Positions 1 through 64,000 of a stretch of 64,000 nucleotides of DNA are shown one piece after another (positions within the stretch are counted from its first letter, which is position 1; every line of letters starts with the position of its first letter). Both the position numbers and the translations under genes were made by a program. The DNA lies in assembly GCA_013298775.1 (NCBI GenBank), contig JAAFIV010000009.1, positions 1-64,000 of the forward strand, given 5' to 3'. The DNA comes from Ignavibacteria bacterium. Lineage in GTDB: Bacteria; Bacteroidota; Ignavibacteria; Kapaibacteriales; UBA4661. Under the pieces are notes generated by a model. That model saw only the letters and a list, made by a program, of their open reading frames with translations. It searched no databases and was not told the DNA's origin.

Positions 1-130
1 CTCGAACTCTTCCGCGTAAAACACAAAGTATCAACACTTTACCACATACGTTCCGTGTTGTTTAATCAACCTATTCCTCTGCAAATGGCGTGGAATCTTA
101 ACCCAAGACTCTTTGCGTAACTTCAGAAAT

Positions 131-1129
131 TTACTTGATTCCCCACTTCAAATACGTCGCGCCGTAGGTAAAACCACCGCCAAATGCTGCCAGTACGACG
201 TTATCAGCATATTGAATTTTCCCCGCTTTTTGCCATTCGGAAAGGCAAATTGGAATTGTTCCAGCAGTCGTGTTGCCGTAGCGTTGGATGTTTATCATTA
301 CGCGCTCTTTGTCCAATTCCATGCGGCTTGCAGTTGCATCAATAATGCGCAGATTTGCTTGATGCGGCACGAGCCACGCTACGTCGTCGCCTTTCAGGTT
401 GTTGCGCTGCATCACGTCGTAAGCGGCATCCGCCATACTTTTTACGGCAGATTTGAAAACGTGCTGTCCTTCTTGATACGCAAAATGCAAACGCTGTTCG
501 ACGGTTTCAACTGTTGCGGGCATGAAGCTGCCGCCAGCTTTCATATGGAGGTGCTGGAAGCCGCTTCCGTCTATGTGCATGACTGAATCCATAATGCCGA
601 TGTTTTCATCGTCGCTCGCTTCAACAAGCACTGCACCTGCGCCGTCGCCAAAGATGATGCACGTTGCGCGGTCTTGCGGGTCCACAATTGCGGTCATTTT
701 ATCTGCGCCAACGACAAGTGCTTTTTTCGAGCCGCCTGTTTCCACCAGTCGTCGTGCGGTTTCCAGCGCGAAGAGAAATCCCGAACACGCAGCAGAGATG
801 TCGTAGCCCCAAATGTACGGATGTTTCATTTCCATTTTATGCTGAATCACACACGCCGTTGCAGGAAATACGTGGTCGGGCGTAACGGTCGCAACGACGA
901 TAAAATCTATTTCATCTTTGTCAATGCCACGATGTTTGAGGCAATCCTGAATCGCTAGAACGCTCATATCCGACGTAGCCATGCCGTCTGGCGCGAAGCG
1001 GCGTTCTTCAATGCCCGTGCGGGTGCGAATCCATTCATCGGTTGTTTCGATGCGGCTTTCAAAGTAGGTGTTGGGAATAACGTTGTCGGGAACGTAATGT
1101 CCGACGGCAGTAATGACGGCTTTTTTCAT
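131..1129 (-). CDS. fabH: Beta-ketoacyl-ACP synthase III
   Basis: Condenses an acyl-CoA starter with malonyl-ACP to begin type II fatty-acid synthesis in the cytoplasm. The 332 residues match the usual FabH length. The thiolase-fold triad is complete: Cys115 in DISAACSGF, His256 in VPHQANLRI and Asn286 in RYGNTTAGT. The glycine-rich end (AAFGGGFTYG) is also typical. It is the last gene of a minus-strand cluster plsX, antitoxin, toxin, fabH; plsX-fabH is a standard pair, so the toxin-antitoxin genes look like an insertion. The gap to the toxin gene is only 36 bp, so fabH is probably cotranscribed. Bases 1-130, downstream of its stop, hold nothing I recognise. The call is secure; starter-unit preference cannot be read from the sequence. 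Confidence 0.96.
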   Translation of the reverse strand: MKKAVITAVGHYVPDNVIPNTYFESRIETTDEWIRTRTGIEERRFAPDGMATSDMSVLAIQDCLKHRGIDKDEIDFIVVATVTPDHVFPATACVIQHKMEMKHPYIWGYDISAACSGFLFALETARRLVETGGSKKALVVGADKMTAIVDPQDRATCIIFGDGAGAVLVEASDDENIGIMDSVMHIDGSGFQHLHMKAGGSFMPATVETVEQRLHFAYQEGQHVFKSAVKSMADAAYDVMQRNNLKGDDVAWLVPHQANLRIIDATASRMELDKERVMINIQRYGNTTAGTIPICLSEWQKAGKIQYADNVVLAAFGGGFTYGATYLKWGIK

Positions 1130-1165
1130 AGAAATATATCGTTGAGAATAAGTTTGTTTGTCAAT

Positions 1166-1513
1166 TTATTTACCGAGATACGTTTGAATTCCAGCAATAA
1201 TAGTTTCAAGTTCCTCCGCAGAAAGTGCGCCTAATTTTTTCACGAACCGTTGGCGGTCAAAGGTTTTTGCTTGCGAGCAATCTGCACTGCTTTTCTTCGT
1301 CAGCCCGTTTTCCTCTGTGGGCTGAAGGGCAACAAACAAGGAAATTTCCTCATGAAAAGACTTGCGCTCACGAAGGGGAACGACCATTCTTCGCGGCATT
1401 GCCGAAAAAATATCGCTTGAAACAACAAGCGCGGGGCGGATTTTGGTTATTTCCGTTCCCACTTGTGGCGCGAAATTGACCAGCCATATTTCACCTTGTT
1501 TAATAGCCATCAT
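1166..1513 (-). CDS. MazF/PemK-type toxin (endoribonuclease)
   Basis: Small SH3-like barrel toxin of 115 residues. The N-terminal signature is clear: GEIWLVNF, then TEITKIRPALVVSSD, the strand-turn that carries the catalytic arginine region in MazF/PemK proteins. Family members cleave mRNA at short motifs and are held inactive by the cognate antitoxin. The start overlaps the end of the upstream antitoxin by 14 bp (two consecutive ATGs at 1513 and 1510), a coupling typical of these pairs. It lies between plsX and fabH. Cleavage specificity cannot be predicted. Activity is inferred from family only. Confidence 0.85.
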   Translation of the reverse strand: MMAIKQGEIWLVNFAPQVGTEITKIRPALVVSSDIFSAMPRRMVVPLRERKSFHEEISLFVALQPTEENGLTKKSSADCSQAKTFDRQRFVKKLGALSAEELETIIAGIQTYLGK

Positions 1514-1784
1514 CTTCCATCACATCTTGGTCGTCCTCAATATTTTCGTCATTGGCGAGAAGCGCGGCTTGAGCGCGTAAAATCTCATCTCGCTCTGCTT
1601 TCGGCATTTGCCGAAGTTCTTGAATAGACGGTGCTGCGTGGTAGCGTGTATAGGATTCCGACGGCTTTATCATTGGGCGTAAATAATCACTGATTTGCTC
1701 CAGAATACGAGTGTTTACGCTCGTCTTATCCAAGCGGATGAGAATTTCCTTCTCGGTGGTCGTAAATTCTATGGTGTTTTCCAT
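1500..1784 (-). CDS. Antitoxin of the MazEF-like pair
   Basis: Predicted 94-residue partner of the toxin that follows. The frame extends upstream to 1826, but that would overlap the end of plsX. The ATG at 1784 (MENTIEFTTT) is preceded by AAGGA at a suitable distance and starts 20 bp after the plsX stop, so I use it. The N-terminal part (TEKEILIRLDKTSVNTRILEQ) could be a dimerising or DNA-contacting strand. The C-terminal tail is very acidic (NDENIEDDQDVMEDDG), as expected for a disordered toxin-neutralising segment. I do not recognise a named antitoxin superfamily; the call rests mainly on its position and the overlap with the toxin. Confidence 0.72.
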   Translation of the reverse strand: MENTIEFTTTEKEILIRLDKTSVNTRILEQISDYLRPMIKPSESYTRYHAAPSIQELRQMPKAERDEILRAQAALLANDENIEDDQDVMEDDGY

Positions 1785-1803
1785 GATACGTTCCTTGAAA
1801 ACT

Positions 1804-2844
1804 CTAGGAATTAAGCGCAGTTTCAATACTTTTATTCACTTCCTTGCGAACAACTTCCTCAGCGCGGAGAATCATGTTTTTCAGCGCGAGCGGCGTTGAT
1901 TTTCCATGCCCGATAATACTTACGCCGTTCACACCCAAAAGCGGTACGCCGCCGTATTCTTCGTAGTTCATTCCCGTGAGTGCGCCTTTTAATGCGGGTT
2001 TTGCGGCACCCATCATCAGTTTTTGTCCAAAACTTTTGTCGGCAAAGGCGGTAAATTTCGCTTTCAAAAAGGTGAGCATACTTTCGGCAAATTTCAGCAC
2101 AATATTCCCCACAAAACCGTCGCAGACAACCACGTGAACCGCGCCCATCAGAATATCGCGCCCTTCGATGTTTCCTGCAAAATTGAGCGAACTTTCTTTC
2201 AACAGCGTATGCGCTTCCAATGCCGCTTCATTGCCCTTGATTTCCTCTTCGCCAACGTTCAGCAAGCCTACACGCGGGTTCTCCACGCCCAAAATGCGTC
2301 GCACGTAAATACTGCCCATCACGCCAAATTCGTAGAGATGTTTTGGCTTGCAATCCACATTCGCGCCCGCGTCCACGAGCAGCGTTGGGTATGCTTCCGT
2401 CGTTGGTAAAAATGTGCCAATTGTTGGGCGGCTTACGCCGTCGATGCGCCCCAGAATCAAGGTGGAATGGGACATCACGGCTCCGGTATTACCCGCCGAG
2501 ACGAATGCTTCCGCTTTGCCTTCTTTGTGATGCTGCAAGCCCAGATATAGCGAGGAATTGCGCTTCTTGCGGAAGGCAACGGCTGGCTCATCTTCCATCG
2601 TAACAACTTCGTCGGCGTGAAGAACGGTAAAATTCAGATGTTCTGCGCCATGCTTGGCGAGCGCGGCGCGTATTTCTGGCTCTTTGCCAATCAAAATAAC
2701 CTCAGCATTGATGCCATTTTCACGGAAGTGCTGCATGGCATCTTTCGCGCCAAGAATTTCATTGTGCGGGGCAAAATCGCCACCCATTGCGTCGAGGACG
2801 ATGCGTGTTGGTTGAGCGGCAGCATTGGGCATAGTAGTAGCCAT
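1804..2844 (-). CDS. plsX: Phosphate acyltransferase PlsX
   Basis: Soluble or peripheral enzyme that makes acyl-phosphate from acyl-ACP, feeding PlsY in phospholipid synthesis. The 346 residues fit the family. Typical segments are present: IVLDAMGGDFAP near the start, FVSAGNTGAVMS, LVDAGANVDCKP, VVCDGFVGNIVLKF and GVNGVSIIGHGKS near the end. It heads the minus-strand cluster with fabH. The usual upstream neighbour rpmF is not present; instead an intergenic repeat (family A) lies upstream. No strong Shine-Dalgarno sequence precedes the ATG at 2844; a second ATG four codons in is an alternative. Confidence 0.96.
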   Translation of the reverse strand: MATTMPNAAAQPTRIVLDAMGGDFAPHNEILGAKDAMQHFRENGINAEVILIGKEPEIRAALAKHGAEHLNFTVLHADEVVTMEDEPAVAFRKKRNSSLYLGLQHHKEGKAEAFVSAGNTGAVMSHSTLILGRIDGVSRPTIGTFLPTTEAYPTLLVDAGANVDCKPKHLYEFGVMGSIYVRRILGVENPRVGLLNVGEEEIKGNEAALEAHTLLKESSLNFAGNIEGRDILMGAVHVVVCDGFVGNIVLKFAESMLTFLKAKFTAFADKSFGQKLMMGAAKPALKGALTGMNYEEYGGVPLLGVNGVSIIGHGKSTPLALKNMILRAEEVVRKEVNKSIETALNS

Positions 2845-2985
2845 AATGAGAGCGGGATAGAAAGCGGGGAACGGTAGAGTATATCAAGTGTTTATCCAGT
2901 GTTTATCACTAACACAGCCCGAAAGATACACAAACTGAGCGAGAGCAAAAAGGAATTATTGCGAATTTGATAGCTTGTCTGGGGA

Positions 2986-3180
2986 AAATTGTACAATTCT
3001 CCTTTGTACACGACAAAACTTCTTCAGCAGTGGCACAGACATTCTTGTCTGTGAGTGTTGGTGCGGGATTCAGGTGGGAAACACAGACAGGAAGTCTCAA
3101 GCCACTGAAGCCTGATTCTACGAGCTTTTCAGAGGTTTTGTTGTGTACAAAGACAATTCTCACACAAAATTTGTACAATA
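2986..3180. repeat. Intergenic repeat family A, copy 1 (about 195 bp, with nested inverted repeats)
   Basis: An outer inverted repeat, CTTTGTACACGACAAAAC at 3002-3019 against its near-perfect complement at 3135-3152, encloses an inner one: CTTCAGCAGTGGCACAGAC on the left and GCCACTGAAG on the right. Further out, ATTGTACAAT-like sequence recurs on both sides. The core TGGCACAGACATTCTTGTCTGTG recurs at 8639, 50442 and in shortened form elsewhere in this window. No open reading frame of interest lies inside. The layout looks like a non-autonomous MITE- or REP-like element. The rest of the 2845-3272 gap shows nothing else. Confidence 0.8.
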
Positions 3181-3272
3181 GCTCGTGCGCATGAACGTCT
3201 TGAAAGTACGACTATTTCTACGACTATTTTTGTCGGATTTAATTTTCTTTTGTTCAACGTATATGTTCTTTC

Positions 3273-4025
3273 ATGCAAAAGCTGATGAAATCTCGCATGC
3301 TGTGTTGTATCGTTATTTTTTTGGCAGGAAGTATTTTTTCCGTAAAGCCACTCTTCGCTCAGCAAACGATTGTCAATCTTCCCTCCGCCGACCAAACAAA
3401 AAAAGGGCATTTGTTTGTCCTTCATGAAACGCAAGTGCGTCCTTGGGAACCTGAAGGATACTGGCGTTCAACCAATTTCATCACTTATGGTGTGACCGAT
3501 TGGTTGGAATTATGCACCACGTTGTACAACATTGATTTGCTCGGTAGGAATAAACCTTACACTGCCATCGGCTTTGGCTACAAAATGGCGCACCAACTCT
3601 TTGAAGAACAAGCAAATGAATGGGAAATCAAGTGGACATGGGGGCAGATGCTGACAAGCTCGCTCGACGGCTTGGGAACTGGCTTGTGGACGTACACGCA
3701 CCTCAGTACACGCCTTCCACACTTGCACACACGCCTTGCGGCAGGAGTAAGCATGGGTTCGCGACAGGTTTTTGGTGGACAATCAGAAGCATTCATTTCG
3801 GGAGAACATATCAATTTTATCGGCTCCATTGAGCAACCGATTACGAAAGATTTTGGCTTCGTTGTCGAGTGGTTCTCAGGCAATCACGAAATGGGCGACC
3901 TCGTACCGGGCATTATTTATCACAACAAAGAAACCGAACTTGTGTTTATCTTGGGGTACAAGTTTGGCAATTTCGGCGGCGCGACAAGTAATGGTATTAT
4001 TTTTGAAATTGGGAAAACGTTTTGA
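3273..4025 (+). CDS. Predicted outer-membrane beta-barrel protein
   Basis: A 250-residue protein with an N-terminal signal peptide (hydrophobic run LCCIVIFLAGSIFSV, cleavage expected near PLFAQQ). After it come alternating amphipathic strands rich in aromatic residues and glycine (TNFITYGVTDWLELCTTLYN, YTAIGFGYKMAHQLF, LVFILGYKFGNFGG), ending in a terminal Phe (IGKTF), typical of outer-membrane barrels of about ten strands. I do not recognise a specific family. It stands alone on the plus strand between two minus-strand blocks. A second in-frame ATG at 3285 is an alternative start. Location is moderately sure, function unknown. Confidence 0.65.
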   Translation: MQKLMKSRMLCCIVIFLAGSIFSVKPLFAQQTIVNLPSADQTKKGHLFVLHETQVRPWEPEGYWRSTNFITYGVTDWLELCTTLYNIDLLGRNKPYTAIGFGYKMAHQLFEEQANEWEIKWTWGQMLTSSLDGLGTGLWTYTHLSTRLPHLHTRLAAGVSMGSRQVFGGQSEAFISGEHINFIGSIEQPITKDFGFVVEWFSGNHEMGDLVPGIIYHNKETELVFILGYKFGNFGGATSNGIIFEIGKTF

Positions 4026-4051
4026 AAACGTTTTGAAAATATTTCAACACT

Positions 4052-4486
4052 TCACTTTTTCGCTAGAAAAACAAGTGTTGATGAGCCTTCGCGGTAATAT
4101 TGCCAGAGAAGAACGGCAAAGAATATTCCCCAAGAACCATCCCAAGCAATACCACCAAGAACAATCGGATTGGCGAAACCCCGCGCCAGTGCATATATCC
4201 ATACTATTGCCGCAATGAGTTTACCTACTGCGCCGATAAACAAAATACCCTGATGACCACGTGGATTTTGCGCCATGATGAGATATGCAATGCCCAGTGT
4301 TACGACCACCGCCCAAAACATTTGGTGGTACAAAAGCAAGGTATTATCAACTGTTTCGGGCGCAATATTGTAGAACATCTGCAAATGCAAGCGTGGGAGC
4401 AGCATAGAGCCGAATCCAACAACAAAATTCATTGCAGCAACAATGGTGAAGATGCGGCGAAGCGGAAGGTCTGCAAGGTTCATCAT
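4052..4486 (-). CDS. Small four-helix membrane protein, function unknown
   Basis: About 144 residues with four hydrophobic segments: IFTIVAAMNFVVGFGSMLLP, QMFWAVVVTLGIAYLIMA, GILFIGAVGKLIAAIVWIYA and WGIFFAVLLWQYY. The frame extends upstream to 4606, but that part overlaps the neighbouring permease and is polar and Arg-rich, so I take the double ATG at 4486/4483. It resembles the small DoxX/DUF4345-like membrane proteins in size and layout, but I cannot assign it to a family. It follows the AI-2E permease gene with a 38 bp gap and is probably cotranscribed with it. Confidence 0.6.
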   Translation of the reverse strand: MMNLADLPLRRIFTIVAAMNFVVGFGSMLLPRLHLQMFYNIAPETVDNTLLLYHQMFWAVVVTLGIAYLIMAQNPRGHQGILFIGAVGKLIAAIVWIYALARGFANPIVLGGIAWDGSWGIFFAVLLWQYYREGSSTLVFLAKK

Positions 4487-4524
4487 ATCTGGCTTGGAGG
4501 ATAAGGAAAAATTTTCTGAAAGAA

Positions 4525-5796
4525 TTACACCGACACGCTGCCCTGTAACGCGCTCTCTTCCTCGTTGGTTTCGTGTTGTTGTTCTGCAAGTTTTTTCGTG
4601 AGCCAATCGTTGAAATACATCATAATGCTTGCCATGAGCGGCACCGCGAACAGCAAACCTGGAATGCCGAAAAAATGCCCAAAGACCAGCAATGACGCAA
4701 TCATCACGATAGGATGCAAGCCCACGCGCTGCCCGACAATACGCGGTTGCAGCACGTAGTTATCAATCAAATGTAAAATCAACACGACGCTGATAATAAC
4801 GGCAATCGAATACACCGCCATATCGCCTGAACCCACGACCACGACCGTAATGATGCCGATAATGATGCTTGCAAACATCCCGATATACGGAATCGGATTC
4901 AGCAGACCGCACACAACCCCGATAACACCTGCGTAGGGAATGCCCATTACGAAAAAGATAATGCTGGAGGTAATGCCAATCATCAAAGCAGCAATCGCTT
5001 GTCCGCCGATATACGCCTGAACGATACTGTTGATGCGGAAGACATCGGAAAGGAGCTTATCATTTTTTCCACTCAGCACCTTCACAATAAAACCTTTGAG
5101 TTTGTCGAAATCCTTAATGAAATAAAACATCAAAATCGGTGTGAGAATCACGTTCACGAACTGCGTGATAACGTCGGAAAGGCTGCTTACAAGCGCGAGC
5201 AAGGTGCGCAAGAGCAGATTAAACGAGCCTTCGAGACGCGGTATCAGTTCGCGCTGAATAAGTTCGCGAGTTTGCGGAGAATTTAAGCCATAGCTGGACA
5301 ACAAACGGAAAAATTGTCGGCTTTCCAAATAGTTCGTTGCGCGGGTAATCAGCGTGGACATTTCGCGGATAATGTCGTTCAACTGCGCTAAAATTACAGG
5401 AAAAACAAACACCACAATTGCAGCAATGACACCAATAATGCTCACCACAAGAATTGCTGCGGTGAGCGAGCGCGGCATCTTTTTTCGTTGGAGAAATTTC
5501 ACAATTGGGTCGAGCAGATACGCCACTGCAAACGCCACAAAAAACGGCGCAAACAGCGTTCCCACCTCACGAAAGAGCCATGCAACGAAGGTTAGGCATA
5601 GCAACATCATCATGCGGCGCACATGGATAGACTCATTCCGAAACGGGTACAACAAAAACAACGACGACACAAACAGCACAAATGGGCTGGCTGCAAGCTG
5701 CGTCATCACAAGAAATGAGCCATATGCAACGAAAAATGCGGCTGCAATGACAAAAATAATAAACGGCGATGACGGAAGCTGCTTGAGAATATTCAT
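4525..5796 (-). CDS. AI-2E family transporter (PerM/TqsA-like permease)
   Basis: Integral inner-membrane protein of 423 residues from the ATG at 5796 (MNILKQLPSS). The frame extends to 5850, but the extra residues are polar and the later start sits directly before the first helix. About eight hydrophobic segments are visible, in the family layout: paired N-terminal helices, a central amphipathic stretch (LNDIIREMSTLITRATNYLE), then VVCGLLNPIPYIGMFASIIIG, which carries the conserved Pro-Ile-Pro/Gly motif, and a C-terminal IPGLLFAVPLMASIMMY. Members export or import diverse solutes including AI-2, and some act as Na+/H+ antiporters, so the substrate is open. The 4TM gene lies downstream. Confidence 0.88.
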   Translation of the reverse strand: MNILKQLPSSPFIIFVIAAAFFVAYGSFLVMTQLAASPFVLFVSSLFLLYPFRNESIHVRRMMMLLCLTFVAWLFREVGTLFAPFFVAFAVAYLLDPIVKFLQRKKMPRSLTAAILVVSIIGVIAAIVVFVFPVILAQLNDIIREMSTLITRATNYLESRQFFRLLSSYGLNSPQTRELIQRELIPRLEGSFNLLLRTLLALVSSLSDVITQFVNVILTPILMFYFIKDFDKLKGFIVKVLSGKNDKLLSDVFRINSIVQAYIGGQAIAALMIGITSSIIFFVMGIPYAGVIGVVCGLLNPIPYIGMFASIIIGIITVVVVGSGDMAVYSIAVIISVVLILHLIDNYVLQPRIVGQRVGLHPIVMIASLLVFGHFFGIPGLLFAVPLMASIMMYFNDWLTKKLAEQQHETNEEESALQGSVSV

Positions 5797-5830
5797 GGAC
5801 GTTGAGAAATGAATATAGTGCGAATAGGCT

Positions 5831-5952
5831 GGCAAATACGTTTTCCGCATCGTTTGGCGCAGACAGGAGTGTCTGTACCAAACGATGTACCAATGAATAC
5901 GGGCTTCGGTGGAACAGACACTCTTGTCTATTCAAGTCAAAACGTATTTGAC
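5831..5952. repeat. Intergenic repeat family A, copy with 12-bp terminal inverted repeats
   Basis: CAAATACGTTTT at 5833-5844 and its exact complement at 5939-5950 flank two core half-sites: CAGACAGGAGTGTCTG near 5860-5875 and GGAACAGACACTCTTGTCT at 5911-5929. This is a full element with its own ends. It lies in the 553 bp gap between the AI-2E permease and the first isomerase gene. The remainder of that gap (about 5953-6349) holds no convincing gene or RNA; it probably contains the promoter of the isomerase gene. Confidence 0.72.
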
Positions 5953-6349
5953 GGACTACTTTAGACTGGATAATTACTCGCTGGGAGCGACTTAATGACA
6001 AAGCGCAAATATGCAAAATTTTCATGGACAATGGATTTACCCCACGATACTTTTTTCACGATTGCACGTAAAAATATACCAACATTCATGCAAATTCTTT
6101 TGCGAGATGAGTGTGAAGAGCGCATTGTTCCTCATATCAATTCCGCCCAAACATTCCGAAGGATAATCGCCGACATGCGCAAAAGTGTTAAAAGACTGTT
6201 AATCCCCGCCTCGTCATTTCACAGCATTTGCAAATCCTCTACTTTTTCGCGATTTTTGTAGTCTTTGTACATCGTGCATTCACGCATTTCAAGATGTACG
6301 TTCTCATCATAACTCATTTGCTCATTTTGTCGGATAAACACATTCACTT

Positions 6350-8467
6350 ATGAAGTTTCCCTTGTTCTCGCGCCGCCAAGCCTTTTCTCGTGGCGTAGTG
6401 CTATTCGCTCTTTCTTTTTGTACGCCGTTTTTTCTTACTGCTCACAGCCATTCTGCACGGACAAAGGCAGCACAGCAAGATGTCGCAAAGCAAGATGGTT
6501 CAATGGTTCTGGCGAAAGTTGGCACAGAATCTATCACCTACCAAACGCTTGAAGAAGCATTCCGTAAGAATTTGAACAACAAAAACGCACGGCTCTCGGC
6601 ATTGTCGCCCGACAGTTTGCGTGATTTTTTGAATTTATACATCAACTATCGCCTGAAAGTGCAAGATGCGCGGTCGCGTGGCATTGACAAAAAGCCAGAA
6701 GTAGAGCTGGACATCGCACAAAATCGTGCTTCGCTTGCCGCGCCGTATCTGTTCGAGAAAGCAATCGTGTCGCCGCGTGTGGATGCTTCGCTGGAGCGGA
6801 GAAAACAGCAATTTCGCGTGGGGCTTATTTTCTCGAAAATTGCCATGCCCGACACAAACCGCGCCTATACACGCTCGCTGGCAATGCTGAAGCTCTTGCA
6901 AAAAGGCGCAGACTTCAAGCAAATGGCGAAAGATTCCAGCGACGATGAGTATTTCCGCAATATCGGCGGTGAAATGCCGATGGTAACAAGCGACCGTATT
7001 TTGCGGGAAATTGAAAACGCTGCCTACACCATGAAAGTAGGCGATATTTACCCGAAACCACTGCGCTCGAATTTGTCTGTTCCCGGATATTACGTGGTGA
7101 AGTTGCTTGCAATGGAGGCACGTGTAACGGTGCGTGGACGCTATATCAATATCAAACGCAACGAACAACTTGATTCAGCGAATGCCGAGAACACCGCGAA
7201 AAAGCTCGCTGACAGTGTGTATGCAGTTCTCCAAAAAGGTGGCGATTTTGCGGAATTAGCAAAGAAATTTTCTAACGATGTGTACGCGGAATATGGCGGT
7301 TTATTTCCCAGTTATTATTCCCCAACAACAGGCTATTTGAACGGCTTGCGCTACCGTTTCCCAGAAAGCGTTGATAATTGGCTCTTGGATAGCAAACGTA
7401 GTAATGGTGAGCTTTCGCAGCCAATTTCCACTGACAAAGGCTACTTTATCATGCGCCGCGATTCCTCGAAAATTGGTGGCGATGAACGTGAAGAAATGAA
7501 GCGATTTTACAAACGCGTGCATTTTGAAAACGACAAAAAAATCTTCTTCGATTCGGTCAAGAAAGCTCGCAAATACGCGCTTTCACAAAAAACCTTCGAC
7601 GCGCTGATGAAAGCTCTCGATACCACGCGTCCTGCCTTCGACAGTGCGCAAAAAGTCAAACTTCCAGCGAAACTTTTGAAAGAACAGCTTGCTTCCTTCA
7701 CGGGCTACAAGCTCACCGTTGCTGCGTTTGCGGACTCCCTGCTCCAACGCTCGGATTTACGCGGTTTCTCGCTCACCAAGCAAGGAATGATGCAGGCAGT
7801 GGACAAAGTTGTCGAAACGGCAATCACCGACGCGCTGACGAAAAATATGGAAAAAGACTTCCCTGATTTTGCTGCGCTCATGAAGGAATTTCAAGAAGGA
7901 ATCCTGATTTTCCGCGTAGAAGAGCAGGAAGTGTGGAGCAAAATGAAGTTCGATTCCGTCAAGGCGCGTGCATGGTACGAACCCAAAAAAGACAATTACC
8001 GAACAACCGTGATGTACGATTTCTCGGAAATCTGGGTCAATGCAGATTCCGTTGCACAAAGCCTGTACAAACGCTTGCAGGATAATATGAAGGCAACAAA
8101 ACCTTCGGCAACGCTCTTCGATTCGTTGGCAATGCAATTCACCGAGCGAAGCGGATTCAAAGAGCGCAAAGGACGCTGGGAGCCACTCGATGCCCGCCCG
8201 TACACGATTCCTGAGGAATTCAAAAAACGTGGCACAAAAGTAGGTGAAATGTTACCACCCTTCAAGTTTCAAGGTGGCATCACGATTCCACGCTTAAACG
8301 CTATTTTGCCAGAGCGCGTCAAAACCTTCGAGGAAGCAATTCCTGATTTCGCCGCACAATTCCAAGACCTTCAGCAACGCGAACTCACGCAAAAGTGGCT
8401 TGAATCCTTGCGTGCAAAGTTCCCCGTGAACGTGGATGAAGCGGCATTAAAGCGTGTACGGCAGTAA
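6350..8467 (+). CDS. Large periplasmic peptidyl-prolyl isomerase, PpiC/SurA type
   Basis: A 705-residue exported foldase. The N-terminus is a signal peptide (GVVLFALSFCTPFFLTAHS). A SurA-N-like helical region (ITYQTLEEAF to VELDIAQNRA) precedes two parvulin-type domains at about residues 155-255 (FRVGLIFSKI ... GYYVVKLL) and 260-375 (RYINIKRN ... KGYFIMRRD). The first retains the G-G-E/D block (NIGGEMPMV) and the second EYGGLFPSYY. About 300 residues of helical sequence without a clear domain follow. Members assist folding of outer-membrane proteins in the periplasm, which fits the many barrels encoded here. The next gene is a second, more canonical SurA homologue, but a 323 bp gap full of repeats separates them. 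Confidence 0.88.
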   Translation: MKFPLFSRRQAFSRGVVLFALSFCTPFFLTAHSHSARTKAAQQDVAKQDGSMVLAKVGTESITYQTLEEAFRKNLNNKNARLSALSPDSLRDFLNLYINYRLKVQDARSRGIDKKPEVELDIAQNRASLAAPYLFEKAIVSPRVDASLERRKQQFRVGLIFSKIAMPDTNRAYTRSLAMLKLLQKGADFKQMAKDSSDDEYFRNIGGEMPMVTSDRILREIENAAYTMKVGDIYPKPLRSNLSVPGYYVVKLLAMEARVTVRGRYINIKRNEQLDSANAENTAKKLADSVYAVLQKGGDFAELAKKFSNDVYAEYGGLFPSYYSPTTGYLNGLRYRFPESVDNWLLDSKRSNGELSQPISTDKGYFIMRRDSSKIGGDEREEMKRFYKRVHFENDKKIFFDSVKKARKYALSQKTFDALMKALDTTRPAFDSAQKVKLPAKLLKEQLASFTGYKLTVAAFADSLLQRSDLRGFSLTKQGMMQAVDKVVETAITDALTKNMEKDFPDFAALMKEFQEGILIFRVEEQEVWSKMKFDSVKARAWYEPKKDNYRTTVMYDFSEIWVNADSVAQSLYKRLQDNMKATKPSATLFDSLAMQFTERSGFKERKGRWEPLDARPYTIPEEFKKRGTKVGEMLPPFKFQGGITIPRLNAILPERVKTFEEAIPDFAAQFQDLQQRELTQKWLESLRAKFPVNVDEAALKRVRQ

Positions 8468-8484
8468 AATTTTCAAATAACTCA

Positions 8485-8614
8485 CTCACCTTACGCGCAC
8501 CGCCCTCACCCAACCCTCTCCCAGAGGGAGAGGACTTCAGAACTAGCCTCCACTAACCCTCGCCCTTTGGGAGAGGGTCTCGCGCAGCGAGGGGTGAGGG
8601 TTTGCGTAAGGTGA
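8485..8614. repeat. Intergenic repeat family D (CCCTCACCC/GGGAGAGGG type), copy 1
   Basis: An imperfect long hairpin. TCACCTTACGC at 8485-8495 pairs with GCGTAAGGTGA at 8603-8613, and inside it CCCTCACCC and CCTCTCCC pair with GGGAGAGGG and GGGGTGAGGG. A second copy lies at 19638-19755. Palindromes of this general sequence are widespread in bacterial genomes as dispersed intergenic repeats. It sits between two isomerase genes and could also work as a transcription attenuator. Confidence 0.8.
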
Positions 8615-8638
8615 ATAAATAATTGAAAAATCATCCAG

Positions 8639-8724
8639 TAATAGTGGCATAGACATTCTTGTCTGTGAGTTTTAGTGCGGTGTTCAGGCGATAAACACAG
8701 ACAAGAATGTTTGTGCCACTATTA
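8639..8724. repeat. Intergenic repeat family A, copy 2 (long near-perfect palindrome)
   Basis: A 29 bp arm beginning TAATAGTGGCATAGACATTC at 8639 pairs with 8696-8724 with only a couple of mismatches, leaving a loop of about 28 bp. Each arm itself holds the small palindrome AGACATTCTTGTCTG. It directly follows a family D repeat and abuts the 16-bp tandem repeat in front of the surA-like gene. Confidence 0.82.
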
Positions 8725-8771
8725 AAGTCCAAAACAACTAAAGTCCAAAACAACTGAAGTCCAAAACAACT
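8724..8771. repeat. 16-bp tandem repeat, three copies, upstream of surA-like gene
   Basis: AAAGTCCAAAACAACT occurs at 8724-8739, 8740-8755 and, with one change, 8756-8771, ending 19 bp before the ATG of the following gene. It starts at the right edge of a family A palindrome. A change of copy number would alter promoter or leader spacing. Confidence 0.85.
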
Positions 8772-8790
8772 CATCTGAATAATCTCTGCT

Positions 8791-10188
8791 ATGCAACAGC
8801 AACAAAGTATTTCTCTCGGTATTTCCCTTAAACAATTTTCAAAGCACGATATGATGCGGATTTGCGCAACTTTTATCTTTGTTTTATCGTTTGTCTTTAT
8901 TTCGCTCTTTTCCGTGCAGAGCGCACAGGCACAGCGTTTGCAGGATTTGCGTCCGGGCGAACCGATGGATAAAATCATGGCAATTGTGGGGAATGAAATT
9001 ATCCTTCAGTCCGAAGTCGTGGGTCATGCGGTGATGGCTGCTCAGCAAGACCGCGAGCGGCGTGTGCGCCCCGACGACCCGAAAATGCTCAATCGCTCAA
9101 TGGATGTGCTTATCAATGAGCGTCTTGTGATGCTGAAAGCGATTGAAGATAGTATCACCGTTTCGGATGATGAAATTTCCGAGCGCATGGAGTATCAAAT
9201 TCAATCTATGACACAGCAATTCGGCTCAGAACGCCGTATTGAAGAGGTGTACGGGATGCCGATGACCAAAATCCGTCGCGATTTTCGCGAGGAAATTCGT
9301 AAACAACTTTTGTCGGAACGCATTTCGCAACAAAAATTTGCGCTGCTCAAGGTTTCCTCGAAAGATGTGCAGGATTTCTACAAAGGCTATGTCGATTCGA
9401 TTGCGCCTGTTCCTTCGCAGATTGAGCTGTTTCACATTGTGAAAAATATCGAGCCTTCCACGCAAGCAAAAGATAAAAGTATTGCTCTTGCCAAGAGAAT
9501 ACGCGATTCTTTGGTTGCTGGTGGTGATTTTGCAGCCTTTGCCAAGCGTCATAGCCAAGACCCAGGCTCTGCCTCAAGTGGTGGCGATTTGGGCATGGTA
9601 GAGCGCGGAAAATTTATTGCCGAGTTTGAAAAAGTAGCGTACGCGTTGCAAATTGGTGAAATTTCGCAGCCAGTGGAGTCGCCATTTGGTTTTCACATTA
9701 TTCAGCTTTTGGAAAAGCGCGAGAATGCCGTAAAGACGCGCCATATCTTGCTGAAATTGGGGCAAACAGAAGACGATTTAGAGCGCACTAAGAAGTTTAT
9801 GGATTCCCTCAAAACGCGTGTTGCCAAAGGCGAACTCTTTGAAGATTTAGCAAAGCAATACTCCGACGATGCCGATACAAAGGCGTTTGGCGGCTTGCTT
9901 GGGCGCATTGAAGTAGCGAAACTCCCACCAGAAATGCGCACGAAAGTAGAAAAATTGAAAGATGGCGATATTACTGAGCCGATGGTCTATAATTCGCCTA
10001 GCTCAACCAAAAGCGCATTGCACATTGTTCTGAAAAAGAAGTTTATCCCTGAGCATAAAATCGCCTTCGATGAAGACTACAAGCGACTTGAGCAAATGGC
10101 AATGATGCAAAAACGCGCAAAATTCTATGAAACGTGGGTGCAAGATTTGCGCAAATCTATTTATTGGGAAGTGAAAAGTAAGTTTTAA
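8791..10188 (+). CDS. surA: SurA-like periplasmic chaperone / peptidyl-prolyl isomerase
   Basis: A 465-residue exported chaperone. The signal peptide is obvious (IFVLSFVFISLFSVQSAQAQ). The ATG at 8851 (MMRICATF) would give a more normal n-region than the first ATG and may be the real start. The SurA N-terminal domain begins at DKIMAIVGNEIILQSEV, a family hallmark. Two parvulin domains follow at about 209-312 (QIELFHIVKNIEPS ... SGGDLGMVERGKF ... FGFHIIQLLEK) and 315-415 (KTRHILLKLGQ ... AFGGLLGRIE). Overall length and order match SurA. It probably helps outer-membrane protein biogenesis. It lies downstream of another PpiC-type gene, with repeats between the two. Confidence 0.92.
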   Translation: MQQQQSISLGISLKQFSKHDMMRICATFIFVLSFVFISLFSVQSAQAQRLQDLRPGEPMDKIMAIVGNEIILQSEVVGHAVMAAQQDRERRVRPDDPKMLNRSMDVLINERLVMLKAIEDSITVSDDEISERMEYQIQSMTQQFGSERRIEEVYGMPMTKIRRDFREEIRKQLLSERISQQKFALLKVSSKDVQDFYKGYVDSIAPVPSQIELFHIVKNIEPSTQAKDKSIALAKRIRDSLVAGGDFAAFAKRHSQDPGSASSGGDLGMVERGKFIAEFEKVAYALQIGEISQPVESPFGFHIIQLLEKRENAVKTRHILLKLGQTEDDLERTKKFMDSLKTRVAKGELFEDLAKQYSDDADTKAFGGLLGRIEVAKLPPEMRTKVEKLKDGDITEPMVYNSPSSTKSALHIVLKKKFIPEHKIAFDEDYKRLEQMAMMQKRAKFYETWVQDLRKSIYWEVKSKF

Positions 10189-10242
10189 GGAATATTGGGT
10201 AGCGCGTAATACTCTTGTTTTGCGCCATTTGATGCTCTTTCA

Positions 10243-10280
10243 ACGCCACAGACAAAAGTGTCCGTGCTACCGAAGCCTGA
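10243..10280. repeat. Intergenic repeat family A, short partial copy
   Basis: CGCCACAGACAAAAGTGTCCGTG followed by CTACCGAAGCCTGAATGAA is a degenerate half of the family A core, seen in similar form at 3100-3115 and 55668-55700. It lies in the 136 bp gap between surA and queC. No other signal was recognised there. Confidence 0.6.
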
Positions 10281-10324
10281 ATGAATTTATCCACGTACGT
10301 TTGAGTATTCCTTAGCAAGCAACC

Positions 10325-11041
10325 ATGAGCAATACCGCATCAATTCACACTTCATCGAAGCCAATCGCCGTCGTCCTGATGAGCGGTGGGATGGATTCGG
10401 CTGTTTGCGCCGCCATTGCTGATGCGGAAGGTTTTGAGATTGCGGCATTGCATCTCAATTATGGTCAGCGCACGCAGGAGCGAGAATTGCAATCCTTTCA
10501 CCGCGTTGCCGACTACTACAATGCCCAGAAGCGGCTTGTGGTGGATGTTTCTCACTTTGCTGCCATTGGCGGGAGCAGTCTCACCGATGCGAGCATCGCC
10601 GTTTCTGCCGCAGACCTGACAAATACAAATATTCCGACGAGTTACGTTCCTTTTCGGAATGCAAATATTCTTGCAATTGCCGTCTCGTGGGCAGAGGTTC
10701 TGGGCGCAGCGGCATTGTTTATTGGCGCGGTGGAAGAAGATGGAAGCGGTTATCCAGATTGCCGACAAGAATTTTACGATGCTTTTCAGCAGGTGATTGA
10801 TACGGGAACAAAGCCTGAAACCCGCGTGGTTATTCGCACGCCAGTTATTCGATACAGCAAGAAAGATATTGTGCAAAAAGGAATTGCCCTGAACGCGCCA
10901 TTGCAGCATACGTGGTCGTGCTACCAGCGCAATGACCGCGCTTGTGGCGAATGCGACTCCTGCGCCTTGCGTTTGCGCGGCTTCGCAGCAGCAGGTGTGG
11001 AAGACCCGATTGAATACGTACTGCGCCCGCAATACGATTAA
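10325..11041 (+). CDS. queC: 7-cyano-7-deazaguanine synthase
   Basis: ATP-dependent conversion of 7-carboxy-7-deazaguanine to preQ0 in queuosine synthesis. The PP-loop motif SGGMDS is at residues 20-25. The family segment LNYGQRTQERE follows, then TSYVPFRNANILAIA. The zinc site has four cysteines: Cys199, Cys207, Cys210 and Cys213 (CYQRNDRACGECDSC). The length of 238 residues is usual. The first 12 residues are unconserved, so a slightly later start is possible, but no good alternative ATG exists before the motif. No queD, queE or queF gene is present in this window. Confidence 0.96.
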   Translation: MSNTASIHTSSKPIAVVLMSGGMDSAVCAAIADAEGFEIAALHLNYGQRTQERELQSFHRVADYYNAQKRLVVDVSHFAAIGGSSLTDASIAVSAADLTNTNIPTSYVPFRNANILAIAVSWAEVLGAAALFIGAVEEDGSGYPDCRQEFYDAFQQVIDTGTKPETRVVIRTPVIRYSKKDIVQKGIALNAPLQHTWSCYQRNDRACGECDSCALRLRGFAAAGVEDPIEYVLRPQYD

Positions 11042-11072
11042 GAAAACCAAAGGTAGCGAACGCGTTTGTAAG

Positions 11073-11114
11073 CAGAATCTCATTGCCAGAATCTCATTGC
11101 CAGAATCTCATTGC
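11073..11114. repeat. 14-bp tandem repeat, three perfect copies, upstream of PNP gene
   Basis: CAGAATCTCATTGC occurs three times back to back with no mismatch (11073-11086, 11087-11100, 11101-11114). It lies between queC and the phosphorylase start at 11170. Perfect identity points to recent expansion. Confidence 0.9.
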
Positions 11115-11169
11115 AAACATTACTTTAGAATTCCCTCCCATTTTTCACGCACAAACCGTACAAATACGT

Positions 11170-12057
11170 ATGTCCACTTCCGCACACATTCACGCAAAAC
11201 TCGAACAGCAGTACGGCGCATTTTTGAAAGCCTTTCGGCAAAAAAGCAGTGCCGAAGTCGAAGGCGTTATCATTAGCGGAAGCGGTTTGAATCAGGCTTT
11301 GGAGCATTATACGGCATCAGAAGTTGTCCATGCACACGAGATACCAAACTTTCCTTCACCGACCGTCCAAGGGCATTCTTCGTCTATTCGCATCATCACG
11401 ATTGAAGGCAAGCGCGTAGCGCATTTCACAGGACGCTGCCATTTGTACGAAGGCTGGACAATGCAGGAATCGCTTGCGCAAATAGCATTGGGGCGGCTTC
11501 TGGGCGCACGCTTTGCCGTGATTACCAATTCCGCCGGCGGCATGTTCAATACGTACACGCCTGGCGATATTATGCTGATTGAAGATACGCTGAACCTCAT
11601 GTTTCGTCCCGTGCAGCGCGGTTGGCTGTCGGAAAACGCACCCGAAAAACACGAGAATTCGCACCCTAATAATTCGCACCTTGATTACTCGCGCCGTGCA
11701 TCGGGCGAAGCAATTATTTCGCAATCATGGCGAAAGCGCATTGTTCCTGAGTTGGCGGCGCGAGGCACTCCCTTTCATCAAGGTACGTACATTGCCGTAA
11801 CGGGTCCGACCTTTGAAACGCCCGCCGAAGCCCGTATGTACAAGCGTTTAGGCGGTCAAGCAATTGGAATGTCCACTGCGCATGAAGCTGAGTTTGCGAA
11901 TGTCTGCGGAATGAGCGTGGCAGCGTGTTCAATGATTACCAATATGCTGCCTGAAAGTGCGGCAGTGACGGTCTCGCACGATACGGTGCTGTCTTCAGCA
12001 GGTGTTGGTGCGCCTCGCGTAGCGGCGTTTATTGCGGCAGCGTGCAAAACGGCGTGA
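11170..12057 (+). CDS. Purine nucleoside phosphorylase (trimeric, inosine/guanosine type)
   Basis: Phosphorolysis of purine nucleosides for salvage in the cytoplasm. Family hallmarks in order: VEGVIISGSGLNQAL (phosphate loop region), GKRVAHFTGRCHLYEGW, AVITNSAGGMFNTYTPGDIM, YIAVTGPTFETPAEARMYKRLG and AIGMSTAHEAEFANVCGM, where the Glu and the Asn/Thr of the base site normally lie. From the ATG at 11170 (MSTSAHIHAK) it has 295 residues. The frame runs on to 11083, but that would read through the tandem repeat, so the later ATG is preferred. A polar insertion (ENAPEKHENSHPNNSHLDYS) near residue 160 is slightly unusual. Confidence 0.93.
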   Translation: MSTSAHIHAKLEQQYGAFLKAFRQKSSAEVEGVIISGSGLNQALEHYTASEVVHAHEIPNFPSPTVQGHSSSIRIITIEGKRVAHFTGRCHLYEGWTMQESLAQIALGRLLGARFAVITNSAGGMFNTYTPGDIMLIEDTLNLMFRPVQRGWLSENAPEKHENSHPNNSHLDYSRRASGEAIISQSWRKRIVPELAARGTPFHQGTYIAVTGPTFETPAEARMYKRLGGQAIGMSTAHEAEFANVCGMSVAACSMITNMLPESAAVTVSHDTVLSSAGVGAPRVAAFIAAACKTA

Positions 12058-12203
12058 GAAGAGAAAGGATGAAATCTGAAGGATGAATTTTTAACTTTCA
12101 GTATCATCTTCATCAATCTAATCATCCTCATCTGCATCTATTCTTCATGGTTGAGACCTGACCAGTTACCTTGATTTTTCTTCTTGATTTTTCCGCATTT
12201 GGT

Positions 12204-13070
12204 ATGAATTCACCGAAAACACGTTCTCAACATCCAACTTCTCAGGCTGCGCATTCACAATTATCACGCTCTCTGCGCTCAGTATTGACGCGCATTCGCG
12301 CTGAGGATTGGGAGATTATTGGGCTGTATTTTTTTCTCATGGCGGGCAGTCTGTGGCACGTTTTGGGGGTATTGCAAACAGCGATGTCCGTGCTTTCGGG
12401 TCCGGTCGTGGTGATGATTGCCTTGTGGATTGCCTACCGCTACGACCAAATCTTGCGCCGCGAGCGAGGTATGGCGATGCAGTCGCAACAAGAAGATAAA
12501 AAAAACGGTAGAGAAGCCGCACAAAAACAAGCTCTGCGGGGATTGGCACAATTTCAACACTCCTCTGTAACGGTGCGTTTTCACTCGTGGAATGCCGCCG
12601 TTGGCGTTCTTTGCTTTACGTTGGAATATATTGGCGTGAAAACAGGAGTCATTTTTGGGAAATATCAATACATGGACGTATGGATTCCCGCGCTGAATGG
12701 CGTGCCGCTTGCCATTAGTTTTGCGTGGTTGGGGATGCTGTTATCGTCGTTTGCGGTGGTGCAACGCACTCTTGTCTCGGTGCGGTCTCAGTGGCTTCGT
12801 GCCTTGTTTGTCGCGCTCTGTATGACAATTTTTGATATGTTTATGGAGCCAGTTTCGGTAAAACTGCACTACTGGCACTGGCTGGAAATCACGGGGAATA
12901 GCTTTATTGTCGCGCCCTTGCAGAATTATATGGCGTGGTTCGGGATTAGCTTTGTGCTGGCGTATGCCGCTTTGCGCTTAGGCTTGTTCCAAACACCAAT
13001 GCCGCGTGTGGCATGGCACGGCTACTGGGCGCAGTTGCTGTACTTTAGTGTGATTGCGCTTGCGGCGTAG
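12204..13070 (+). CDS. CruF-like carotenoid 1,2-hydratase family membrane protein (DUF422)
   Basis: Multi-pass inner-membrane protein of 288 residues. The family signature is present: FTLEYIGVKTGVIFGKYQYM, NGVPLAISFAWLGML and FDMFMEPVSVKLHYWHW, with conserved acidic residues beside the helices. Characterised members (CruF; bisanhydrobacterioruberin hydratase) add water across a terminal double bond of a carotenoid. An N-terminal polar extension of about 35 residues and a charged loop with RRERGMAMQSQQEDKKNGRE are less conserved. I chose the ATG at 12204 over the TTG at 12171. No other carotenoid gene is in the window. dxs, which supplies isoprenoid precursors, is 7 kb away. Confidence 0.85.
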   Translation: MNSPKTRSQHPTSQAAHSQLSRSLRSVLTRIRAEDWEIIGLYFFLMAGSLWHVLGVLQTAMSVLSGPVVVMIALWIAYRYDQILRRERGMAMQSQQEDKKNGREAAQKQALRGLAQFQHSSVTVRFHSWNAAVGVLCFTLEYIGVKTGVIFGKYQYMDVWIPALNGVPLAISFAWLGMLLSSFAVVQRTLVSVRSQWLRALFVALCMTIFDMFMEPVSVKLHYWHWLEITGNSFIVAPLQNYMAWFGISFVLAYAALRLGLFQTPMPRVAWHGYWAQLLYFSVIALAA

Positions 13071-13100
13071 GTTGTACGCGCTTTGCAGAGTGCATAGCAA

Positions 13101-13143
13101 AAAAAAGCTGAAAGCCAGCTACGTTGTGGCTTTCAGCTTTTTT
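13101..13143. terminator. Bidirectional rho-independent terminator
   Basis: A perfect 17 bp inverted repeat (AAAAAAGCTGAAAGCCA with its complement), a 9 nt loop, and A/T tracts on both sides. It lies between two convergent genes, the carotenoid gene (plus) and serS (minus), and can end both transcripts. The two DNA strands are nearly equivalent, so either direction is served. Confidence 0.95.
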
Positions 13144-13181
13144 ATGCTTCAGATTTCATCCCTCAGACTTCATCCCTTTCT

Positions 13182-14456
13182 TCAGATAACATCAAAGCCA
13201 CAATAGGAACGAAGCGGCTCTGGCACGCGAATATGACCGTCTTCGGTTTGATAATGCTCCAAAATTGCCACCATGAGACGCGGCGTAGCAACACCACTGC
13301 CATTCAAGGTATGCACAAACTCAGGTTTCGCGCTGGGTTCGGGGCGGAAGCGGATATTTGCGCGGCGTGCTTGAAAATCCTCAAAGTTCGAGCAAGACGA
13401 GACTTCAAGCCACTTCTGCTCACAGGGCGACCACACTTCGAGGTCGTAGGTTTTCGCACTTGTGAAGCCTGTATCGCCTTTGCAGAGGAGAATCGTGCGA
13501 AAAGGAATACCAAGTGCTTTCAAAATTCCCTCCGCATCGCCAACGAGAGACTCAAGCTCCGCGTAGGATTCATCAGGCTTGGCGAACTTTACCATTTCGA
13601 TTTTATTGAACTGATGCAAACGCAAAAAGCCGCGTGTGTCCTTGCCATAACTGCCCGCCTCGCGCCGAAAACACGCCGAATACCCGCAATGTTTCTTGGT
13701 CAATTCCGCCGCCGACAGAATGTCATCCCGATAAATGTTGGTAATCGGAACTTCTGCGGTGGGAATCAGATACAATTCATCATCTTTGGCGTGGTACATA
13801 TCTTCAGCAAACTTTGGCAACTGCCCTGTACCCCGCATAGATGCTTCATTTACAAGAAATGGCACAAATACTTCGGTGTAGCCATTGTTTGCCGTGTGGT
13901 GGTCGAGCATAAAATTGAGTAATGCTCGCTCCAAACGCGCTCCCTTGCCTGTGTAGAGCGGAAATCCGCTGCCTGAAATTTTTGCACCACGCTCAAAATC
14001 AACGATGCCAAGTTGCTTTGCAATCGTCGCGTGGTCTTTACGGAACCCAGCTTCAATGCCAATAGGGTTGATGCCATCCAAGCGGCGTATTTCCACGTTA
14101 GAGGACGCATCTTTGCCGTCAGGAACGCTGGAATGCAGCACATTCGGGATGTAGAGCGCAATGTGTTCTAATTCGGTCTCCACGCCGCGTAGATCCTCAT
14201 CAAGCTGCTTGATGGTGTCGGAAACGGTCTTCATTTCCGCGATGAGTGTGTCCGCATTCTCTTTGGATTTTTTCAAGCGAGCAATTTCTTCGGAAACCGT
14301 GTTGCGTTTTTCCTTCAATTCTTGTGCTTGCTGAATAATGTGGCGGCGGCGTTCATCCAATTTCACGTAGCCATCAATATCAGGCTGGGTGTGCTTGGCG
14401 AGCGAGTTCTGGCGCACGTGGTCGGCGTTCTCACGGATAAATTTTGCGTCGAGCAT
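13182..14456 (-). CDS. serS: Seryl-tRNA synthetase
   Basis: Class II aminoacyl-tRNA synthetase of 424 residues from the ATG at 14456 (MLDAKFIRENADHVRQ), which matches the family N-terminus exactly; the frame extends a further ten codons that do not fit. The N-terminal tRNA-binding coiled coil covers about residues 28-100 (RRHIIQQAQELKEKRNTVSE ... LRGVETELEHI). Motif 2 is CFRREAGSYGKDTRGFLRLHQF and motif 3 is LNGSGVATPRLMVAILEHYQ. All segments expected for an active enzyme are present. No T-box leader was recognised upstream; instead there are short tandem repeats. Confidence 0.97.
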   Translation of the reverse strand: MLDAKFIRENADHVRQNSLAKHTQPDIDGYVKLDERRRHIIQQAQELKEKRNTVSEEIARLKKSKENADTLIAEMKTVSDTIKQLDEDLRGVETELEHIALYIPNVLHSSVPDGKDASSNVEIRRLDGINPIGIEAGFRKDHATIAKQLGIVDFERGAKISGSGFPLYTGKGARLERALLNFMLDHHTANNGYTEVFVPFLVNEASMRGTGQLPKFAEDMYHAKDDELYLIPTAEVPITNIYRDDILSAAELTKKHCGYSACFRREAGSYGKDTRGFLRLHQFNKIEMVKFAKPDESYAELESLVGDAEGILKALGIPFRTILLCKGDTGFTSAKTYDLEVWSPCEQKWLEVSSCSNFEDFQARRANIRFRPEPSAKPEFVHTLNGSGVATPRLMVAILEHYQTEDGHIRVPEPLRSYCGFDVI

Positions 14457-14512
14457 GGCAGTAAAAATGATGCTAAAAAATGGCAAAAAAAATGCGGTAC
14501 TCGGTACAAATA

Positions 14513-14563
14513 TCCTTGCGAAATGTCGCTACGAAATATCGCTACGAAATATCAGTACGAAGC
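14513..14563. repeat. 13-bp tandem repeat, about four copies
   Basis: Two perfect copies of TCGCTACGAAATA (14526-14538, 14539-14551) are flanked by diverged ones: TCCTTGCGAAATG on the left and TCAGTACGAAGCC on the right. It lies in the gap between serS and the cyclase gene, in the serS upstream region. The rest of that gap (14564-14663) shows no recognisable terminator for the cyclase. Confidence 0.75.
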
Positions 14564-14663
14564 CGCATAGACTGTACAAAGTTACGAAATTAACGAGTAA
14601 GTTTTGTGGAATTATAGGAAAAATTTTCGGTAACCGATTTGATTCTCCAAGCAGCATAAAACC

Positions 14664-17600
14664 TCATCGCGCAGCCTTTTCGCCTAGCACAAAATAGGTT
14701 TTCATTTGCCCTTTGCCTTTTACCTCAATCGTGCCGCGTTCTTCAAAATCGAACTCATTTTTCAAGAGCAAATACACATCTTCCGTGCAGTGAACGCGCC
14801 GTGCTTCACCCGTAGATTCCATGCGGCTTGCGGTGTTTACGGCATCGCCCCAGAGGTCGTAGGCAAATTTCCGCATACCAATCACTCCCGCAACGACGGG
14901 ACCTGTCTGTACGCCAATGCGGATGGAGATTTTTTCATCTAAATCTTCGGTCAGAACCTGTATTTCGCGACACGCGTCCAGCGCCATACGTATTACCTGT
15001 GCCGTGTGGTTTGGTGTTGGCTCTGGTAAGCCGCCAACGAGCATGTATGCGTCGCCGATGGTCTTGATTTTTTCCAGTTTATATTTTGCTGCCAAGAGGT
15101 CGAAGGTGGTGAAAATCATACTTAGATTTTCCACCAAATGCTCCGGCGACACGCGTGCAGACATGTTGGTAAAGCCCACAATATCTGCAAAGAGAACAGT
15201 TACGCTGTCGAATTTATCGGCAATAATTTTCTCGCCTTTTTTGAGGCGTTCTGCAATTTTCGGCGGCAAAATATTGAGCAGCAGCATCTCCGACTTTTGG
15301 CGTTCTTCTTCAATCAGCAAATTCTTTTCCTGAAGCTGGCTGTTGCGCAGCTCAATTTCCGTTGCTTGTTCATCCAAAATGTGCATTTGGCGTTGAATTT
15401 CTGCCGTGCGGTCATCCACAAGTTTTGCCAGAACCCGCTCCCGCTCTTGCAGCAAGCGCACACGCCATTGCAAAAAGCCCCACACGCCGCCAACAATGGC
15501 GAGCGCGGAAAGGCAATAAAACCACCACGTCCGATAAAATCTCGGCTTGACGGCAAAACTCAAACTCGCACCAACGTCGTTCCACACGCCATCGTTATTC
15601 CGCGCTTGAACGCGAAAGGTGTATTCGCTCGGCGGAAGATTCGTGTAATAGGCTTCACGACGTTGTCCCACGTCAATCCAATCTTCATCCAAGCCATCTA
15701 AGCGGTAGCGAAAGGCAACGTTATCGGGAAACAGCAGACTAAGCGCGGTATAGCGAATCGTGATACGCTCTGTTCTGGGCGGCAGTTTGGGGATTTCTCC
15801 CAGCGCGAAAGGTGTTTTTTTCTCATTGGCAATCAAATCTTCAATCGCAACAGGCGGCGGAATCGTGTTCAGCACAAGGCGGCGTGTGTGGAAGCTCACC
15901 ATACCTTTCATCGTGGGAAACCAGAGTGCGCCGTCGCGCGTCGTGCAAGCAGCAGGCTGTCCGCCGCCGTTGCACTCGACGCTGCGCATACCATCGCTTT
16001 TTCCGTAGCGGCGCACTTCTACGCCAGTGCGTGTTCCCGCTAGAAGCTCGCGAATATGCTCTTTGGGAATCATGGTAATTCCCCCCAAGCCGCTTAAATA
16101 GTAGTCTCCGCGCGAATCGTGTATCATCCAGCGCGATACATCTTCGGCTAACCCATTTTTGCGAGAAAGTGTGGTCAGGGTAATATTTTGTGTGCCAGAA
16201 GATTGAGCTTTGATGCTGCTTTCAGGGCAGAGCGCGATGCCAAATTGTGTGCCAATCCACATCACGCCGTCGTTGTCGCGGGCAACGTAGAGGACGGTAT
16301 TGCTTGGTAATCCATTTTTCTGTGTAAGCGTTGTCATTGCTCCTTGTGCGGCATTTTGTCCTGAGTGTGGCGTGAGAATACACACGCCGCCATCGCGTGT
16401 GGCGAGCCAAAGCCGCTCTTGCTTGTCTTCAGCGATTGCCACGATGAAATCACTGCTCAGTCCATTTGCGGTCGAAAATGCGGGAACAAGAGTTTTTCCT
16501 TCCAAACGGTACAAACCCGCACCAAATGTGCCTATCCAGACCGTTCCTTTGCTATCTTCATAAATTGCCCGAACCGTATTCTGCGCAATGCCTTCGCTTC
16601 CCACGATATGCGAAAATACGCCATTTTCATAGCGAATAATTCCTAACCCCGTTGTGCCGAAAAGCATAGTTCCAGAGCGGGTTTCAGCGATTGCCCGCAC
16701 GAATGCGCCTTGTGGAATGCCCGCCGTTTTGCGGCTTGTACCATTTTTACCATCATTGTCGAAATGTTCTGCTTTTTCGAGCGTAAGCCGCGTCAGACCT
16801 GTGTTGTAGAAACTTCCTAGCCAGAGTGCGCCAGAGCGGTCTTGCAGCGCGGTGGAGTAAATATCATCGTGCAAGCCTTCTTTTTTGCCCCAGACCGTAA
16901 ATTTGGGGTCTTTGATGCGGTCAATGCCACTACCGCCCGCCGCCATCCACATACTGCCTTCGTAGTCTTCTGCAAGAGAAAGAATGGTATTGCTGGAAAG
17001 CGCAGAGTTACTGGTGTTTAGCGTTGTGATGCCGTTATTTACCGTGCTGCCAGTGTACCGATTTAAGCCATTGCTGGTGCCAATCCACAACACGCCTAAG
17101 CGATTGACGAGCAAGCAGGAGACCGCATCACTACTGAGTCCGCTTGCTACTCCAAGCCGCGTGGAAAATGCACCATTCACAAAACGCTGCACGCCTTGAC
17201 TTGCCGTGCCAATCCATACGCCGCTCACGCTATCGGCTGCAAGCGCGGTGATTACTTCATCGGCGAGACCTTGTGTTCTCGTGAAATGTGTAAGATTGCT
17301 CGGTGAAATTGGTGCCGTTGCGTTATTGATACGGAAAACGCCGTCTTGCTGAGTGCCAATCCAAATAGCATGGGTGCGGTCTTCGGTAATTGCGGAGATT
17401 TCAACAGGAGGAAAATCGCGTACAAATTCGGGCGTGGAAACCTCACCAGAAGCGGATTCCTGCAAGCGTACCAAACCATTCAAAGTGCCAACCCACACGA
17501 TACCGCGTGAGTCCTGATGCACCGAGCGCACAAAGCTAAACTGCTCGCTCGTTTCGGAAATAATTTGCGTAAACGCGCCTTTCCAATAGCGAATCAAGCC

Positions 17601-18122
17601 ATTGCCGCCCGTGCCAATCCACAATGCACCATCGGGTGCGGCATACAGAGCTTTGATGTCGTTGCCGCGTAACGTTGGCGTGTTGGAGGTGTCGAGAAGA
17701 ACAAACCGCGCACCATCGAAGCGCAGCAGTCCTGATGCCGTCGCAATCCACACGTAGCCATCCCGCGTTTGGGCAATGCTCACGGGCGAAACATCAGGCG
17801 GTAAGGTCGGTGTGCCAGATTCGCTCGTCCATGTATCGTACAAATACTGGCTTGGGAGCTTGTGCGGATGTAAACTTGGTAAGAAGGTTTGTTTGCCAAG
17901 GATATTGCTTGAAGGCGTTGCTGAGACTTGTGCAGAGAGTTTTTGAGCAAGAAGAAGAGGCGTGTACAAGGGCAGAACAAGGAAAACGAGAAAATTCAAC
18001 AAGAACGTCCATCCAAAGAAGCTCGATAACAAGCGGGTTCTACGGTGCATAGCGTGGGCGAATGATGAACGTCGTGCAATCAAACGAGCAGTGGAAAGAG
18101 TGAGCATGAACTTCTTCAACAT
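14664..18122 (-). CDS. Sensor adenylate cyclase: periplasmic Reg_prop propeller, Y_Y_Y domain, membrane helix, class III cyclase
   Basis: A 1152-residue membrane sensor predicted to turn an outside signal into cAMP. After a long hydrophobic signal region (FLLNFLVFLVLPLYTPLLL) come about fourteen propeller blades of the type DGALWIGT-NGL-RY, filling residues 95-770. Next are a Y_Y_Y domain (YTNLPPSEYTFRVQARNNDG), a membrane helix (FYCLSALAIVGGVWGFLQW), a coiled coil and a cyclase domain (about 950-1150). Cyclase residues are all present with family spacing: metal Asp980 and Asp1024, ATP-type Lys1020 and Asp1089, transition-state Asn1096 and Arg1100. Lys and Asp at the purine positions favour adenylate over guanylate cyclase. 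A homodimer would have two complete sites. Later in-frame ATGs at 18107 and 18050 are possible starts. No cAMP receptor gene is nearby. Confidence 0.9.
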   Translation of the reverse strand: MLKKFMLTLSTARLIARRSSFAHAMHRRTRLLSSFFGWTFLLNFLVFLVLPLYTPLLLAQKLSAQVSATPSSNILGKQTFLPSLHPHKLPSQYLYDTWTSESGTPTLPPDVSPVSIAQTRDGYVWIATASGLLRFDGARFVLLDTSNTPTLRGNDIKALYAAPDGALWIGTGGNGLIRYWKGAFTQIISETSEQFSFVRSVHQDSRGIVWVGTLNGLVRLQESASGEVSTPEFVRDFPPVEISAITEDRTHAIWIGTQQDGVFRINNATAPISPSNLTHFTRTQGLADEVITALAADSVSGVWIGTASQGVQRFVNGAFSTRLGVASGLSSDAVSCLLVNRLGVLWIGTSNGLNRYTGSTVNNGITTLNTSNSALSSNTILSLAEDYEGSMWMAAGGSGIDRIKDPKFTVWGKKEGLHDDIYSTALQDRSGALWLGSFYNTGLTRLTLEKAEHFDNDGKNGTSRKTAGIPQGAFVRAIAETRSGTMLFGTTGLGIIRYENGVFSHIVGSEGIAQNTVRAIYEDSKGTVWIGTFGAGLYRLEGKTLVPAFSTANGLSSDFIVAIAEDKQERLWLATRDGGVCILTPHSGQNAAQGAMTTLTQKNGLPSNTVLYVARDNDGVMWIGTQFGIALCPESSIKAQSSGTQNITLTTLSRKNGLAEDVSRWMIHDSRGDYYLSGLGGITMIPKEHIRELLAGTRTGVEVRRYGKSDGMRSVECNGGGQPAACTTRDGALWFPTMKGMVSFHTRRLVLNTIPPPVAIEDLIANEKKTPFALGEIPKLPPRTERITIRYTALSLLFPDNVAFRYRLDGLDEDWIDVGQRREAYYTNLPPSEYTFRVQARNNDGVWNDVGASLSFAVKPRFYRTWWFYCLSALAIVGGVWGFLQWRVRLLQERERVLAKLVDDRTAEIQRQMHILDEQATEIELRNSQLQEKNLLIEEERQKSEMLLLNILPPKIAERLKKGEKIIADKFDSVTVLFADIVGFTNMSARVSPEHLVENLSMIFTTFDLLAAKYKLEKIKTIGDAYMLVGGLPEPTPNHTAQVIRMALDACREIQVLTEDLDEKISIRIGVQTGPVVAGVIGMRKFAYDLWGDAVNTASRMESTGEARRVHCTEDVYLLLKNEFDFEERGTIEVKGKGQMKTYFVLGEKAAR

Positions 18123-18200
18123 AAAACTTCTTCAACTTTTAATTTACGCTTTGTTTATCTTTCCGCCAAGTGGTGTTTTCTCGAAGGAGAAAAGTGCGCG

Positions 18201-18290
18201 GAGGGTGTCACTTCCTCGTAAAACTCTTGCTTTCACGCGAGCATTACCGAAAGTGAGACCCTCGAAAAGAAGCGAGAGTCTCACGCGTGG
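18201..18290. repeat. Intergenic repeat family B (GTGAGACCCTCAC type), diverged copy
   Basis: GAGGGTGTCACTTCCTCG, then AAAGTGAGACCCTCG and CGAGAGTCTCACGC, form an imperfect nested palindrome. Cleaner copies are at 27322 and 35066. It occupies the middle of the 309 bp gap between two divergent genes, the cyclase and the cystathionine enzyme. The promoter of the latter probably lies in 18340-18430, but no clear boxes were recognised. Confidence 0.7.
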
Positions 18291-18431
18291 GGGCTTTATA
18301 GTTCAAACAGTGATTTTATCTTTGCTGAACTCCTAAAAAAAGCGTAATTTTGCGCACTTTTTGAAAGTATTCGGACAGGCTTGCCTTTATTTCATACGAT
18401 ACAATTTTACCAACTTTAGAAGCACCACACC

Positions 18432-19592
18432 ATGAGTAATCAAGCGAGCAACCAAGCGCACTACAAAGGCTTTGCAACAACCGCCATCCACAAAGGACAA
18501 GAACCTGACCCGCTCACTGGTGCAGTGACCGTGCCGTTGTACCAAACTTCCACCTACGCCCAAGAGGGAATCGGGCAACACAAAGGCTTTGAGTACGCTC
18601 GGACGCACAATCTCACGCGCTCGAAGTGGGAGGAAAATCTTGCCGCTCTGGAGCAAGGAACGCACGGATTCGCCTTTGCAAGCGGCTTGGCTGCTATTGA
18701 TACCGTGATGAAACTCCTTTCGGCGGGCGACCACGTGCTTGCTGCCGAAGATATGTACGGTGGCACGTTTCGCCTGTTCGACAAGATTTTGCGCCGCTTT
18801 GGAGTAGAATTCTCCTACGTGGACATGACCAATCTTGATGCCGTAAAAGCTGCCATCAAGCCAAATACGAAAATGCTCTACACAGAAACGCCAACGAATC
18901 CGATGATGATGCTGACGGATTTGCGTGGCGTGGCTGCCCTCAAAGGCGCAGCAATGCTTGTTGTTGATAACACCTTCGCAAGCCCGTATTTCCAGCAGCC
19001 GCTCACGCTCGGCGCAGATATTGTGCTGCATTCGGCAACAAAGTATTTGGGCGGGCATTCCGACCTTGTAAGCGGCATCGTTGCGACGAATCGTGCTGAT
19101 ATTGCCGAGCAATTAAAATTTCTCCAAAATGCTGCCGGAGCCGTGCCGGGACCCTTTGAATGCTGGCTTTGCTTGCGCTCGGTGAAAACGCTGGCGGTGC
19201 GCATGAAGCAGCACGAGGAAAATGCGATAAAAATTGCGGAGTTTTGCGCGGCGCACAAAGGTATTCAAAAAGTATATTATCCGGGCTTGAAATCGCATCC
19301 GCAATACGAGCTTGCAACCAAGCAAATGCGCGGCTTTGGAGCAATGATTTCGATTGAATTAGGTTCGCTCGAAAAAGCCAAACAATTTGCACAGAAGGTT
19401 CGCGTCTTTACCTTAGCCGAGTCGCTGGGCGGCGTGGAATCACTTGTTTGCCATCCCGTGAGCATGACGCACGGCAGCGTTCCGAAAGAAACCCGCGACC
19501 GATTAGGCGTAACCGACGGTTTGGTGAGGCTTTCGGTCGGTATTGAAGATATTGAAGATTTATTGCAGGATATTGAGCAAGCACTGAGTTAA
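18432..19592 (+). CDS. Cystathionine gamma-synthase/lyase family PLP enzyme
   Basis: Trans-sulfuration enzyme of the Cys/Met metabolism PLP family, 386 residues, cytoplasmic homotetramer by family rule. The PLP lysine is Lys204 in SATKYLGGHSD. Tyr110 in DMYGGTFRLF stacks on the cofactor and Asp179 in VVDNTFASPYFQ contacts the pyridine nitrogen. The end, SVGIEDIEDLLQDIEQAL, is typical. Cystathionine gamma-synthase, gamma-lyase and O-acetylhomoserine sulfhydrylase cannot be told apart by eye; length and the Glu near SLGGVESLVCHP favour synthase/lyase. The gene appears to stand alone, followed by repeats. Confidence 0.92.
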   Translation: MSNQASNQAHYKGFATTAIHKGQEPDPLTGAVTVPLYQTSTYAQEGIGQHKGFEYARTHNLTRSKWEENLAALEQGTHGFAFASGLAAIDTVMKLLSAGDHVLAAEDMYGGTFRLFDKILRRFGVEFSYVDMTNLDAVKAAIKPNTKMLYTETPTNPMMMLTDLRGVAALKGAAMLVVDNTFASPYFQQPLTLGADIVLHSATKYLGGHSDLVSGIVATNRADIAEQLKFLQNAAGAVPGPFECWLCLRSVKTLAVRMKQHEENAIKIAEFCAAHKGIQKVYYPGLKSHPQYELATKQMRGFGAMISIELGSLEKAKQFAQKVRVFTLAESLGGVESLVCHPVSMTHGSVPKETRDRLGVTDGLVRLSVGIEDIEDLLQDIEQALS

Positions 19593-19593
19593 A

Positions 19594-19755
19594 GAATGAA
19601 ATCTGAGGGATGAGGGATGAAAGACTCGTCAATCCTTGCCCTCACCCAACCCTCTCCCACGCGAAGCGCGGGGAGAGGGCTTTCAGATTGCAATAAGTGA
19701 TTATCTTTCTTTGTCTTAGCTCCTTCTCCCTCTGGGAGAAGGCGGGGGATGAGGG
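19594..19755. repeat. Intergenic repeats: short family G motif plus family D copy 2
   Basis: Directly after the cystathionine gene stop comes AATGAAATCTGAGGGATGA, also seen at 12067 and, inverted, at 13147-13175 (called family G here). It is followed at 19638-19755 by a family D element: CCCTCACCC, CCTCTCCC, CGCGAAGCGCG, GGGAGAGGG, and a second weaker set ending GGGGGATGAGGG. This fills most of the gap before dxs. Confidence 0.7.
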
Positions 19756-19848
19756 AACTACAACCACACTTCGGTCAAAATTAACACGACAACAGGTCAG
19801 AAGCAGCATGAATACTAGGTTCTACCACCACCATTTTCGGAGCGATGT

Positions 19849-21855
19849 ATGAAATTTAATCGTGAACTTTTTCCCAGCGAATCTTTCCCGAAGGCATCTT
19901 CGACAGGCTTCCCGTACAAGTATTTGAGCGGGATTGACACGCCGCACGACCTTCGCAAACTCCCTCGCGAAGCCATTCCTGCCGTTGCCGACGAAGTGCG
20001 CGAATTTATGGTGGACACTATCACTCGCGTCGGCGGACACTTCGGCGCAGGGCTGGGCGTGGTGGAACTCACAACCGCGCTGCACTACGTCTTCAACACC
20101 CCGCAAGACCGCATCGTTATTGATACGGGGCATCAGGGCTATCCGCATAAAATTTTGACGGGTCGCAAAAATGAGTTGTATTCCATTCGTCAAAAGGGCG
20201 GACTTTCGGGCTTCTTGAAGCGCGACGAAAGCGAATACGATTCCTTTGGCGCAGGACACGCAACCACCAGTATTTCTGCGGCATTGGGCATGGCAACCGC
20301 ACGCGACCTGAAGGGTGAAGATTACAACGTCGTTGCAGTCATTGGCGATGGCGCAATGACGGGCGGTCTGGCGTATGAGGCTATGAACAACTGCGGCATT
20401 CAAAAGCGGAAAATTCTTGTTGTGCTGAACGATAACAATATGTCCATTGCACCGAATGTTTGGGCTATTTCCAACTATTTCACCAATGTTTTTGCGTCGC
20501 CGACCTTGCAGAAATTGCGCGAAAAAGTGATTGACGTAACCGAGCAAACGGGCGAATTTGGTGACCGCTTCCGCAAAGTCGCACAAAAGCTCGAAGGTGG
20601 CATCAAAGCAGTGATTACGCCCGGAATGCTTTTTGAATCGCTCGGCTTTCGCTATTTTGGTCCCGTGAACGGGCATAACGTTCCGCAGCTTATCAAAATT
20701 TTGGAATTGGTGAAGGACATCGAAACGCCAGTGTTGCTGCACATCACCACGCAAAAAGGCAAAGGCTACGCGCCCGCCGAAGTGGATAAACAGTTTCTTC
20801 ACGCAATTGGAAAAATTGATAAAATTACGGGCAAGTCATTAGCGAAAAAGCCTGAAATTACGCCGCCGCCCTTATACCAAAACGTCTTTGGGCAAGCAAT
20901 GGTCGAGATTTGTGAGTCGAACCCGCACGTGGTCGGCATCACAGCGGCAATGCCCGACGGCACGGGCTTGAACATTCTCTCGGACAAAATGCCAGAGCGT
21001 GTGATTGATGTGGGCATTGCCGAAGGACACGGCGTTACCTTCGCCGCAGGTATGGCGTGTGAAGGAACGGTACCAGTGGTAGCGATTTACTCCAGCTTCC
21101 TCCAACGCGCTTTCGACCACATTGCGCACGACGTGGCATTGCAACAGCTTCACGTGGTGTTCGCGCTGGACAGAGGCGGTCTTGCGGGCGCAGACGGTCC
21201 GACGCACCACGGTGTGCTGGACTACGCCTATTTGCGCATCATTCAAGGCATGGTGGTCATGGCTCCGAAAGACGAGCAGGAATTACGCGATATGCTCTAT
21301 TCGGCGGTTCACAGCGCGGAATTCAAGAAAGGTCCTGTTTCGCTGCGCTACCCGCGTGGAAACAGCATTGGCGTAGAGATTAAGCCAATGAAAATGCTTC
21401 CGCTTGGCAAATCGGAAACCTTGCGCAAAGGGCGCGATGTGGCGATTATTGCGATTGGCAATATGGTACACAAATCCCTGAAAGCCGCAGAATTACTGCG
21501 CGAGGAAGGTATTGATGCAGAAGTGGTGAATGCTCGCTTCGTTAAGCCGCTTGATACCGCTATGCTGGATGATATTTGCAGCCGTTTTGAGAAAATCGTA
21601 ACAGTCGAAGACGGGCAAATACAAGGCGGGTTCGGCTCGGCGGTGCTGGAATACGTCGGCACGAAGCACAACCGCAATGTGGACGTACTCATGCACGGCA
21701 TTCCCGACGTGTACGTCGAACACGGCACACAAGACGAACTCTGGACAGAACTTGGCTTAGATGCTGACGGTATTGCGAATGTTGTGAAGGAGCATATTGG
21801 TTTCCCACAGCGCGGCATTCCGCAGCATTTGGAAATGGAATTGGCGGTGAAGTAA
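19849..21855 (+). CDS. dxs: 1-deoxy-D-xylulose-5-phosphate synthase
   Basis: First enzyme of the MEP isoprenoid pathway: pyruvate plus glyceraldehyde-3-phosphate, TPP-dependent, cytoplasmic dimer. The 668 residues are slightly longer than typical. His64 (VGGHFGAGLG) and GHQGYPHK at 94-101 match the active site. The TPP/Mg motif GDGAMTGG begins at 166 and NDNNMSI ends at 200. The catalytic glutamate lies in VGIAEGHGVTFAAG; most family members have AEQHAVTF, so two flanking residues differ. The C-terminal transketolase domain (TVEDGQIQGGFGSAVLEYV) is intact. It presumably supplies precursors for quinones and carotenoids. The following small genes form a toxin-antitoxin pair and are unrelated in function. 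Confidence 0.96.
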   Translation: MKFNRELFPSESFPKASSTGFPYKYLSGIDTPHDLRKLPREAIPAVADEVREFMVDTITRVGGHFGAGLGVVELTTALHYVFNTPQDRIVIDTGHQGYPHKILTGRKNELYSIRQKGGLSGFLKRDESEYDSFGAGHATTSISAALGMATARDLKGEDYNVVAVIGDGAMTGGLAYEAMNNCGIQKRKILVVLNDNNMSIAPNVWAISNYFTNVFASPTLQKLREKVIDVTEQTGEFGDRFRKVAQKLEGGIKAVITPGMLFESLGFRYFGPVNGHNVPQLIKILELVKDIETPVLLHITTQKGKGYAPAEVDKQFLHAIGKIDKITGKSLAKKPEITPPPLYQNVFGQAMVEICESNPHVVGITAAMPDGTGLNILSDKMPERVIDVGIAEGHGVTFAAGMACEGTVPVVAIYSSFLQRAFDHIAHDVALQQLHVVFALDRGGLAGADGPTHHGVLDYAYLRIIQGMVVMAPKDEQELRDMLYSAVHSAEFKKGPVSLRYPRGNSIGVEIKPMKMLPLGKSETLRKGRDVAIIAIGNMVHKSLKAAELLREEGIDAEVVNARFVKPLDTAMLDDICSRFEKIVTVEDGQIQGGFGSAVLEYVGTKHNRNVDVLMHGIPDVYVEHGTQDELWTELGLDADGIANVVKEHIGFPQRGIPQHLEMELAVK

Positions 21856-21861
21856 CCTCTT

Positions 21862-21900
21862 CCCGTCCTATCGTTTCAGAGCGATAGAACGGGTTTCACG
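21862..21900. repeat. Family E hairpin downstream of dxs
   Basis: CCCGTCCTATCG pairs with CGATAGAACGGG across an 8 nt loop and is followed by GTTTCACGGC. The same frame of sequence (CCCGTCCTA ... GAACGGGTTTTACGGC) recurs at 25781-25821, and a variant at 57911. It may act as a weak terminator for dxs, but its recurrence shows it is a repeat family rather than a one-off terminator. Confidence 0.7.
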
Positions 21901-21920
21901 GCAAATAACGGAGAAACACA

Positions 21921-22133
21921 ATGTCCACAGTACAGCGTCTTCACGAAGAAATAGAGCTACTGCCCGCATCGGTACAGGAAGAGTTGGAGAAAATTGTGCA
22001 TGAGCTTCGGGAAAAATATTCCACTTCCGATGCTGAAACGCTGCAATGGTCGGGCTTCTCCTTGAATGCGGCTCTACAAGGAATGGAAGATGATAGCATC
22101 TATACCGTTCAGAATATTAAGGAGCAGTGGTAA
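21921..22133 (+). CDS. Putative antitoxin, DUF2281-like
   Basis: A 70-residue protein: MSTVQRLHEEIELLPASVQE, a helix-rich acidic middle (ELEKIVHELREKYS), and a C-terminal IYTVQNIKEQW that resembles the DUF2281 antitoxin tail (VYTIEDLKERW-like). GGAG precedes the ATG. Its stop overlaps the next start by one base (TAATG), so translation is coupled to the toxin gene. The pairing and the tail support an antitoxin role; no activity is shown. Confidence 0.75.
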   Translation: MSTVQRLHEEIELLPASVQEELEKIVHELREKYSTSDAETLQWSGFSLNAALQGMEDDSIYTVQNIKEQW

Positions 22134-22477
22134 TGGCTCAAGCTGGCGATATTGCGTTGTTTCCGTTTCCTCAAACCAATCTCGTCGCGGGAAAACTGCG
22201 CCCTGCCTTGCTTATCAAACCTTTGCCTAGTTATCCCGATGACTGGCTTGTGTGCATGATTTCAAGCCAACTTCACCAGTACGTGAGCGGTCTGGACGAA
22301 ATTGTTTCCCCCACTGATGCTGACTTCGTTTCCAGCGGGCTTGCTTCTGAGAGTTGTATTCGTGTAAGCCGCTTGGCGATTGTGTCTCACAGCATTTTTC
22401 TTGGTAAAATGGGGGAAATCTCTGCACAACGCCTAGAACATATCAAACTTTCGTTAATTAGTTGGATTCAATCGTAA
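22133..22477 (+). CDS. MazF/PemK-like toxin of second TA pair
   Basis: A 114-residue protein from the ATG at 22133 (MAQAGDIALFPFPQTNL). It shows the toxin fold pattern GDIALFPFP, KLRPALLIKPLP, WLVCMISSQ and FLGKMGEISAQRLEHI, the same strand order as MazF. It differs clearly in sequence from the toxin at 1166-1513, so the two pairs are not recent duplicates. The frame could start at GTG 22127, but the coupled ATG is better. A terminator follows at once, so the pair forms a closed unit after dxs. Confidence 0.78.
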   Translation: MAQAGDIALFPFPQTNLVAGKLRPALLIKPLPSYPDDWLVCMISSQLHQYVSGLDEIVSPTDADFVSSGLASESCIRVSRLAIVSHSIFLGKMGEISAQRLEHIKLSLISWIQS

Positions 22478-22484
22478 CGGAACA

Positions 22485-22528
22485 TAAAAAAGCCCTGCAA
22501 ATGCTATATTTGTAGGGCTTTTTTTTTA
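22485..22528 (+). terminator. Rho-independent terminator after the second TA pair
   Basis: AAAAAAGCCCTGCAAAT, a 5 nt loop, then ATTTGTAGGGCTTTTTTTT. The stem has a single mismatch and a strong T tract. A-tract symmetry makes it able to work in both directions, but only plus-strand genes border it. Confidence 0.93.
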
Positions 22529-22557
22529 TCGTTTTCACCACAGGAGGAAATTTGTCT

Positions 22558-24744
22558 ATGAATGCTCTCATTAGCTTTTTTATGCCGCCGTCAGCGAAAG
22601 GTGCATCGTCTGAAACAGCACTAGCGGTACGCTTCCTGGTGATTTTAACACTCACATTGGCGGCGATTTTTGTTGTCTTTGCTGGAATGTTTGCAACAAT
22701 ATTTGGCTCGTCAATACTGGGCAAATTTGTCTTGTCGGGAGCAGTTCTTCAAATAGGTATTCTTTTTGGGATTCGTGCTGGGGTATCAAATACGTTCAGC
22801 AGCCATTTGCTTGTAGCAGTTACAACTGCTATACCTTTGATAACAGCCGTATTTTCTGGCGGTTTATATTCACCTGTGTTGCTAACCTTATCGCCAATGG
22901 CTGCTATTAGTTTTATATTGGTAGAAAAAACAGGATGGCGGTGGGTCGTCATTCAAACATTTATTGCCGCTGCAATTGTGATAACAACACTTATTGGCTC
23001 TGACATTCCGCTTCTCTACGATATTGCAGCAAAGCCATACCTGACTATTGGGTTTGTATTGCTTATGCACGTTGTTACAGCAATTTTTATCACTATCATG
23101 CAACGTCGCGCATCAATTTTTCGCACCCTCGCCGAAACGGAAAAAGAATCCGCCAGCATCGCCAAAGACCGCGCCGAAGCTGCCGCTAGCGACCTTGCAC
23201 AAGAAAAAGCCTCTGTGGAAGCACGCATTCATGCGGCAACGCTCGAAAGCGAGGAACAACGCCATTTGCTAGAAAATAATGCCACAGAAATTCTCACCGT
23301 CTTGCGTCGCCTTGCCTCGGGCGATTTTACGGCTTCGGTGCAAGCGCACGCCAGCTTTCATCCGCGTATGAGCGATATTGCCACGACGCTGAACGAGACG
23401 ATTAGCAATATCAGTACGTTGCTTCGGCAAATGAAGGAAGCTGTTGGCGAGACGAATGAAATTGCCGCGCAAGTGAGTACCGCCTCCAATGAAATGTCCG
23501 CAACTGCTGAAGAACAAGCCGTGCAAACAAGCGAAGTAAGTACGTCGGTCGAAGCAATGGCGCGGGCGTTGGGCGAAAGTGCGCAGCAAACCGCGATTGT
23601 GGCTGCACTCTCGAAAAGCAACGGTACGGCGGCATCGAAAGGGACAGACACCATGCAGGAAGTCATTCGGAAATTTAACGATATTGCGCGGGTTGTAGAG
23701 GAGTCGGTTGTGGTGGTGCAGCGTTTGGGCGATTCGAGTGCGGAGATTGGTGAAATTGTGCAAGTCATTGAAGAAATTGCCGACCAAACAAACCTGCTTG
23801 CCCTGAACGCCGCTATTGAAGCCGCTCGCGCAGGTGACCAAGGGCGCGGTTTTGCGGTCGTTGCCGATGAAGTGCGCAAACTTGCCGAGCGCACCGCGCA
23901 AGCCACCAAGCAGATTGCGACAACAATTCGGCAGATTCAACGCGAGACCACGCAAGCAGTGGTTGGTATTCGCAAAGGAAATTCGGAGTTGAGTAGCGGT
24001 CTCGCGCTTGCCGAAGAAGCTGGTGCATCGCTGAATACCATCGTTTCGGGTGCGAAAGAAGTGGATGAATCCTTGCGCGAAGTAGCACAAATGGGGCGCG
24101 ACCAATCCACAACAGGCAATACGGTTGCGCAAAGCGTCGAGCAGATAGCGTCTGCTGTTGATGAGACTGCTGCTGGAATCACGCATATTGCCTCGTCCGC
24201 CGAACGCCTCAGCAACGTAACGGCGCATTTGCAACGTCTTATTGGGCGTTTTCAGGTGGCGGAAATAGTAAACACCTCTGCAAACCTCTTGGAATCTCAT
24301 TCGCAAGCAAAACAACTCCCTGCTCGTGCGCTTGAGGGCGAACTTGTTTCGACGCACCGTTACGGAGAAATACGTTGGCAGAGCAACCGCAGAATGCTTC
24401 ATTTTACATGGCTTCCCGCAACTGCACACATGCTAAATCGAGAATTTCAAGAGCGTGTGGAGCATTTAGCGAGCCTGTGCGAAAAATACCGTCCTAGTTG
24501 CATTTATATTGATGCCGTAGAAAATCGCCATGTTGTTACACCAGAGTTATTGGAATGGCATGATTCCTTGATAGTCCCACGCTATGTGTCGTCTGGTGTG
24601 CGTAAAATCGCCTTTCTCACGCCACAGCAAGCACTGACCGCCGCTAGCACGGAGGAAATTTTTCAGGAAGAAACCGCCGCAACGCAACTGCAAGTGAAGT
24701 TTTTTGATAATCCAGAAATCCTTTTGAAATGGCTTCAGGGCTGA
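22558..24744 (+). CDS. Methyl-accepting chemotaxis-type protein with extra C-terminal domain
   Basis: About 729 residues from the ATG at 22558, which has GGAGG ten bases upstream. The N-terminus holds roughly six hydrophobic helices (to residue 185) with no large periplasmic domain, so any signal is sensed within the membrane or cytoplasm. A coiled coil ([20 protein letters not shown]) and a HAMP-like piece ([12 protein letters not shown]) lead to the signalling hairpin with its conserved tip [20 protein letters not shown]. After the return coil, about 140 further residues ([20 protein letters not shown] ... LLKWLQG) form a separate alpha/beta domain that resembles STAS/SpoIIAA-like folds. 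No che or flagellar gene is in the window and there is no C-terminal CheR-tether pentapeptide. Confidence 0.88.
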
Positions 24745-24810
24745 TGTTTTCTCGCTCCACCTTCGTAACTGAACAATGACACTATACTCAACAAGGGTAG
24801 AACGCTCTTC

Positions 24811-25000
24811 TCGTCTAGCGGCTGAGGTGTTCATTAACGCTGCCGTCGGGCGAGTTTGATGTATGCAGTTTTCACCCATTTCCAATACTCCCTTCCTTTT
24901 TTATGTGATAAAGCTGTGGACATCATTATCTCAAACTGGGCAGACAAGAGTGTCTGCTTGTGCCGAAATCAGCATGTATGCGGTAGCGCGGGCGCTCTTG
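24811..25000. repeat. Gap with diverged family E and family A repeats
   Basis: In the 387 bp gap before the DedA gene, 24811-24855 contains CTAGCGGCTGAGGTGTTCAT followed by TAACGCTGCCGTCGGGCGAG, matching the family E pattern at 54510 and 57911. At 24938-24957 GGGCAGACAAGAGTGTCTGC and at about 24990 CGCTCTTGTTTGCC are family A half-sites. Short reading frames here overlap these repeats and are not believed. No RNA gene was recognised. Confidence 0.62.
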
Positions 25001-25131
25001 TTTGCCTCACAAAACGCAAAGGGATTGTGCCAGAACCTTAGCCCGAATAAATCACAGAGAGCTTTTGCGTACAAGTAAAAAAGTCCGTATTTTTGTGGCT
25101 TGCTTAAATTTTGTTGTACCAATTACGTATC

Positions 25132-25770
25132 ATGGAAACACTTAGTTCGCTCGTCGATATTTTCCTTCATTTAGACAAGCATTTGGGAGAAATTATCGGG
25201 CAATACGGCACACTTACGTACGCCATCCTTTTTACCATTATCTTTGCTGAGACAGGCTTCATCGTTACGCCCTTTCTTCCTGGTGATTCGCTGCTTTTTG
25301 CCGCAGGTGCGCTCGCGGCTACCACAGGCGTTTTGAATCCCGTTGTCCTCATTTTGCTTCTCTGGTTGGCAGCCTTTTTGGGAGATACGCTCAATTACTA
25401 CATCGGCAAGACGTTTGGCGTGCGTGTGCTGCAACGCTTTCCCTTTATCAAGCAAGAGCATATTGACTACACACAAAAATTTTACGAAAAACACGGCGGC
25501 AAAACCATCATTCTTGCACGATTTTTCCCGATTGTTCGCACCTTCGCACCCTTTGTTGCTGGTATTGGCACGATGAACTATTCGCGCTTTTTGGCGTATA
25601 ACATTGTGGGCGGTTTGGCGTGGGTTGCGTCATTTATCGTGCTGGGGTATTTCTTTGGGAATATTCCGATTGTCAAGCGCAATTTCTCCTTCGTGATTGT
25701 TGGTATTCTCATTGTTTCCGTTTTGCCGGGCGTGATAGAATTTGTGCGGCATCGTTGGAAAAAATCGTAA
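25132..25770 (+). CDS. DedA family membrane protein
   Basis: A 212-residue inner-membrane protein of the DedA/SNARE-associated family (undecaprenyl-phosphate or lipid flippase role in characterised members). Family marks: GFIVTPFLPGDSLLFAAGAL, LGDTLNYYIGKTFG, and the signature ARFFPIVRTFAPFVAGIGTM with its arginines and proline. The C-terminal helices GGLAWVASFIVLGYFFGN and FVIVGILIVSVLPGVIEF complete the fold. The ATG at 25132 (METLSSLVDI) is preferred to an upstream TTG. It is followed by a family E repeat and miaB. Confidence 0.93.
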   Translation: METLSSLVDIFLHLDKHLGEIIGQYGTLTYAILFTIIFAETGFIVTPFLPGDSLLFAAGALAATTGVLNPVVLILLLWLAAFLGDTLNYYIGKTFGVRVLQRFPFIKQEHIDYTQKFYEKHGGKTIILARFFPIVRTFAPFVAGIGTMNYSRFLAYNIVGGLAWVASFIVLGYFFGNIPIVKRNFSFVIVGILIVSVLPGVIEFVRHRWKKS

Positions 25771-25780
25771 TTTTTAATCT

Positions 25781-25821
25781 CCCCGTCCTACCATTTCCTA
25801 ATGAGAGAACGGGTTTTACGG
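25781..25821. repeat. Family E hairpin between DedA gene and miaB
   Basis: CCCCGTCCTACCATT ... GAGAGAACGGGTTTTACGGC is near-identical at its ends to the element after dxs at 21862, while its stem interior has diverged. Since it is a repeat, the miaB start must lie after it. Confidence 0.7.
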
Positions 25822-25841
25822 CAAAACTGCACCACCTTACC

Positions 25842-27308
25842 ATGTTCGATTTACCCGTTCTCGCTCCCCAATCTTCGCCCGTCAGTGAATTTCTCCCAAG
25901 CGATTTACTCACGCCGAGTTTACACGACAATCTGCTTCCAAGTAGCATGAAAACTCATTCTGCGAGTACAACTGCGCCAAAACTCTACGTAGAAACCTAC
26001 GGCTGCCAGATGAACATCAGCGATTCGGAAATTGTGAAAGGCGTGATGAATCAAAGCGGCTACGCAATGACCGACAAACCCGACGATGCCGATGTGATTT
26101 TCGTGAATACGTGTGCTATCCGCGATAATGCTGAGAAGAAAGTCCACGAGCGGCTTATGCACTTGAAGTATTTCAAAAAACGCCGGAAAGACCTCGTTGT
26201 GGGCGTTCTGGGCTGCATGGCAGAGCGGATGCGGGATGAACTCATGGAAACAAAGCAAATCGTTGATTTGGTCGTGGGTCCAGACGAATATCGCCGTTTG
26301 CCAGAGCTTGTCGAGCTTGCTAGTGGCGGGACGAAGGGCATTGCGGTAAAACTTTCCCGCGTGGAAACCTACGACGATATTGAACCGCTCCGCACCGAAG
26401 GCATTAGCGCGTGGATTTCGATTATGCGCGGCTGCGATAAATTCTGTACCTTCTGCGTTGTTCCCTTCACGCGTGGACGCGAGCGTTCCCGCGCCGCCCA
26501 CCTGATTGTAGATGAGGCAAAACGCCTTCAGGATGCGGGCTTCAAGGAAATTTCGCTCTTGGGGCAAAACGTGAACAGTTACCGCGATGAAACCGAAAAC
26601 ATAGATTTCGCCGACCTTCTCCGCCAAACTGCTCGTGCTGTGCCGAATATGCGCATTCGTTATTCAACGTCGCATCCATACGATATGACGGATAAGCTCA
26701 TTGCGACAATGGCAGAATACGATAACATTTGCAAATATGTCCACTTGCCCGTGCAATCTGGCTCCGACCGTGTTTTGCAGGCAATGAACCGGCATTATAC
26801 GGTAGCGCATTACAAAGAGCGACTTCGCAAGATTCGAGAATTTATGCCGAAATGCGCCCTTTCGACTGATATTATCGTTGGCTTTCCGACCGAAACGGAA
26901 GAAGAAAGCCGCATGACCTTCGACCTCATGGCGGAAATCCGCTACGACGGGGCGTATATGTTTTTGTATTCGCCCAGAGAGCGCACAAAAGCATGGAAAA
27001 TGGAAGATGACGTGCCATACGACGAGAAAGTACGCCGCTTGAATGAAATTATTGAGCAGCAACAGCGCATCGCGGGTGAAATTAACCGAATGGAAATCGG
27101 AACGGTGCAGCACGTCCTCGTTGAAGGTCCGAGCCGCCGCAACCCTGATACCGAATGGCAAGGACGCACAGATGCAAATAAAATCGTTGTTTTTCCGCAC
27201 CTGACCGATAAGAACGCTAGTGTTCATGCTGGCTATATGGTTGGCGACATGATAAACGTTTATGTAGAGCGAGCTTCCTCAGCAGTGCTGTATGGTCCGA
27301 TTGTATAA
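25842..27308 (+). CDS. miaB: tRNA-2-methylthio-N6-dimethylallyladenosine synthase
   Basis: Radical SAM methylthiotransferase that adds a methylthio group to i6A37 of tRNA. The N-terminal UPF0004 domain carries cysteines in ETYGCQMN, VNTCAIRD and LGCMAERM (auxiliary cluster). The radical SAM triad is RGCDKFCTFCVVPFTRG. A C-terminal TRAM domain includes RMEIGTVQHVLVEG and GRTDANKIVVF. The open frame begins at 25620 inside the DedA gene and reads through a repeat, so it is not the true start. ATG 25842 (MFDLPVLAPQ) gives 488 residues; ATG 25947 (MKTHSASTTA) gives 453 and sits 13 residues before the first conserved block, so it is an equal candidate. Confidence 0.95.
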   Translation: MFDLPVLAPQSSPVSEFLPSDLLTPSLHDNLLPSSMKTHSASTTAPKLYVETYGCQMNISDSEIVKGVMNQSGYAMTDKPDDADVIFVNTCAIRDNAEKKVHERLMHLKYFKKRRKDLVVGVLGCMAERMRDELMETKQIVDLVVGPDEYRRLPELVELASGGTKGIAVKLSRVETYDDIEPLRTEGISAWISIMRGCDKFCTFCVVPFTRGRERSRAAHLIVDEAKRLQDAGFKEISLLGQNVNSYRDETENIDFADLLRQTARAVPNMRIRYSTSHPYDMTDKLIATMAEYDNICKYVHLPVQSGSDRVLQAMNRHYTVAHYKERLRKIREFMPKCALSTDIIVGFPTETEEESRMTFDLMAEIRYDGAYMFLYSPRERTKAWKMEDDVPYDEKVRRLNEIIEQQQRIAGEINRMEIGTVQHVLVEGPSRRNPDTEWQGRTDANKIVVFPHLTDKNASVHAGYMVGDMINVYVERASSAVLYGPIV

Positions 27309-27321
27309 GCCAACTCCCCAC

Positions 27322-27411
27322 CGTGAGGCTCTCACTTCCTAGTGAGGGTCTCACTTTCGGCAAATCGGTAAAAACGAAAGTGAGAGCCTCACCAAGAAGT
27401 GAGACCCTCAC
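27322..27411. repeat. Intergenic repeat family B, best copy
   Basis: GTGAGGCTCTCACTTCCTA, GTGAGGGTCTCACTTTCG, a 13 bp spacer, CGAAAGTGAGAGCCTCAC, then GAAGTGAGACCCTCAC. Each unit is itself a palindrome and the left pair mirrors the right pair, so the whole region can fold as two small hairpins or one long one. It lies between miaB and the large T9SS gene. Confidence 0.85.
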
Positions 27412-27601
27412 TCCAAAAACACCTATGACTTTTGGTCATAAAAGATTCTTACTTCACGCTACTAACATGGGCAGTGAAAAAGAGGTATTTTTGCATGGTA
27501 AGATAGTGTCTCCAAGCGTAAAAAAAACGCAAAAGCGGCACTACCGCTCAAACACTCCGAATACACAACCCTAAATTTTTTCACATTTTCTAGGTAGGTT
27601 T

Positions 27602-30600
27602 ATGTTAAAAAGATTTTCTTTATTGCTGTTTGCAGTCTTTGCCTTATCGGCGGGGATGGTGAATGCGCAAACCTTCACGTATGCTGGTCCAGGCTTGACG
27701 TGGAATAATGCACCAGACTGGACACCCGCAGGCGGTGCGTCTGGCTATCCAGGACAAGTTGCTAATAATGGCGATGTTACAATCGGTGGTACTGGTACGT
27801 CCACGTTTACGGCAACACCCGCAAATCCTATTTCTTCCTTGCAACTGACAAATACTGTGACTGTATTTGTTGGTGCAGGAACACTCACTGTTTCAGGTAA
27901 TCTTACTATCCCAAGCGGCACGACGCTTAGTATCCCGGCAGGTACATTGGTTATCGTTAATGGTGCCACAACGGTAAACGGTGCTATTAGCTTATCAGCG
28001 CCAACAAGCCGTCTCCAAATCAATGGTGCAATTTCTGGTGGCGGTCAAATTACTTGTCCCATGCCAGCAGTTGCACCAGCGTACAATGTTCAGTTCGGTC
28101 CAGCAGTTACTTCTATTCCAGGTGCCATGTTTAGCACTCCCGGTCCCTTTGGTGGTGTTATCACGACTGGCGGCGCAATGCCTCAAAACTTGACCTCAAG
28201 TTTAACTATTGGTTTAAACGGCGCGATCAATATTGTTGGCACGCTTACCGTGAATAGCGGTGTTACAGTTGATATTCGTAATTCTGCAGCGGGTGCTTTG
28301 GGTGGTATTAATCCTGCTATGACGGCGGGAAACTTCCAAGGCGTATCGGGAACAAGTATTATTGACTTCTCAGGAAGCGGTCCAACTGCAGTGCAAGGTA
28401 CATGGTTTGCGAATCCTTTTAGTGGTCGTTTGCAAACGGCGGCGGCTGCTTCTACGTTGGCAGGCACAATGACTGTTGGTGCAAGTGGTGTTTTGGATTT
28501 GCGTGCGCAGCTTACCGTGAACGCTGCAGCAAACTTGATTTTGAATAATACTGTTGCTAATTCGCTCACAGGCTCAGGTAACCTGAATATGATTGCAATG
28601 AGCAATGTTACTCTCGGTCCTGGCTTCAATGGCGGTACTGTAAACTTCGACCGTTTTGTTTCGCCAATTTTGGGAACATTAAACACTGGCGGCAATCTGA
28701 CGGCTGATGGTGGTCCAGTAAATCCATTACCAATTGTTACGATTGGTATGGCGGGAAATGGCGTGTTAAATCTTACAGGAACATTGACAGTTGCTACGAA
28801 TAAAAGAATTACTATCGCAGGAACAACTGCTGGTGCGCTGACAGGCTCAGGTACATTTGCAGCAGCAGCAGCAAGTTCTGTGGTCGAATTCAACCCAAAT
28901 ACTGCTAATGCTGGAAACGTTCCTGGTGTAAACTTCTCGAATCCTTGGAATGGCACACTCAATATCGCAGCTGCAATGAACCTTACAAGCCCTATGACTA
29001 TTGGCGCACAAGGTCTTCTTGTTTTGGGTGGTGATTTAACGGTTGCTGCAAACCAAACATTGACATTGAACTGTACCAATCCTGTTGGTACTGCTATCAC
29101 AGGCACAGGATTTATTGTTGGCGCGGCAGCATCAAGCGTCGTGGAAATTGGAAACAATACCTTCGCTGGCTTTTTGCCTGCGACGAAACTTGGCACAGGT
29201 GCAGCATGGGCAACGGGTATCTTGCGCGTTTTGGGTTCTTCAACCTTGAATCCTGCTGCTACATTTACCGTTGGTGGTATTTTGGAGCTTGCTCCTGCGT
29301 CTATTTTGACAGTAGCAACTGGCAGAACTCTTGATATCACAGGAACTCTCCAACGCCAAACTGCTCCCTCACAAACAGCTATGGGGCGCATCACTGGACA
29401 AGATAACACCTCTATTGTCAATCTTGCGGCAACATTTAACAATAATACTGGTACTGGCGCGGCAGCAGACCTCCCGGGCGGTGTTTTTGGTACGCCAAAC
29501 TTCGATGGTCGCTTGCAAATGGGTCAATCACGTACTCTTGCTGGCAGCCTTCGTATTGGTCCAAATGGTATTTTCGATATGACTGCTGCTGCAAACGTGC
29601 TGACGGTGAACAACAATGTCGGTCCAGTGCGTAACGATACTTTATTCTTAAACCCAACCGCAACAGGTGGTTTGGTAAATAACGGTACATTTGCTGGCAA
29701 CGGTACGGTGTTTTTAGGCGATAATGCTTTGGGTGCAACTTACCCAACGGCTGCGCTGGCTGCTTTCGCAGGACGCACCATCGTTGGTAGCAATATTCAA
29801 TACTCGGCAAATACAACTCTTCCTACGGGAATGATTTTGCAGTTGAATGGTCCAACAACGATTGCTTCTGGTGTTGCGTTGGTTGTACAGAATGCAGCAG
29901 CTGGCGCAGTTACAGGTACAGGTACGATACAAGGCGCAAGTAATACGGCGGTCTTGAGATTTGCGGCTGGTGCGAATAACAACGTCATCCCAGGTGCAAA
30001 TATCTTTGGTGATCCGAACAACAACGCTCTGGTAAATATGTTCAATGGTCGTCTGGAAGTAGCTGGCGGCGTTACACGCAACTTGACAGGTAATTTGAAC
30101 CTTGGTCCAAACGCTATTTTGGATATTGCGAATGACTTGTCGCTTTCCCCAACTTCACGCGTCCTTCTTCAAATGACCGGCGGTGAAGCTGCGGTCATGC
30201 CTAATACTGGCGGTTTGGCAGGACAGCCGAGCGGTGGAAATGTGCCAGAAATTATTCTCTCTACCAACGCTTTTGCTAGTTTGCTTCCAAGCGTAGGTAA
30301 AATTGAGCTTGGTAATACTGCGGATAAATTTGGTGGTCGTTTAACAATTGGTAGTGGCTTTACCATTATTTCAACCGCTCCAAGTAACTATAATGCGACT
30401 TTGACAGGTAATCCACCGCAAATCACAGGCAATCCGTTTCTTGTTGCCGACCCTGCAACAATCAATATTGTCAATGGTGCAACCTTAACCGTTGCTGGAG
30501 GTGCAGGTATTCTTTTTGATACTCGCACATCGCCAGTAATTGGTCCTGGTACAGGTAGAATTCAAGGTGCAAACAATACAGCGATTGTCGGTTTAGGCGC

Positions 30601-33460
30601 AAATACGTCACCAGTTTTTGTTGGTCCAGTTCCAGGAAGAGCATTCGTAAATCCTTTCAATGGCTCTTTGGTTGTGAACAATAGCATGAGCTTGAATGAT
30701 TCACTTCGTATGAGCGCGACCAGCCTTTTGACCTTGAATAATACGTTGAACGTCAATGCTGGTGCTACATTGCAGCTTGATGGCGGAGTAAACACCGTAC
30801 AAGGTGCAGGTGTCATCAATGGTTCAAACAGCCAAGCGCGTGTTATCTTGAGCAATGGCTTCAACGGCGCGACGCTTGCAGCATCACGCTTCGGCTCGCC
30901 GTTCAATGGCTTCTTGGATGTTCGTGGTCCGATGAACCTCGTCGGTTCTTTGACCATTGGTATTCCAGGCGGTATGTCCATTGGTGGAAACATGAGCATC
31001 CCAGCTTCAACGGTTCTCACCATGCAGCAAACTGGCTTGAATACCTTCACAACCAGCAATGGTTCAATATTCACTGGTGCGGCAAGCTCGCGTATTATCA
31101 TCGGTTCAAACTTTAATAGCCGCTTGCTCCCTGGTAATGCCTTCACGGACTTTGCGGGTCAAATTCAATTAAACTCTTCGCAGTCATTGACAAGCCCACT
31201 CTTCTTGCGTAATGCAACTGGACAGCTTGACTTAGGCAGCACTGGTAATTACTTGACCTTAGGCGACAATAGTCTTTCTATCGTAAATCCAATTCAAAGT
31301 ACATCGGCAACATCGTTTGTCGTTACCAATGGTCTTGGTACAATGTCGGTGAGCAGCGCAACGCTTTCAAGCGTCTTCTTCCCAATTGGCACTACCAGCG
31401 CAAGCTATACACCGTTTACGCTTCGTTCTACCTCTGGCACAGCAGATATTTTCTCTGTTCGTGTCCGTGAGATTGCAAGCCCGACAAACACACCACTTCC
31501 AAGCTCACCGAACCAGTTTGATGGTTTTGTTGCACGTGAATGGGTCGTAACAGGTCTTGCTCCGACCGTTGTTCGCGGTATGGCATTCAATGCACAATGG
31601 GCAGGTAATTTGGAGCGCAATACATTCTTGCGCAATTCCGTTGGTCTTGCGGCATTTGCTCCGACAACAAGCATTTATCTGCAATCAGGAACAACTGGTA
31701 CAACTGTTGGCGCAATGGGTGAGTTGTCTGTCTCTGGCAATCTCCCGCCGCTTGCGTACTCTGATATTTCGGTATTGGTGTATTCTCGCCGCCCTGTGTA
31801 TGTTGCTCCGCCAAGCCCGTTTGCTCCAACGATTACATCGTTCAGTCCTGCAACGGTTCCAGCAAGCAATGACCCGCTTTTGGTAGATTTCTTCGGTGCT
31901 AACTTGAATAGTATTGCACCGAATAATGTAACGGTTACTGCTCGCAACCTTGAAAATGGAGTAATAGTTGCGGCAACAACAAATGCCTCTCTTACGGGTG
32001 GTTCGCGCTTGTCGCTTATCTTCCCAGGCATTGTCCGTAACGTTCCGGGAACAATCCTTGTGATGATTACCAGTGCAAACTTGGCATTTACTTCGGCAAA
32101 CATCGCTGTTACCCAAGTAACTTCGCCGACTATCACTGGTTTCTCTCCCGCAACAACAGCAAGTGGTCGTCCATTTGCTCTCAATATTACTGGTGCAGGA
32201 TTCTTTACCAATGCAACGGTTACTGTCAATGGTCTTCCAGTTCGCACGTTGGCTGGTACCAGCGCAACCTCAGCAGTGGTAGAATTCCCCGCAAACTTTA
32301 ATGCAACATCAGGCACTGTAACAGTTGCCGTCAGCAATGCAAATAGACTCTCCACCAATGCGAGCTATTTCATTGGTCAGTCGAATCGTCCAGTTATCAC
32401 CAATGTAAATCCGCGTGCGGTATTTGTCAATAGTGGTGATACACAAGTAACTATCACTGGTACAGGCTTCTTTGGGCAAGGATTTATCAATGCCTTCTAT
32501 GGTGCATCATTGATTCCAGTGCGCGTTGTTAGCTCTACGCAAGTAGTGGTTACTGTTCCAGCAAGCCTCTTAACGGTTGTTGGTAATCCAAGTATCATTC
32601 TCAGCAACTCCGACTTGCAAAACATCGGACACGTCTTCACCGTTCTTGAGCGTGTGCCGCTTGGTCCTACGCCGCGTATTACGGCTATCTCACCGAGCGT
32701 TACCACCGCTTCGTTCCGCGCTTTCAGCGTGAACTTGACGGGTGAAAACTTCAATCCGAGTGCGCTTGTAACCGTGCTTGGTCAGCTTGTCACCGTTACC
32801 TCACGCACAGGCACAACAGGCTTGTCGTTGGAAATTCCAGCTGGCTTGAATACCACAACCAACAGCTACGAAGTCGTTCTCCAAAACCCTGACTTGCAGT
32901 TCACCTCTGCAACCGTGCGTATTGGCGACCGCTTGAATGCTCCAACGCTTGGTTCAGTGTTCCCGCAGGTAACTATAGCAAGTTTGCAACCACGTCCGTT
33001 TACGATTGGTATTCGTGGTACAAACTTTACACCCGATGCTGTTATCTTGTTCAACGGTGTACCGCTTCAAACAGTATCGACAAGCACAACAGAAATTCGT
33101 GCGATTGTACCGAGCAATGCTGAAGGTGCATACACCTTAGTTGTTTTGAATGGCGACGGTCAAACAACGCCTCCAATTACATACACAATTACCAATGTTG
33201 TCATCCAAACATTGCCAAACGTAAGCGTGTACCCAAGCCCAGTGATTGACAACATGACCATTACGGCTGGTTTTGCGACACCGGTAACCTTGCAGGTAAC
33301 CATTACCAACGTTGTCGGTCAGCGCGTGATGAGCTTTACAGAAAAGGCTTCTGGCGCGTACAACCGCACTGTAAACATGGGCAATATGCCAACAGGCGCG
33401 TATATCGTTGAAATCAGCGATGGAGCGCGTCGTATGGTACAAAAAATTGTGAAATACTAA
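27602..33460 (+). CDS. Giant secreted repeat protein with IPT/TIG domains and T9SS sorting domain
   Basis: A 1952-residue exported protein, probably surface attached. The signal peptide ends near MVNAQTF. From about residue 190 to 1290 there are some eleven imperfect modules of 85-110 residues with a common plan: a beta-helix-like strand set LTGSLTIGPNGVLDL-like, then a Thr/Asn-rich stretch, then GSGTI-GAA-SSVVEIG, then LPG--F-NPFNGRL. I do not recognise this module by name. At about 1407-1870 five IPT/TIG Ig-like domains follow, each starting like PTITGFSPATT. The last 80 residues (VSVYPSPVIDNMTITAGF ... GAYIVEISDGARRMVQKIV) are a type A T9SS C-terminal sorting domain. Role: adhesin, sheath or S-layer-like material; inference only. 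Composition is Gly/Ala/Asn/Thr-rich and poor in charge. Confidence 0.9.
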   Translation: MLKRFSLLLFAVFALSAGMVNAQTFTYAGPGLTWNNAPDWTPAGGASGYPGQVANNGDVTIGGTGTSTFTATPANPISSLQLTNTVTVFVGAGTLTVSGNLTIPSGTTLSIPAGTLVIVNGATTVNGAISLSAPTSRLQINGAISGGGQITCPMPAVAPAYNVQFGPAVTSIPGAMFSTPGPFGGVITTGGAMPQNLTSSLTIGLNGAINIVGTLTVNSGVTVDIRNSAAGALGGINPAMTAGNFQGVSGTSIIDFSGSGPTAVQGTWFANPFSGRLQTAAAASTLAGTMTVGASGVLDLRAQLTVNAAANLILNNTVANSLTGSGNLNMIAMSNVTLGPGFNGGTVNFDRFVSPILGTLNTGGNLTADGGPVNPLPIVTIGMAGNGVLNLTGTLTVATNKRITIAGTTAGALTGSGTFAAAAASSVVEFNPNTANAGNVPGVNFSNPWNGTLNIAAAMNLTSPMTIGAQGLLVLGGDLTVAANQTLTLNCTNPVGTAITGTGFIVGAAASSVVEIGNNTFAGFLPATKLGTGAAWATGILRVLGSSTLNPAATFTVGGILELAPASILTVATGRTLDITGTLQRQTAPSQTAMGRITGQDNTSIVNLAATFNNNTGTGAAADLPGGVFGTPNFDGRLQMGQSRTLAGSLRIGPNGIFDMTAAANVLTVNNNVGPVRNDTLFLNPTATGGLVNNGTFAGNGTVFLGDNALGATYPTAALAAFAGRTIVGSNIQYSANTTLPTGMILQLNGPTTIASGVALVVQNAAAGAVTGTGTIQGASNTAVLRFAAGANNNVIPGANIFGDPNNNALVNMFNGRLEVAGGVTRNLTGNLNLGPNAILDIANDLSLSPTSRVLLQMTGGEAAVMPNTGGLAGQPSGGNVPEIILSTNAFASLLPSVGKIELGNTADKFGGRLTIGSGFTIISTAPSNYNATLTGNPPQITGNPFLVADPATINIVNGATLTVAGGAGILFDTRTSPVIGPGTGRIQGANNTAIVGLGANTSPVFVGPVPGRAFVNPFNGSLVVNNSMSLNDSLRMSATSLLTLNNTLNVNAGATLQLDGGVNTVQGAGVINGSNSQARVILSNGFNGATLAASRFGSPFNGFLDVRGPMNLVGSLTIGIPGGMSIGGNMSIPASTVLTMQQTGLNTFTTSNGSIFTGAASSRIIIGSNFNSRLLPGNAFTDFAGQIQLNSSQSLTSPLFLRNATGQLDLGSTGNYLTLGDNSLSIVNPIQSTSATSFVVTNGLGTMSVSSATLSSVFFPIGTTSASYTPFTLRSTSGTADIFSVRVREIASPTNTPLPSSPNQFDGFVAREWVVTGLAPTVVRGMAFNAQWAGNLERNTFLRNSVGLAAFAPTTSIYLQSGTTGTTVGAMGELSVSGNLPPLAYSDISVLVYSRRPVYVAPPSPFAPTITSFSPATVPASNDPLLVDFFGANLNSIAPNNVTVTARNLENGVIVAATTNASLTGGSRLSLIFPGIVRNVPGTILVMITSANLAFTSANIAVTQVTSPTITGFSPATTASGRPFALNITGAGFFTNATVTVNGLPVRTLAGTSATSAVVEFPANFNATSGTVTVAVSNANRLSTNASYFIGQSNRPVITNVNPRAVFVNSGDTQVTITGTGFFGQGFINAFYGASLIPVRVVSSTQVVVTVPASLLTVVGNPSIILSNSDLQNIGHVFTVLERVPLGPTPRITAISPSVTTASFRAFSVNLTGENFNPSALVTVLGQLVTVTSRTGTTGLSLEIPAGLNTTTNSYEVVLQNPDLQFTSATVRIGDRLNAPTLGSVFPQVTIASLQPRPFTIGIRGTNFTPDAVILFNGVPLQTVSTSTTEIRAIVPSNAEGAYTLVVLNGDGQTTPPITYTITNVVIQTLPNVSVYPSPVIDNMTITAGFATPVTLQVTITNVVGQRVMSFTEKASGAYNRTVNMGNMPTGAYIVEISDGARRMVQKIVKY

Positions 33461-33510
33461 TTGTGAAATACTCATCAAGTATTTGACAGTTCGGTAAAAT
33501 AAACGTTTGA

Positions 33511-33555
33511 TAACAACGGCAGTTCCGTGTATTTTTGCGGACTGCCGTTTGTTAT
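33511..33555 (+). terminator. Probable terminator of the giant T9SS gene
   Basis: AACAACGGCAGTTCCG and CGGACTGCCGTTTGTT form a 16 bp stem with one mismatched pair near the loop and one near the base, across an AT-rich loop. The tail (ATTTATGG) is only weakly T-rich, so termination strength is uncertain. Confidence 0.65.
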
Positions 33556-33607
33556 TTATGGCATTCGAGAACAGCAATCAATTCTTTCCCTTTCAAACAT
33601 TTGTAGT

Positions 33608-35035
33608 ATGGCAAAAGAAGTAACATTGGACACCATCGTTTCACTCGCCAAACGGCGTGGATTCGTGTTTCAATCCTCAGAAATTTACGGCGGCTTGAAT
33701 GGCTGCTGGGATTACGGTTCGCTCGGCGTAGAGCTGCTGCGCAATCTCAAAGATGCGTGGTGGAAAGCCATGACCTACCGCGACGACGTAGAAGGCGTAG
33801 ATGCCGCGATTCTCATGCACCCGCGCGTGTGGGAAGCAAGCGGACACGTAGCGAATTTCACCGACCCCATGATTGACAACAAAACCAGCAAAGCCCGCTA
33901 CCGTGCCGATAATCTCATCGAAGATTTTATCGCAAAGCTGGAGAAAAATGGCAAAACCGACAAAGCTGCCGCTATTGCTGCAAAGCTCGCCGCAGCGCGT
34001 GAGCCAGAAGATTTTTACAATATCATTATTGAAGAAGAAATCACCGACCCCGTTGGTGGCTCGAAAGATTGGACTCCCGTCCGCTATTTCAATCTCATGT
34101 TCAAAACCTTCGTTGGTCCTGTTGAAGATACGAACAGCGTTGTGTATTTGCGTCCCGAAACCGCGCAAGGTATTTTCGTAAACTTCAAAAACGTGATGGA
34201 ATCAGCCCGCCAGAAGGTTCCCTTTGGCATTGCGCAAATTGGCAAGGCGTTCCGCAATGAGATTAACACCAAGTATTTCCTTTTCCGTACCCGCGAATTC
34301 GAGCAGATGGAAATGCAGTATTTTGTGCAGCCCGGCACGCACACCGAGCAGTTTGAATACTGGCGGCAGCAGCGTTTCCAATGGTTTTTGGATTTGGGCA
34401 TGAACCCAGATTCTATCCGCTTCAAGCCGCACGACAAACTTGCGCACTACGCCGATGCTGCGGTGGATATTGAGTATAAATTCCCGTTTGGTTGGGGCGA
34501 AATTGAAGGCATTCACTCGCGCACGGATTTCGATTTGAAGCGGCACGAAGAATTTTCGAGCAAAAAATTGGAGTTCGTGGATACTGTTACGCGCGACCGT
34601 TTTGTGCCGTATGTGATTGAAACCTCCATCGGCGCGTCGCGTTCTTTTATGGCGTTTTTGTGCCATGCCTACAACGTTGAAACTGTTGGTGATGCCGAAG
34701 GCGAAGATGCAGAGCGCACGGTGCTAAAATTCCACCCGAAACTCGCACCCGTAAAAGCAGCCGTGCTGCCGCTTGTGAAGAAAGACGGTATGCCAGAATT
34801 TGCTGAGAAACTCTACCGCGATTTGCAGAAAAATTTCAACGTGCAGTACGACGAATCCGCCGCAATCGGTCGCCGCTACCGCCGTCAGGATGAGATTGGT
34901 ACGCCGTTTTGCATCACGGTGGATGGTGAATCCTTGAAAGATAACACCGTTACTATTCGTGAGCGCGACACGATGCAGCAACACCGCATCAGCGTTGATT
35001 CCGTAAAGGAATATGTGATGAAATCGTTGTTGTAA
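33608..35035 (+). CDS. glyS: Glycyl-tRNA synthetase (alpha2, eukaryote/archaea-like type)
   Basis: Class II synthetase of 475 residues from the ATG at 33608 (MAKEVTLDTIVSLAKRRGFV). The family N-terminal block FVFQSSEIYGGLNGCWDYG is present. RPETAQGIFVNFKNV is the glycine/ATP region, and motif 2 is QIGKAFRNEINTKYFLFRTREF. The C-terminal anticodon-binding domain includes APVKAAVLPLVKK and GRRYRRQDEIGTPFC. This homodimeric type differs from the bacterial alpha2beta2 GlyQS and is usual in Bacteroidota-related groups. The frame extends upstream to 33527, but the added residues are not conserved. Confidence 0.97.
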   Translation: MAKEVTLDTIVSLAKRRGFVFQSSEIYGGLNGCWDYGSLGVELLRNLKDAWWKAMTYRDDVEGVDAAILMHPRVWEASGHVANFTDPMIDNKTSKARYRADNLIEDFIAKLEKNGKTDKAAAIAAKLAAAREPEDFYNIIIEEEITDPVGGSKDWTPVRYFNLMFKTFVGPVEDTNSVVYLRPETAQGIFVNFKNVMESARQKVPFGIAQIGKAFRNEINTKYFLFRTREFEQMEMQYFVQPGTHTEQFEYWRQQRFQWFLDLGMNPDSIRFKPHDKLAHYADAAVDIEYKFPFGWGEIEGIHSRTDFDLKRHEEFSSKKLEFVDTVTRDRFVPYVIETSIGASRSFMAFLCHAYNVETVGDAEGEDAERTVLKFHPKLAPVKAAVLPLVKKDGMPEFAEKLYRDLQKNFNVQYDESAAIGRRYRRQDEIGTPFCITVDGESLKDNTVTIRERDTMQQHRISVDSVKEYVMKSLL

Positions 35036-35065
35036 TACTACGTGCAAAGAGTAAGGCTCTTAACA

Positions 35066-35157
35066 AGTGAGGCTCTCAATTCTTATTGAGGGTCTCACTT
35101 AGCGCGTGAAAGTGTACAAATAAAAGTGAGAGCCTCACTCGGAAGTGAGACCCTCAC
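35066..35157. repeat. Intergenic repeat family B, third copy
   Basis: GTGAGGCTCTCAATTCTTA, TTGAGGGTCTCACTT, a spacer with GAAAGTGTACAAATAAAA, AGTGAGAGCCTCACT, then GAAGTGAGACCCTCACGTA. The same four-part plan as the copy at 27322, with a few substitutions. It lies between glyS and the Wzz-like gene. Confidence 0.85.
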
Positions 35158-35225
35158 GTAGTAACCAGTATATACGCGCCTTATAGCCTGTTTTGTCCAA
35201 TTCCCTCTACCAAGTTTTGTTTTCC

Positions 35226-36473
35226 ATGAATACACCTCCTTCACAAGAGCCGTCGTCGTTACTCTCTCCTTCCAATTCAGCACCTGCTGAGATACATCAA
35301 CAAACACAAACACCGCATCAAAACTCGCTCCGCCACGATGTACTGCGCATTTTCGCGCTGCTCGTAAAAGAGCGTGTACTGATTGCCAGCATTACACTCG
35401 CAGCGATACTGTGTTCTGGCGTGATTGCATTTGTATTTATGCCAAATTGGTACGCTTCTGCTGTAAATGCTGTACCGGCAAAGCGCAGTGGCAGCGGTCT
35501 GGACGCGCTCACAGGCGGCTTGAGTTCTGCGTTGAAAGATGTGGGATTGTCGAAAATTGGCGGGCGCACAAGCGGCGAAAGTTACTCCTTCACGGTGCTG
35601 ATGAATAGTCGGCGCATGAAGGATACGATTATTTCCATATACGGGCTGCATAAAGTCTTCAAGATGGACTCCACCGAGCGCATTGAGCTTCGTAAAGCAT
35701 ACGACGAGCGCATTTCGGTTTCCAACGAGACCGATGGGAATTACGTGATTACCGCTACGCACACCGACCGCCAAAAAGCGGCGGAGATTGCGATGAAAAT
35801 TTTTGAATTGGCAAATTATTTTTCTGATGAAATTGCGCAAACTGAAGCAAAGACCGCACTCGGCATGATGGAACGTCGCTTTCAAATGAATGACTCCAGC
35901 CTCGCTGCCACACGCGACTCGCTCACGCGCTTCTCGCGCCGCTACAAGCTCTACGCGCCGCTCGACCAAGCAAAAGCTGCCGCCTCTGCGATTGCCGACC
36001 TTCGCGTACAGCAATACCGTCAGGAATTGGCAGTGGATATGGCAAAATCTATCTACGGCGACCAAGATGCCAGCACTGAGCTTCAGCGTAAGGCATTGTC
36101 GAAAATTAGCGAGCAAGCCTCTCGTGCCGAGAATCAGCCCGGACTTGTGGGGAATTTCGCGCTTGGTGCGAGTTCGGAAATTTCGCTGGAATACATGAGG
36201 TTGTATGCGGATTTGGAAGTATTTACCAAAATCAAAGCCTTCCTCATTCCGTCGCTGGAGCAGACACGTCAGGATTTGCAACGCCGCCAGCCATTTTTGA
36301 TTATGCTCGACCCCGCCGTTCCTGCGGACAAAAAAGACAGCCCAAAACGCTCGCTGATTATTGGCAGCGCGGCACTTGGCGCACTTGTTTTGGCAATTGT
36401 ATTTGTGATTCTCCGCGACCGCTACCATGCGCTGAAAGGCACATACCAAGCTCTTTGGAAGGAAGTACAGTAA
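35226..36473 (+). CDS. Wzz-like chain-length determinant / polysaccharide co-polymerase
   Basis: A 415-residue inner-membrane protein from the ATG at 35226 (MNTPPSQEPS). It has two membrane helices: one near residues 55-75 (VLIASITLAAILCSGVIAFV) and one near the C-terminus (SLIIGSAALGALVLAIVFVI). Between them lies a long periplasmic part with a Wzz N-terminal-like region (SGLDALTGGLSSALKDVGLS, then SFTVLMNSRRMKDTII) and coiled coil (TRDSLTRFSRRYKLYAPLDQ). A proline-rich segment before the second helix (DPAVPADKKDSPKRS) is typical. Members set the length of O-antigen or exopolysaccharide chains. No glycosyltransferase is adjacent, so the polymer is unknown. The next gene starts 3 bp after the stop. 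Confidence 0.78.
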   Translation: MNTPPSQEPSSLLSPSNSAPAEIHQQTQTPHQNSLRHDVLRIFALLVKERVLIASITLAAILCSGVIAFVFMPNWYASAVNAVPAKRSGSGLDALTGGLSSALKDVGLSKIGGRTSGESYSFTVLMNSRRMKDTIISIYGLHKVFKMDSTERIELRKAYDERISVSNETDGNYVITATHTDRQKAAEIAMKIFELANYFSDEIAQTEAKTALGMMERRFQMNDSSLAATRDSLTRFSRRYKLYAPLDQAKAAASAIADLRVQQYRQELAVDMAKSIYGDQDASTELQRKALSKISEQASRAENQPGLVGNFALGASSEISLEYMRLYADLEVFTKIKAFLIPSLEQTRQDLQRRQPFLIMLDPAVPADKKDSPKRSLIIGSAALGALVLAIVFVILRDRYHALKGTYQALWKEVQ

Positions 36474-36476
36474 GCC

Positions 36477-36914
36477 ATGCAAGATATAACTCTGCGCGAT
36501 ACAACGCTTCTCGCTGTACGCCCCACCATTCCTGCGGTGGAGACGATTCGGCACAATGACGCAATTCCCAAAGACTCGCAGGAGTATTTTCTGCATACGG
36601 TTTTGCGTCCAATTTTGAAACTCCAGGATCCAGTATTGGTCAGCCTTTCTGCGCTTTTTCTTGCAAAATTTCGCAGCACATTTCTCCAAAAAACTCGCGC
36701 CGAGCAAGAAGCATTCCTCACAACAAGCATGAAAAAGGATGCTGCTCTGCGTTCCTTGCTGATTGGCGTGTGTGTTGGGCAATTTACCGCCGAAGAACTC
36801 CAGTATTACTCAGCTTCCGAGCATCAAGCGGAAATCAACAAACGCATTATCGAGCTTGCTGCCAAGCGCGTTTCCAACGCTTTGCCAGAGCTTATCGCAC
36901 GTGGTAACATTTGA
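36477..36914 (+). CDS. Small hypothetical protein coupled to the Wzz-like gene
   Basis: A 145-residue soluble protein with no signal peptide or membrane helix. The sequence is mainly helical: SQEYFLHTVLRPILKLQDPV, FLAKFRSTFLQKTRAEQEAF, LRSLLIGVCVGQFTAEELQY, and a charged C-terminal helix HQAEINKRIIELAAKRV. I do not recognise the family. The 3 bp gap from the upstream stop implies cotranscription and perhaps translational coupling, so a role with the polysaccharide protein is possible. It is followed by a family C repeat. Confidence 0.7.
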   Translation: MQDITLRDTTLLAVRPTIPAVETIRHNDAIPKDSQEYFLHTVLRPILKLQDPVLVSLSALFLAKFRSTFLQKTRAEQEAFLTTSMKKDAALRSLLIGVCVGQFTAEELQYYSASEHQAEINKRIIELAAKRVSNALPELIARGNI

Positions 36915-36968
36915 AGCGTAAACGGCTCAAGCCTTTGTTGTTCGTAACTCTTGAGGTCATTTGTCAGT

Positions 36969-37072
36969 GAACGCGGATGTGAGGACTTTTGAGGACTGGT
37001 CGGGACTCTGGCGCATTTTGAGAAAAAAAATCTTGCATCCTCTCCATCCCAAAAGTCCTCCAGTCCGCGTTT
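36969..37072. repeat. Intergenic repeat family C (AACGCGGAC...GTCCGCGTT), copy 1
   Basis: Left arm AACGCGGATGTGAGGACTTT, centre with an A tract, right arm AAAAGTCCTCCAGTCCGCGTT. Arms pair over about 25 bp with bulges. It lies between two convergent genes and may double as a terminator. Further copies are at 38893, 41921 and three in tandem at 42446-42808. Confidence 0.82.
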
Positions 37073-37077
37073 TTTCA

Positions 37078-38040
37078 TCAAGGCTTGACCAGTTCCACCT
37101 GAGAATAATGCTTCTCAAAAAATTCATCGCACCAAAGGCAAACATTTTCCAATTCGCCTGCCCGCGCCCGCGCAAATGCTTCGCTCACACCGACAGATTC
37201 CCCCATGCGGTACGGGTCGCCATCGTTGATAGCTTGGAAAACCTCTGATTTTGCGACGCGCTTCAGAATATCCGTTACTTTCTCTTTTCGTGCGTCGCCC
37301 ATCGGATACTTCGTTCCTGGACAGCATGGATTCACCTTCCAAAGCTGAATCGAAATTTCCTGCGGTAATTCTGTTCCACCCAAAAAGCCTTTTCCACCTG
37401 ACAAAATCGCACAGAAGTTGTGATTGCCATCGCGTTTCCAGATGTTTTTCTCCATCGCCCGCCCACGCGCCCAGTTCCCGCCAAGCCACATCTCCTCAGT
37501 CGCGCCCCAGTATCCGAAGGTGAGTTTGTCAGGCTGTACATAGGTTTCTTTTTCGATAAGCGGTGCAGCATTTTCATCCGTCATGCCGCGTGATTTGAAA
37601 AGGTCGGCAAGTTTTGCAAGGCGTTCGCCCGCGTGTTTGTGATAGCGGTCAATGCTGGCAAGGTCTATGCGCGTAACGCCCAGACGCAAGATTTCATCAA
37701 GGATTTCGCCCGTCAATAAATCGCCGTTGGTTTGGAGCATAATCTGGGTACGGCTTCCGTACTTGTGTTGCAGTGCTTCCAATATCGGGTACAGTTTTTT
37801 GCGTTCGGCAAGCGGTTCCCCGCCTGATAGAATCAGCCTGTCCAGCGTGTCGGGCAGATTTGCGACAATTGCCAAACATTCCTCCAATTCCAAGCGTTCA
37901 CCGCGTGGACCAGACAAATTATAGCAATGAGCGCAGGAATCGTTGCAAAGTTGCGTAAACACCCAATAAATGCTCTCGAAATGCTCAGGAGCAGGTGTGA
38001 AGCGGGTTTCAGGGCGTGATGAAGATGTTGCTGTGTTCAT
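37078..38040 (-). CDS. Radical SAM protein linked to an ABC importer
   Basis: A 320-residue radical SAM enzyme. The cluster-binding triad is Cys32, Cys36 and Cys39 (CNDSCAHCY). The SAM-contacting GGE motif is LSGGEPL at about 71-77. The C-terminal third holds Cys210, Cys239, Cys240, Cys301 and Cys304 (NPCCPGT, CLWCDEF), suggesting an auxiliary Fe-S cluster as in SPASM/twitch proteins. The overall type recalls peptide- or cofactor-modifying enzymes, but I cannot name a substrate. It is the last gene of a minus-strand run after lipoprotein, two permeases and an ATPase, 54 bp after the ATPase stop. A partial family F repeat lies in that gap. Confidence 0.85.
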   Translation of the reverse strand: MNTATSSSRPETRFTPAPEHFESIYWVFTQLCNDSCAHCYNLSGPRGERLELEECLAIVANLPDTLDRLILSGGEPLAERKKLYPILEALQHKYGSRTQIMLQTNGDLLTGEILDEILRLGVTRIDLASIDRYHKHAGERLAKLADLFKSRGMTDENAAPLIEKETYVQPDKLTFGYWGATEEMWLGGNWARGRAMEKNIWKRDGNHNFCAILSGGKGFLGGTELPQEISIQLWKVNPCCPGTKYPMGDARKEKVTDILKRVAKSEVFQAINDGDPYRMGESVGVSEAFARARAGELENVCLWCDEFFEKHYSQVELVKP

Positions 38041-38094
38041 AGTCTTTTGAATAATTCTTGCATTCGTGAAGATTTGTGCAATTCGTGGATAATG

Positions 38095-38823
38095 TTATAC
38101 GGAAACTTTGAACGTTTCCCAAAAATCAATTTCGCGCTGCAAGCCCAGTTCTGGTGCGGCAAGCAGCTCTTCGCGAGAGGAATACTGCTTGAGAACGCCA
38201 CTGTGCATAGAAGCAATGCGGTCGCCCATGATGATGGCTTCTTTGAGGTCGTGCGTTACAAACAAAGCCGTGATGCGGTGTTCGGCGGCAAGTGATTTAT
38301 AGAGCGTTTGCATGGCAACTCTGGTTTCACTATCCAGCGCGGCAAAAGGTTCGTCCAGCAGTAGCACCTTCGGGCGCACCACGACTGCCCGCGCAAAAGC
38401 AACACGCTGACGCTGCCCACCAGAGAGTTCGTGCGGGAATTTGCCTACATGCGCCGTTAAATCTATCTCGCGGAGAATGGATGCCACGCGCTCCTGTATT
38501 TCCGTGCTTTCCAGACGACGTACACGCAATCCAAAGGCGATATTTTCCCAAACGCTCAAATGCGGGAACAGAAGCGGCTCTTGGTAGAGATACACGCAAG
38601 AACGCGCCTCGGCGGGCGTTTCATTCAGGCGTTTGCTTTCAAGTGTGATGTTGCCTGCGTCTTCCTGCACCAAGCCCGCAATCACCTTGAGCAGCGTCGT
38701 TTTTCCGCAGCCAGAACGCCCCAAAATGCTCATTGTGGATTCGCACTCAAGCGTAAGACTGCATGAGCGCAAGATTTCTTGCGTTCCATACGATTTTTGA
38801 ATGTGGTGAAGTTCGAGGAACAT
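38095..38823 (-). CDS. ABC transporter ATP-binding protein (YnjD-like)
   Basis: A 242-residue cytoplasmic ATPase from the ATG at 38823 (MFLELHHIQKSYG). The longer frame to 38913 adds unconserved residues that reach into a repeat. Walker A is GRSGCGKTT, the signature is LSGGQRQR, Walker B is VLLLDEPFAAL and the switch histidine is in FVTHDLKEA. It pairs with the two permeases upstream and the lipoprotein at 40635-41897. The family C repeat in the 167 bp gap before it may separate its expression from the permeases. The final helix region is short, so no regulatory TOBE-like domain is present. Confidence 0.92.
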   Translation of the reverse strand: MFLELHHIQKSYGTQEILRSCSLTLECESTMSILGRSGCGKTTLLKVIAGLVQEDAGNITLESKRLNETPAEARSCVYLYQEPLLFPHLSVWENIAFGLRVRRLESTEIQERVASILREIDLTAHVGKFPHELSGGQRQRVAFARAVVVRPKVLLLDEPFAALDSETRVAMQTLYKSLAAEHRITALFVTHDLKEAIIMGDRIASMHSGVLKQYSSREELLAAPELGLQREIDFWETFKVSV

Positions 38824-38892
38824 TTGGGAAAATTGAGATACGATGAAAGAACCTTGCTGAACTGAGCTTTGCTGAACTGAGAGCCGCAAGTA

Positions 38893-38976
38893 AACGTAGA
38901 TTTGAGGACTCAAAAGGGTAGTGATAATGGCAAAAAGTCCTCGAAATCCTGATAGTCTGGGCTTCGTCCGCGTTCC
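38893..38976. repeat. Intergenic repeat family C, diverged copy inside the ABC operon
   Basis: AAACGTAGATTTGAGGACTC on the left; AAAAGTCCTCGAAATCCTGA and CGTCCGCGTTCC on the right. The left arm has lost the GCGGAC box. It splits the permease genes from the ATPase gene of the same transporter. Confidence 0.7.
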
Positions 38977-38990
38977 AAATAATCATGTTG

Positions 38991-39791
38991 TCAGCGTTGC
39001 ACCAGCAATCGTTTATTGAGAGCCATCATCGTTAGTGCTGGAAGCATGAGTATTGATGCGCTTACGGCGGCATAGTACGGATTTGCTTCGTTGATTGCGC
39101 TGTACACGAGCAATGGCAAGGTTTGTACGGCTCCGCCGCCGATAATCAGCGTCAAGCCGTATTGAAACCATGAGAGCAAAAATGTTTGAACAAGCGTGAG
39201 GAAAAGAAAACCACGTGCTTGCGGCATGAGTACACGCATCCAGACCTCACGCTGTCCTGCGCCGAGTGTGCGAGCGAGTTGCTCCAAGGCAAACACGTGT
39301 TCATTCCAGAAACTGCTCAATATAATCACCGCTAGAGCGCATCCGAACATCGTTTGTGCCAACAAAACACCCGCAACGGTACTTGCCAAGCCGAGTTTAA
39401 TAAAAACAACATGCGCTAATGTGCTAAAAATAACGGGCGACATCGCAAAGGGCGCGTAGGCAAGCAGCATCAGGCATTCACGCTGCGCTACAATCGGACG
39501 CTGTGCAATGAAGCGGCTTGTGGCAAATCCTACAACGGTCGAAACAAGTGCAACACCGCATGAAATCACGACAGAAACACCAATACTTCGTAGCAAAACC
39601 GCATCGTGCAGCGCAGCAAACCAGTGTGCTGTGTGCCATTCCGCAGGCAGCATTTGCAGAGCTTCCCAGCGTTTCACAAACGACAACGCAAGAATATACG
39701 CCGCCGGAAACAGGCACGCAAGCGCAAAGAGGCTTGCAATCAAGCGACTGAGGACGCTCGTTCCCTTTATCCCTTTGCCTTTATTCGTCAT
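38991..39791 (-). CDS. ABC transporter permease, second subunit
   Basis: A 266-residue inner-membrane permease with six predicted helices (LIASLFALACLFPAAYILAL; VSVVISCGVALVSTVVGFA; MLLAYAPFAMSPVIFSTLAH; and others). The EAA-like cytoplasmic loop is EQLARTLGAGQREVWMRVLMPQ, with the conserved Gly and hydrophobic spacing. Its start overlaps the stop of the other permease by 4 bp (ATGA). In E. coli YnjC both halves are one fused protein; here they are separate genes. Substrate unknown. Confidence 0.9.
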   Translation of the reverse strand: MTNKGKGIKGTSVLSRLIASLFALACLFPAAYILALSFVKRWEALQMLPAEWHTAHWFAALHDAVLLRSIGVSVVISCGVALVSTVVGFATSRFIAQRPIVAQRECLMLLAYAPFAMSPVIFSTLAHVVFIKLGLASTVAGVLLAQTMFGCALAVIILSSFWNEHVFALEQLARTLGAGQREVWMRVLMPQARGFLFLTLVQTFLLSWFQYGLTLIIGGGAVQTLPLLVYSAINEANPYYAAVSASILMLPALTMMALNKRLLVQR

Positions 39792-40630
39792 CTTTTCACC
39801 TTCATTCCTTTCTGTACCACCGCCAGCACGATGACCGTATAGATGACCGCTATCACAAGTGCTTGCGGCTTTTCGGCAAGGTCAAACATGGCGTATTTCC
39901 TCTGCGCAAGCACCGAAAGCATCTGCGGCGATTGCAAGCCAAGCAGCAAGGGAATTTCATACGAACCCACAACGGCAACAAACAGCAGCGCAATATTCGC
40001 CCTTGCACGGCGCAACATCACGGGTGCGGTAATGCGCCAAAAACGCTGCGAGCGGCTTGCACCCAGTGTGGAAGCCAGTGATGTGAGTGCGGGTACGTTT
40101 TCGCTTTTGTGTAATTGTGCAAAGAGCAGTGCGAAAAATGGTGCCGCCGTGAGTGTGTGCGCAAGCACAATACCGATTCCAAGCGGGTCGTGGACGAGTG
40201 AGGGAAAATGTTCGAGAGAATCAATTACCCCAAAGCCTAGGAATAATCGCGCTCCCAGCCCGCCCCCCGAAAACACTTGCAAGACAAACAACGCGGCAAC
40301 GGCGGCAGGTATCGCAAGCGGAATCTGCGCAATCGTCGCAAAAATGCCGCTTTGAAGACGTTCCCGCAGCGCGACACCTGTACATAAGCCACATCCAACG
40401 GTAATGAGCGTCGTCACGCTCGCAAGTGCGAAACTGAGGCTGAGAGAACGAAAAAACTCCGAAGAACTCAGCACATCTGCCCAATGCCGCACCGTTACGC
40501 CCTCGCTGAATAATCCAACTGCACCAACGCTGTACAGCAGCCCATACACGCTGCCCGCCACCATCGGCACGACGACAAGCACGGTGTAGAGCGCGATGGG
40601 AAGATAAGAGAAAATGCGTTTCTGTTTCAT
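39788..40630 (-). CDS. ABC transporter permease, first subunit
   Basis: A 280-residue permease from the ATG at 40630, four bases after the stop of the lipoprotein gene (a TTG at 40645 would overlap it). Helices are visible: YLPIALYTVLVVVPMVAGSVY, SFALASVTTLITVGCGLCTG, IAQIPLAIPAAVAALFVLQV, VVGSYEIPLLLGL and others. The EAA loop is TSLASTLGASRSQRFWRITA. It forms the membrane channel with the gene downstream. The tight packing of three genes shows a single transcript. Confidence 0.9.
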   Translation of the reverse strand: MKQKRIFSYLPIALYTVLVVVPMVAGSVYGLLYSVGAVGLFSEGVTVRHWADVLSSSEFFRSLSLSFALASVTTLITVGCGLCTGVALRERLQSGIFATIAQIPLAIPAAVAALFVLQVFSGGGLGARLFLGFGVIDSLEHFPSLVHDPLGIGIVLAHTLTAAPFFALLFAQLHKSENVPALTSLASTLGASRSQRFWRITAPVMLRRARANIALLFVAVVGSYEIPLLLGLQSPQMLSVLAQRKYAMFDLAEKPQALVIAVIYTVIVLAVVQKGMKVKR

Positions 40631-40634
40631 TGCG

Positions 40635-41897
40635 TTATTGCTCAATCATATTTTTCCGAAAATCAGCAAACAAGCGAATCATGTATTCTGGTGCGAGTTC
40701 CTGCAAGGCTTTCGCTTGAATATCTTCGCGGCGCGGTGAATACGTGCGTGAAGGAACATTTGCAAATCTTTCGCGCCATTCGGAAGGAAGTTTTTCCATT
40801 GCCAAGACCGTGCCGTCGCCCCAGATTTCGGGCGTAAACTTGCGTAATTGTGCTTCGGGCGAGATGAGGAAATTCACAACAACCATAGCAGGTGCTTTGC
40901 GAGCGGAATTGGCTGGAATGCCCATGTAGTGCGAGTTTTGAATCGTGCCGCCATCCAGCACAAATGCTCGTGCGGTTTTCGGGAACAAGCCCTGAAGCAC
41001 CTTATTATCTACTTCGCCGTCGTTGTTGCTCATGGTAAAATCAATTTCACCCGATGCAAAAAGCTGGTGCATCTCCGCTACGCCGCTTGGATAGACGCGT
41101 CCGCGCTTCCATAGGTGCGGCTTGAGTTCTCGCAAATATGCCCAGAGTTCGCGCGATGTTTGCTCGTACAACGCTTGATTAAACGCGCCATTCAGCTTGC
41201 TTTGTCCGTCGGCATGTTTACCCGCAATATCAATCAGCAGTGCTTTCAAAAACGTCATTCCGGTAAAAAAATTATCGAAGGTGAAGCGTCCGGGATGAGC
41301 AATCACGTACTCTTTGAGTGTTTCGCGAGTGCGTGGCGGAGTGGGAGTGCGTAGCGAATCGTAGATAATTGCCATTTGTACATTTCCCCAAGGACATTCG
41401 TAGCCGTCTGTCGCTTGCTGAAAATCTCGACCAATAAATGGGTTTGCCGTGTCAATGTATTTTGCATTCGGCAAATTACCCGCAAACCGCTCCAATGCTT
41501 TGATTTGACGGAGTTGGTAAAACGTCTCGCCGTTAATCCATACGAGGTCTATGCTGCTTTCCGTTTTTCCAGCCTCACGCTCCGAAGCAATGAGCGAAAC
41601 AAGCTGCGCACCTTGCCCGCTCAGGAGTTCCAGCGTGATATTGTAGCGTTGTTTGACCTCTGGAACAACATAATTTTTCATGTACGCATTGATGTATGGG
41701 TCGCCTTGCCACATCATAAGGCGCACGGTTACGCCGTTTGCGGCTTTTTCAATATCCTGCCAAGACTGGGCTTGTGCAGGTTTTTCCTGTGCTGGTTTTT
41801 CCTGCGCTGGTTTTTCCTGCGCTGGTTTTTCCTGCGCTGGTTTTGCGCAGGAAGCGAGGAATAGTGCGATGAAGAGGAGTAGTATATGTTTGCTCAT
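40635..41897 (-). CDS. ABC importer substrate-binding lipoprotein (YnjB-like)
   Basis: A 420-residue lipoprotein with lipobox LASC at residues 14-17. The mature start is a linker of five Lys-Pro-Ala-Gln-(Glu) units. Then comes a solute-binding fold: VRLMMWQGDPYINAYMKNYV, AGKTESSIDLVWINGETFYQ, CPWGNVQMAIIYDS, LFASGEIDFTMSNNDGEVDN, GIPANSARKAPAMVVVNFLI. The pattern DLVWINGE and the overall order resemble E. coli YnjB, a predicted thiamine-like or sugar-type family member without known ligand. It heads a minus-strand operon with two permeases, an ATPase and a radical SAM enzyme. Confidence 0.88.
   Translation of the reverse strand: MSKHILLLFIALFLASCAKPAQEKPAQEKPAQEKPAQEKPAQAQSWQDIEKAANGVTVRLMMWQGDPYINAYMKNYVVPEVKQRYNITLELLSGQGAQLVSLIASEREAGKTESSIDLVWINGETFYQLRQIKALERFAGNLPNAKYIDTANPFIGRDFQQATDGYECPWGNVQMAIIYDSLRTPTPPRTRETLKEYVIAHPGRFTFDNFFTGMTFLKALLIDIAGKHADGQSKLNGAFNQALYEQTSRELWAYLRELKPHLWKRGRVYPSGVAEMHQLFASGEIDFTMSNNDGEVDNKVLQGLFPKTARAFVLDGGTIQNSHYMGIPANSARKAPAMVVVNFLISPEAQLRKFTPEIWGDGTVLAMEKLPSEWRERFANVPSRTYSPRREDIQAKALQELAPEYMIRLFADFRKNMIEQ
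41776..41850. repeat. 15-bp tandem repeat coding the lipoprotein linker
   Basis: The unit GCTGGTTTTTCCTGC (plus strand) occurs in five copies, the outer two diverged and the middle three identical. On the coding strand it gives repeats of Lys-Pro-Ala-Gln-Glu. Gain or loss of a copy keeps the frame and would only change tether length between lipid anchor and binding domain. Confidence 0.9.
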
Positions 41898-41920
41898 AAT
41901 TTTTATTTTTCACGAAAAAG

Positions 41921-41957
41921 GAACGCGGACGAGAGGACTTTTAGGATGAAGAGGACT
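41921..41957. repeat. Family C single arm overlapping the end of the GxxExxY gene
   Basis: AACGCGGACGAGAGGACTTT followed by TAGGATGAAGAGGACTCAAG is a left arm of family C without a paired right arm. It supplies the stop codon and last residues (ESSSS) of the GxxExxY protein, so the gene end lies within the repeat. Confidence 0.75.
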
Positions 41958-42384
41958 CAAGCGGTGTTGGTTTGGTAAGCATTTGAATAGTGCGCTTTTT
42001 GCGGTCGTTCTCGAAACTGCGGCGTGCAAATTTTGCTTCAATGCCGAAATTCAGCACTAAACCGACTTCAATATCTGTTGCGCGTAAATAGTTCAGTAGT
42101 TGCGCCATATGGGCTTCTACAATTTGCGCACTTGCTTTCAGTTCCAACAATACCTTTTGCTCAACAAGAATATCTGCCCAATAGTCGCCAATTTCATGAC
42201 CATCGTAAAAGACTTTAATTGCACACTGAGATTCAGCGTGCAAGCCCATTTTCTTCAACTCAAGGAGCAATGCCCGCTCATAGCATTTTTCAAGAAATCC
42301 ATATCCTAAAACATTGTGAACATTGTAAAATGCTCGAATGATTTTTTGCGTGAGTTCATGGTGTTTCAGCTCATTTGTTTCCAT
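41941..42384 (-). CDS. GxxExxY protein (PD-(D/E)XK nuclease-like fold)
   Basis: A 147-residue protein with the namesake motif GFLEKCYERALLLEL near residue 29 and the nuclease-fold core DYWADILVEQKVLLELKA (Asp, then Glu-x-Lys). The next block AHMAQLLNYLRATDIEVGLVLNFG is also family typical. The biological role of this family is not established; it is often present in several copies per genome. It is bordered by family C repeats on both sides (41921 and 42446), and the C-terminal tail is repeat-derived. It lies upstream of the ABC operon with a 43 bp gap but has no clear functional tie to it. Confidence 0.85.
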   Translation of the reverse strand: METNELKHHELTQKIIRAFYNVHNVLGYGFLEKCYERALLLELKKMGLHAESQCAIKVFYDGHEIGDYWADILVEQKVLLELKASAQIVEAHMAQLLNYLRATDIEVGLVLNFGIEAKFARRSFENDRKKRTIQMLTKPTPLESSSS

Positions 42385-42445
42385 GAAAATTGCCTTTCTG
42401 ATTGTAGCAGTATTGGTTTATTTACAGTCTGTTTTTGAATATTTT

Positions 42446-42808
42446 AACGCGGACAAGAGGACTGAGAGGATATTGAGGATGTTGAAAATACTCATTCTTT
42501 CAAATATGGCAACGACTACACGTGCGTCCTCTGAATCCTGAAAGTCCTCCCGTCCGCGTTTGAATATTGTAACGCGGACAAGAGGACTGAGAGGATATTG
42601 AGGACGCAAAAATACTCAATTCTTTCCATACAAAGAACGACGGCACCGCGTCCTCTGAATCCTAAAAGTCCTCTCGTCCGCGTTTGAATATTGTAACGCG
42701 GACAAGAGGACTGAGAGGATGTGGAGGACGCAAAAATACTCAATTCTTTCCATAAATATCGTAACTGCACTGCGTCCTCTGAATCCTAAAAGTCCTCCCG
42801 TCCGCGTT
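42446..42808. repeat. Three tandem copies of family C palindromic repeat (about 124 bp unit)
   Basis: Units start at 42446, 42571 and 42695. Each has a left arm AACGCGGACAAGAGGACTGA, a less conserved centre (about 50 bp) and a right arm with GTCCTC and CGTCCGCGTT; TTTGAATATTGT joins successive units. Units 2 and 3 are more alike than unit 1. The array fills most of the 459 bp gap between the GxxExxY gene and the TonB receptor gene. Arms are inverted repeats, centres differ slightly, and there are only three units, so this is not a CRISPR array. Confidence 0.9.
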
Positions 42809-42843
42809 TAAATTTTTCTTTACAAACTTACAACCTCACAATC

Positions 42844-45828
42844 TCAAAACACATATCGAACACCAAACTGGAACTGACGCGGCGGTCCAAAACTTTTTGC
42901 CTGAAACGCAGTACCGCCAACTTGAATTTGATTGCTCTGCGTCGCATTATTCGAGTAGCCGCTCACGTTGGCGGTGTTCAGCACGTTGAATACATCGGCG
43001 CGAATTTCCAAACGTCCCGTTCCGCCAAGTGCCAGATTGTATTGCAATCCCACATCTATCACCGACGACCACGCCAAACGCCCGCTATTACGCGATTCGC
43101 CTGGTGCGCGGTCGCTATTGCCTACGTAGGCATCGCCGAAGGCTTGTCCGTCGCCGTTCAGGTCGGTGGTGCCGTATCTGCGGGCATCGGGGATGTAGTT
43201 TATCGGCTGACCGCTTTGCGCCAAGAATGCGAGATTCAAACTAAAAGCCTCGCCAAGATACCACGTTCCGAAAGCATTGATAAGGTGCGTGCGGTCGTTG
43301 ATGGATGGTCCCCACTCAGCATCGAAGCGGTTTGCGTCTTGTGCGCGGAAGTTAATATCATCGGTGTTGTTCTCGCTGCGAGAAAGTGTGTAGGAAAGGC
43401 GGAAGGAATACGCATCGTCGCCTTTGTCTTTCAGCACATTCAGCGTTGCCGCATAAAATCTACCTTGTCCCGCCGTTTCGGTAACGGTAATGCCACGCAC
43501 TGCACCGCCCGCCACCGGCTGCACGGGGCGTGTTGCGTCGGCTTGTGCCTGTGTGCGCACAACGACGTTTGCAGGGGTAATTGGATATGAGGCTGGTGCG
43601 TTCAAATCCCGCGTAAAATAGAGGTTATCGGTGCGTGTGTGGATGAAATCAGTGAAGAAGAGCCATTTGTCGCTCAGTTGATATTGATACCCAAGCGTGT
43701 ACTGTTGCGTCATGGGATTTTGATAGCCATTCGGATTCAAAATGCGCCGCTCGCCAAAGGACAAGCCTGCACGCTGTCCGAGCAAGGTTTCTGTGCTTGG
43801 AGCTTGGAGATAACGAAGGGAATTGCGCGAGCCGTCCAAATACGCACCCGCATTGCCGTCGAAGGTCATGCGAGAAATATCAGCATTTGCGGGCAAAATC
43901 CCTTTGTCTTTGAGCTGCTGCAACTGCCGTTTGAAGCCGTCGGACGTGGTGCTTTGCTGAAGCGCGTCGCTGTAAATTGCATACACAATTTTATCATAAA
44001 AAATGCCCGCTCCGCCGCGAAGGACGCTCCGCTCGTTCAGTTTGTAATTGAAACTGAAGCGCGGTGCAATGTTGTTCAGGTCGCCCTGTGTTGATGCGCC
44101 TTGCGAAAGATTATCGTAATCGTAGCGTAAGCCCAGCGTGAGGTTCAAATCGCTTGACACCGACCACAAATCCTCAGCATAGACCGAAAAAATTGTTTGA
44201 TTCGCGCCATAGCTTTTTGCTTGAAGTTCGACGCTATAATCAATCACGCGCACGTCTGCTGGGATGTCCGTCGGAAGGAGATTCACGCCCTTGCCGCTTG
44301 CCGCCAGAGCGCGTTGTTGCGCACCCGTGAGGCGTACTTGATAATTTCCGTTTGCATTGCCGCCGCCAAACAGTCTGTGGTCGGTCGAAACAACCTCACC
44401 ACCAAATTTCAAACGGTGATTCTCGGCTTGAATACTCACTTTGGGCTGAATGTGCAGCGTGGCTTGCTGCGAATCGAACACATAGCCCGGATGCCCAAGC
44501 ACCGCCACGACTTGATTGGTGGAATCGTACACGACTGTTTGCGGGCTGTTCGGGTTATTTGCTCGCCCGTAGTTCCAGCGAAAGGTGCTGAATTGCGCGT
44601 TCAGTTCCGCACTCAGATTCCCGCTTGAATACACGTTTGTAAGCGCGATATTGAGTGAATTACGGTCTTGCGAATTACCCGCCGAGGGGAAAGTAACGCC
44701 GCCATCCAAGCCGCCACCTGCTCTCTGGACGTTTACCTGCCCCACATTCACGCGCAGTGCGGACTTCAGCGCATCGCTCCAGAGATAATCCAATTTTCCC
44801 GAAATGTACAAAAAGGTATTTGTTGCAGGAATTGTCCCCGACGCGCCTAATTGTGGCACGTTCAAGGCATTCGATTTCACATCTTGCGTGTATTCAGCGT
44901 TGAGATAGAAAAAGGCTTTGTCCTTCTGGAGCGCACCGCCCAAGCCAAATCCCGCCTGATGCCGCATGAAACCATCGCGCACGAGATTACCTGTCAAATC
45001 GCGTTGCAAATAATCAGCACTATCGCCCAGAAACCGCCCCGGACGGTACATGTAGAATGCCTCGCCCGAAAGCTCATTGCTACCAGAGCGCGTGGTCATG
45101 TTCACGATGCCGTTACCGCTTCTGCCGAATTCTGTGGAATAATTGTTTGTCAGCACGGTAATATCTTGCGTGAAGCCCGCAGGAATGGCGAATCGCTGCC
45201 CGCCCAAAAACTGCTCGTTGTTATCCAAACCATCAATCATGTAGTTGGTGTAGAGCGAGTTCGCGCCGTTAATGCTGACGTTAGGATTTTCGGGATAAAA
45301 CCCCGTCGCTGGCGCAACATTCGGAAAACGGGCGAGAACCCGCGTCATATCTCGCGCTTCAATGGGAATTTGCTCAAGGTCGCGCCGTGAAAGCGTGGAA
45401 GACACTTCCGCATTCACCGTGTTAATTTGCGCCACACTACGGCTGGATTCTACCGAAACCGCATCGAGACTGGTTTCTTTCGTTGGTGTGAGAACAAGAT
45501 TTACGCTGCGTTCAAAACTTGTGCGCAGAACAATATTCGCAATTTTTGAAGCACGAAAATTATCTGTCGCATCGGCGGACACGGTATATTTCCCTGCGGT
45601 GGAAAGCCCCGTAAAGCGCACCTTTCCTTGTGCATTGCTCTGAACTTGTGATTTGAAGCCAATATCGGCATTAGAAAGCGTTACAAGCGTGTTCGGAACA
45701 GGGGTTTTATCTGTTCCGTTTAGGACCGTAATTTCGAGGGAGATTTGTGCAAAAACGGCACTCACGGATGCCGTAATGGTAAGAAATGTAAGGAGTAATG
45801 CGGCTTTGAAGGTAGTATAAATGCTCAT
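42844..45828 (-). CDS. TonB-dependent receptor, Oar-like, with carboxypeptidase-regulatory-like domain
   Basis: A 994-residue outer-membrane receptor. The signal peptide ends near SAVFAQ. Residues about 31-115 form a CarboxypepD_reg-like domain (LEITVLNGTDKTPVPNTLVT). The plug follows (VNAEVSSTLSRRDLEQIPIE ... GANSLYTNYMIDGLDNNEQF), then a barrel with many aromatic strands, ending FGPPRQFQFGVRYVF with the terminal Phe. Oar-type receptors in this group often move peptides or large ligands and interact with TonB, which is not encoded here. It is divergent from a TetR gene and shares a 242 bp upstream region with a strong palindrome, so it may be regulated together with the efflux operon. Confidence 0.92.
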   Translation of the reverse strand: MSIYTTFKAALLLTFLTITASVSAVFAQISLEITVLNGTDKTPVPNTLVTLSNADIGFKSQVQSNAQGKVRFTGLSTAGKYTVSADATDNFRASKIANIVLRTSFERSVNLVLTPTKETSLDAVSVESSRSVAQINTVNAEVSSTLSRRDLEQIPIEARDMTRVLARFPNVAPATGFYPENPNVSINGANSLYTNYMIDGLDNNEQFLGGQRFAIPAGFTQDITVLTNNYSTEFGRSGNGIVNMTTRSGSNELSGEAFYMYRPGRFLGDSADYLQRDLTGNLVRDGFMRHQAGFGLGGALQKDKAFFYLNAEYTQDVKSNALNVPQLGASGTIPATNTFLYISGKLDYLWSDALKSALRVNVGQVNVQRAGGGLDGGVTFPSAGNSQDRNSLNIALTNVYSSGNLSAELNAQFSTFRWNYGRANNPNSPQTVVYDSTNQVVAVLGHPGYVFDSQQATLHIQPKVSIQAENHRLKFGGEVVSTDHRLFGGGNANGNYQVRLTGAQQRALAASGKGVNLLPTDIPADVRVIDYSVELQAKSYGANQTIFSVYAEDLWSVSSDLNLTLGLRYDYDNLSQGASTQGDLNNIAPRFSFNYKLNERSVLRGGAGIFYDKIVYAIYSDALQQSTTSDGFKRQLQQLKDKGILPANADISRMTFDGNAGAYLDGSRNSLRYLQAPSTETLLGQRAGLSFGERRILNPNGYQNPMTQQYTLGYQYQLSDKWLFFTDFIHTRTDNLYFTRDLNAPASYPITPANVVVRTQAQADATRPVQPVAGGAVRGITVTETAGQGRFYAATLNVLKDKGDDAYSFRLSYTLSRSENNTDDINFRAQDANRFDAEWGPSINDRTHLINAFGTWYLGEAFSLNLAFLAQSGQPINYIPDARRYGTTDLNGDGQAFGDAYVGNSDRAPGESRNSGRLAWSSVIDVGLQYNLALGGTGRLEIRADVFNVLNTANVSGYSNNATQSNQIQVGGTAFQAKSFGPPRQFQFGVRYVF

Positions 45829-45984
45829 TGTACCTAAAAAATGATGAAGAAAATGATAACTCAGTCAAAGATACGAAAATTGGGTATGCTTCGGATTGCG
45901 ATGCGATTCACAAGATGCGATTCACAATCCGAACTCTAATTGTACGACATAGGTTGTACAGCACAGGAAACCCACAAAACAAAA

Positions 45985-46006
45985 AAAGTTTCCAAAGTGA
46001 AACTTT
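45985..46006. promoter_or_regulatory. Palindrome AAAGTTTC-N6-GAAACTTT, candidate TetR-family operator
   Basis: A perfect 8+8 bp inverted repeat lies between the divergent TonB receptor and TetR genes. Related boxes follow: GTTTGGAAAC at 46035-46044 and GTTTCCC at 46061-46067. TTGACT occurs at about 46010-46015, directly after the palindrome, which would place the palindrome across a promoter. Operator function is inferred from symmetry and position. Confidence 0.6.
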
Positions 46007-46070
46007 CTCTTGACTGTTTCGTAGAATTTTGGTAGTTTGGAAACCAGATAAACGTTTTCAGTTTCCCTTA

Positions 46071-46787
46071 ATGATTACAACAGTGGAACTCGAAGTAAAA
46101 TCAAAAATCATCAACGCCTCGCGCGACCTCTTTTTTGAGTTTGGTCCCTCGCGGGTGAAAATGGAAGAAATCGCTGAGAAATTGGCGATGAGCAAAAAGA
46201 CGCTCTACAAGCATTTCACCAGCAAAGACGAGGTTTTAAGCGCGGTACTGAATGCGTCGCATTGCGAAGTAGAAGCCTTGATGCAGAATTTCAAGCACTC
46301 GCTTTCTGCTGCCAACGACCAAGATTTTTTGGGGAATCTCTCCGAAGCTGGCAAACAAATGGCTGACCGCCTCACGCTTATGTGGCAATCACCGTTTTTG
46401 AAAGATATTCAGCGTTCCTATCCTGAATACTGGCTTGCCTTTACGCAGCGCAGACGAGCGGGAATTTTATCCATGTTTGAGATGATTTGCGAAGATGGAA
46501 AACGGCGCGGAATCTTGCGTGCAGAGCTAAATTATCATCTTTTTACCATGATGTACTTGGCGTGTATCGAAAACATCATGCACCCAACCGCAATGAACGA
46601 CCTACAACTGAGTGGCGGCACGGTATTCCAGCAAACAATGGCAATTTTGTTTGGCGGCGTAATGACCGACAAAGGGCGTGAAATCAGCCAGCAATTCGAG
46701 CATTATTGGCTCACAATGCCGCAAAACGGGAACGGTACATTTTCTCACAATCACGCACACGCTTCAAACGTGAATTCCCACAACTAA
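46071..46787 (+). CDS. TetR family transcriptional regulator
   Basis: A 238-residue regulator from the ATG at 46071 (MITTVELEVKSKIINASRDL). The frame extends 14 codons upstream but would run through a candidate operator half-site. The helix-turn-helix is at about residues 30-55: VKMEEIAEKLAMSKKTLYKH, with the family pattern. The ligand-binding part is helical (LFTMMYLACIENIMHPTAMN). It precedes tolC, adaptor and RND genes, so it is the likely local repressor of this efflux operon, and perhaps of the divergent TonB receptor. A His/Asn-rich C-terminal tail (NGNGTFSHNHAHASNVNSHN) is odd. Confidence 0.93.
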   Translation: MITTVELEVKSKIINASRDLFFEFGPSRVKMEEIAEKLAMSKKTLYKHFTSKDEVLSAVLNASHCEVEALMQNFKHSLSAANDQDFLGNLSEAGKQMADRLTLMWQSPFLKDIQRSYPEYWLAFTQRRRAGILSMFEMICEDGKRRGILRAELNYHLFTMMYLACIENIMHPTAMNDLQLSGGTVFQQTMAILFGGVMTDKGREISQQFEHYWLTMPQNGNGTFSHNHAHASNVNSHN

Positions 46788-46891
46788 CACGATATTTCCG
46801 ACGCTTCGCTGAATCAAATGTTGTTTTGAAGCGGCATTCAGCGATATTAGCTTTTGATAATGATTTTCCAAAATTCTCTTTATTTTCATAT

Positions 46892-48403
46892 ATGAAAACT
46901 CTTTTTTCATCTCTCGCGTTTGCGGCACTTACTTCGGCAAGCGCATTAACACTGGTTCCGCAGACATTTGCCCAAACTGCTCCCATAAACGCAAACAATC
47001 AAACCGCTCAGAAACTCCGTCTCACGCTGGATGAGGCAATCAAAATGGGCATGGGTTACAGCAAAACGCTTCACACCTCGCAGGTGAAAGTGGCGGCGGC
47101 TGAAGCAAGAATTGGCGAAGCAAATGCAGCAATGTTGCCATCGCTGGGCGTTTCGGCGAGCTATGCGCGATTGAGTGATATTCCCGCCGACCGTCAGTTT
47201 CGATTCAGCATTAATGCTTCGCAGTTTTTTGATTTTACCAAAGTAGATAGAGCATTGTTGATGAGTCCAGGCGTTGCGCCAACACTCGAAGCTATTCGTC
47301 AGGCAACCACGCCAACGCCACCAGTTCCGGGTGAAACACCACCACCAGCGTTCCCGATTGTGTTGGATAACGTTGCCTTTCAAGCAAATATCACCTATCC
47401 CGTGTTTACAGGCTTTCGCCTTGAAGCACAAAAAGCAGCCGCAGAATATAGCTCCCAAGCGGCGACACAGGATTTGATAAAAGATAAAATTGAAACAGAA
47501 TTTTCCATTAAAAACGCATATTGGACGCTCTACAAAGTGCGTGAATTGCAAAAGCTCACCGCAGAGACGATTGCACAAGTAACGGCGCGGTTGGGAGATG
47601 CTCAGAACCTGCTCAAAAGTGGGCTTTTGACCACCAATGACGTTCTGCGTTTGCAATTGCAACTTTCCAATGCAAAAATCACCAACATTGACGCAAATAA
47701 CGCTGCTCGTTTGTCCGCCGTCTCGCTCAATAACACGCTTGGTTTGCCACTCGGTACAGAAGTAGAACTTGTTTCCACGATTGATTACAAGCCAGCTGAA
47801 GTTACCGATTACGAAAAAGCAATTCAACGCTCGTTGGAGTCGCGGGCAGAAGTAAGCGGCACACAGCTCCGCATCAAAGCGGCTGAAGAAGGCGTTCGTG
47901 CGGCACGTGGTGGCTTCTTGCCAACGCTCGCGCTTTCGGGTTCGGCATTGGAGGCAAATCCCAATCAGCGTTTCGTGGGTCGCCCTGCGGAATTTAACTT
48001 CTCATGGCAGCTTGCCGCGCAGCTTTCGTGGACAGTCTGGAACTGGAACACAAGTGGTTATCAAGTCGCGCAAGCCGAAGCGCAAGTCGCGCAAGCAGAA
48101 GACGCGCTTTCGATGCTGAAGGACGGTATCAAATTGGAAGTTACGCAGAATTACCTCACGCTTCAGCAATCCCGTGAAAAGGTCGCAGTAGCGCAGCAAG
48201 GCGTGGAGCAGGCAAATGAGAATTATCGCATTACCAACGAAAAATTCAAGAAAGGTCTCGCGCTTACGTCGGATTTGACCGATGCCGAGACGTTCCAATT
48301 GCAAGCAAAAGTTAATTACGTTTCGTCGGTTGTGGATTATGAAATTGCTCAGGCACGCTTGCAGAAAAGTATTGGCGAGCAGCCAGCTTTGGCTGGGAAA
48401 TAA
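46892..48403 (+). CDS. TolC family outer-membrane efflux protein
   Basis: A 503-residue outer-membrane channel of the efflux system. The signal peptide is at the ATG 46892 (MKTLFSSLAFAALTSASALT ... FAQTAPIN); the longer frame from 46706 overlaps the regulator gene and is not used. Two outer-membrane efflux protein repeats are visible: LTLDEAIKMGMGYSKTLHTS with its following coil, and YEKAIQRSLESRAEVSGTQL later. Long periplasmic coiled coils follow each (SREKVAVAQQGVEQANENYR). A Pro-rich loop (TTPTPPVPGETPPPAFP) near residue 140 is an extension not usual in the family. It is first of the efflux structural genes. Confidence 0.92.
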   Translation: MKTLFSSLAFAALTSASALTLVPQTFAQTAPINANNQTAQKLRLTLDEAIKMGMGYSKTLHTSQVKVAAAEARIGEANAAMLPSLGVSASYARLSDIPADRQFRFSINASQFFDFTKVDRALLMSPGVAPTLEAIRQATTPTPPVPGETPPPAFPIVLDNVAFQANITYPVFTGFRLEAQKAAAEYSSQAATQDLIKDKIETEFSIKNAYWTLYKVRELQKLTAETIAQVTARLGDAQNLLKSGLLTTNDVLRLQLQLSNAKITNIDANNAARLSAVSLNNTLGLPLGTEVELVSTIDYKPAEVTDYEKAIQRSLESRAEVSGTQLRIKAAEEGVRAARGGFLPTLALSGSALEANPNQRFVGRPAEFNFSWQLAAQLSWTVWNWNTSGYQVAQAEAQVAQAEDALSMLKDGIKLEVTQNYLTLQQSREKVAVAQQGVEQANENYRITNEKFKKGLALTSDLTDAETFQLQAKVNYVSSVVDYEIAQARLQKSIGEQPALAGK

Positions 48404-48442
48404 AAGCAACACATTATCACGAACCCTCTTCATCCGCTTGGA

Positions 48443-49288
48443 ATGGTCATAGCAAATCCGATATACGATGTCGTGTTCAAACGCATGATGGAGAACGATA
48501 AAGTGGCAAAGTTCTTCATCGGAACGCTCTTGGAACAAACCATTGAAAGCGTCGAGGTGAAACCACAAGAATTCACCTACAATGATGAACTCGTTGGGCT
48601 TGCTGTTTTTCGGCTGGATTTCATTGCGACGATAAAAACCGATACGGGCGAAGTCAAAAAAATGTTGATTGAAATTCAAAAAGCGAAGAACCACATAGAT
48701 TTGATGCGCTTTCGGAACTATCTCGCCGAGCAGTACAAGAAAGAGGATAGTGTTGATGAAGCGAAGGTAATTCTACCAATTACAACGATGTATATTTTAG
48801 GGTTTACTTTGCCAGAAATCTCGTCGCCGTGCATCAAAGTCGAGCGGAATTATCGGGATTTGGTGGATAAAAAAATCATCACGGGCAGGAGTGATTTTGT
48901 AGAAAAGCTGACGCACGATAGTTTTGTCGTGCAGGTGGGAAGAATCACGAATCGCTATCAGACACGGCTGGACAAGCTCCTCAGCATATTCGAGCAGACG
49001 AACTTTGTTGATGAGAGGAAGATAACGAAAGAATACCATCACGACGTGGATATTGATGAGCTAAAAATAGCAACGGATATTTTGCATCATTCGGGAACAA
49101 ATCCAGAGGAGCGGAAGAAAATCGAAACCGAGCAGGAAGCATGGCGAACCGTGGATGCAATGACCGAAGGACTACGCCAGAAAGTGGAAGAGCAAGGTAG
49201 AGCCTTGACGGAAAAAGACCAAGCTCTGAGTGAAAAAGACCGACTCATTGCAGAGCTTCTCCGAAAACTGGAAGAAAAACAATCTTGA
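48443..49288 (+). CDS. PD-(D/E)XK nuclease-family transposase-like protein (Rpn/PDDEXK_2 type)
   Basis: A 281-residue protein. The N-terminal part NPIYDVVFKRMMENDKVAKF matches the start of PDDEXK_2/Rpn-like proteins. The nuclease core is RLDFIATIKTDTGEVKKMLI followed by EIQKAKN (Asp ... Glu-x-Gln-Lys). The C-terminus is a charged coiled coil with the 7-residue repeat LTEKDQALSEKDRLIAELL. These proteins promote DNA transfer or recombination in characterised Rpn members; many copies are cryptic. It stands 39 bp after tolC and 42 bp before the adaptor gene, inside the efflux operon, where it has no evident transport role. Likely an insertion. Confidence 0.85.
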   Translation: MVIANPIYDVVFKRMMENDKVAKFFIGTLLEQTIESVEVKPQEFTYNDELVGLAVFRLDFIATIKTDTGEVKKMLIEIQKAKNHIDLMRFRNYLAEQYKKEDSVDEAKVILPITTMYILGFTLPEISSPCIKVERNYRDLVDKKIITGRSDFVEKLTHDSFVVQVGRITNRYQTRLDKLLSIFEQTNFVDERKITKEYHHDVDIDELKIATDILHHSGTNPEERKKIETEQEAWRTVDAMTEGLRQKVEEQGRALTEKDQALSEKDRLIAELLRKLEEKQS

Positions 49289-49330
49289 ATTCAAACTATT
49301 TCAAATTTTATCGAAAAAAGGAAAACCGCC

Positions 49331-50389
49331 ATGAAAGGCAAAATTATAGGCACGGCTGTAACAGTCGTCGCGCTTGGCTTAATCGTCATGACGCTGATGA
49401 ACAACAAGGCTAAAAGCAAAGCAAAAGCTGAACAAAGCGAGATTTCAACGACCTTGCCCGTACAGGTGCAATCCGTCGCATACTCGCAATTACAGGAAGA
49501 TTTGACGCTCGTCGGAACGGTGTTGGCGAATAATGAAGTAACCGTGATTTCAGAAACATCGGGGCGTATTAAGCAAGTAAGTATCAAGATTGGTGATAAT
49601 GTTGGCGCAGGAACACTGCTCGTAGCGGTGGATGATGAGCTTCGCCAAGCGGCACTGCTTTCGGCGCAAGCAAATTACGATAAATCGAAAGCTGAATTTG
49701 ACCGCATCGAAGCACTCGTGAAAGAGAATGCCGTTACTGCTTCGCAGATGGACGGTGTACGTTTGGGTTTGAAAGCTGCTGAGGCGCAACTTATCACGGC
49801 TCGTCGCCAAGCAAAAGATACTCGTGTAACTTCGCCCATCGCGGGACAAGTAACGGCGCGTCCTGTGGACATAGGCGCACAGTTGAACGTGGGTTCGCCT
49901 GTTGCGACGGTAGTGGATATTTCCAAGTTGAAAGTAAAAGTAAACGTTGCAGAAACCGAAGTGTTTAAGCTGAAAAATGGCGATAAAGTAAACATCACAA
50001 CGGAGATTTATCCGAATGCAATCTTTGAAGGGCGCATTGCATCTATCTCCGCAAAGGGTGATGAAGCGCATACCTATCCCGTAGAAATTGCTCTTGCCAA
50101 TAGCCGTGCAAATCCGCTTCGCGCTGGAATGTTTGCCCGTGCGACGTTTACTTCCGTCAAGCGTGATAAATACATTGCTATTCCGCGTGAAGCACTGGTT
50201 GGCAGCGTGAAAGATGCGCACGTGTACATCGTGGAAAACGGTACGACAGCTCGCTTGCGGACGGTTTCGGTTGGTGCGGAAGCAGATGGGAAATTGGCAA
50301 TTATTCAGGGCTTGAAAGAAGGCGAAAATATTGTTACGACGGGGCAGAATAATTTGAAAGATGGCGCGACGGTTGCAGTGGTGAAGTAA
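49331..50389 (+). CDS. RND efflux periplasmic adaptor (membrane fusion protein)
   Basis: A 352-residue HlyD/AcrA-type adaptor. It starts with an N-terminal anchor helix (IIGTAVTVVALGLIVMTLM). Then come the barrel-sandwich half VTVISETSGRIKQVSIKIGD, a hairpin (LLSAQANYDKSKAEFDRIEA ... VKENAVTASQMDGVRLGLKA), the second lipoyl half VTSPIAGQVTARPVDIGAQL, and beta-barrel and membrane-proximal parts ending GLKEGENIVTTGQNNLKDGA. AAGGA lies ahead of the ATG. It links the RND pump (51279-54500) to TolC (46892-48403). Confidence 0.94.
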   Translation: MKGKIIGTAVTVVALGLIVMTLMNNKAKSKAKAEQSEISTTLPVQVQSVAYSQLQEDLTLVGTVLANNEVTVISETSGRIKQVSIKIGDNVGAGTLLVAVDDELRQAALLSAQANYDKSKAEFDRIEALVKENAVTASQMDGVRLGLKAAEAQLITARRQAKDTRVTSPIAGQVTARPVDIGAQLNVGSPVATVVDISKLKVKVNVAETEVFKLKNGDKVNITTEIYPNAIFEGRIASISAKGDEAHTYPVEIALANSRANPLRAGMFARATFTSVKRDKYIAIPREALVGSVKDAHVYIVENGTTARLRTVSVGAEADGKLAIIQGLKEGENIVTTGQNNLKDGATVAVVK

Positions 50390-50441
50390 TAGACATTATG
50401 CAGATTAGGCTTCTTGGTATTGGCAACAGCGCAGATACTGG

Positions 50442-50530
50442 CTTCAGTGGCACAGACATTCTTGTCTGTGTTCTTCAACCGCAACCTGCGCCAATACTCA
50501 CAGACAGGAATGTCTGTGCCACTACTGAAG
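50442..50530. repeat. Intergenic repeat family A, copy inside the efflux operon
   Basis: CTTCAGTGGCACAGACATTC with TTGTCTGTG at 50442-50470 mirrors 50499-50530 (CACAGACAGGAATGTCTGTG, CCACTACTGAAG). It sits between adaptor and HEPN genes. It is the copy with the best match to the inner part of the element at 2986-3180. Confidence 0.85.
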
Positions 50531-50562
50531 AACAAAATCAACTAATCGTATAAAGTCTAATT

Positions 50563-50937
50563 ATGATAACCGAACTCCTTGCCAAAGCGCAAGAAAACAT
50601 CAAGTCCGCAGAGCTTTCGTTTGAAGGTGAATGCTACAATGCTTCGGCGAATCGGGCATATTATGCAGCGATTCATGCAGCCGCAGCCGCTATATTTCAT
50701 GCGGGGTTGGATGTGAAAATTGACCACCGCGTTGTACTGTCCTTATTCGCTAATACGCTCATTAGCGCACGTAAAATGTACTCTTCGGAGTTAAAATCAC
50801 ATCTTTATGACTTGCAAAACGTCCGCAACATTGCTGACTATTCTACCAAAAGCGTCAGTAAAAAAGAGGCTTCAAAGCAACTTGCCTTAGCTCGCAAATT
50901 CGTTTCCCACATTCTCAATAAAATAAGTACGCCATGA
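50563..50937 (+). CDS. HEPN domain protein (putative toxin or RNase)
   Basis: A 124-residue all-helical HEPN protein. The catalytic-type motif is Arg31-x6-His38 in NRAYYAAIHAAAAA, matching the R-x4-6-H signature of HEPN ribonucleases. Family context segments are LAKAQENIKSAELSFEGECY and LQNVRNIADYSTKSVSKKEA. The stop overlaps the next start by 4 bp (ATGA), typical of toxin-antitoxin pairs. The pair lies between adaptor and RND genes of an efflux operon. HEPN toxins are usually paired with MNT nucleotidyltransferases, but here the HEPN gene comes first, which is the less common order. Confidence 0.85.
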   Translation: MITELLAKAQENIKSAELSFEGECYNASANRAYYAAIHAAAAAIFHAGLDVKIDHRVVLSLFANTLISARKMYSSELKSHLYDLQNVRNIADYSTKSVSKKEASKQLALARKFVSHILNKISTP

Positions 50938-51215
50938 TACTTCAATTTTCAACAGCAATTCATCCAAGCTCAAAACCTATTGCAGAAGACTTTTTTGCAA
51001 AAGTACACACAGAATATCCGGAAATTTCCTTGCTAAGAATGTATGCTAGTCCGGAATATGACGATGATGTTTGGATGGAAGTCCTTGCGCCAATGAGCGA
51101 AGAGCGTGAGACAGAATTGAATAGTTTTGCAACATCGCTCGCGCTCGACATCCTCCTTGAGCATGGTTTTCAGGTAATGATGTTTATAGAAAACCCCACG
51201 CTTGTAGAAGCATAA
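50934..51215 (+). CDS. Small partner of the HEPN protein, MNT-like without the GS motif
   Basis: A 93-residue protein with no signal peptide. The segment SPEYDDDVWMEVLAP resembles the metal-binding strand of minimal nucleotidyltransferases (D-x-D-h-h-V-E pattern). The later part FATSLALDILLEHGFQVMMF resembles the MNT helix-strand that follows. The canonical Gly-Ser upstream of the acidic pair is not visible, and the protein is shorter than most MNT antitoxins. I therefore call it a possible degenerate or minimal MNT antitoxin. The coupled start with the HEPN gene supports the pairing; the fold assignment is tentative. Confidence 0.6.
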   Translation: MILQFSTAIHPSSKPIAEDFFAKVHTEYPEISLLRMYASPEYDDDVWMEVLAPMSEERETELNSFATSLALDILLEHGFQVMMFIENPTLVEA

Positions 51216-51278
51216 AATCCCCTAAACCCCGCATAAAATCTACCACTCAAACTTCACCCTTTCACAGAGGAAATCGTC

Positions 51279-54200
51279 ATGACAATGACAGAACTCGCCA
51301 TCAAACGCCCCACGCTCGTGGTGGTCTTATTTTCGATATTCGGCGTTTTGGGCATCATGGGCTACATCCAGCTTAAATACGACCTTTTGCCGAAAATCAG
51401 CCCGCCGGTAGTCGTGATTACCACCATTTATCCGGGCGCAAGCCCCACCGAAGTAGAAACTAATGTCTCTAAAGTCGTGGAAGATGCTGTTTCGGGTATG
51501 GATAAAGTTTCTGCGATTCGCTCTACTTCTAGCGAAGGACGCTCAACAGTTATTATTGAATTGTCGCAGTCCGCGAATCTTGATTTTTCCTTGCAGGAAG
51601 CGCAGCGCAAAGTGAATCAAGTCTCGAATTTCCTTCCCAAAGATGCCCGCACACCAATCGTGGCGCGTGTGGCTCTGGATGAAATTCCGGTGATTCGCAT
51701 GGGCGCAACGTCGAACTTGCCCAACCGTGAGTTTTACCAATTTATGAAAGACCAAGTGCAGCCGCGCTTCTCGAAGATTTCTGGTGTGGCGCAGGTTACG
51801 CTTGTCGGCGGCGAAGAGCGGCAAATCCGCATCAACCTGAATGCCGATAAAATCAGGTCGTTTGGGCTTTCGATTCCGCAGGTTGCGGGCATGATTAAGG
51901 CTTCTAACTTGGACTTCCCCACAGGTAAAGTCAAAGGCTCGGAAACGCAATATGTGGTGCGCCTTGCAGGGAAATTTACCTCGCTGGAAGAAATTAAAAG
52001 CATGGTGATTTCACGCACCCGCGCAGGTGGCGAAGTTCGCCTTGCTGATATTGCCGAAGTGCAGGACGGCGCACGCGAAATCTCCAGCATTAACCGCGTA
52101 AGCGGCATCACATCTATCGGTGTGCTTGTTACGAAGCAGTCCGACGCAAACTCCGTCGAAGTAAGTAAACTTGTTCGCAAAGAACTTGTCGAATCAGAAA
52201 AAGCATTTGCCGCGAAGAACCTGAAGTTTACTATCTCCCAAGACGGTTCGCTCTTCACAATTGACGCTGCCGATGCGGTGAAACACGACCTTGTTATCGC
52301 GGTTTTCCTCGTGGCAATCGTGATGATGCTTTTCTTGCACTCGCTTCGTTCCTCACTTATCGTCATGGTTGCTATTCCAACCTCGCTTATCAGCACGGTT
52401 GCTGGGATGTGGGCGTTTGGATTTTCGCTGAATTTGATGACGCTTCTCGCCATGTCGCTCGTGATTGGTATTCTCGTGGACGACTCGATTGTGGTCTTGG
52501 AGAATATCTACCGCCACTTGGAAATGGGCAAAGATAAGCGCAAAGCCGCATTGGAAGGGCGAAACGAGATTGGTTTTGCCGCACTTTCGATTACGATGGT
52601 GGATATTGTCGTCTTTGTACCCCTTGCGTTGTTGCCGGGCATTGTGGGCAATATCTTGCGGGAATTTGCGGTGGTTGTGGCAGTGTCCACCTTTTTCAGC
52701 TTGATTGTCTCTTTCACCGTAACGCCCGTGCTGGCTTCACGCTTTGCAAAGCATGAAAAAATGACCAACGATACGCTCATGGGACGCTTCGCACTGTGGT
52801 TTGAGAGCATTTTCGACTACATCACCTTGCAATACAAAAACCTACTTGTCTGGGCATTGGCGCACCGAAAAACAACGGTCTTGATAGTTGTCGTGATGCT
52901 TGTGGCTTCGATTTCGCTGATTCCGCTTGGTTTCATCGGTGCGGAATTTATTGCACAGGCGGACAGGGGCGAATTTGCTATTCAAATTGAACTTCCTCCG
53001 GGCGCGACCTTTGAGCAAACAAATCTCACAACGCTTACGGTGGAAAAAATTGTTTCAAAAATTCCCGAAGTACAACGCACATTCGTCAATGTCGGTGCGG
53101 CATCGTCAGGTTTTATCGGTGTTTTCGCCAATAATACTGCGGAAATCAACGTAACGCTCTTCCCAATGGACAGACGTGCGCGTTCGACCGATGACGTGAT
53201 GTTCGACATCAAAAAACAAACTGCCGGAATCCCAGGCGTGAAGGTGCGTGCAAGCCCCATCGGTATTTTCGGTGGCGCGAATGAAGCACCAATTCAAATG
53301 GTTATCAATGGTACAAATTATGAGGATGTTGCAAAAGCATCCAAACTCATACGCGACATTGTGGCAGAAGTCCCCGGAACAGCCGATGTACGCTTGTCCG
53401 CAGAGGACGGTAAGCCCGAAACTCGTATCGAAATTGACCGCGCAAAACTTGCTGCCTTTGGATTGACCATCAATGACATCGGCGGCGCACTTCGCATCGC
53501 GCTCGCTGGCGACGACGACACGAAATTCCGCGATGGTAATACCGAATACACGATGCTCATTTCGCTTGACCAATTCGACCGCTCACGCCCAGAAAATCTG
53601 GGTTCGCTGACGTTTATCAATCCTCGCGGACAGATTATCGAATTGCAACAATTCGCAAAAATCACGCAAGCAGTTGGTCCTACGCAGCTTCAACGTGAGA
53701 ACCGCAATAGCGCGATTACACTTTTTTCGCAGGTAGCGGGTCGCCCGTCGGGTTCGGTGGTGCAGGATGTGGATAAAGCATTGGCGGGTAAAATTCCGGC
53801 AACAGTAACGTATGCATACACGGGTAATCAGAAAAATCAAAATGACTCTTTCGCCAGCATGGGCATAGCGATTGCGATTGCGATTCTCTTCGTGTATTTC
53901 GTGATGGTCGCGCTGTACGATTCTTACGTGTATCCGTTTGTGGTGATGTTCTCGGTTCCAGTGGCGATTGTGGGCGCACTGCTCGCTCTCGCGCTTGCAA
54001 ACAAGGCTCTGGGCATTTTCACGATGCTGGGAATGATTATGCTCATCGGCTTGGTAACGAAAAACGCGATTTTGATTGTGGACAGAACAAATCAAGTAAA
54101 AGAAGAGCAGGGACTTTCCAGCTACGACGCGCTCTTGGAGGCAGGGCAATTACGCCTTCGTCCGATTGTCATGACGACCGTAGCGATGATTGTCGGTATG

Positions 54201-54500
54201 CTCCCGATTGCCGTTGGTGGTGGCGCGGGCGGTGAGTGGAAGTCAGGCTTGGGATGGGCATTGATTGGCGGCCTCACCAGTTCTATGTTCCTCACGCTGA
54301 TTCTTGTTCCCGTTGTGTATATCAAGTTCGACCATTGGCGCACGAGCGTTCCAGCGTTTTTGCGCCGCGTGTTCCGCATCAAACCTGAAGAGGAAGAGCA
54401 TCACGCACCAGCAAAAGATATGCTGCCAGAAGGTTTCTCTGGAGGCATGGAAGGCGCACCAGCACTGCGTTCTGCATTGCAGGATAAGGATGCACAGTAA
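51279..54500 (+). CDS. RND multidrug efflux transporter (HAE1/AcrB type)
   Basis: A 1073-residue inner-membrane pump, full length for the family. The first helix follows the family start (MTELAIKRPTLVVVLFSIFG). The porter domain has VITTIYPGASPTEVETNVSK. The proton-relay aspartates are in SLVIGILVDDSIVVLENIYR. The second half repeats the plan (FVMVALYDSYVYPFVVMFSV; MLGMIMLIGLVTKNAILIVD, Lys and Asn typical). A Glu-rich cytoplasmic tail with histidines (PEEEEHHAPAKD) follows the last helix. GAGGAAA precedes the ATG. Substrates are unknown. Transcription comes presumably from upstream of tetR/tolC, through the inserted genes. Confidence 0.96.
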   Translation: MTMTELAIKRPTLVVVLFSIFGVLGIMGYIQLKYDLLPKISPPVVVITTIYPGASPTEVETNVSKVVEDAVSGMDKVSAIRSTSSEGRSTVIIELSQSANLDFSLQEAQRKVNQVSNFLPKDARTPIVARVALDEIPVIRMGATSNLPNREFYQFMKDQVQPRFSKISGVAQVTLVGGEERQIRINLNADKIRSFGLSIPQVAGMIKASNLDFPTGKVKGSETQYVVRLAGKFTSLEEIKSMVISRTRAGGEVRLADIAEVQDGAREISSINRVSGITSIGVLVTKQSDANSVEVSKLVRKELVESEKAFAAKNLKFTISQDGSLFTIDAADAVKHDLVIAVFLVAIVMMLFLHSLRSSLIVMVAIPTSLISTVAGMWAFGFSLNLMTLLAMSLVIGILVDDSIVVLENIYRHLEMGKDKRKAALEGRNEIGFAALSITMVDIVVFVPLALLPGIVGNILREFAVVVAVSTFFSLIVSFTVTPVLASRFAKHEKMTNDTLMGRFALWFESIFDYITLQYKNLLVWALAHRKTTVLIVVVMLVASISLIPLGFIGAEFIAQADRGEFAIQIELPPGATFEQTNLTTLTVEKIVSKIPEVQRTFVNVGAASSGFIGVFANNTAEINVTLFPMDRRARSTDDVMFDIKKQTAGIPGVKVRASPIGIFGGANEAPIQMVINGTNYEDVAKASKLIRDIVAEVPGTADVRLSAEDGKPETRIEIDRAKLAAFGLTINDIGGALRIALAGDDDTKFRDGNTEYTMLISLDQFDRSRPENLGSLTFINPRGQIIELQQFAKITQAVGPTQLQRENRNSAITLFSQVAGRPSGSVVQDVDKALAGKIPATVTYAYTGNQKNQNDSFASMGIAIAIAILFVYFVMVALYDSYVYPFVVMFSVPVAIVGALLALALANKALGIFTMLGMIMLIGLVTKNAILIVDRTNQVKEEQGLSSYDALLEAGQLRLRPIVMTTVAMIVGMLPIAVGGGAGGEWKSGLGWALIGGLTSSMFLTLILVPVVYIKFDHWRTSVPAFLRRVFRIKPEEEEHHAPAKDMLPEGFSGGMEGAPALRSALQDKDAQ

Positions 54501-54509
54501 ATTATTTTC

Positions 54510-54619
54510 CCCGTCAGGCGGTTGAGGAGTGCATGAACGCTGCCGTCTGGCGGGTGTTCTGCAAGCGGCCTACCCGCCAGACGGCTACGTCGCTTGTGAT
54601 AACAGCCGCCTGACGGGAA
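54510..54619. repeat. Family E long palindrome after the RND gene
   Basis: Outer arms CCCGTCAGGCGG and CCGCCTGACGGG enclose inner arms GCCGTCTGGCGGGT and ACCCGCCAGACGGC. AACGCTGCCGTC, also seen at 24837 and 57934, is included. The whole can fold into one large branched hairpin. It sits 10 bp after the pump stop, upstream of a true terminator. Confidence 0.82.
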
Positions 54620-54633
54620 TACCCTAAAAATAA

Positions 54634-54677
54634 GAAATCCGCTACACAGCATAAATGCTTGCGTAGCGGATTTTTTT
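54634..54677 (+). terminator. Rho-independent terminator of the efflux operon
   Basis: AAATCCGCTACACAGCAT, a short loop, then ATGCTTGCGTAGCGGATTT and a run of T. The stem has one or two mismatches and the T tract is strong. It lies between the RND pump and the cyanophycinase gene, so the latter has its own promoter. Confidence 0.92.
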
Positions 54678-54773
54678 TGTCCCAATCTTTTGTGCAACGC
54701 ACTAGGGATTATGAAGCAGTTTTTGTAAATTGAGCGCAGGAATTACCAATGTACCAACAAGCAAGGAACAGCA

Positions 54774-55634
54774 ATGATTTTTGAAGGACTTCTTGAAAAA
54801 CTCACGCAACAACAACAACGAGCAACATCTTCCTCAGAACGAGGTTTTCTCGCGCTTATCGGGGGAAATGAAGATAAACGCGATGCAAAAAAAGTCTTAC
54901 GCACTGTCGCCACACTCCGCACCACGACGTGCGTTTCCGTGATTCCGACCGCAAGTATGTACGGACGTGAACTTGGCGAAGAATATGTTGATTTATTTCT
55001 CAAAATGAATGTTGGCATTACCAAAGGCTACGTGATTGATGCTCGCACCAAAGAAGATGTCATTGCAAAGCCAGAATACACCGCACATCTGGCTGAGTCC
55101 GACCTCATCTTTTTCACGGGAGGCGACCAAGTGCGCCTCGTCGAAGCATTCAAAAATACTGCCGCAATGAGCATGATTTACGACCGCTTCCTGCACGGTG
55201 CGACAATCGCCGGAACAAGTGCTGGTGCGGCTGCGGCAAGCAATCCGATGATTTACGACGGCGACGACGAAGCCTTTATGAAAGGCGCAGTGCAGCACAC
55301 CGAAGGATTTGGCTTTTTGAAAACAATTACGATGGATACGCATTTTCTCCAACGCAGTCGCATTCCGCGCATAGCGCAGTTTCTCGCACAACGCGGCTCG
55401 GAATACGCCATTGGCTTAGATGAAGACACAGGCATCATTGTCTCCCCGCATGATGATACGTGTACCGTCTTTGGCAGTGCGATGGTTACATTTATGCAAA
55501 ATAAAGGTATGAAATACACAGACTACGATGCCGTACGCAATGGCACACTGTACAGTGTTGATGGGCTTGGAATGAGTTTTTGTGCGGCAGGAACGAAATT
55601 CGACCTTGCAGCGTGGCAGGTTGTGGCTCCATAA
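54774..55634 (+). CDS. cphB: Cyanophycinase
   Basis: Serine-type exopeptidase that splits cyanophycin (multi-L-arginyl-poly-L-aspartate) into beta-Asp-Arg dipeptides; peptidase family S51. The 286 residues fit. The nucleophile is Ser149 in AGTSAGAAAAS. FLALIGGNEDK opens the flavodoxin-like fold and FFTGGDQVRLVE matches the family GG-x-Q segment. DTHFLQRSRIPRIAQFLAQR carries the conserved His and Arg positions, and GLDEDTGIIV follows. No signal peptide, so it is intracellular, as for granule mobilisation. The next gene is a CphA2-like synthetase, which supports a cyanophycin function. Confidence 0.93.
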   Translation: MIFEGLLEKLTQQQQRATSSSERGFLALIGGNEDKRDAKKVLRTVATLRTTTCVSVIPTASMYGRELGEEYVDLFLKMNVGITKGYVIDARTKEDVIAKPEYTAHLAESDLIFFTGGDQVRLVEAFKNTAAMSMIYDRFLHGATIAGTSAGAAAASNPMIYDGDDEAFMKGAVQHTEGFGFLKTITMDTHFLQRSRIPRIAQFLAQRGSEYAIGLDEDTGIIVSPHDDTCTVFGSAMVTFMQNKGMKYTDYDAVRNGTLYSVDGLGMSFCAAGTKFDLAAWQVVAP

Positions 55635-55667
55635 CGGAGTAGTAGCCCGTCAAATGTATTTGCAGAG

Positions 55668-55733
55668 GCACAGACAAGAGTGTCTGTGCTACTGAAGCCA
55701 GTATTTGCGGTAGGGCAGACACTCTTGTCTGCC
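55668..55733. repeat. Family A double half-site between cphB and the synthetase gene
   Basis: GCACAGACAAGAGTGTCTGTGC (a perfect 9+9 bp palindrome) at 55668-55689 and GGGCAGACACTCTTGTCTGCC at 55713-55733. The two small palindromes sit 23 bp apart, as in other family A copies. GTCAAATGTATTTGC just before them resembles the terminal repeat of the copy at 5831. Confidence 0.78.
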
Positions 55734-55779
55734 GATTGAACATAATTTTGCTCACAACCTTCATTATTTCCTTTATTGT

Positions 55780-57744
55780 ATGGAATTTCCCGACATGGAA
55801 GCCGCTTCGCAAGTGGACTTCAGCGTAAGCAAGTTTTATGCGTATGCGGGTCCGAATTATTACCTTGATACTGCCGCGCTGGTCTGCAATGTACATTGCC
55901 CACCGAGCGGGAACACGCTTGAATACTATACTCCCGATGTTGTTGCCGTGTTCCCGCATCTCGCTTCGCAAGCATTTGAGCGCGTGATAGACCTTTTTGC
56001 AGCAGTGGTGATGGAAACAATGCGCATGGATATTCACTTGCCACTCACACGCTTCTCAGTCAGCCCCGATGGCGATGACTACGTGCTTGCGGTGCAGTAT
56101 TGGGATGAATACATTGCCGAAGACGCTGTACGCCTTGTGTCTGAATGGTTTCAGGCAATGGATGACGGAAAAACATTGGGGAGAGATGCGTTTAATTTTT
56201 CTCAGCAATTTGTCGCCTTGCAAAAACGATTTGACCGCACCACCTACGGCGGTCCGACGATTTCCTCTATCTTGGAAGCCGCACAAAAGCTCAATATTCC
56301 GTTCTCTTGGTTGCGCATCGAAGGCGATTTCCAATTTGGCTACGGCAAAAATCAAGTGCGCGGTCGCTCGACCGTTTTTCATACCGACGGCATCAAAGAC
56401 ACGGAATTCACTACGCAGAAAGACCAAGTAAAGAACTTCTTGCTGGAATGCGGCTTCCCAACTCCGCAGGGACGGAATTGCTTCACCAAAGAAGATATTA
56501 CCGCCGAAGTGGAAGAACTCGGCTTCCCGCTTGTTGTGAAGCCGCTTGCCGGGCATAAAGGCGAAGGCGTAACCACCGACATCAAGACACTGGATGGCGC
56601 GATTGCGGCATATCAAGCAATCGTGGACTCTGCCGAAGAGCAAGGCGCGACCTTCGATGGTGCGCTCGTTGAGCAGCAAGTCTATGGTCTCGACCACCGT
56701 TTACTTGCTGTCAATGGTCGCTTTGCGGCAGCATTGTTGCGGGTTCCAGCGTATGTTGTGGGCGATGGCAGAAGTACCATCGAAGAGCTTATTGCCAAAG
56801 AAAATACGCGCCCTGAACGCAAGGATAATGCTCGCTCGCCACTAGCAAAAATTGAAGCCGATGACGGCTTGCTCGGCTACATCGCGCTGCAAGGCTTGAC
56901 GCTGAAATCGGTGCCGAAAGAGAACGAACACGTGAATTTGCGCCGCGTTGCGAACATTTCTGCTGGCGGCGTTTCGGTGAATGTGAGCAACAACATTCAT
57001 CCAGCAAATATTAAACTCGTGGAAGATATTGCGAAATTTTTCAAGGTAAACTGCATGGGAATTGATGTGTTGGCGCAAGACATCACCAAACCTTGGTCGG
57101 AAGGAAATTTTGCGATTATTGAAATCAACGCTGGACCAGGAATTTTTATGCACATTGCGCCCGCAGAAGGCGGCTCAATAGATGTCCCGACAATGATTCT
57201 GCGCTCGCATTTCCCTACGCCAGGCTCAGAGCGCGTTCCGATTATTGCTGGCAACGATGTGATTACGCCAGAATTCTGCACCGAACTCTACAAGCGTTTG
57301 TGCGCCATCAAGCCCGATATTGAGTTTGGCTCGCTGACCGAAGAAGGACTGTTTTTCAATGGAGAGTTTTTTTGCAACAATAAAAGCCACGAGAAAAACA
57401 TTCAACTGCTCTTACGCAATCCCAAGCTCGATTTCGCCTGTATTCGCCACACCAAAGACACCATTTTTGATTACGGCACTGTCCACGAAGGCGCAGATAT
57501 TGTTGTCTTGGAAGATGCTCATTATGCCGAAGTTATCTTGAAACGCGACACATTGCCCACGGGCGTAACAATCGAACTGCACAATGAGTATATCGCACTT
57601 CTCAGCACCAGCACCGAGCCGCGCCTCATCATGCTTCCGTCCGATGCACAGGCTTCCGCGCCACGCAATGCTGAAAAGCGCGAACAGGCTCTTTTGCAAG
57701 CAATAGAGCCACTTCTGGCGGGTTTACTTGCGAAAAATAGTTAA
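55780..57744 (+). CDS. Cyanophycin synthetase-like protein, CphA2-like, with degenerate Mur-ligase region
   Basis: A 654-residue protein against about 870-900 for CphA1. The N-terminal domain begins like the family (AYAGPNYYLDTAALVCNV). The ATP-grasp domain is well kept: Lys254 in VVKPLAGHKGEG, RVPAYVVGDGRSTIEELI, GGVSVNVSNNIHPANI, and metal residues Glu448 and Asn450 in IIEINAGPGIFMHIAP. Where CphA1 has the Mur-ligase P-loop G-T-N-G-K-T-T, this protein reads IIAGNDVITP (488-497). The Mur-like part LTEEGLFFNGEFF ... LLLRNPKLDFACIR is recognisable but shortened. CphA2 enzymes of cyanobacteria have the same loss and join beta-Asp-Arg dipeptides. Adjacent cphB would make such dipeptides. The product here is inferred. 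Confidence 0.85.
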   Translation: MEFPDMEAASQVDFSVSKFYAYAGPNYYLDTAALVCNVHCPPSGNTLEYYTPDVVAVFPHLASQAFERVIDLFAAVVMETMRMDIHLPLTRFSVSPDGDDYVLAVQYWDEYIAEDAVRLVSEWFQAMDDGKTLGRDAFNFSQQFVALQKRFDRTTYGGPTISSILEAAQKLNIPFSWLRIEGDFQFGYGKNQVRGRSTVFHTDGIKDTEFTTQKDQVKNFLLECGFPTPQGRNCFTKEDITAEVEELGFPLVVKPLAGHKGEGVTTDIKTLDGAIAAYQAIVDSAEEQGATFDGALVEQQVYGLDHRLLAVNGRFAAALLRVPAYVVGDGRSTIEELIAKENTRPERKDNARSPLAKIEADDGLLGYIALQGLTLKSVPKENEHVNLRRVANISAGGVSVNVSNNIHPANIKLVEDIAKFFKVNCMGIDVLAQDITKPWSEGNFAIIEINAGPGIFMHIAPAEGGSIDVPTMILRSHFPTPGSERVPIIAGNDVITPEFCTELYKRLCAIKPDIEFGSLTEEGLFFNGEFFCNNKSHEKNIQLLLRNPKLDFACIRHTKDTIFDYGTVHEGADIVVLEDAHYAEVILKRDTLPTGVTIELHNEYIALLSTSTEPRLIMLPSDAQASAPRNAEKREQALLQAIEPLLAGLLAKNS

Positions 57745-57776
57745 AAAAATGGTAACTGGTCAGGTATGTTGCAAAA

Positions 57777-57885
57777 ATATCCACGAATCACACGAATTGA
57801 CACGAATCAAGGACATAGTTTTTTGAAAAATAATTCGCTCAGACCTCCTGATTTGTGAGGATTCGTGCGATTCGTGGATGATTTT
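57777..57885. repeat. Intergenic repeat family F (CACGAATC type)
   Basis: TATCCACGAATCACACGAAT, then TGACACGAATCAAGGAC, mirrored by AGGATTCGTGCGATTCGTGG and ATGATTTTT, form an imperfect palindrome of about 105 bp. A partial copy is at 38059-38092 (ATTCGTGAAGATTTGTGC, AATTCGTGG). Sequences of this sort recur in many bacterial genomes as intergenic repeats. Confidence 0.75.
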
Positions 57886-57910
57886 TCAAGACCTAAGTAG
57901 TTACAGAAAA

Positions 57911-57959
57911 TCCTACGGCTGAGAAGTGCGGAAACGCTGCCGTAGTACGGGTTTCACGG
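57911..57959. repeat. Family E hairpin upstream of the OmpA-like gene
   Basis: CCTACGGCTGAGAAGTGCGG followed by AAACGCTGCCGTAGTACGGG and TTTCACGG. CTACGG pairs with CCGTAG. The AACGCTGCCGT and GGGTTTCACGG parts are shared with the copies at 54510 and 21862. Confidence 0.65.
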
Positions 57960-58042
57960 TATGCAATTCTATCCTTGCCTGTTACTTTGCACTTTTCAGC
58001 CATCGGGCGCAAAAATGTCAATATTTATTTTTCGCAAAAACC

Positions 58043-60271
58043 ATGCTCAAAGCCTCATTCTGCAACGCTTTTATACTTCTTGCATTCGTAACAATAAGCC
58101 TCCGCGCACAAGAAACCGCTCCCGCACAGCGTTCTCTTGTGCGCATCGGCATTTGGGGACACGCCGCGTGGCAGCAGCACCGAGCGCAGTTCACGGGCTT
58201 GATAAATGCTGGCTATCCGCAAGAGCCATACAGCGCAGAGCTTGTCAATATGCGCCTTTTAGCCAATCCTTTTCAATGGAGTGCGGGCGCACTTGGCGAA
58301 ATTCCTGTGTGGGAAAGCGACAACGCATTGGGTGGAACGTCGGTGGGAGTAGCAGCACGGCTAGGCGCACAGACATTTGGCGCGACCTTTACTTCATCGC
58401 TAAATAATGTACCCATTGCTGGCTTGCCTGCACTGGGAGCAATGGATTTTACCCTGCAAACAAACGCCCTCTTTCTGAATGCCGAGCCGCTTCTCCAGTG
58501 GAAGTTTGCGCAGAATCGCGTGGCAATTATGGCGGGAATGCAGTTTGCGTCTCTCTTCCGCGAAACGACCGCGCAAAGCCGTCGCTTACGTGCTTCACAG
58601 CCAATTCCGCCCGAAATACGACAACCCATCGAAGACAGCGTTTCCGCTCTTCTTGGAAGCGGCGTATTTGGTCGTCCGATTGTTTCTTCTGTGGTCGCGG
58701 GCGTGTCGTGGGAAATACCACTAACCGCGAATGGCGCGTTATTGCTTGTTCCTGAGGCATTCTATACATTTGGCTTGAGCAATCTTAGCACGAATCTTCG
58801 CGCTGAGGAGAACCAATCGGCATTTTGGCGTTTGAGTACGCTCCGTGCGGGATTTGCGTTGAAATTTGCTCCTGAAAAACCACCAATTCCACCACCTGAG
58901 CCGCCCGCAACGCTAGAAAATACGCCATCGCCAGTTGCACAGCAAACACCACCACAAGCTGTTTCTGCACCTCCTCTATCATCTACAAAAGGAGAACCAG
59001 AGCCGCCGCTTCGCGTTAAAATTGCCGCCATCGAAGGCGTAGAGCCGGATGGGAGACGCGCCGCCGTTCAAAAGGTGCGTGTGGAGGAGTTTCTTGGTTC
59101 GTCGTCGCGGTTTTTGCTGCCGTACATCTTTTTTCAGGAGCAATCTGCCACGCTGCCGGAACGCTACAAGTCCGTCAGCGTACAAGAACGCAGCACGTTC
59201 ACGCCTGAAAAGCTCATAGATGCGAGCTTCGTGAAAGACCACGAATTGGACGTGTATTATCATTTGCTGAATATCGTTGGCTATCGGATGCGGAAATATC
59301 CTGCGGCACGCCTCACGCTGACGGGCTACACCGATATTGCCGCCGAAAGTGCTGATAAAACCTCTGATAAAACCTCTGATAAAACCTTGAGCCTGCGCCG
59401 TGCTGAGGCGGTGAAAGAGTATTTGATGCGCGTCTGGGAAATTCCCGCAAGCCGCATCACAACTAAGTCTGGCGGTGCGCGTGGTTTGGCGGAAACGATT
59501 GACGCAGAAGAAAACCGCCTCGTGGAAATGCAAGCCACCACGCCAGAAATTTTCGACGAACTCCGCTACGACTATACCTTGCGCACCGTGCAGCCCGCAA
59601 AGCTGGAAATCACGCCCGACATCGCCGCACCAAAAGGGCTTGCCGCATGGACGCTGAAGATTGATGAGCTTGGCGTACCTTCTGCTTCCGTACCAACAAC
59701 GCTCCAAAGCTACGAAGGGCGCATCGTTCCAAGTGTGATTTCATCAGGGATGCAACGCCTTTTTGCAGACACTTCGCCAAGCGCGGACTCGCTCTCCATC
59801 ACTCTCAGAGCAAGAGACAATGCGGCTTCTGCGGGAAGCGACGCAAAAACGCTGGGGATTGAGTATCTGAGCATCGCCGAGAAGCAGCGCAAAAACTCGC
59901 CTGACGTGCGCGTGGGGACGTACTGGGTGTTTTGTTTTAATCTGAACTCGAAGCAAATTCTTGTGGATGAGCGCGTACGCCGTGCGGTGCAGGGCATTAC
60001 TGCGTTGGTTACGCCGGGCGCGAGCGTCGAAATTACGGGCTATTCCGACACGCGCGGCGACCTCACCAAAAACCGCAAACTCTCCGACGACCGCGCCGAA
60101 GCGGTGTTGCAGCTTTTGCGCTCACCGCTTCTACGTGTGCCGTCATCGAAAATTGCTAACGTCGAAGGCAAGGGCGAATCGGTCTTTTACGACAATGATT
60201 TGCCCGAAGGTCGCTTCTACAATCGCTTTGTGCGCGTGGATGTGCGCACGCCTGTCATGAAGAAGCGGTAG
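58043..60271 (+). CDS. OmpA-like outer-membrane protein with two OmpA domains
   Basis: A 742-residue envelope protein from the ATG at 58043, where a signal peptide begins (MLKASFCNAFILLAFVTISL ... AQETAPA). The frame extends upstream to 57926 through a repeat and is not used there. Residues 25-270 look like a beta-barrel (AARLGAQTFGATFTSSLNNV; VSWEIPLTANGALLLVPEAF). A Pro-rich hinge follows (KPPIPPPEPPATLEN). The first OmpA-like region (about 360-510, LTGYTDIAAES) and the second (about 636-735, ITGYSDTRGDLTKNRKLSDD) are the peptidoglycan-binding type. The first contains a 12-bp tandem repeat coding Ser-Asp-Lys-Thr. It likely ties outer membrane to cell wall. Confidence 0.82.
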   Translation: MLKASFCNAFILLAFVTISLRAQETAPAQRSLVRIGIWGHAAWQQHRAQFTGLINAGYPQEPYSAELVNMRLLANPFQWSAGALGEIPVWESDNALGGTSVGVAARLGAQTFGATFTSSLNNVPIAGLPALGAMDFTLQTNALFLNAEPLLQWKFAQNRVAIMAGMQFASLFRETTAQSRRLRASQPIPPEIRQPIEDSVSALLGSGVFGRPIVSSVVAGVSWEIPLTANGALLLVPEAFYTFGLSNLSTNLRAEENQSAFWRLSTLRAGFALKFAPEKPPIPPPEPPATLENTPSPVAQQTPPQAVSAPPLSSTKGEPEPPLRVKIAAIEGVEPDGRRAAVQKVRVEEFLGSSSRFLLPYIFFQEQSATLPERYKSVSVQERSTFTPEKLIDASFVKDHELDVYYHLLNIVGYRMRKYPAARLTLTGYTDIAAESADKTSDKTSDKTLSLRRAEAVKEYLMRVWEIPASRITTKSGGARGLAETIDAEENRLVEMQATTPEIFDELRYDYTLRTVQPAKLEITPDIAAPKGLAAWTLKIDELGVPSASVPTTLQSYEGRIVPSVISSGMQRLFADTSPSADSLSITLRARDNAASAGSDAKTLGIEYLSIAEKQRKNSPDVRVGTYWVFCFNLNSKQILVDERVRRAVQGITALVTPGASVEITGYSDTRGDLTKNRKLSDDRAEAVLQLLRSPLLRVPSSKIANVEGKGESVFYDNDLPEGRFYNRFVRVDVRTPVMKKR

Positions 60272-60372
60272 GGGTTGTGGTCGGTTTTTTCTTGGAGAAC
60301 ATCACGAGAGAAGGCGTATCTTTGCAGGGAAAATCACAAGGAAAAACACTCTTCAAGCGAAGATGAGGACAA

Positions 60373-61005
60373 ATGTTTGAAAATATTCGCATCGAAGCAG
60401 AGCGCGGCGCACCCGAACACTACACGAGTACAGGAAGCGTGTATTTTCGCGGCGTTGAACTTCAGAAACTGCATACATGGACAGGACTTTTGGCAGACAA
60501 CTTTGCGCCAAGCAACTTGCCATTCGCTATTTTGCTGAACTCGAAAGAAAATGTTGAGGAGGAATTTCAAGAAGCCAGTGTAGACGGAAAGTATTTTGGA
60601 GGTGAGCAGCCAAGCATACATCTGTGTTATGACGACCTGAATGGGTATGCGCGAGCGGTGTTCTGGCACGAATATGGGCATCATCTCTGGTTTTCGCTCA
60701 ATGTAGAACTCAAGGCAGAGTGGAGAGAACTTGAACGGTTGATGCCGTCGAACAGTTCCTATCAGAAAGCATCAGCCCTTGACGAATTTGCAGGAACACC
60801 ATATCTGACGCTGCCAAAAGAACTCTGGGCGCGATTATTTTGTCAATATATGTTGATTCAGGTAGGCGACCATGAGGCGTGGAGCGGTCTTGCGCAATTC
60901 CCCGAAGTATTTTGGACGTTGGAGGATATTCGTCAGTTTGCATCAGCGATTGATGCGATATTGCGAAAACTGCAATTTATCGTGCGCGTCCAAGCTGGAC
61001 GGTAA
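60373..61005 (+). CDS. Putative zinc metalloprotease with HEYGH motif
   Basis: A 210-residue soluble protein without signal peptide. The zinc motif is His99-Glu100-x-x-His103 in FWHEYGHHLWF. A likely third ligand lies in PKELWARLFCQYM (Glu150), about 47 residues on, a spacing like minigluzincins with an E-x-x-A-x-x-F helix. Upstream strands SIHLCYDDLNGYARAVFWHE fit the usual edge strand before the active helix. The family is not recognised by name. Its 3' end overlaps a convergent minus-strand gene by 29 bp. Next on the plus strand is a VapBC pair, so an accessory or toxin-like role is possible, but nothing shows it. Confidence 0.72.
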   Translation: MFENIRIEAERGAPEHYTSTGSVYFRGVELQKLHTWTGLLADNFAPSNLPFAILLNSKENVEEEFQEASVDGKYFGGEQPSIHLCYDDLNGYARAVFWHEYGHHLWFSLNVELKAEWRELERLMPSNSSYQKASALDEFAGTPYLTLPKELWARLFCQYMLIQVGDHEAWSGLAQFPEVFWTLEDIRQFASAIDAILRKLQFIVRVQAGR

Positions 61006-61219
61006 GTGCTTTATGCCACGCATCAATCTCTGAAAGACCATACAAATTGATAGCTTTTTCTTGCAATGCTTGGTAAGTTTCGGTGTCCATAATAGCACGA
61101 ATCTGCTCTTTGGTGCGGATACCTTCCCAGCGCGGTGCAAGCTCTTCGGCGAGAGCATCAAGTTTTTTACTTTCAACGACCATAGCAACACCTTCAGCAA
61201 CAGTGTGATACAAGAGCAT
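60977..61219 (-). CDS. Small hypothetical protein convergent to the metalloprotease gene
   Basis: An 80-residue frame with helical, charged sequence: KKLDALAEELAPRWEGIRTK, EQIRAIMDTETYQALQEKAI, NLYGLSEIDAWHKAL. It starts 25 bp from the divergent antitoxin gene and overlaps the end of the metalloprotease gene by 29 bp. The sequence looks protein-like rather than random, but I do not recognise it. An antitoxin-like or immunity-like role is conceivable from its place between two accessory genes; this is only a guess. Confidence 0.45.
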   Translation of the reverse strand: MLLYHTVAEGVAMVVESKKLDALAEELAPRWEGIRTKEQIRAIMDTETYQALQEKAINLYGLSEIDAWHKALTVQLGRAR

Positions 61220-61244
61220 TTACCCGCAAAATGTAGTCAATTTT

Positions 61245-61517
61245 ATGACCATTTCCAATGAAAACATTCTTGGTATGCAACCCTACACCATTATCCAAAC
61301 CCCGCAAGCAGGCGTTCTGACGCTTGTTGTGCCACGCGAACTTGAGGGAAAACGCCTTCTTGTTACCATCACCGAAAGCGCGTCCAGCGAAGCAGTGTCC
61401 GCAAATCCTAATGCAGAACTTTTGAGCATTTTACGTTCCGCTCCTGTTTTGAGCGAAGAAGATATGACGGGACTTTCCGAAGTTCGCGCCCATCTCAATG
61501 AGTGGAGAAGCGAATGA
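61245..61517 (+). CDS. VapB-like antitoxin
   Basis: A 90-residue protein. The N-terminal part QPYTIIQTPQAGVLTLVVPR and ELEGKRLLVTITES looks like a beta-rich DNA-binding or dimer domain. The C-terminal half (LSILRSAPVLSEEDMTGLSE, then VRAHLNEWRSE) resembles the toxin-binding helices of VapB/Phd antitoxins. The stop overlaps the toxin start by 4 bp (ATGA). A second in-frame ATG (residue 11) is a possible start. The pairing with a clear PIN toxin makes the call likely. Confidence 0.78.
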   Translation: MTISNENILGMQPYTIIQTPQAGVLTLVVPRELEGKRLLVTITESASSEAVSANPNAELLSILRSAPVLSEEDMTGLSEVRAHLNEWRSE

Positions 61518-61894
61518 TTCTGCTGGATACAAGCGTTTTGATTGAAGCTCTGCGCACGAAAAACAAGCAAGCAACCATGCTCTACGCACTGGCATCTCGT
61601 GGCGATGGGTTGGCAGTTTCGAGCATAACGGTTTATGAATTTCGTAATGGCATAACCCCAGTAAATCAGGCACTTTGCGAACAAGTTCTGAAGAGCATGG
61701 AGACTGTTTCCTTTGATGATAATGCGGCTCAGATTGCTTCCACGATTTATCGCGCACTCAAGTCTCAGCATAACCTGATTGATATTGCCGATATTCTCAT
61801 CGCAGCGACGGCAATGGCGCACGACGCGTCTCTTGCAACCCTCAATACGCGCCATTTTCAGCGTATTGTAGGACTTACTCTTGCTACACTCTAA
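61514..61894 (+). CDS. vapC: VapC-type PIN domain toxin
   Basis: A 126-residue PIN ribonuclease. The acidic active site is complete: Asp5 in ILLDTSVLIEA, Glu42 in TVYEFRNG, Asp90 and Asp93 in LIDIADILIAATA. The closing motif TLNTRHFQRI is typical of VapC. The ATG at 61514 overlaps the antitoxin stop; the frame extends four codons upstream but that is less likely. VapC toxins cleave tRNA or rRNA; the target here is unknown. Confidence 0.9.
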   Translation: MILLDTSVLIEALRTKNKQATMLYALASRGDGLAVSSITVYEFRNGITPVNQALCEQVLKSMETVSFDDNAAQIASTIYRALKSQHNLIDIADILIAATAMAHDASLATLNTRHFQRIVGLTLATL

Positions 61895-61948
61895 ACAACT
61901 TGATGTGTGCAATTCACAACAACCAACGACCCTTTTTCCTTGACAATT

Positions 61949-64000
61949 ATGCCTTCCTCTTCTTCCTTCTCGCGCCTTCTGGGGCGTGCTGCCGATAATA
62001 TCTCATATATACTCGCTTGCGTGGCATTGTTACTTTCCTGCTCCTACGCTTCCTTTGCACAGCAACAAGCTCTAGACTCGCTGCGCTGGCAACCCACAAA
62101 GGGCGTGGAGGGCGGCAATGTCTCCGACCTTGTGAGTGCAGGCTCTCGGCTATATGCTTCGACTGATATTGGTATTTTTCGCTCCGATAACGAAGGCAAT
62201 TCGTGGACATTGTTGCCCAATGATGTCATCAATAGACCTGTTCGTCTGGCAGCAAAAGGAACGGATGTGTACGCTTACGTGTCCGTCTCAACGATAGATT
62301 TTTCGCCACTGCTCCGTTTTTCACCTAATCAAGGGGAAAGTGGTGTCCTCCGCTCGCGTGATGGTGGTATGACGTGGCAGCCCGTTGGAACGGGCGTATT
62401 GTCGAATATTACACAAATCCTCACGACCGACAACGCCATCTTTGCCGTGAAAAGTACACGTTTGCCGCTGGTAAGTGGAGTTGCCAATGCGACACAAACC
62501 ATTTTTCGCTCGACTGACGATGGCGCGACATGGCAGCAAATACGTTCATTGGAGAATGTCGTCATAAACTGGAGACCAAACGGCAGTACCGTATATGCTT
62601 TTACAGCAACACAAACCATTGCTGCCAATGGTCGGACGCTGGTAGCTGTTGCTCAGGGGCAAGGCATTCTGCGCTCTGAGGATAATGGTACGACATGGCA
62701 GAATGTTAGTTCTATGACCGCTTCGGCGTACTATACTTCCATTATGCAGGCAAATAATCAGTTCTTTGTTACCGAAAAAACATCAAACAATTCTACTCAG
62801 GGCGTTCGCATTTTTCGTTCATCCGATGGCGGAAAAACCTGGCTTCTTGCTCCGTCGTCCTCTGGGCTTTCATATGCACAATTTTCGCATATGATATCTC
62901 TTGGGTCTGTACTCTTTGCCGTTGCGTCTAATATCTTCAACCTTCCTTCTACCTTCAATGTATTTTACCGTCACGAAAATATTTTACGTTCCACAGACAA
63001 CGGCGCATCATGGAGTAGCACTACGGCACTGAACCTTGAGTTTGGTGCTTTTGCACGGTGCGTTACGGTAATAGGTCCAAGAGTACTTCTTGGAACAGAT
63101 GTTATGGGCATTCTTCGCCCTATCAACATTGGTATGTCGTGGGAACGATTAAACACAGGACTCCTGAATGCTTATCACAAGCGGGGTACTGCTAATACGT
63201 TGGGCGCATTTAATGTACGCGGAACAACCCTTTATGCGCAAACAGCGCATGGAGTATGGAAGACTGATGATAAAGGAGAAACATGGATAGAGATTGTTAC
63301 ACCAGAGGGGCGGGAGGGTCTTTTTGGCTCTTTCGCTACGTTTGGTCGAGGATTTACAACTTCTCATCTGCAAACGGATAATGTTAAATTTGCTGTTGCT
63401 GTGCAGGGACAATTTAGCTGGGATGACCTCAAACGCTCTCTCGACGGTGGAAAAACGTGGAGAACGATTGTCGATGCGGGAGAACTTACTAATCCTCTTA
63501 GCCTTTCTGTGAACGCTCGTATAGAAACGTTTGCAGCTCAAAATCCACAGATATTGTATGTTGGGGTACGAGAATTAACATCGGGAAGCTTTGGCGGTGG
63601 TGCTACTTCCGTTCCATCACTATTCGCCTCTGCATCTGGTGGTGGATCTTTTACATCAGGTAGTTCGCGATTTGAGCTGTACCGCTCGACAAATGGCGGA
63701 GCAACATGGGCAAAAGCGCAGAAAATCAATGATTTGGGCATAGATATTCTTTATGCAACTGAATCTGAAGTATATGCTATTTTGAATAGTAATAGGCGTA
63801 TCTATCGTTCTACGGATAATGGAAGCACATGGAAAAGCATAGCATCACAGACCGTATTTGCCCCAAATCAGATGTATGATGGAATACCCTTTATCAATGA
63901 CTTTATTATCAATAATAATGTTTTCTATATCGCATCAAGTACAGGGGTGTATTACAGCACAGATAAAGGAGGTACATTTCGCCCAATTAATACAGGGTTA
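61949..64000 (+). CDS. Sortilin/BNR-repeat secreted protein, partial (runs off window end)
   Basis: An open frame of 684 codons from the ATG at 61949 with no stop before the right edge. The signal peptide holds ILACVALLLSCSYASFAQQQ; Cys in LLLSC could also mark a lipoprotein. At least ten Asp-box (BNR) motifs occur along the frame, for example RSRDGGMTWQ, RSTDDGATWQ, RSEDNGTTWQ, RSSDGGKTWL, RSTDNGASWS, KTDDKGETWI, RSLDGGKTWR, RSTNGGATWA and RSTDNGSTWK, spaced about 45-90 residues, as in beta-propellers of the sortilin/VPS10 type. In this bacterial group such proteins often end in a T9SS sorting domain, which cannot be checked here. Function unknown; possibly surface glycan binding. Confidence 0.85.
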   Translation, partial: MPSSSSFSRLLGRAADNISYILACVALLLSCSYASFAQQQALDSLRWQPTKGVEGGNVSDLVSAGSRLYASTDIGIFRSDNEGNSWTLLPNDVINRPVRLAAKGTDVYAYVSVSTIDFSPLLRFSPNQGESGVLRSRDGGMTWQPVGTGVLSNITQILTTDNAIFAVKSTRLPLVSGVANATQTIFRSTDDGATWQQIRSLENVVINWRPNGSTVYAFTATQTIAANGRTLVAVAQGQGILRSEDNGTTWQNVSSMTASAYYTSIMQANNQFFVTEKTSNNSTQGVRIFRSSDGGKTWLLAPSSSGLSYAQFSHMISLGSVLFAVASNIFNLPSTFNVFYRHENILRSTDNGASWSSTTALNLEFGAFARCVTVIGPRVLLGTDVMGILRPINIGMSWERLNTGLLNAYHKRGTANTLGAFNVRGTTLYAQTAHGVWKTDDKGETWIEIVTPEGREGLFGSFATFGRGFTTSHLQTDNVKFAVAVQGQFSWDDLKRSLDGGKTWRTIVDAGELTNPLSLSVNARIETFAAQNPQILYVGVRELTSGSFGGGATSVPSLFASASGGGSFTSGSSRFELYRSTNGGATWAKAQKINDLGIDILYATESEVYAILNSNRRIYRSTDNGSTWKSIASQTVFAPNQMYDGIPFINDFIINNNVFYIASSTGVYYSTDKGGTFRPINTGL

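Follow-up and report, generated by a model that had tools for sequence, protein, structure and literature searches.

A cyanophycinase and CphA2 gene pair in an Ignavibacteria genome without CphA1

CphA2 has been described as cyanobacterial (PMC9262961, PMC10206079), and structures are available from Gloeothece citriformis (7ta5) and Stanieria sp. (8fxh/8fxi). In the cyanobacterial recycling system it works with CphB and with a CphA1 encoded in the same genome. In a 2016 Sideroxydans genome paper, a gene next to CphA1 is called CphA2; it may or may not belong to this family. Cyanophycin utilisation loci, as summarised in PMC10206079 citing Ben Hania et al., consist of a cyanophycinase with IadA or IaaA and, in that summary, no CphA1. 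In a further system, SuCphA1 whose G and M domains had been inactivated gave another CphA1 primer-independent synthesis in trans (PMC9262961).

The locus described here lies in a 64,000-nucleotide stretch of DNA (the window) from an Ignavibacteria bacterium, and pairs a cyanophycinase gene with a synthetase gene. The synthetase is like cyanobacterial CphA2 in its domain layout, ATP-grasp residues, GHKG loop, hydrophobic residue at the place of CphA1 Arg458 and nearby cphB, in having neither the Mur P-loop nor the N-domain hydrolase motif, and in its length (654 aa, against 629-642 aa). It differs in being about 40% identical to those proteins and in belonging to a separate sister branch; cphB, which is divergent in 20 of 27 cyanobacterial loci, is co-directional and upstream in the window, and the window genome, unlike the cyanobacterial setting, has no CphA1. 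With CphA1 (Synechocystis UTEX2470, 7lg5; Trichodesmium, 7wac) the synthetase shares homologous N and G domains and the ATP-grasp core, but it has neither the Mur active site nor Cx19HxxEH, and it scores half as high (228.4 bits against 7lg5, compared with 428.5 against 8fxh and 425.5 against 7ta5).

The cphB-cphA2 pair of the window

The two genes are co-directional and 145 bases apart (Table 1). They are probably a transcription unit of their own, with the transcript of the upstream RND pump ending at a terminator hairpin. The inverted repeat downstream of cphA2 may act as a terminator or be a repeat element. The gene order, upstream RND pump included, is common to the window and the genus-mate G005, which rules out a contaminant contig; a scan of viral contigs gave no match. 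The interspersed repeat CAGACAAGAGTGTCTG, copies of which lie between the two genes, matches the window 11 times, where chance would give 0.03 matches, and its copies often form inverted pairs (for example 24941-24956, 50453-50516 and 55671-55731).

Table 1. Coordinates of the features discussed, in window positions or on contig C32 of the same genome
Feature	Position	Strand	Description
Intrinsic-terminator hairpin, then T run	54637..54671	+	RNA fold -23.6 kcal/mol, z -6.7; ends RND-pump transcript
cphB	54774..55634	+	cyanophycinase, 286 aa; from TIGR02069, motifs and PDB matches
Inverted repeat between cphB and cphA2	55671..55731	.	copies of the interspersed repeat
cphA2	55780..57744	+	cyanophycin synthetase 2, 654 aa; from PDB scores, clade and predicted fold
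GHKG loop, residues 258-261	56551..56562	+	CphA2 counterpart of GNHG, the His267 loop of CphA1
EINAGPGIF, residues 448-456	57121..57147	+	ATP-grasp Glu448 and Asn450; Phe456 replaces CphA1 Arg458
GNDVITP, residues 491-497	57250..57270	+	stands where a Mur ligase has its P-loop (GTNGKTT); no nucleotide site
Inverted repeat downstream of cphA2	57769..57889	.	41-nt arms; fold z-score -7.7
IaaA	C32:4133-5290	-	apparent signal peptide
Second cyanophycinase	C32:7994-8971	-	193 bits; apparent signal peptide

The cphB product scores 166.7 bits against TIGR02069 (cut-off 126.6), matches 7uqv (E 8.7e-35) and 3en0 (E 1.2e-25) in the PDB, and has the nucleophile Ser149 (in GTSAGA), the catalytic His190 and Gln119, with no obvious signal peptide. 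A first-pass annotation of this DNA, made from the sequence alone, had called a complete cyanophycinase with Ser149, and the family score and GTSAGA motif bear this out. One position departs from Synechocystis CphB: Gln173, reported to be critical in that enzyme, is Thr189 in the window protein. Thr likewise stands at this place in CphE of Pseudomonas alcaligenes, an active cyanophycinase, where the Thr hydroxyl may serve an equivalent hydrogen bond (PMC3235067), so Thr189 does not disqualify the window CphB as a cyanophycinase.

For the synthetase, the best PDB E-values are near 1e-127, far past chance. The CphA1 model TIGR02068 (NCBIfam) gives it 318.5 bits against a cut-off of 850, and the match covers only model positions 105-570 of 862, in agreement with the shortened C-terminal domain reported in the first-pass annotation, whose coordinates, lengths, Lys254, Glu448, Asn450 and GNDVITP at 491-497 were all right on re-check. 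The Mur-ligase P-loop and lid are lost, and HxxEH, part of the N-domain hydrolase motif, occurs nowhere in the protein. The TeCphA1 study names Lys220, Lys261, His267, Arg309, Arg323, Asn394, Asp431, Glu450, Gly456, Arg458 and Glu215. The window residues K214, K254, R307, R321, N392, D429, E448, N450 and G454 match TeCphA1 residues and make a complete ATP-grasp site, and the counterpart of Glu215 is also Glu. Two of the G-domain catalytic residues depart, His267 (in the GHKG loop) and Arg458 (Phe456). GHKG is identical in all 65 aligned CphA2s, solved ones included, and the Arg458 place is hydrophobic (Phe, Tyr, Leu or Met) in all 65 as well; the eight aligned Bacteroidota CphA1s have Arg there, with GNHG, or in one case GNQG, in the loop. 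Since Arg458 touches the incoming aspartate in CphA1, its absence would fit an enzyme that accepts a dipeptide.

The AlphaFold2 (AF2) model of the synthetase has a pLDDT of 85.8, and its top structural match is 7ta5 (TM 0.83/0.92), with the CphA1s lower. In a tree built on 339 G-domain columns, all 65 CphA2 sequences form one clade with the window protein inside (UFBoot 100). The identification as CphA2 is firm; a decayed CphA1 is ruled out by clade, active-site letters and fold. The earlier reading had named a place outside the CphA2 clade, with ATP-grasp residues lost, as evidence that would count against it; the protein sits inside the clade and keeps the residues.

CphA2 outside cyanobacteria

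A CphA2 alignment was scanned against 84,980 species genomes and gave 204 relatives, of which the best 80 (79 loci) were kept. About 50 of these best 80 of 204 are non-cyanobacterial and 46-92% identical to the window CphA2, while the cyanobacterial CphA2s in the same set are 38-41% identical. The titles of the non-cyanobacterial MAGs, as deposited, include Kapaibacterium, Ignavibacteria, Bacteroidales, other Bacteroidota, Chlorobiota, Desulfobacterales, Negativicutes (a MAG that may be misbinned), Muiribacteriota, Holophagae and SAR324. The 92%-identical orthologue is in a Candidatus Kapaibacterium MAG that matches G005. Within the genus, cphA2 is present in six of the eight genomes examined, the window's own counted, and among the 41 genomes searched in all it occurs in no other genus. 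The cyanobacterial CphA2s form a clade of their own with the window outside (UFBoot 100), which rules out a recent transfer from cyanobacteria, and the 51 non-cyanobacterial sequences form the sister branch (UFBoot 88, or 100 without SAR324). CphA2 is not confined to cyanobacteria and is present in at least six other bacterial groups.

The non-cyanobacterial branch has its own conserved gene cluster. The cphB gene adjoins CphA2 in the window, four genus-mates and fourteen other loci, and it is directly upstream of cphA2 in the window, the four genus-mates and many unrelated MAGs. At 19 loci CphA2 is adjoined by iadA, often downstream; the IadA of locus L095 scores 475 bits against a cut-off of 331, and no IadA turned up in the members of the window's genus that were searched. 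Because IadA acts on beta-aspartyl dipeptides, the neighbourhood points to a substrate class and to no particular side chain. A PepT-like protein and YfcC were considered as further parts of the window's system and set aside: yfcC is at another locus of the window genome, with no pepT in the surrounding stretch, and two genus-mates without CphA2 (G001 and G004) also have yfcC, so that its tie to the operon is weak.

A CphA1-like partner in relatives

In four genus members (G002, G003, G006 and G007) the gene after cphA2 encodes a CphA1-type protein of about 700 aa. This kapabacterial partner has an N domain with Cx19HxxEH, but most of its ATP-grasp core is missing and its Mur P-loop is gone. 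A CphA1-type protein with PF18921 is encoded by 30 of the 38 non-cyanobacterial CphA2 genomes reached through their loci, and the N-domain zinc motif is intact in all 30, as well as in the four Kapabacteria. Twenty-nine of the 30 are degenerate or fragmentary, and one (Holophagae, L207) looks canonical. One (SAR324) is without a G domain and three are fragments; in all of the other 25, His267 is changed, Arg323 is replaced by Leu or Val, and Gly456 is replaced by Asp or Asn. Most of these 25 also have neither a Mur C-terminal domain nor the Asp-His pair needed for catalysis, while the P-loop is kept in several partners, so Mur activity may persist in some. TIGR02068 scores exceed the CphA1 cut-off in only 3 of 42 genomes, and one of these (G327) is of the altered type.

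Nine partner sequences split from eight Bacteroidota CphA1s at 100/100, and the counterparts of SuCphA1 H57, C59, S60, F67, R70, H79, E82, H83 and E87 are invariant in the nine. The N domain of the kapabacterial partner is 67-75% identical with a pN/pS of 0.23-0.28, against 40-55% and 0.42-0.56 for the middle part; with synonymous changes close to saturation, it is just the difference between the two parts that counts. The partner resembles a naturally occurring version of SuCphA1 whose G and M domains are dead, since its synthetase sites are altered or missing and its N-domain site is intact. Unlike that engineered protein (PMC9262961), the partners of the relatives are natural, mostly 510-760 aa long, and co-occur with CphA2. 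Partner-bearing loci are L060-L063, L131, L112, L095, L114 and L183-L212.

The partner is absent from, and has been lost in, the window species and its nearest relative G005, so the physiology of the window organism may differ from that of the relatives. An adjacent pepT-like gene was lost in the same two. These losses are what would be expected if the pair were left over from a lost pathway and did little today. This seems very improbable to us: the frames are open, the active sites are intact, the gene order is kept in both genomes, and the two cphA2 genes, whose products are 92% identical, have a pN/pS of 0.10.

Source of the dipeptide and nature of the polymer

A search for a full-length CphA1, which the first-pass annotation had asked for, was run genome-wide and answers its open question: there is none in the whole window genome, which is 99.2% complete. 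The CphA1 N domain is absent from this genome too, and the best other TIGR02068 match, a weaker one on contig C1, is MurE. Without CphA1 the locus is not the cyanobacterial CphA1-CphB-CphA2 recycling loop; the dipeptide is not made via CphA1, so either it has another source or the monomer is a different one.

One possible source is on C32 of the same genome, where the second cyanophycinase and an IaaA are about 2.7 kb apart, both with starts that look like signal peptides by eye. At C32 4133-8971 on the minus strand (L064), the cyanophycinase, a TPR/esterase-domain protein and the IaaA stand in a row. By its gene content this cluster is likely an external cyanophycin utilisation locus. It is like the loci summarised in PMC10206079 in having a cyanophycinase close to an IaaA, with apparent signal peptides on both; unlike those loci, as far as that summary describes them, it shares a genome with a predicted polymerising enzyme at a second locus. 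A secreted-looking cyanophycinase with IaaA would fit external cyanophycin use in which part of the dipeptide is stored.

The reading we favour, and hold to be somewhat better than even, is that the CphB-CphA2 pair hydrolyses and re-ligates beta-aspartyl dipeptides, probably scavenged ones, and that in most relatives the partner supplies primers. CphA2 would act as a one-site ATP-grasp ligase, activating the C-terminal carboxylate of the polymer chain as an acyl phosphate and then joining to it a beta-aspartyl dipeptide through the dipeptide's alpha-amino group; beta-Asp-Arg is the likeliest dipeptide and beta-Asp-Lys a possible one. CphB would free the dipeptides again. The likeliest source would be scavenging, helped by the apparently secreted cyanophycinase near the signal-peptide IaaA, and imported dipeptide would be stored by CphA2 for later release. 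In most relatives, a CphA1-type partner with an intact N-domain hydrolase site would supply polymer ends, or primers, to CphA2. The activity of the window CphA2, the amino acid carried, the import of the dipeptide and the supply of primers are what we infer from sequence, and some points speak against the scheme: a secreted IaaA would destroy the dipeptide before uptake, the genus members searched have no IadA, and the Thr at the Gln173 place of CphB may point to another polymer. Of the reading in the first-pass annotation, the CphA2 outside cyanobacteria stands, backed by tree, active-site letters, fold and neighbours; the polymer storage or recycling that it proposed is still a prediction.

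The cyanophycinases of the branch suggest that its polymer could be chemically different. The CphBs adjoining non-cyanobacterial CphA2 form a single branch (support 100/100) and read DTHF in 18 of 18, whereas all cyanobacterial CphBs compared, 3en0, 7uqv and the genus's own secreted cyanophycinases read DQHF. CphA2 might then join other beta-aspartyl dipeptides, with Lys or Orn as the second residue or in the mixed isoaspartyl forms that protein turnover yields, and the dedicated CphB would be adapted to the product. A canonical CphA1 to provide beta-Asp-Arg is found in almost none of these genomes, and IadA and IaaA tolerate different amino acids in the beta-linked position (PMC10206079), so their presence leaves the side chain unfixed. 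The Thr in active CphE, with its perhaps equivalent hydroxyl (PMC3235067), tempers Thr by itself as proof of a new polymer, and the substrate-contact letters of CphA2 are near-identical between the window branch and cyanobacteria. We consider a different polymer unlikely.

The missing CphA1 and the second, secreted-looking cyanophycinase would also be expected if the pair mainly remodelled or trimmed imported cyanophycin fragments, with CphA2 extending only short oligomers and no granule being formed. The window CphA2 is built like a polymerase, purifying selection on it is strong, and re-joining spends ATP, which would be pointless without storage, so that we find this use of the pair improbable.

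Beyond storage of scavenged dipeptide in the window organism, a broader and tentative proposal, to which we give rather less than even chances, is that the branch is an ancient, separate, non-cyanobacterial storage system based on CphA2 only, with its own DTHF CphB and IadA and with CphA1 reduced to a free-standing N-domain endo-cyanophycinase that supplies primers in trans. Such a system would be fed scavenged or chemically different dipeptides, and the window lineage would be an end point that has dropped the partner.

The wider CphA2 branch and its altered CphA1 partner are the main interest of the locus. With a second deep branch in several groups, the origin of dipeptide re-polymerisation looks different, and so, as most branch genomes are without a working CphA1, does its purpose. 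The partner, with its hydrolase site kept and its synthetase sites altered, offers a natural test of the primer hypothesis, and a CphA1-independent polymerase might find use in producing defined polymers of dipeptides.

Other CphA-like proteins were seen alongside this branch. Some Bacteroidota CphA2-like proteins have an N-terminal extension of 42-50 aa and no cphB or iadA neighbour (L088, L091, L096, L097, L098, L100, L104, L106, L124, L127, L128 and L130), and in several MAGs the two forms occur together. Genomes of group f28 g75 (for example L172-L179) encode up to four CphA-like proteins each, mostly of about 600-670 aa, with the ATP-grasp residues present and different substrate-loop letters.
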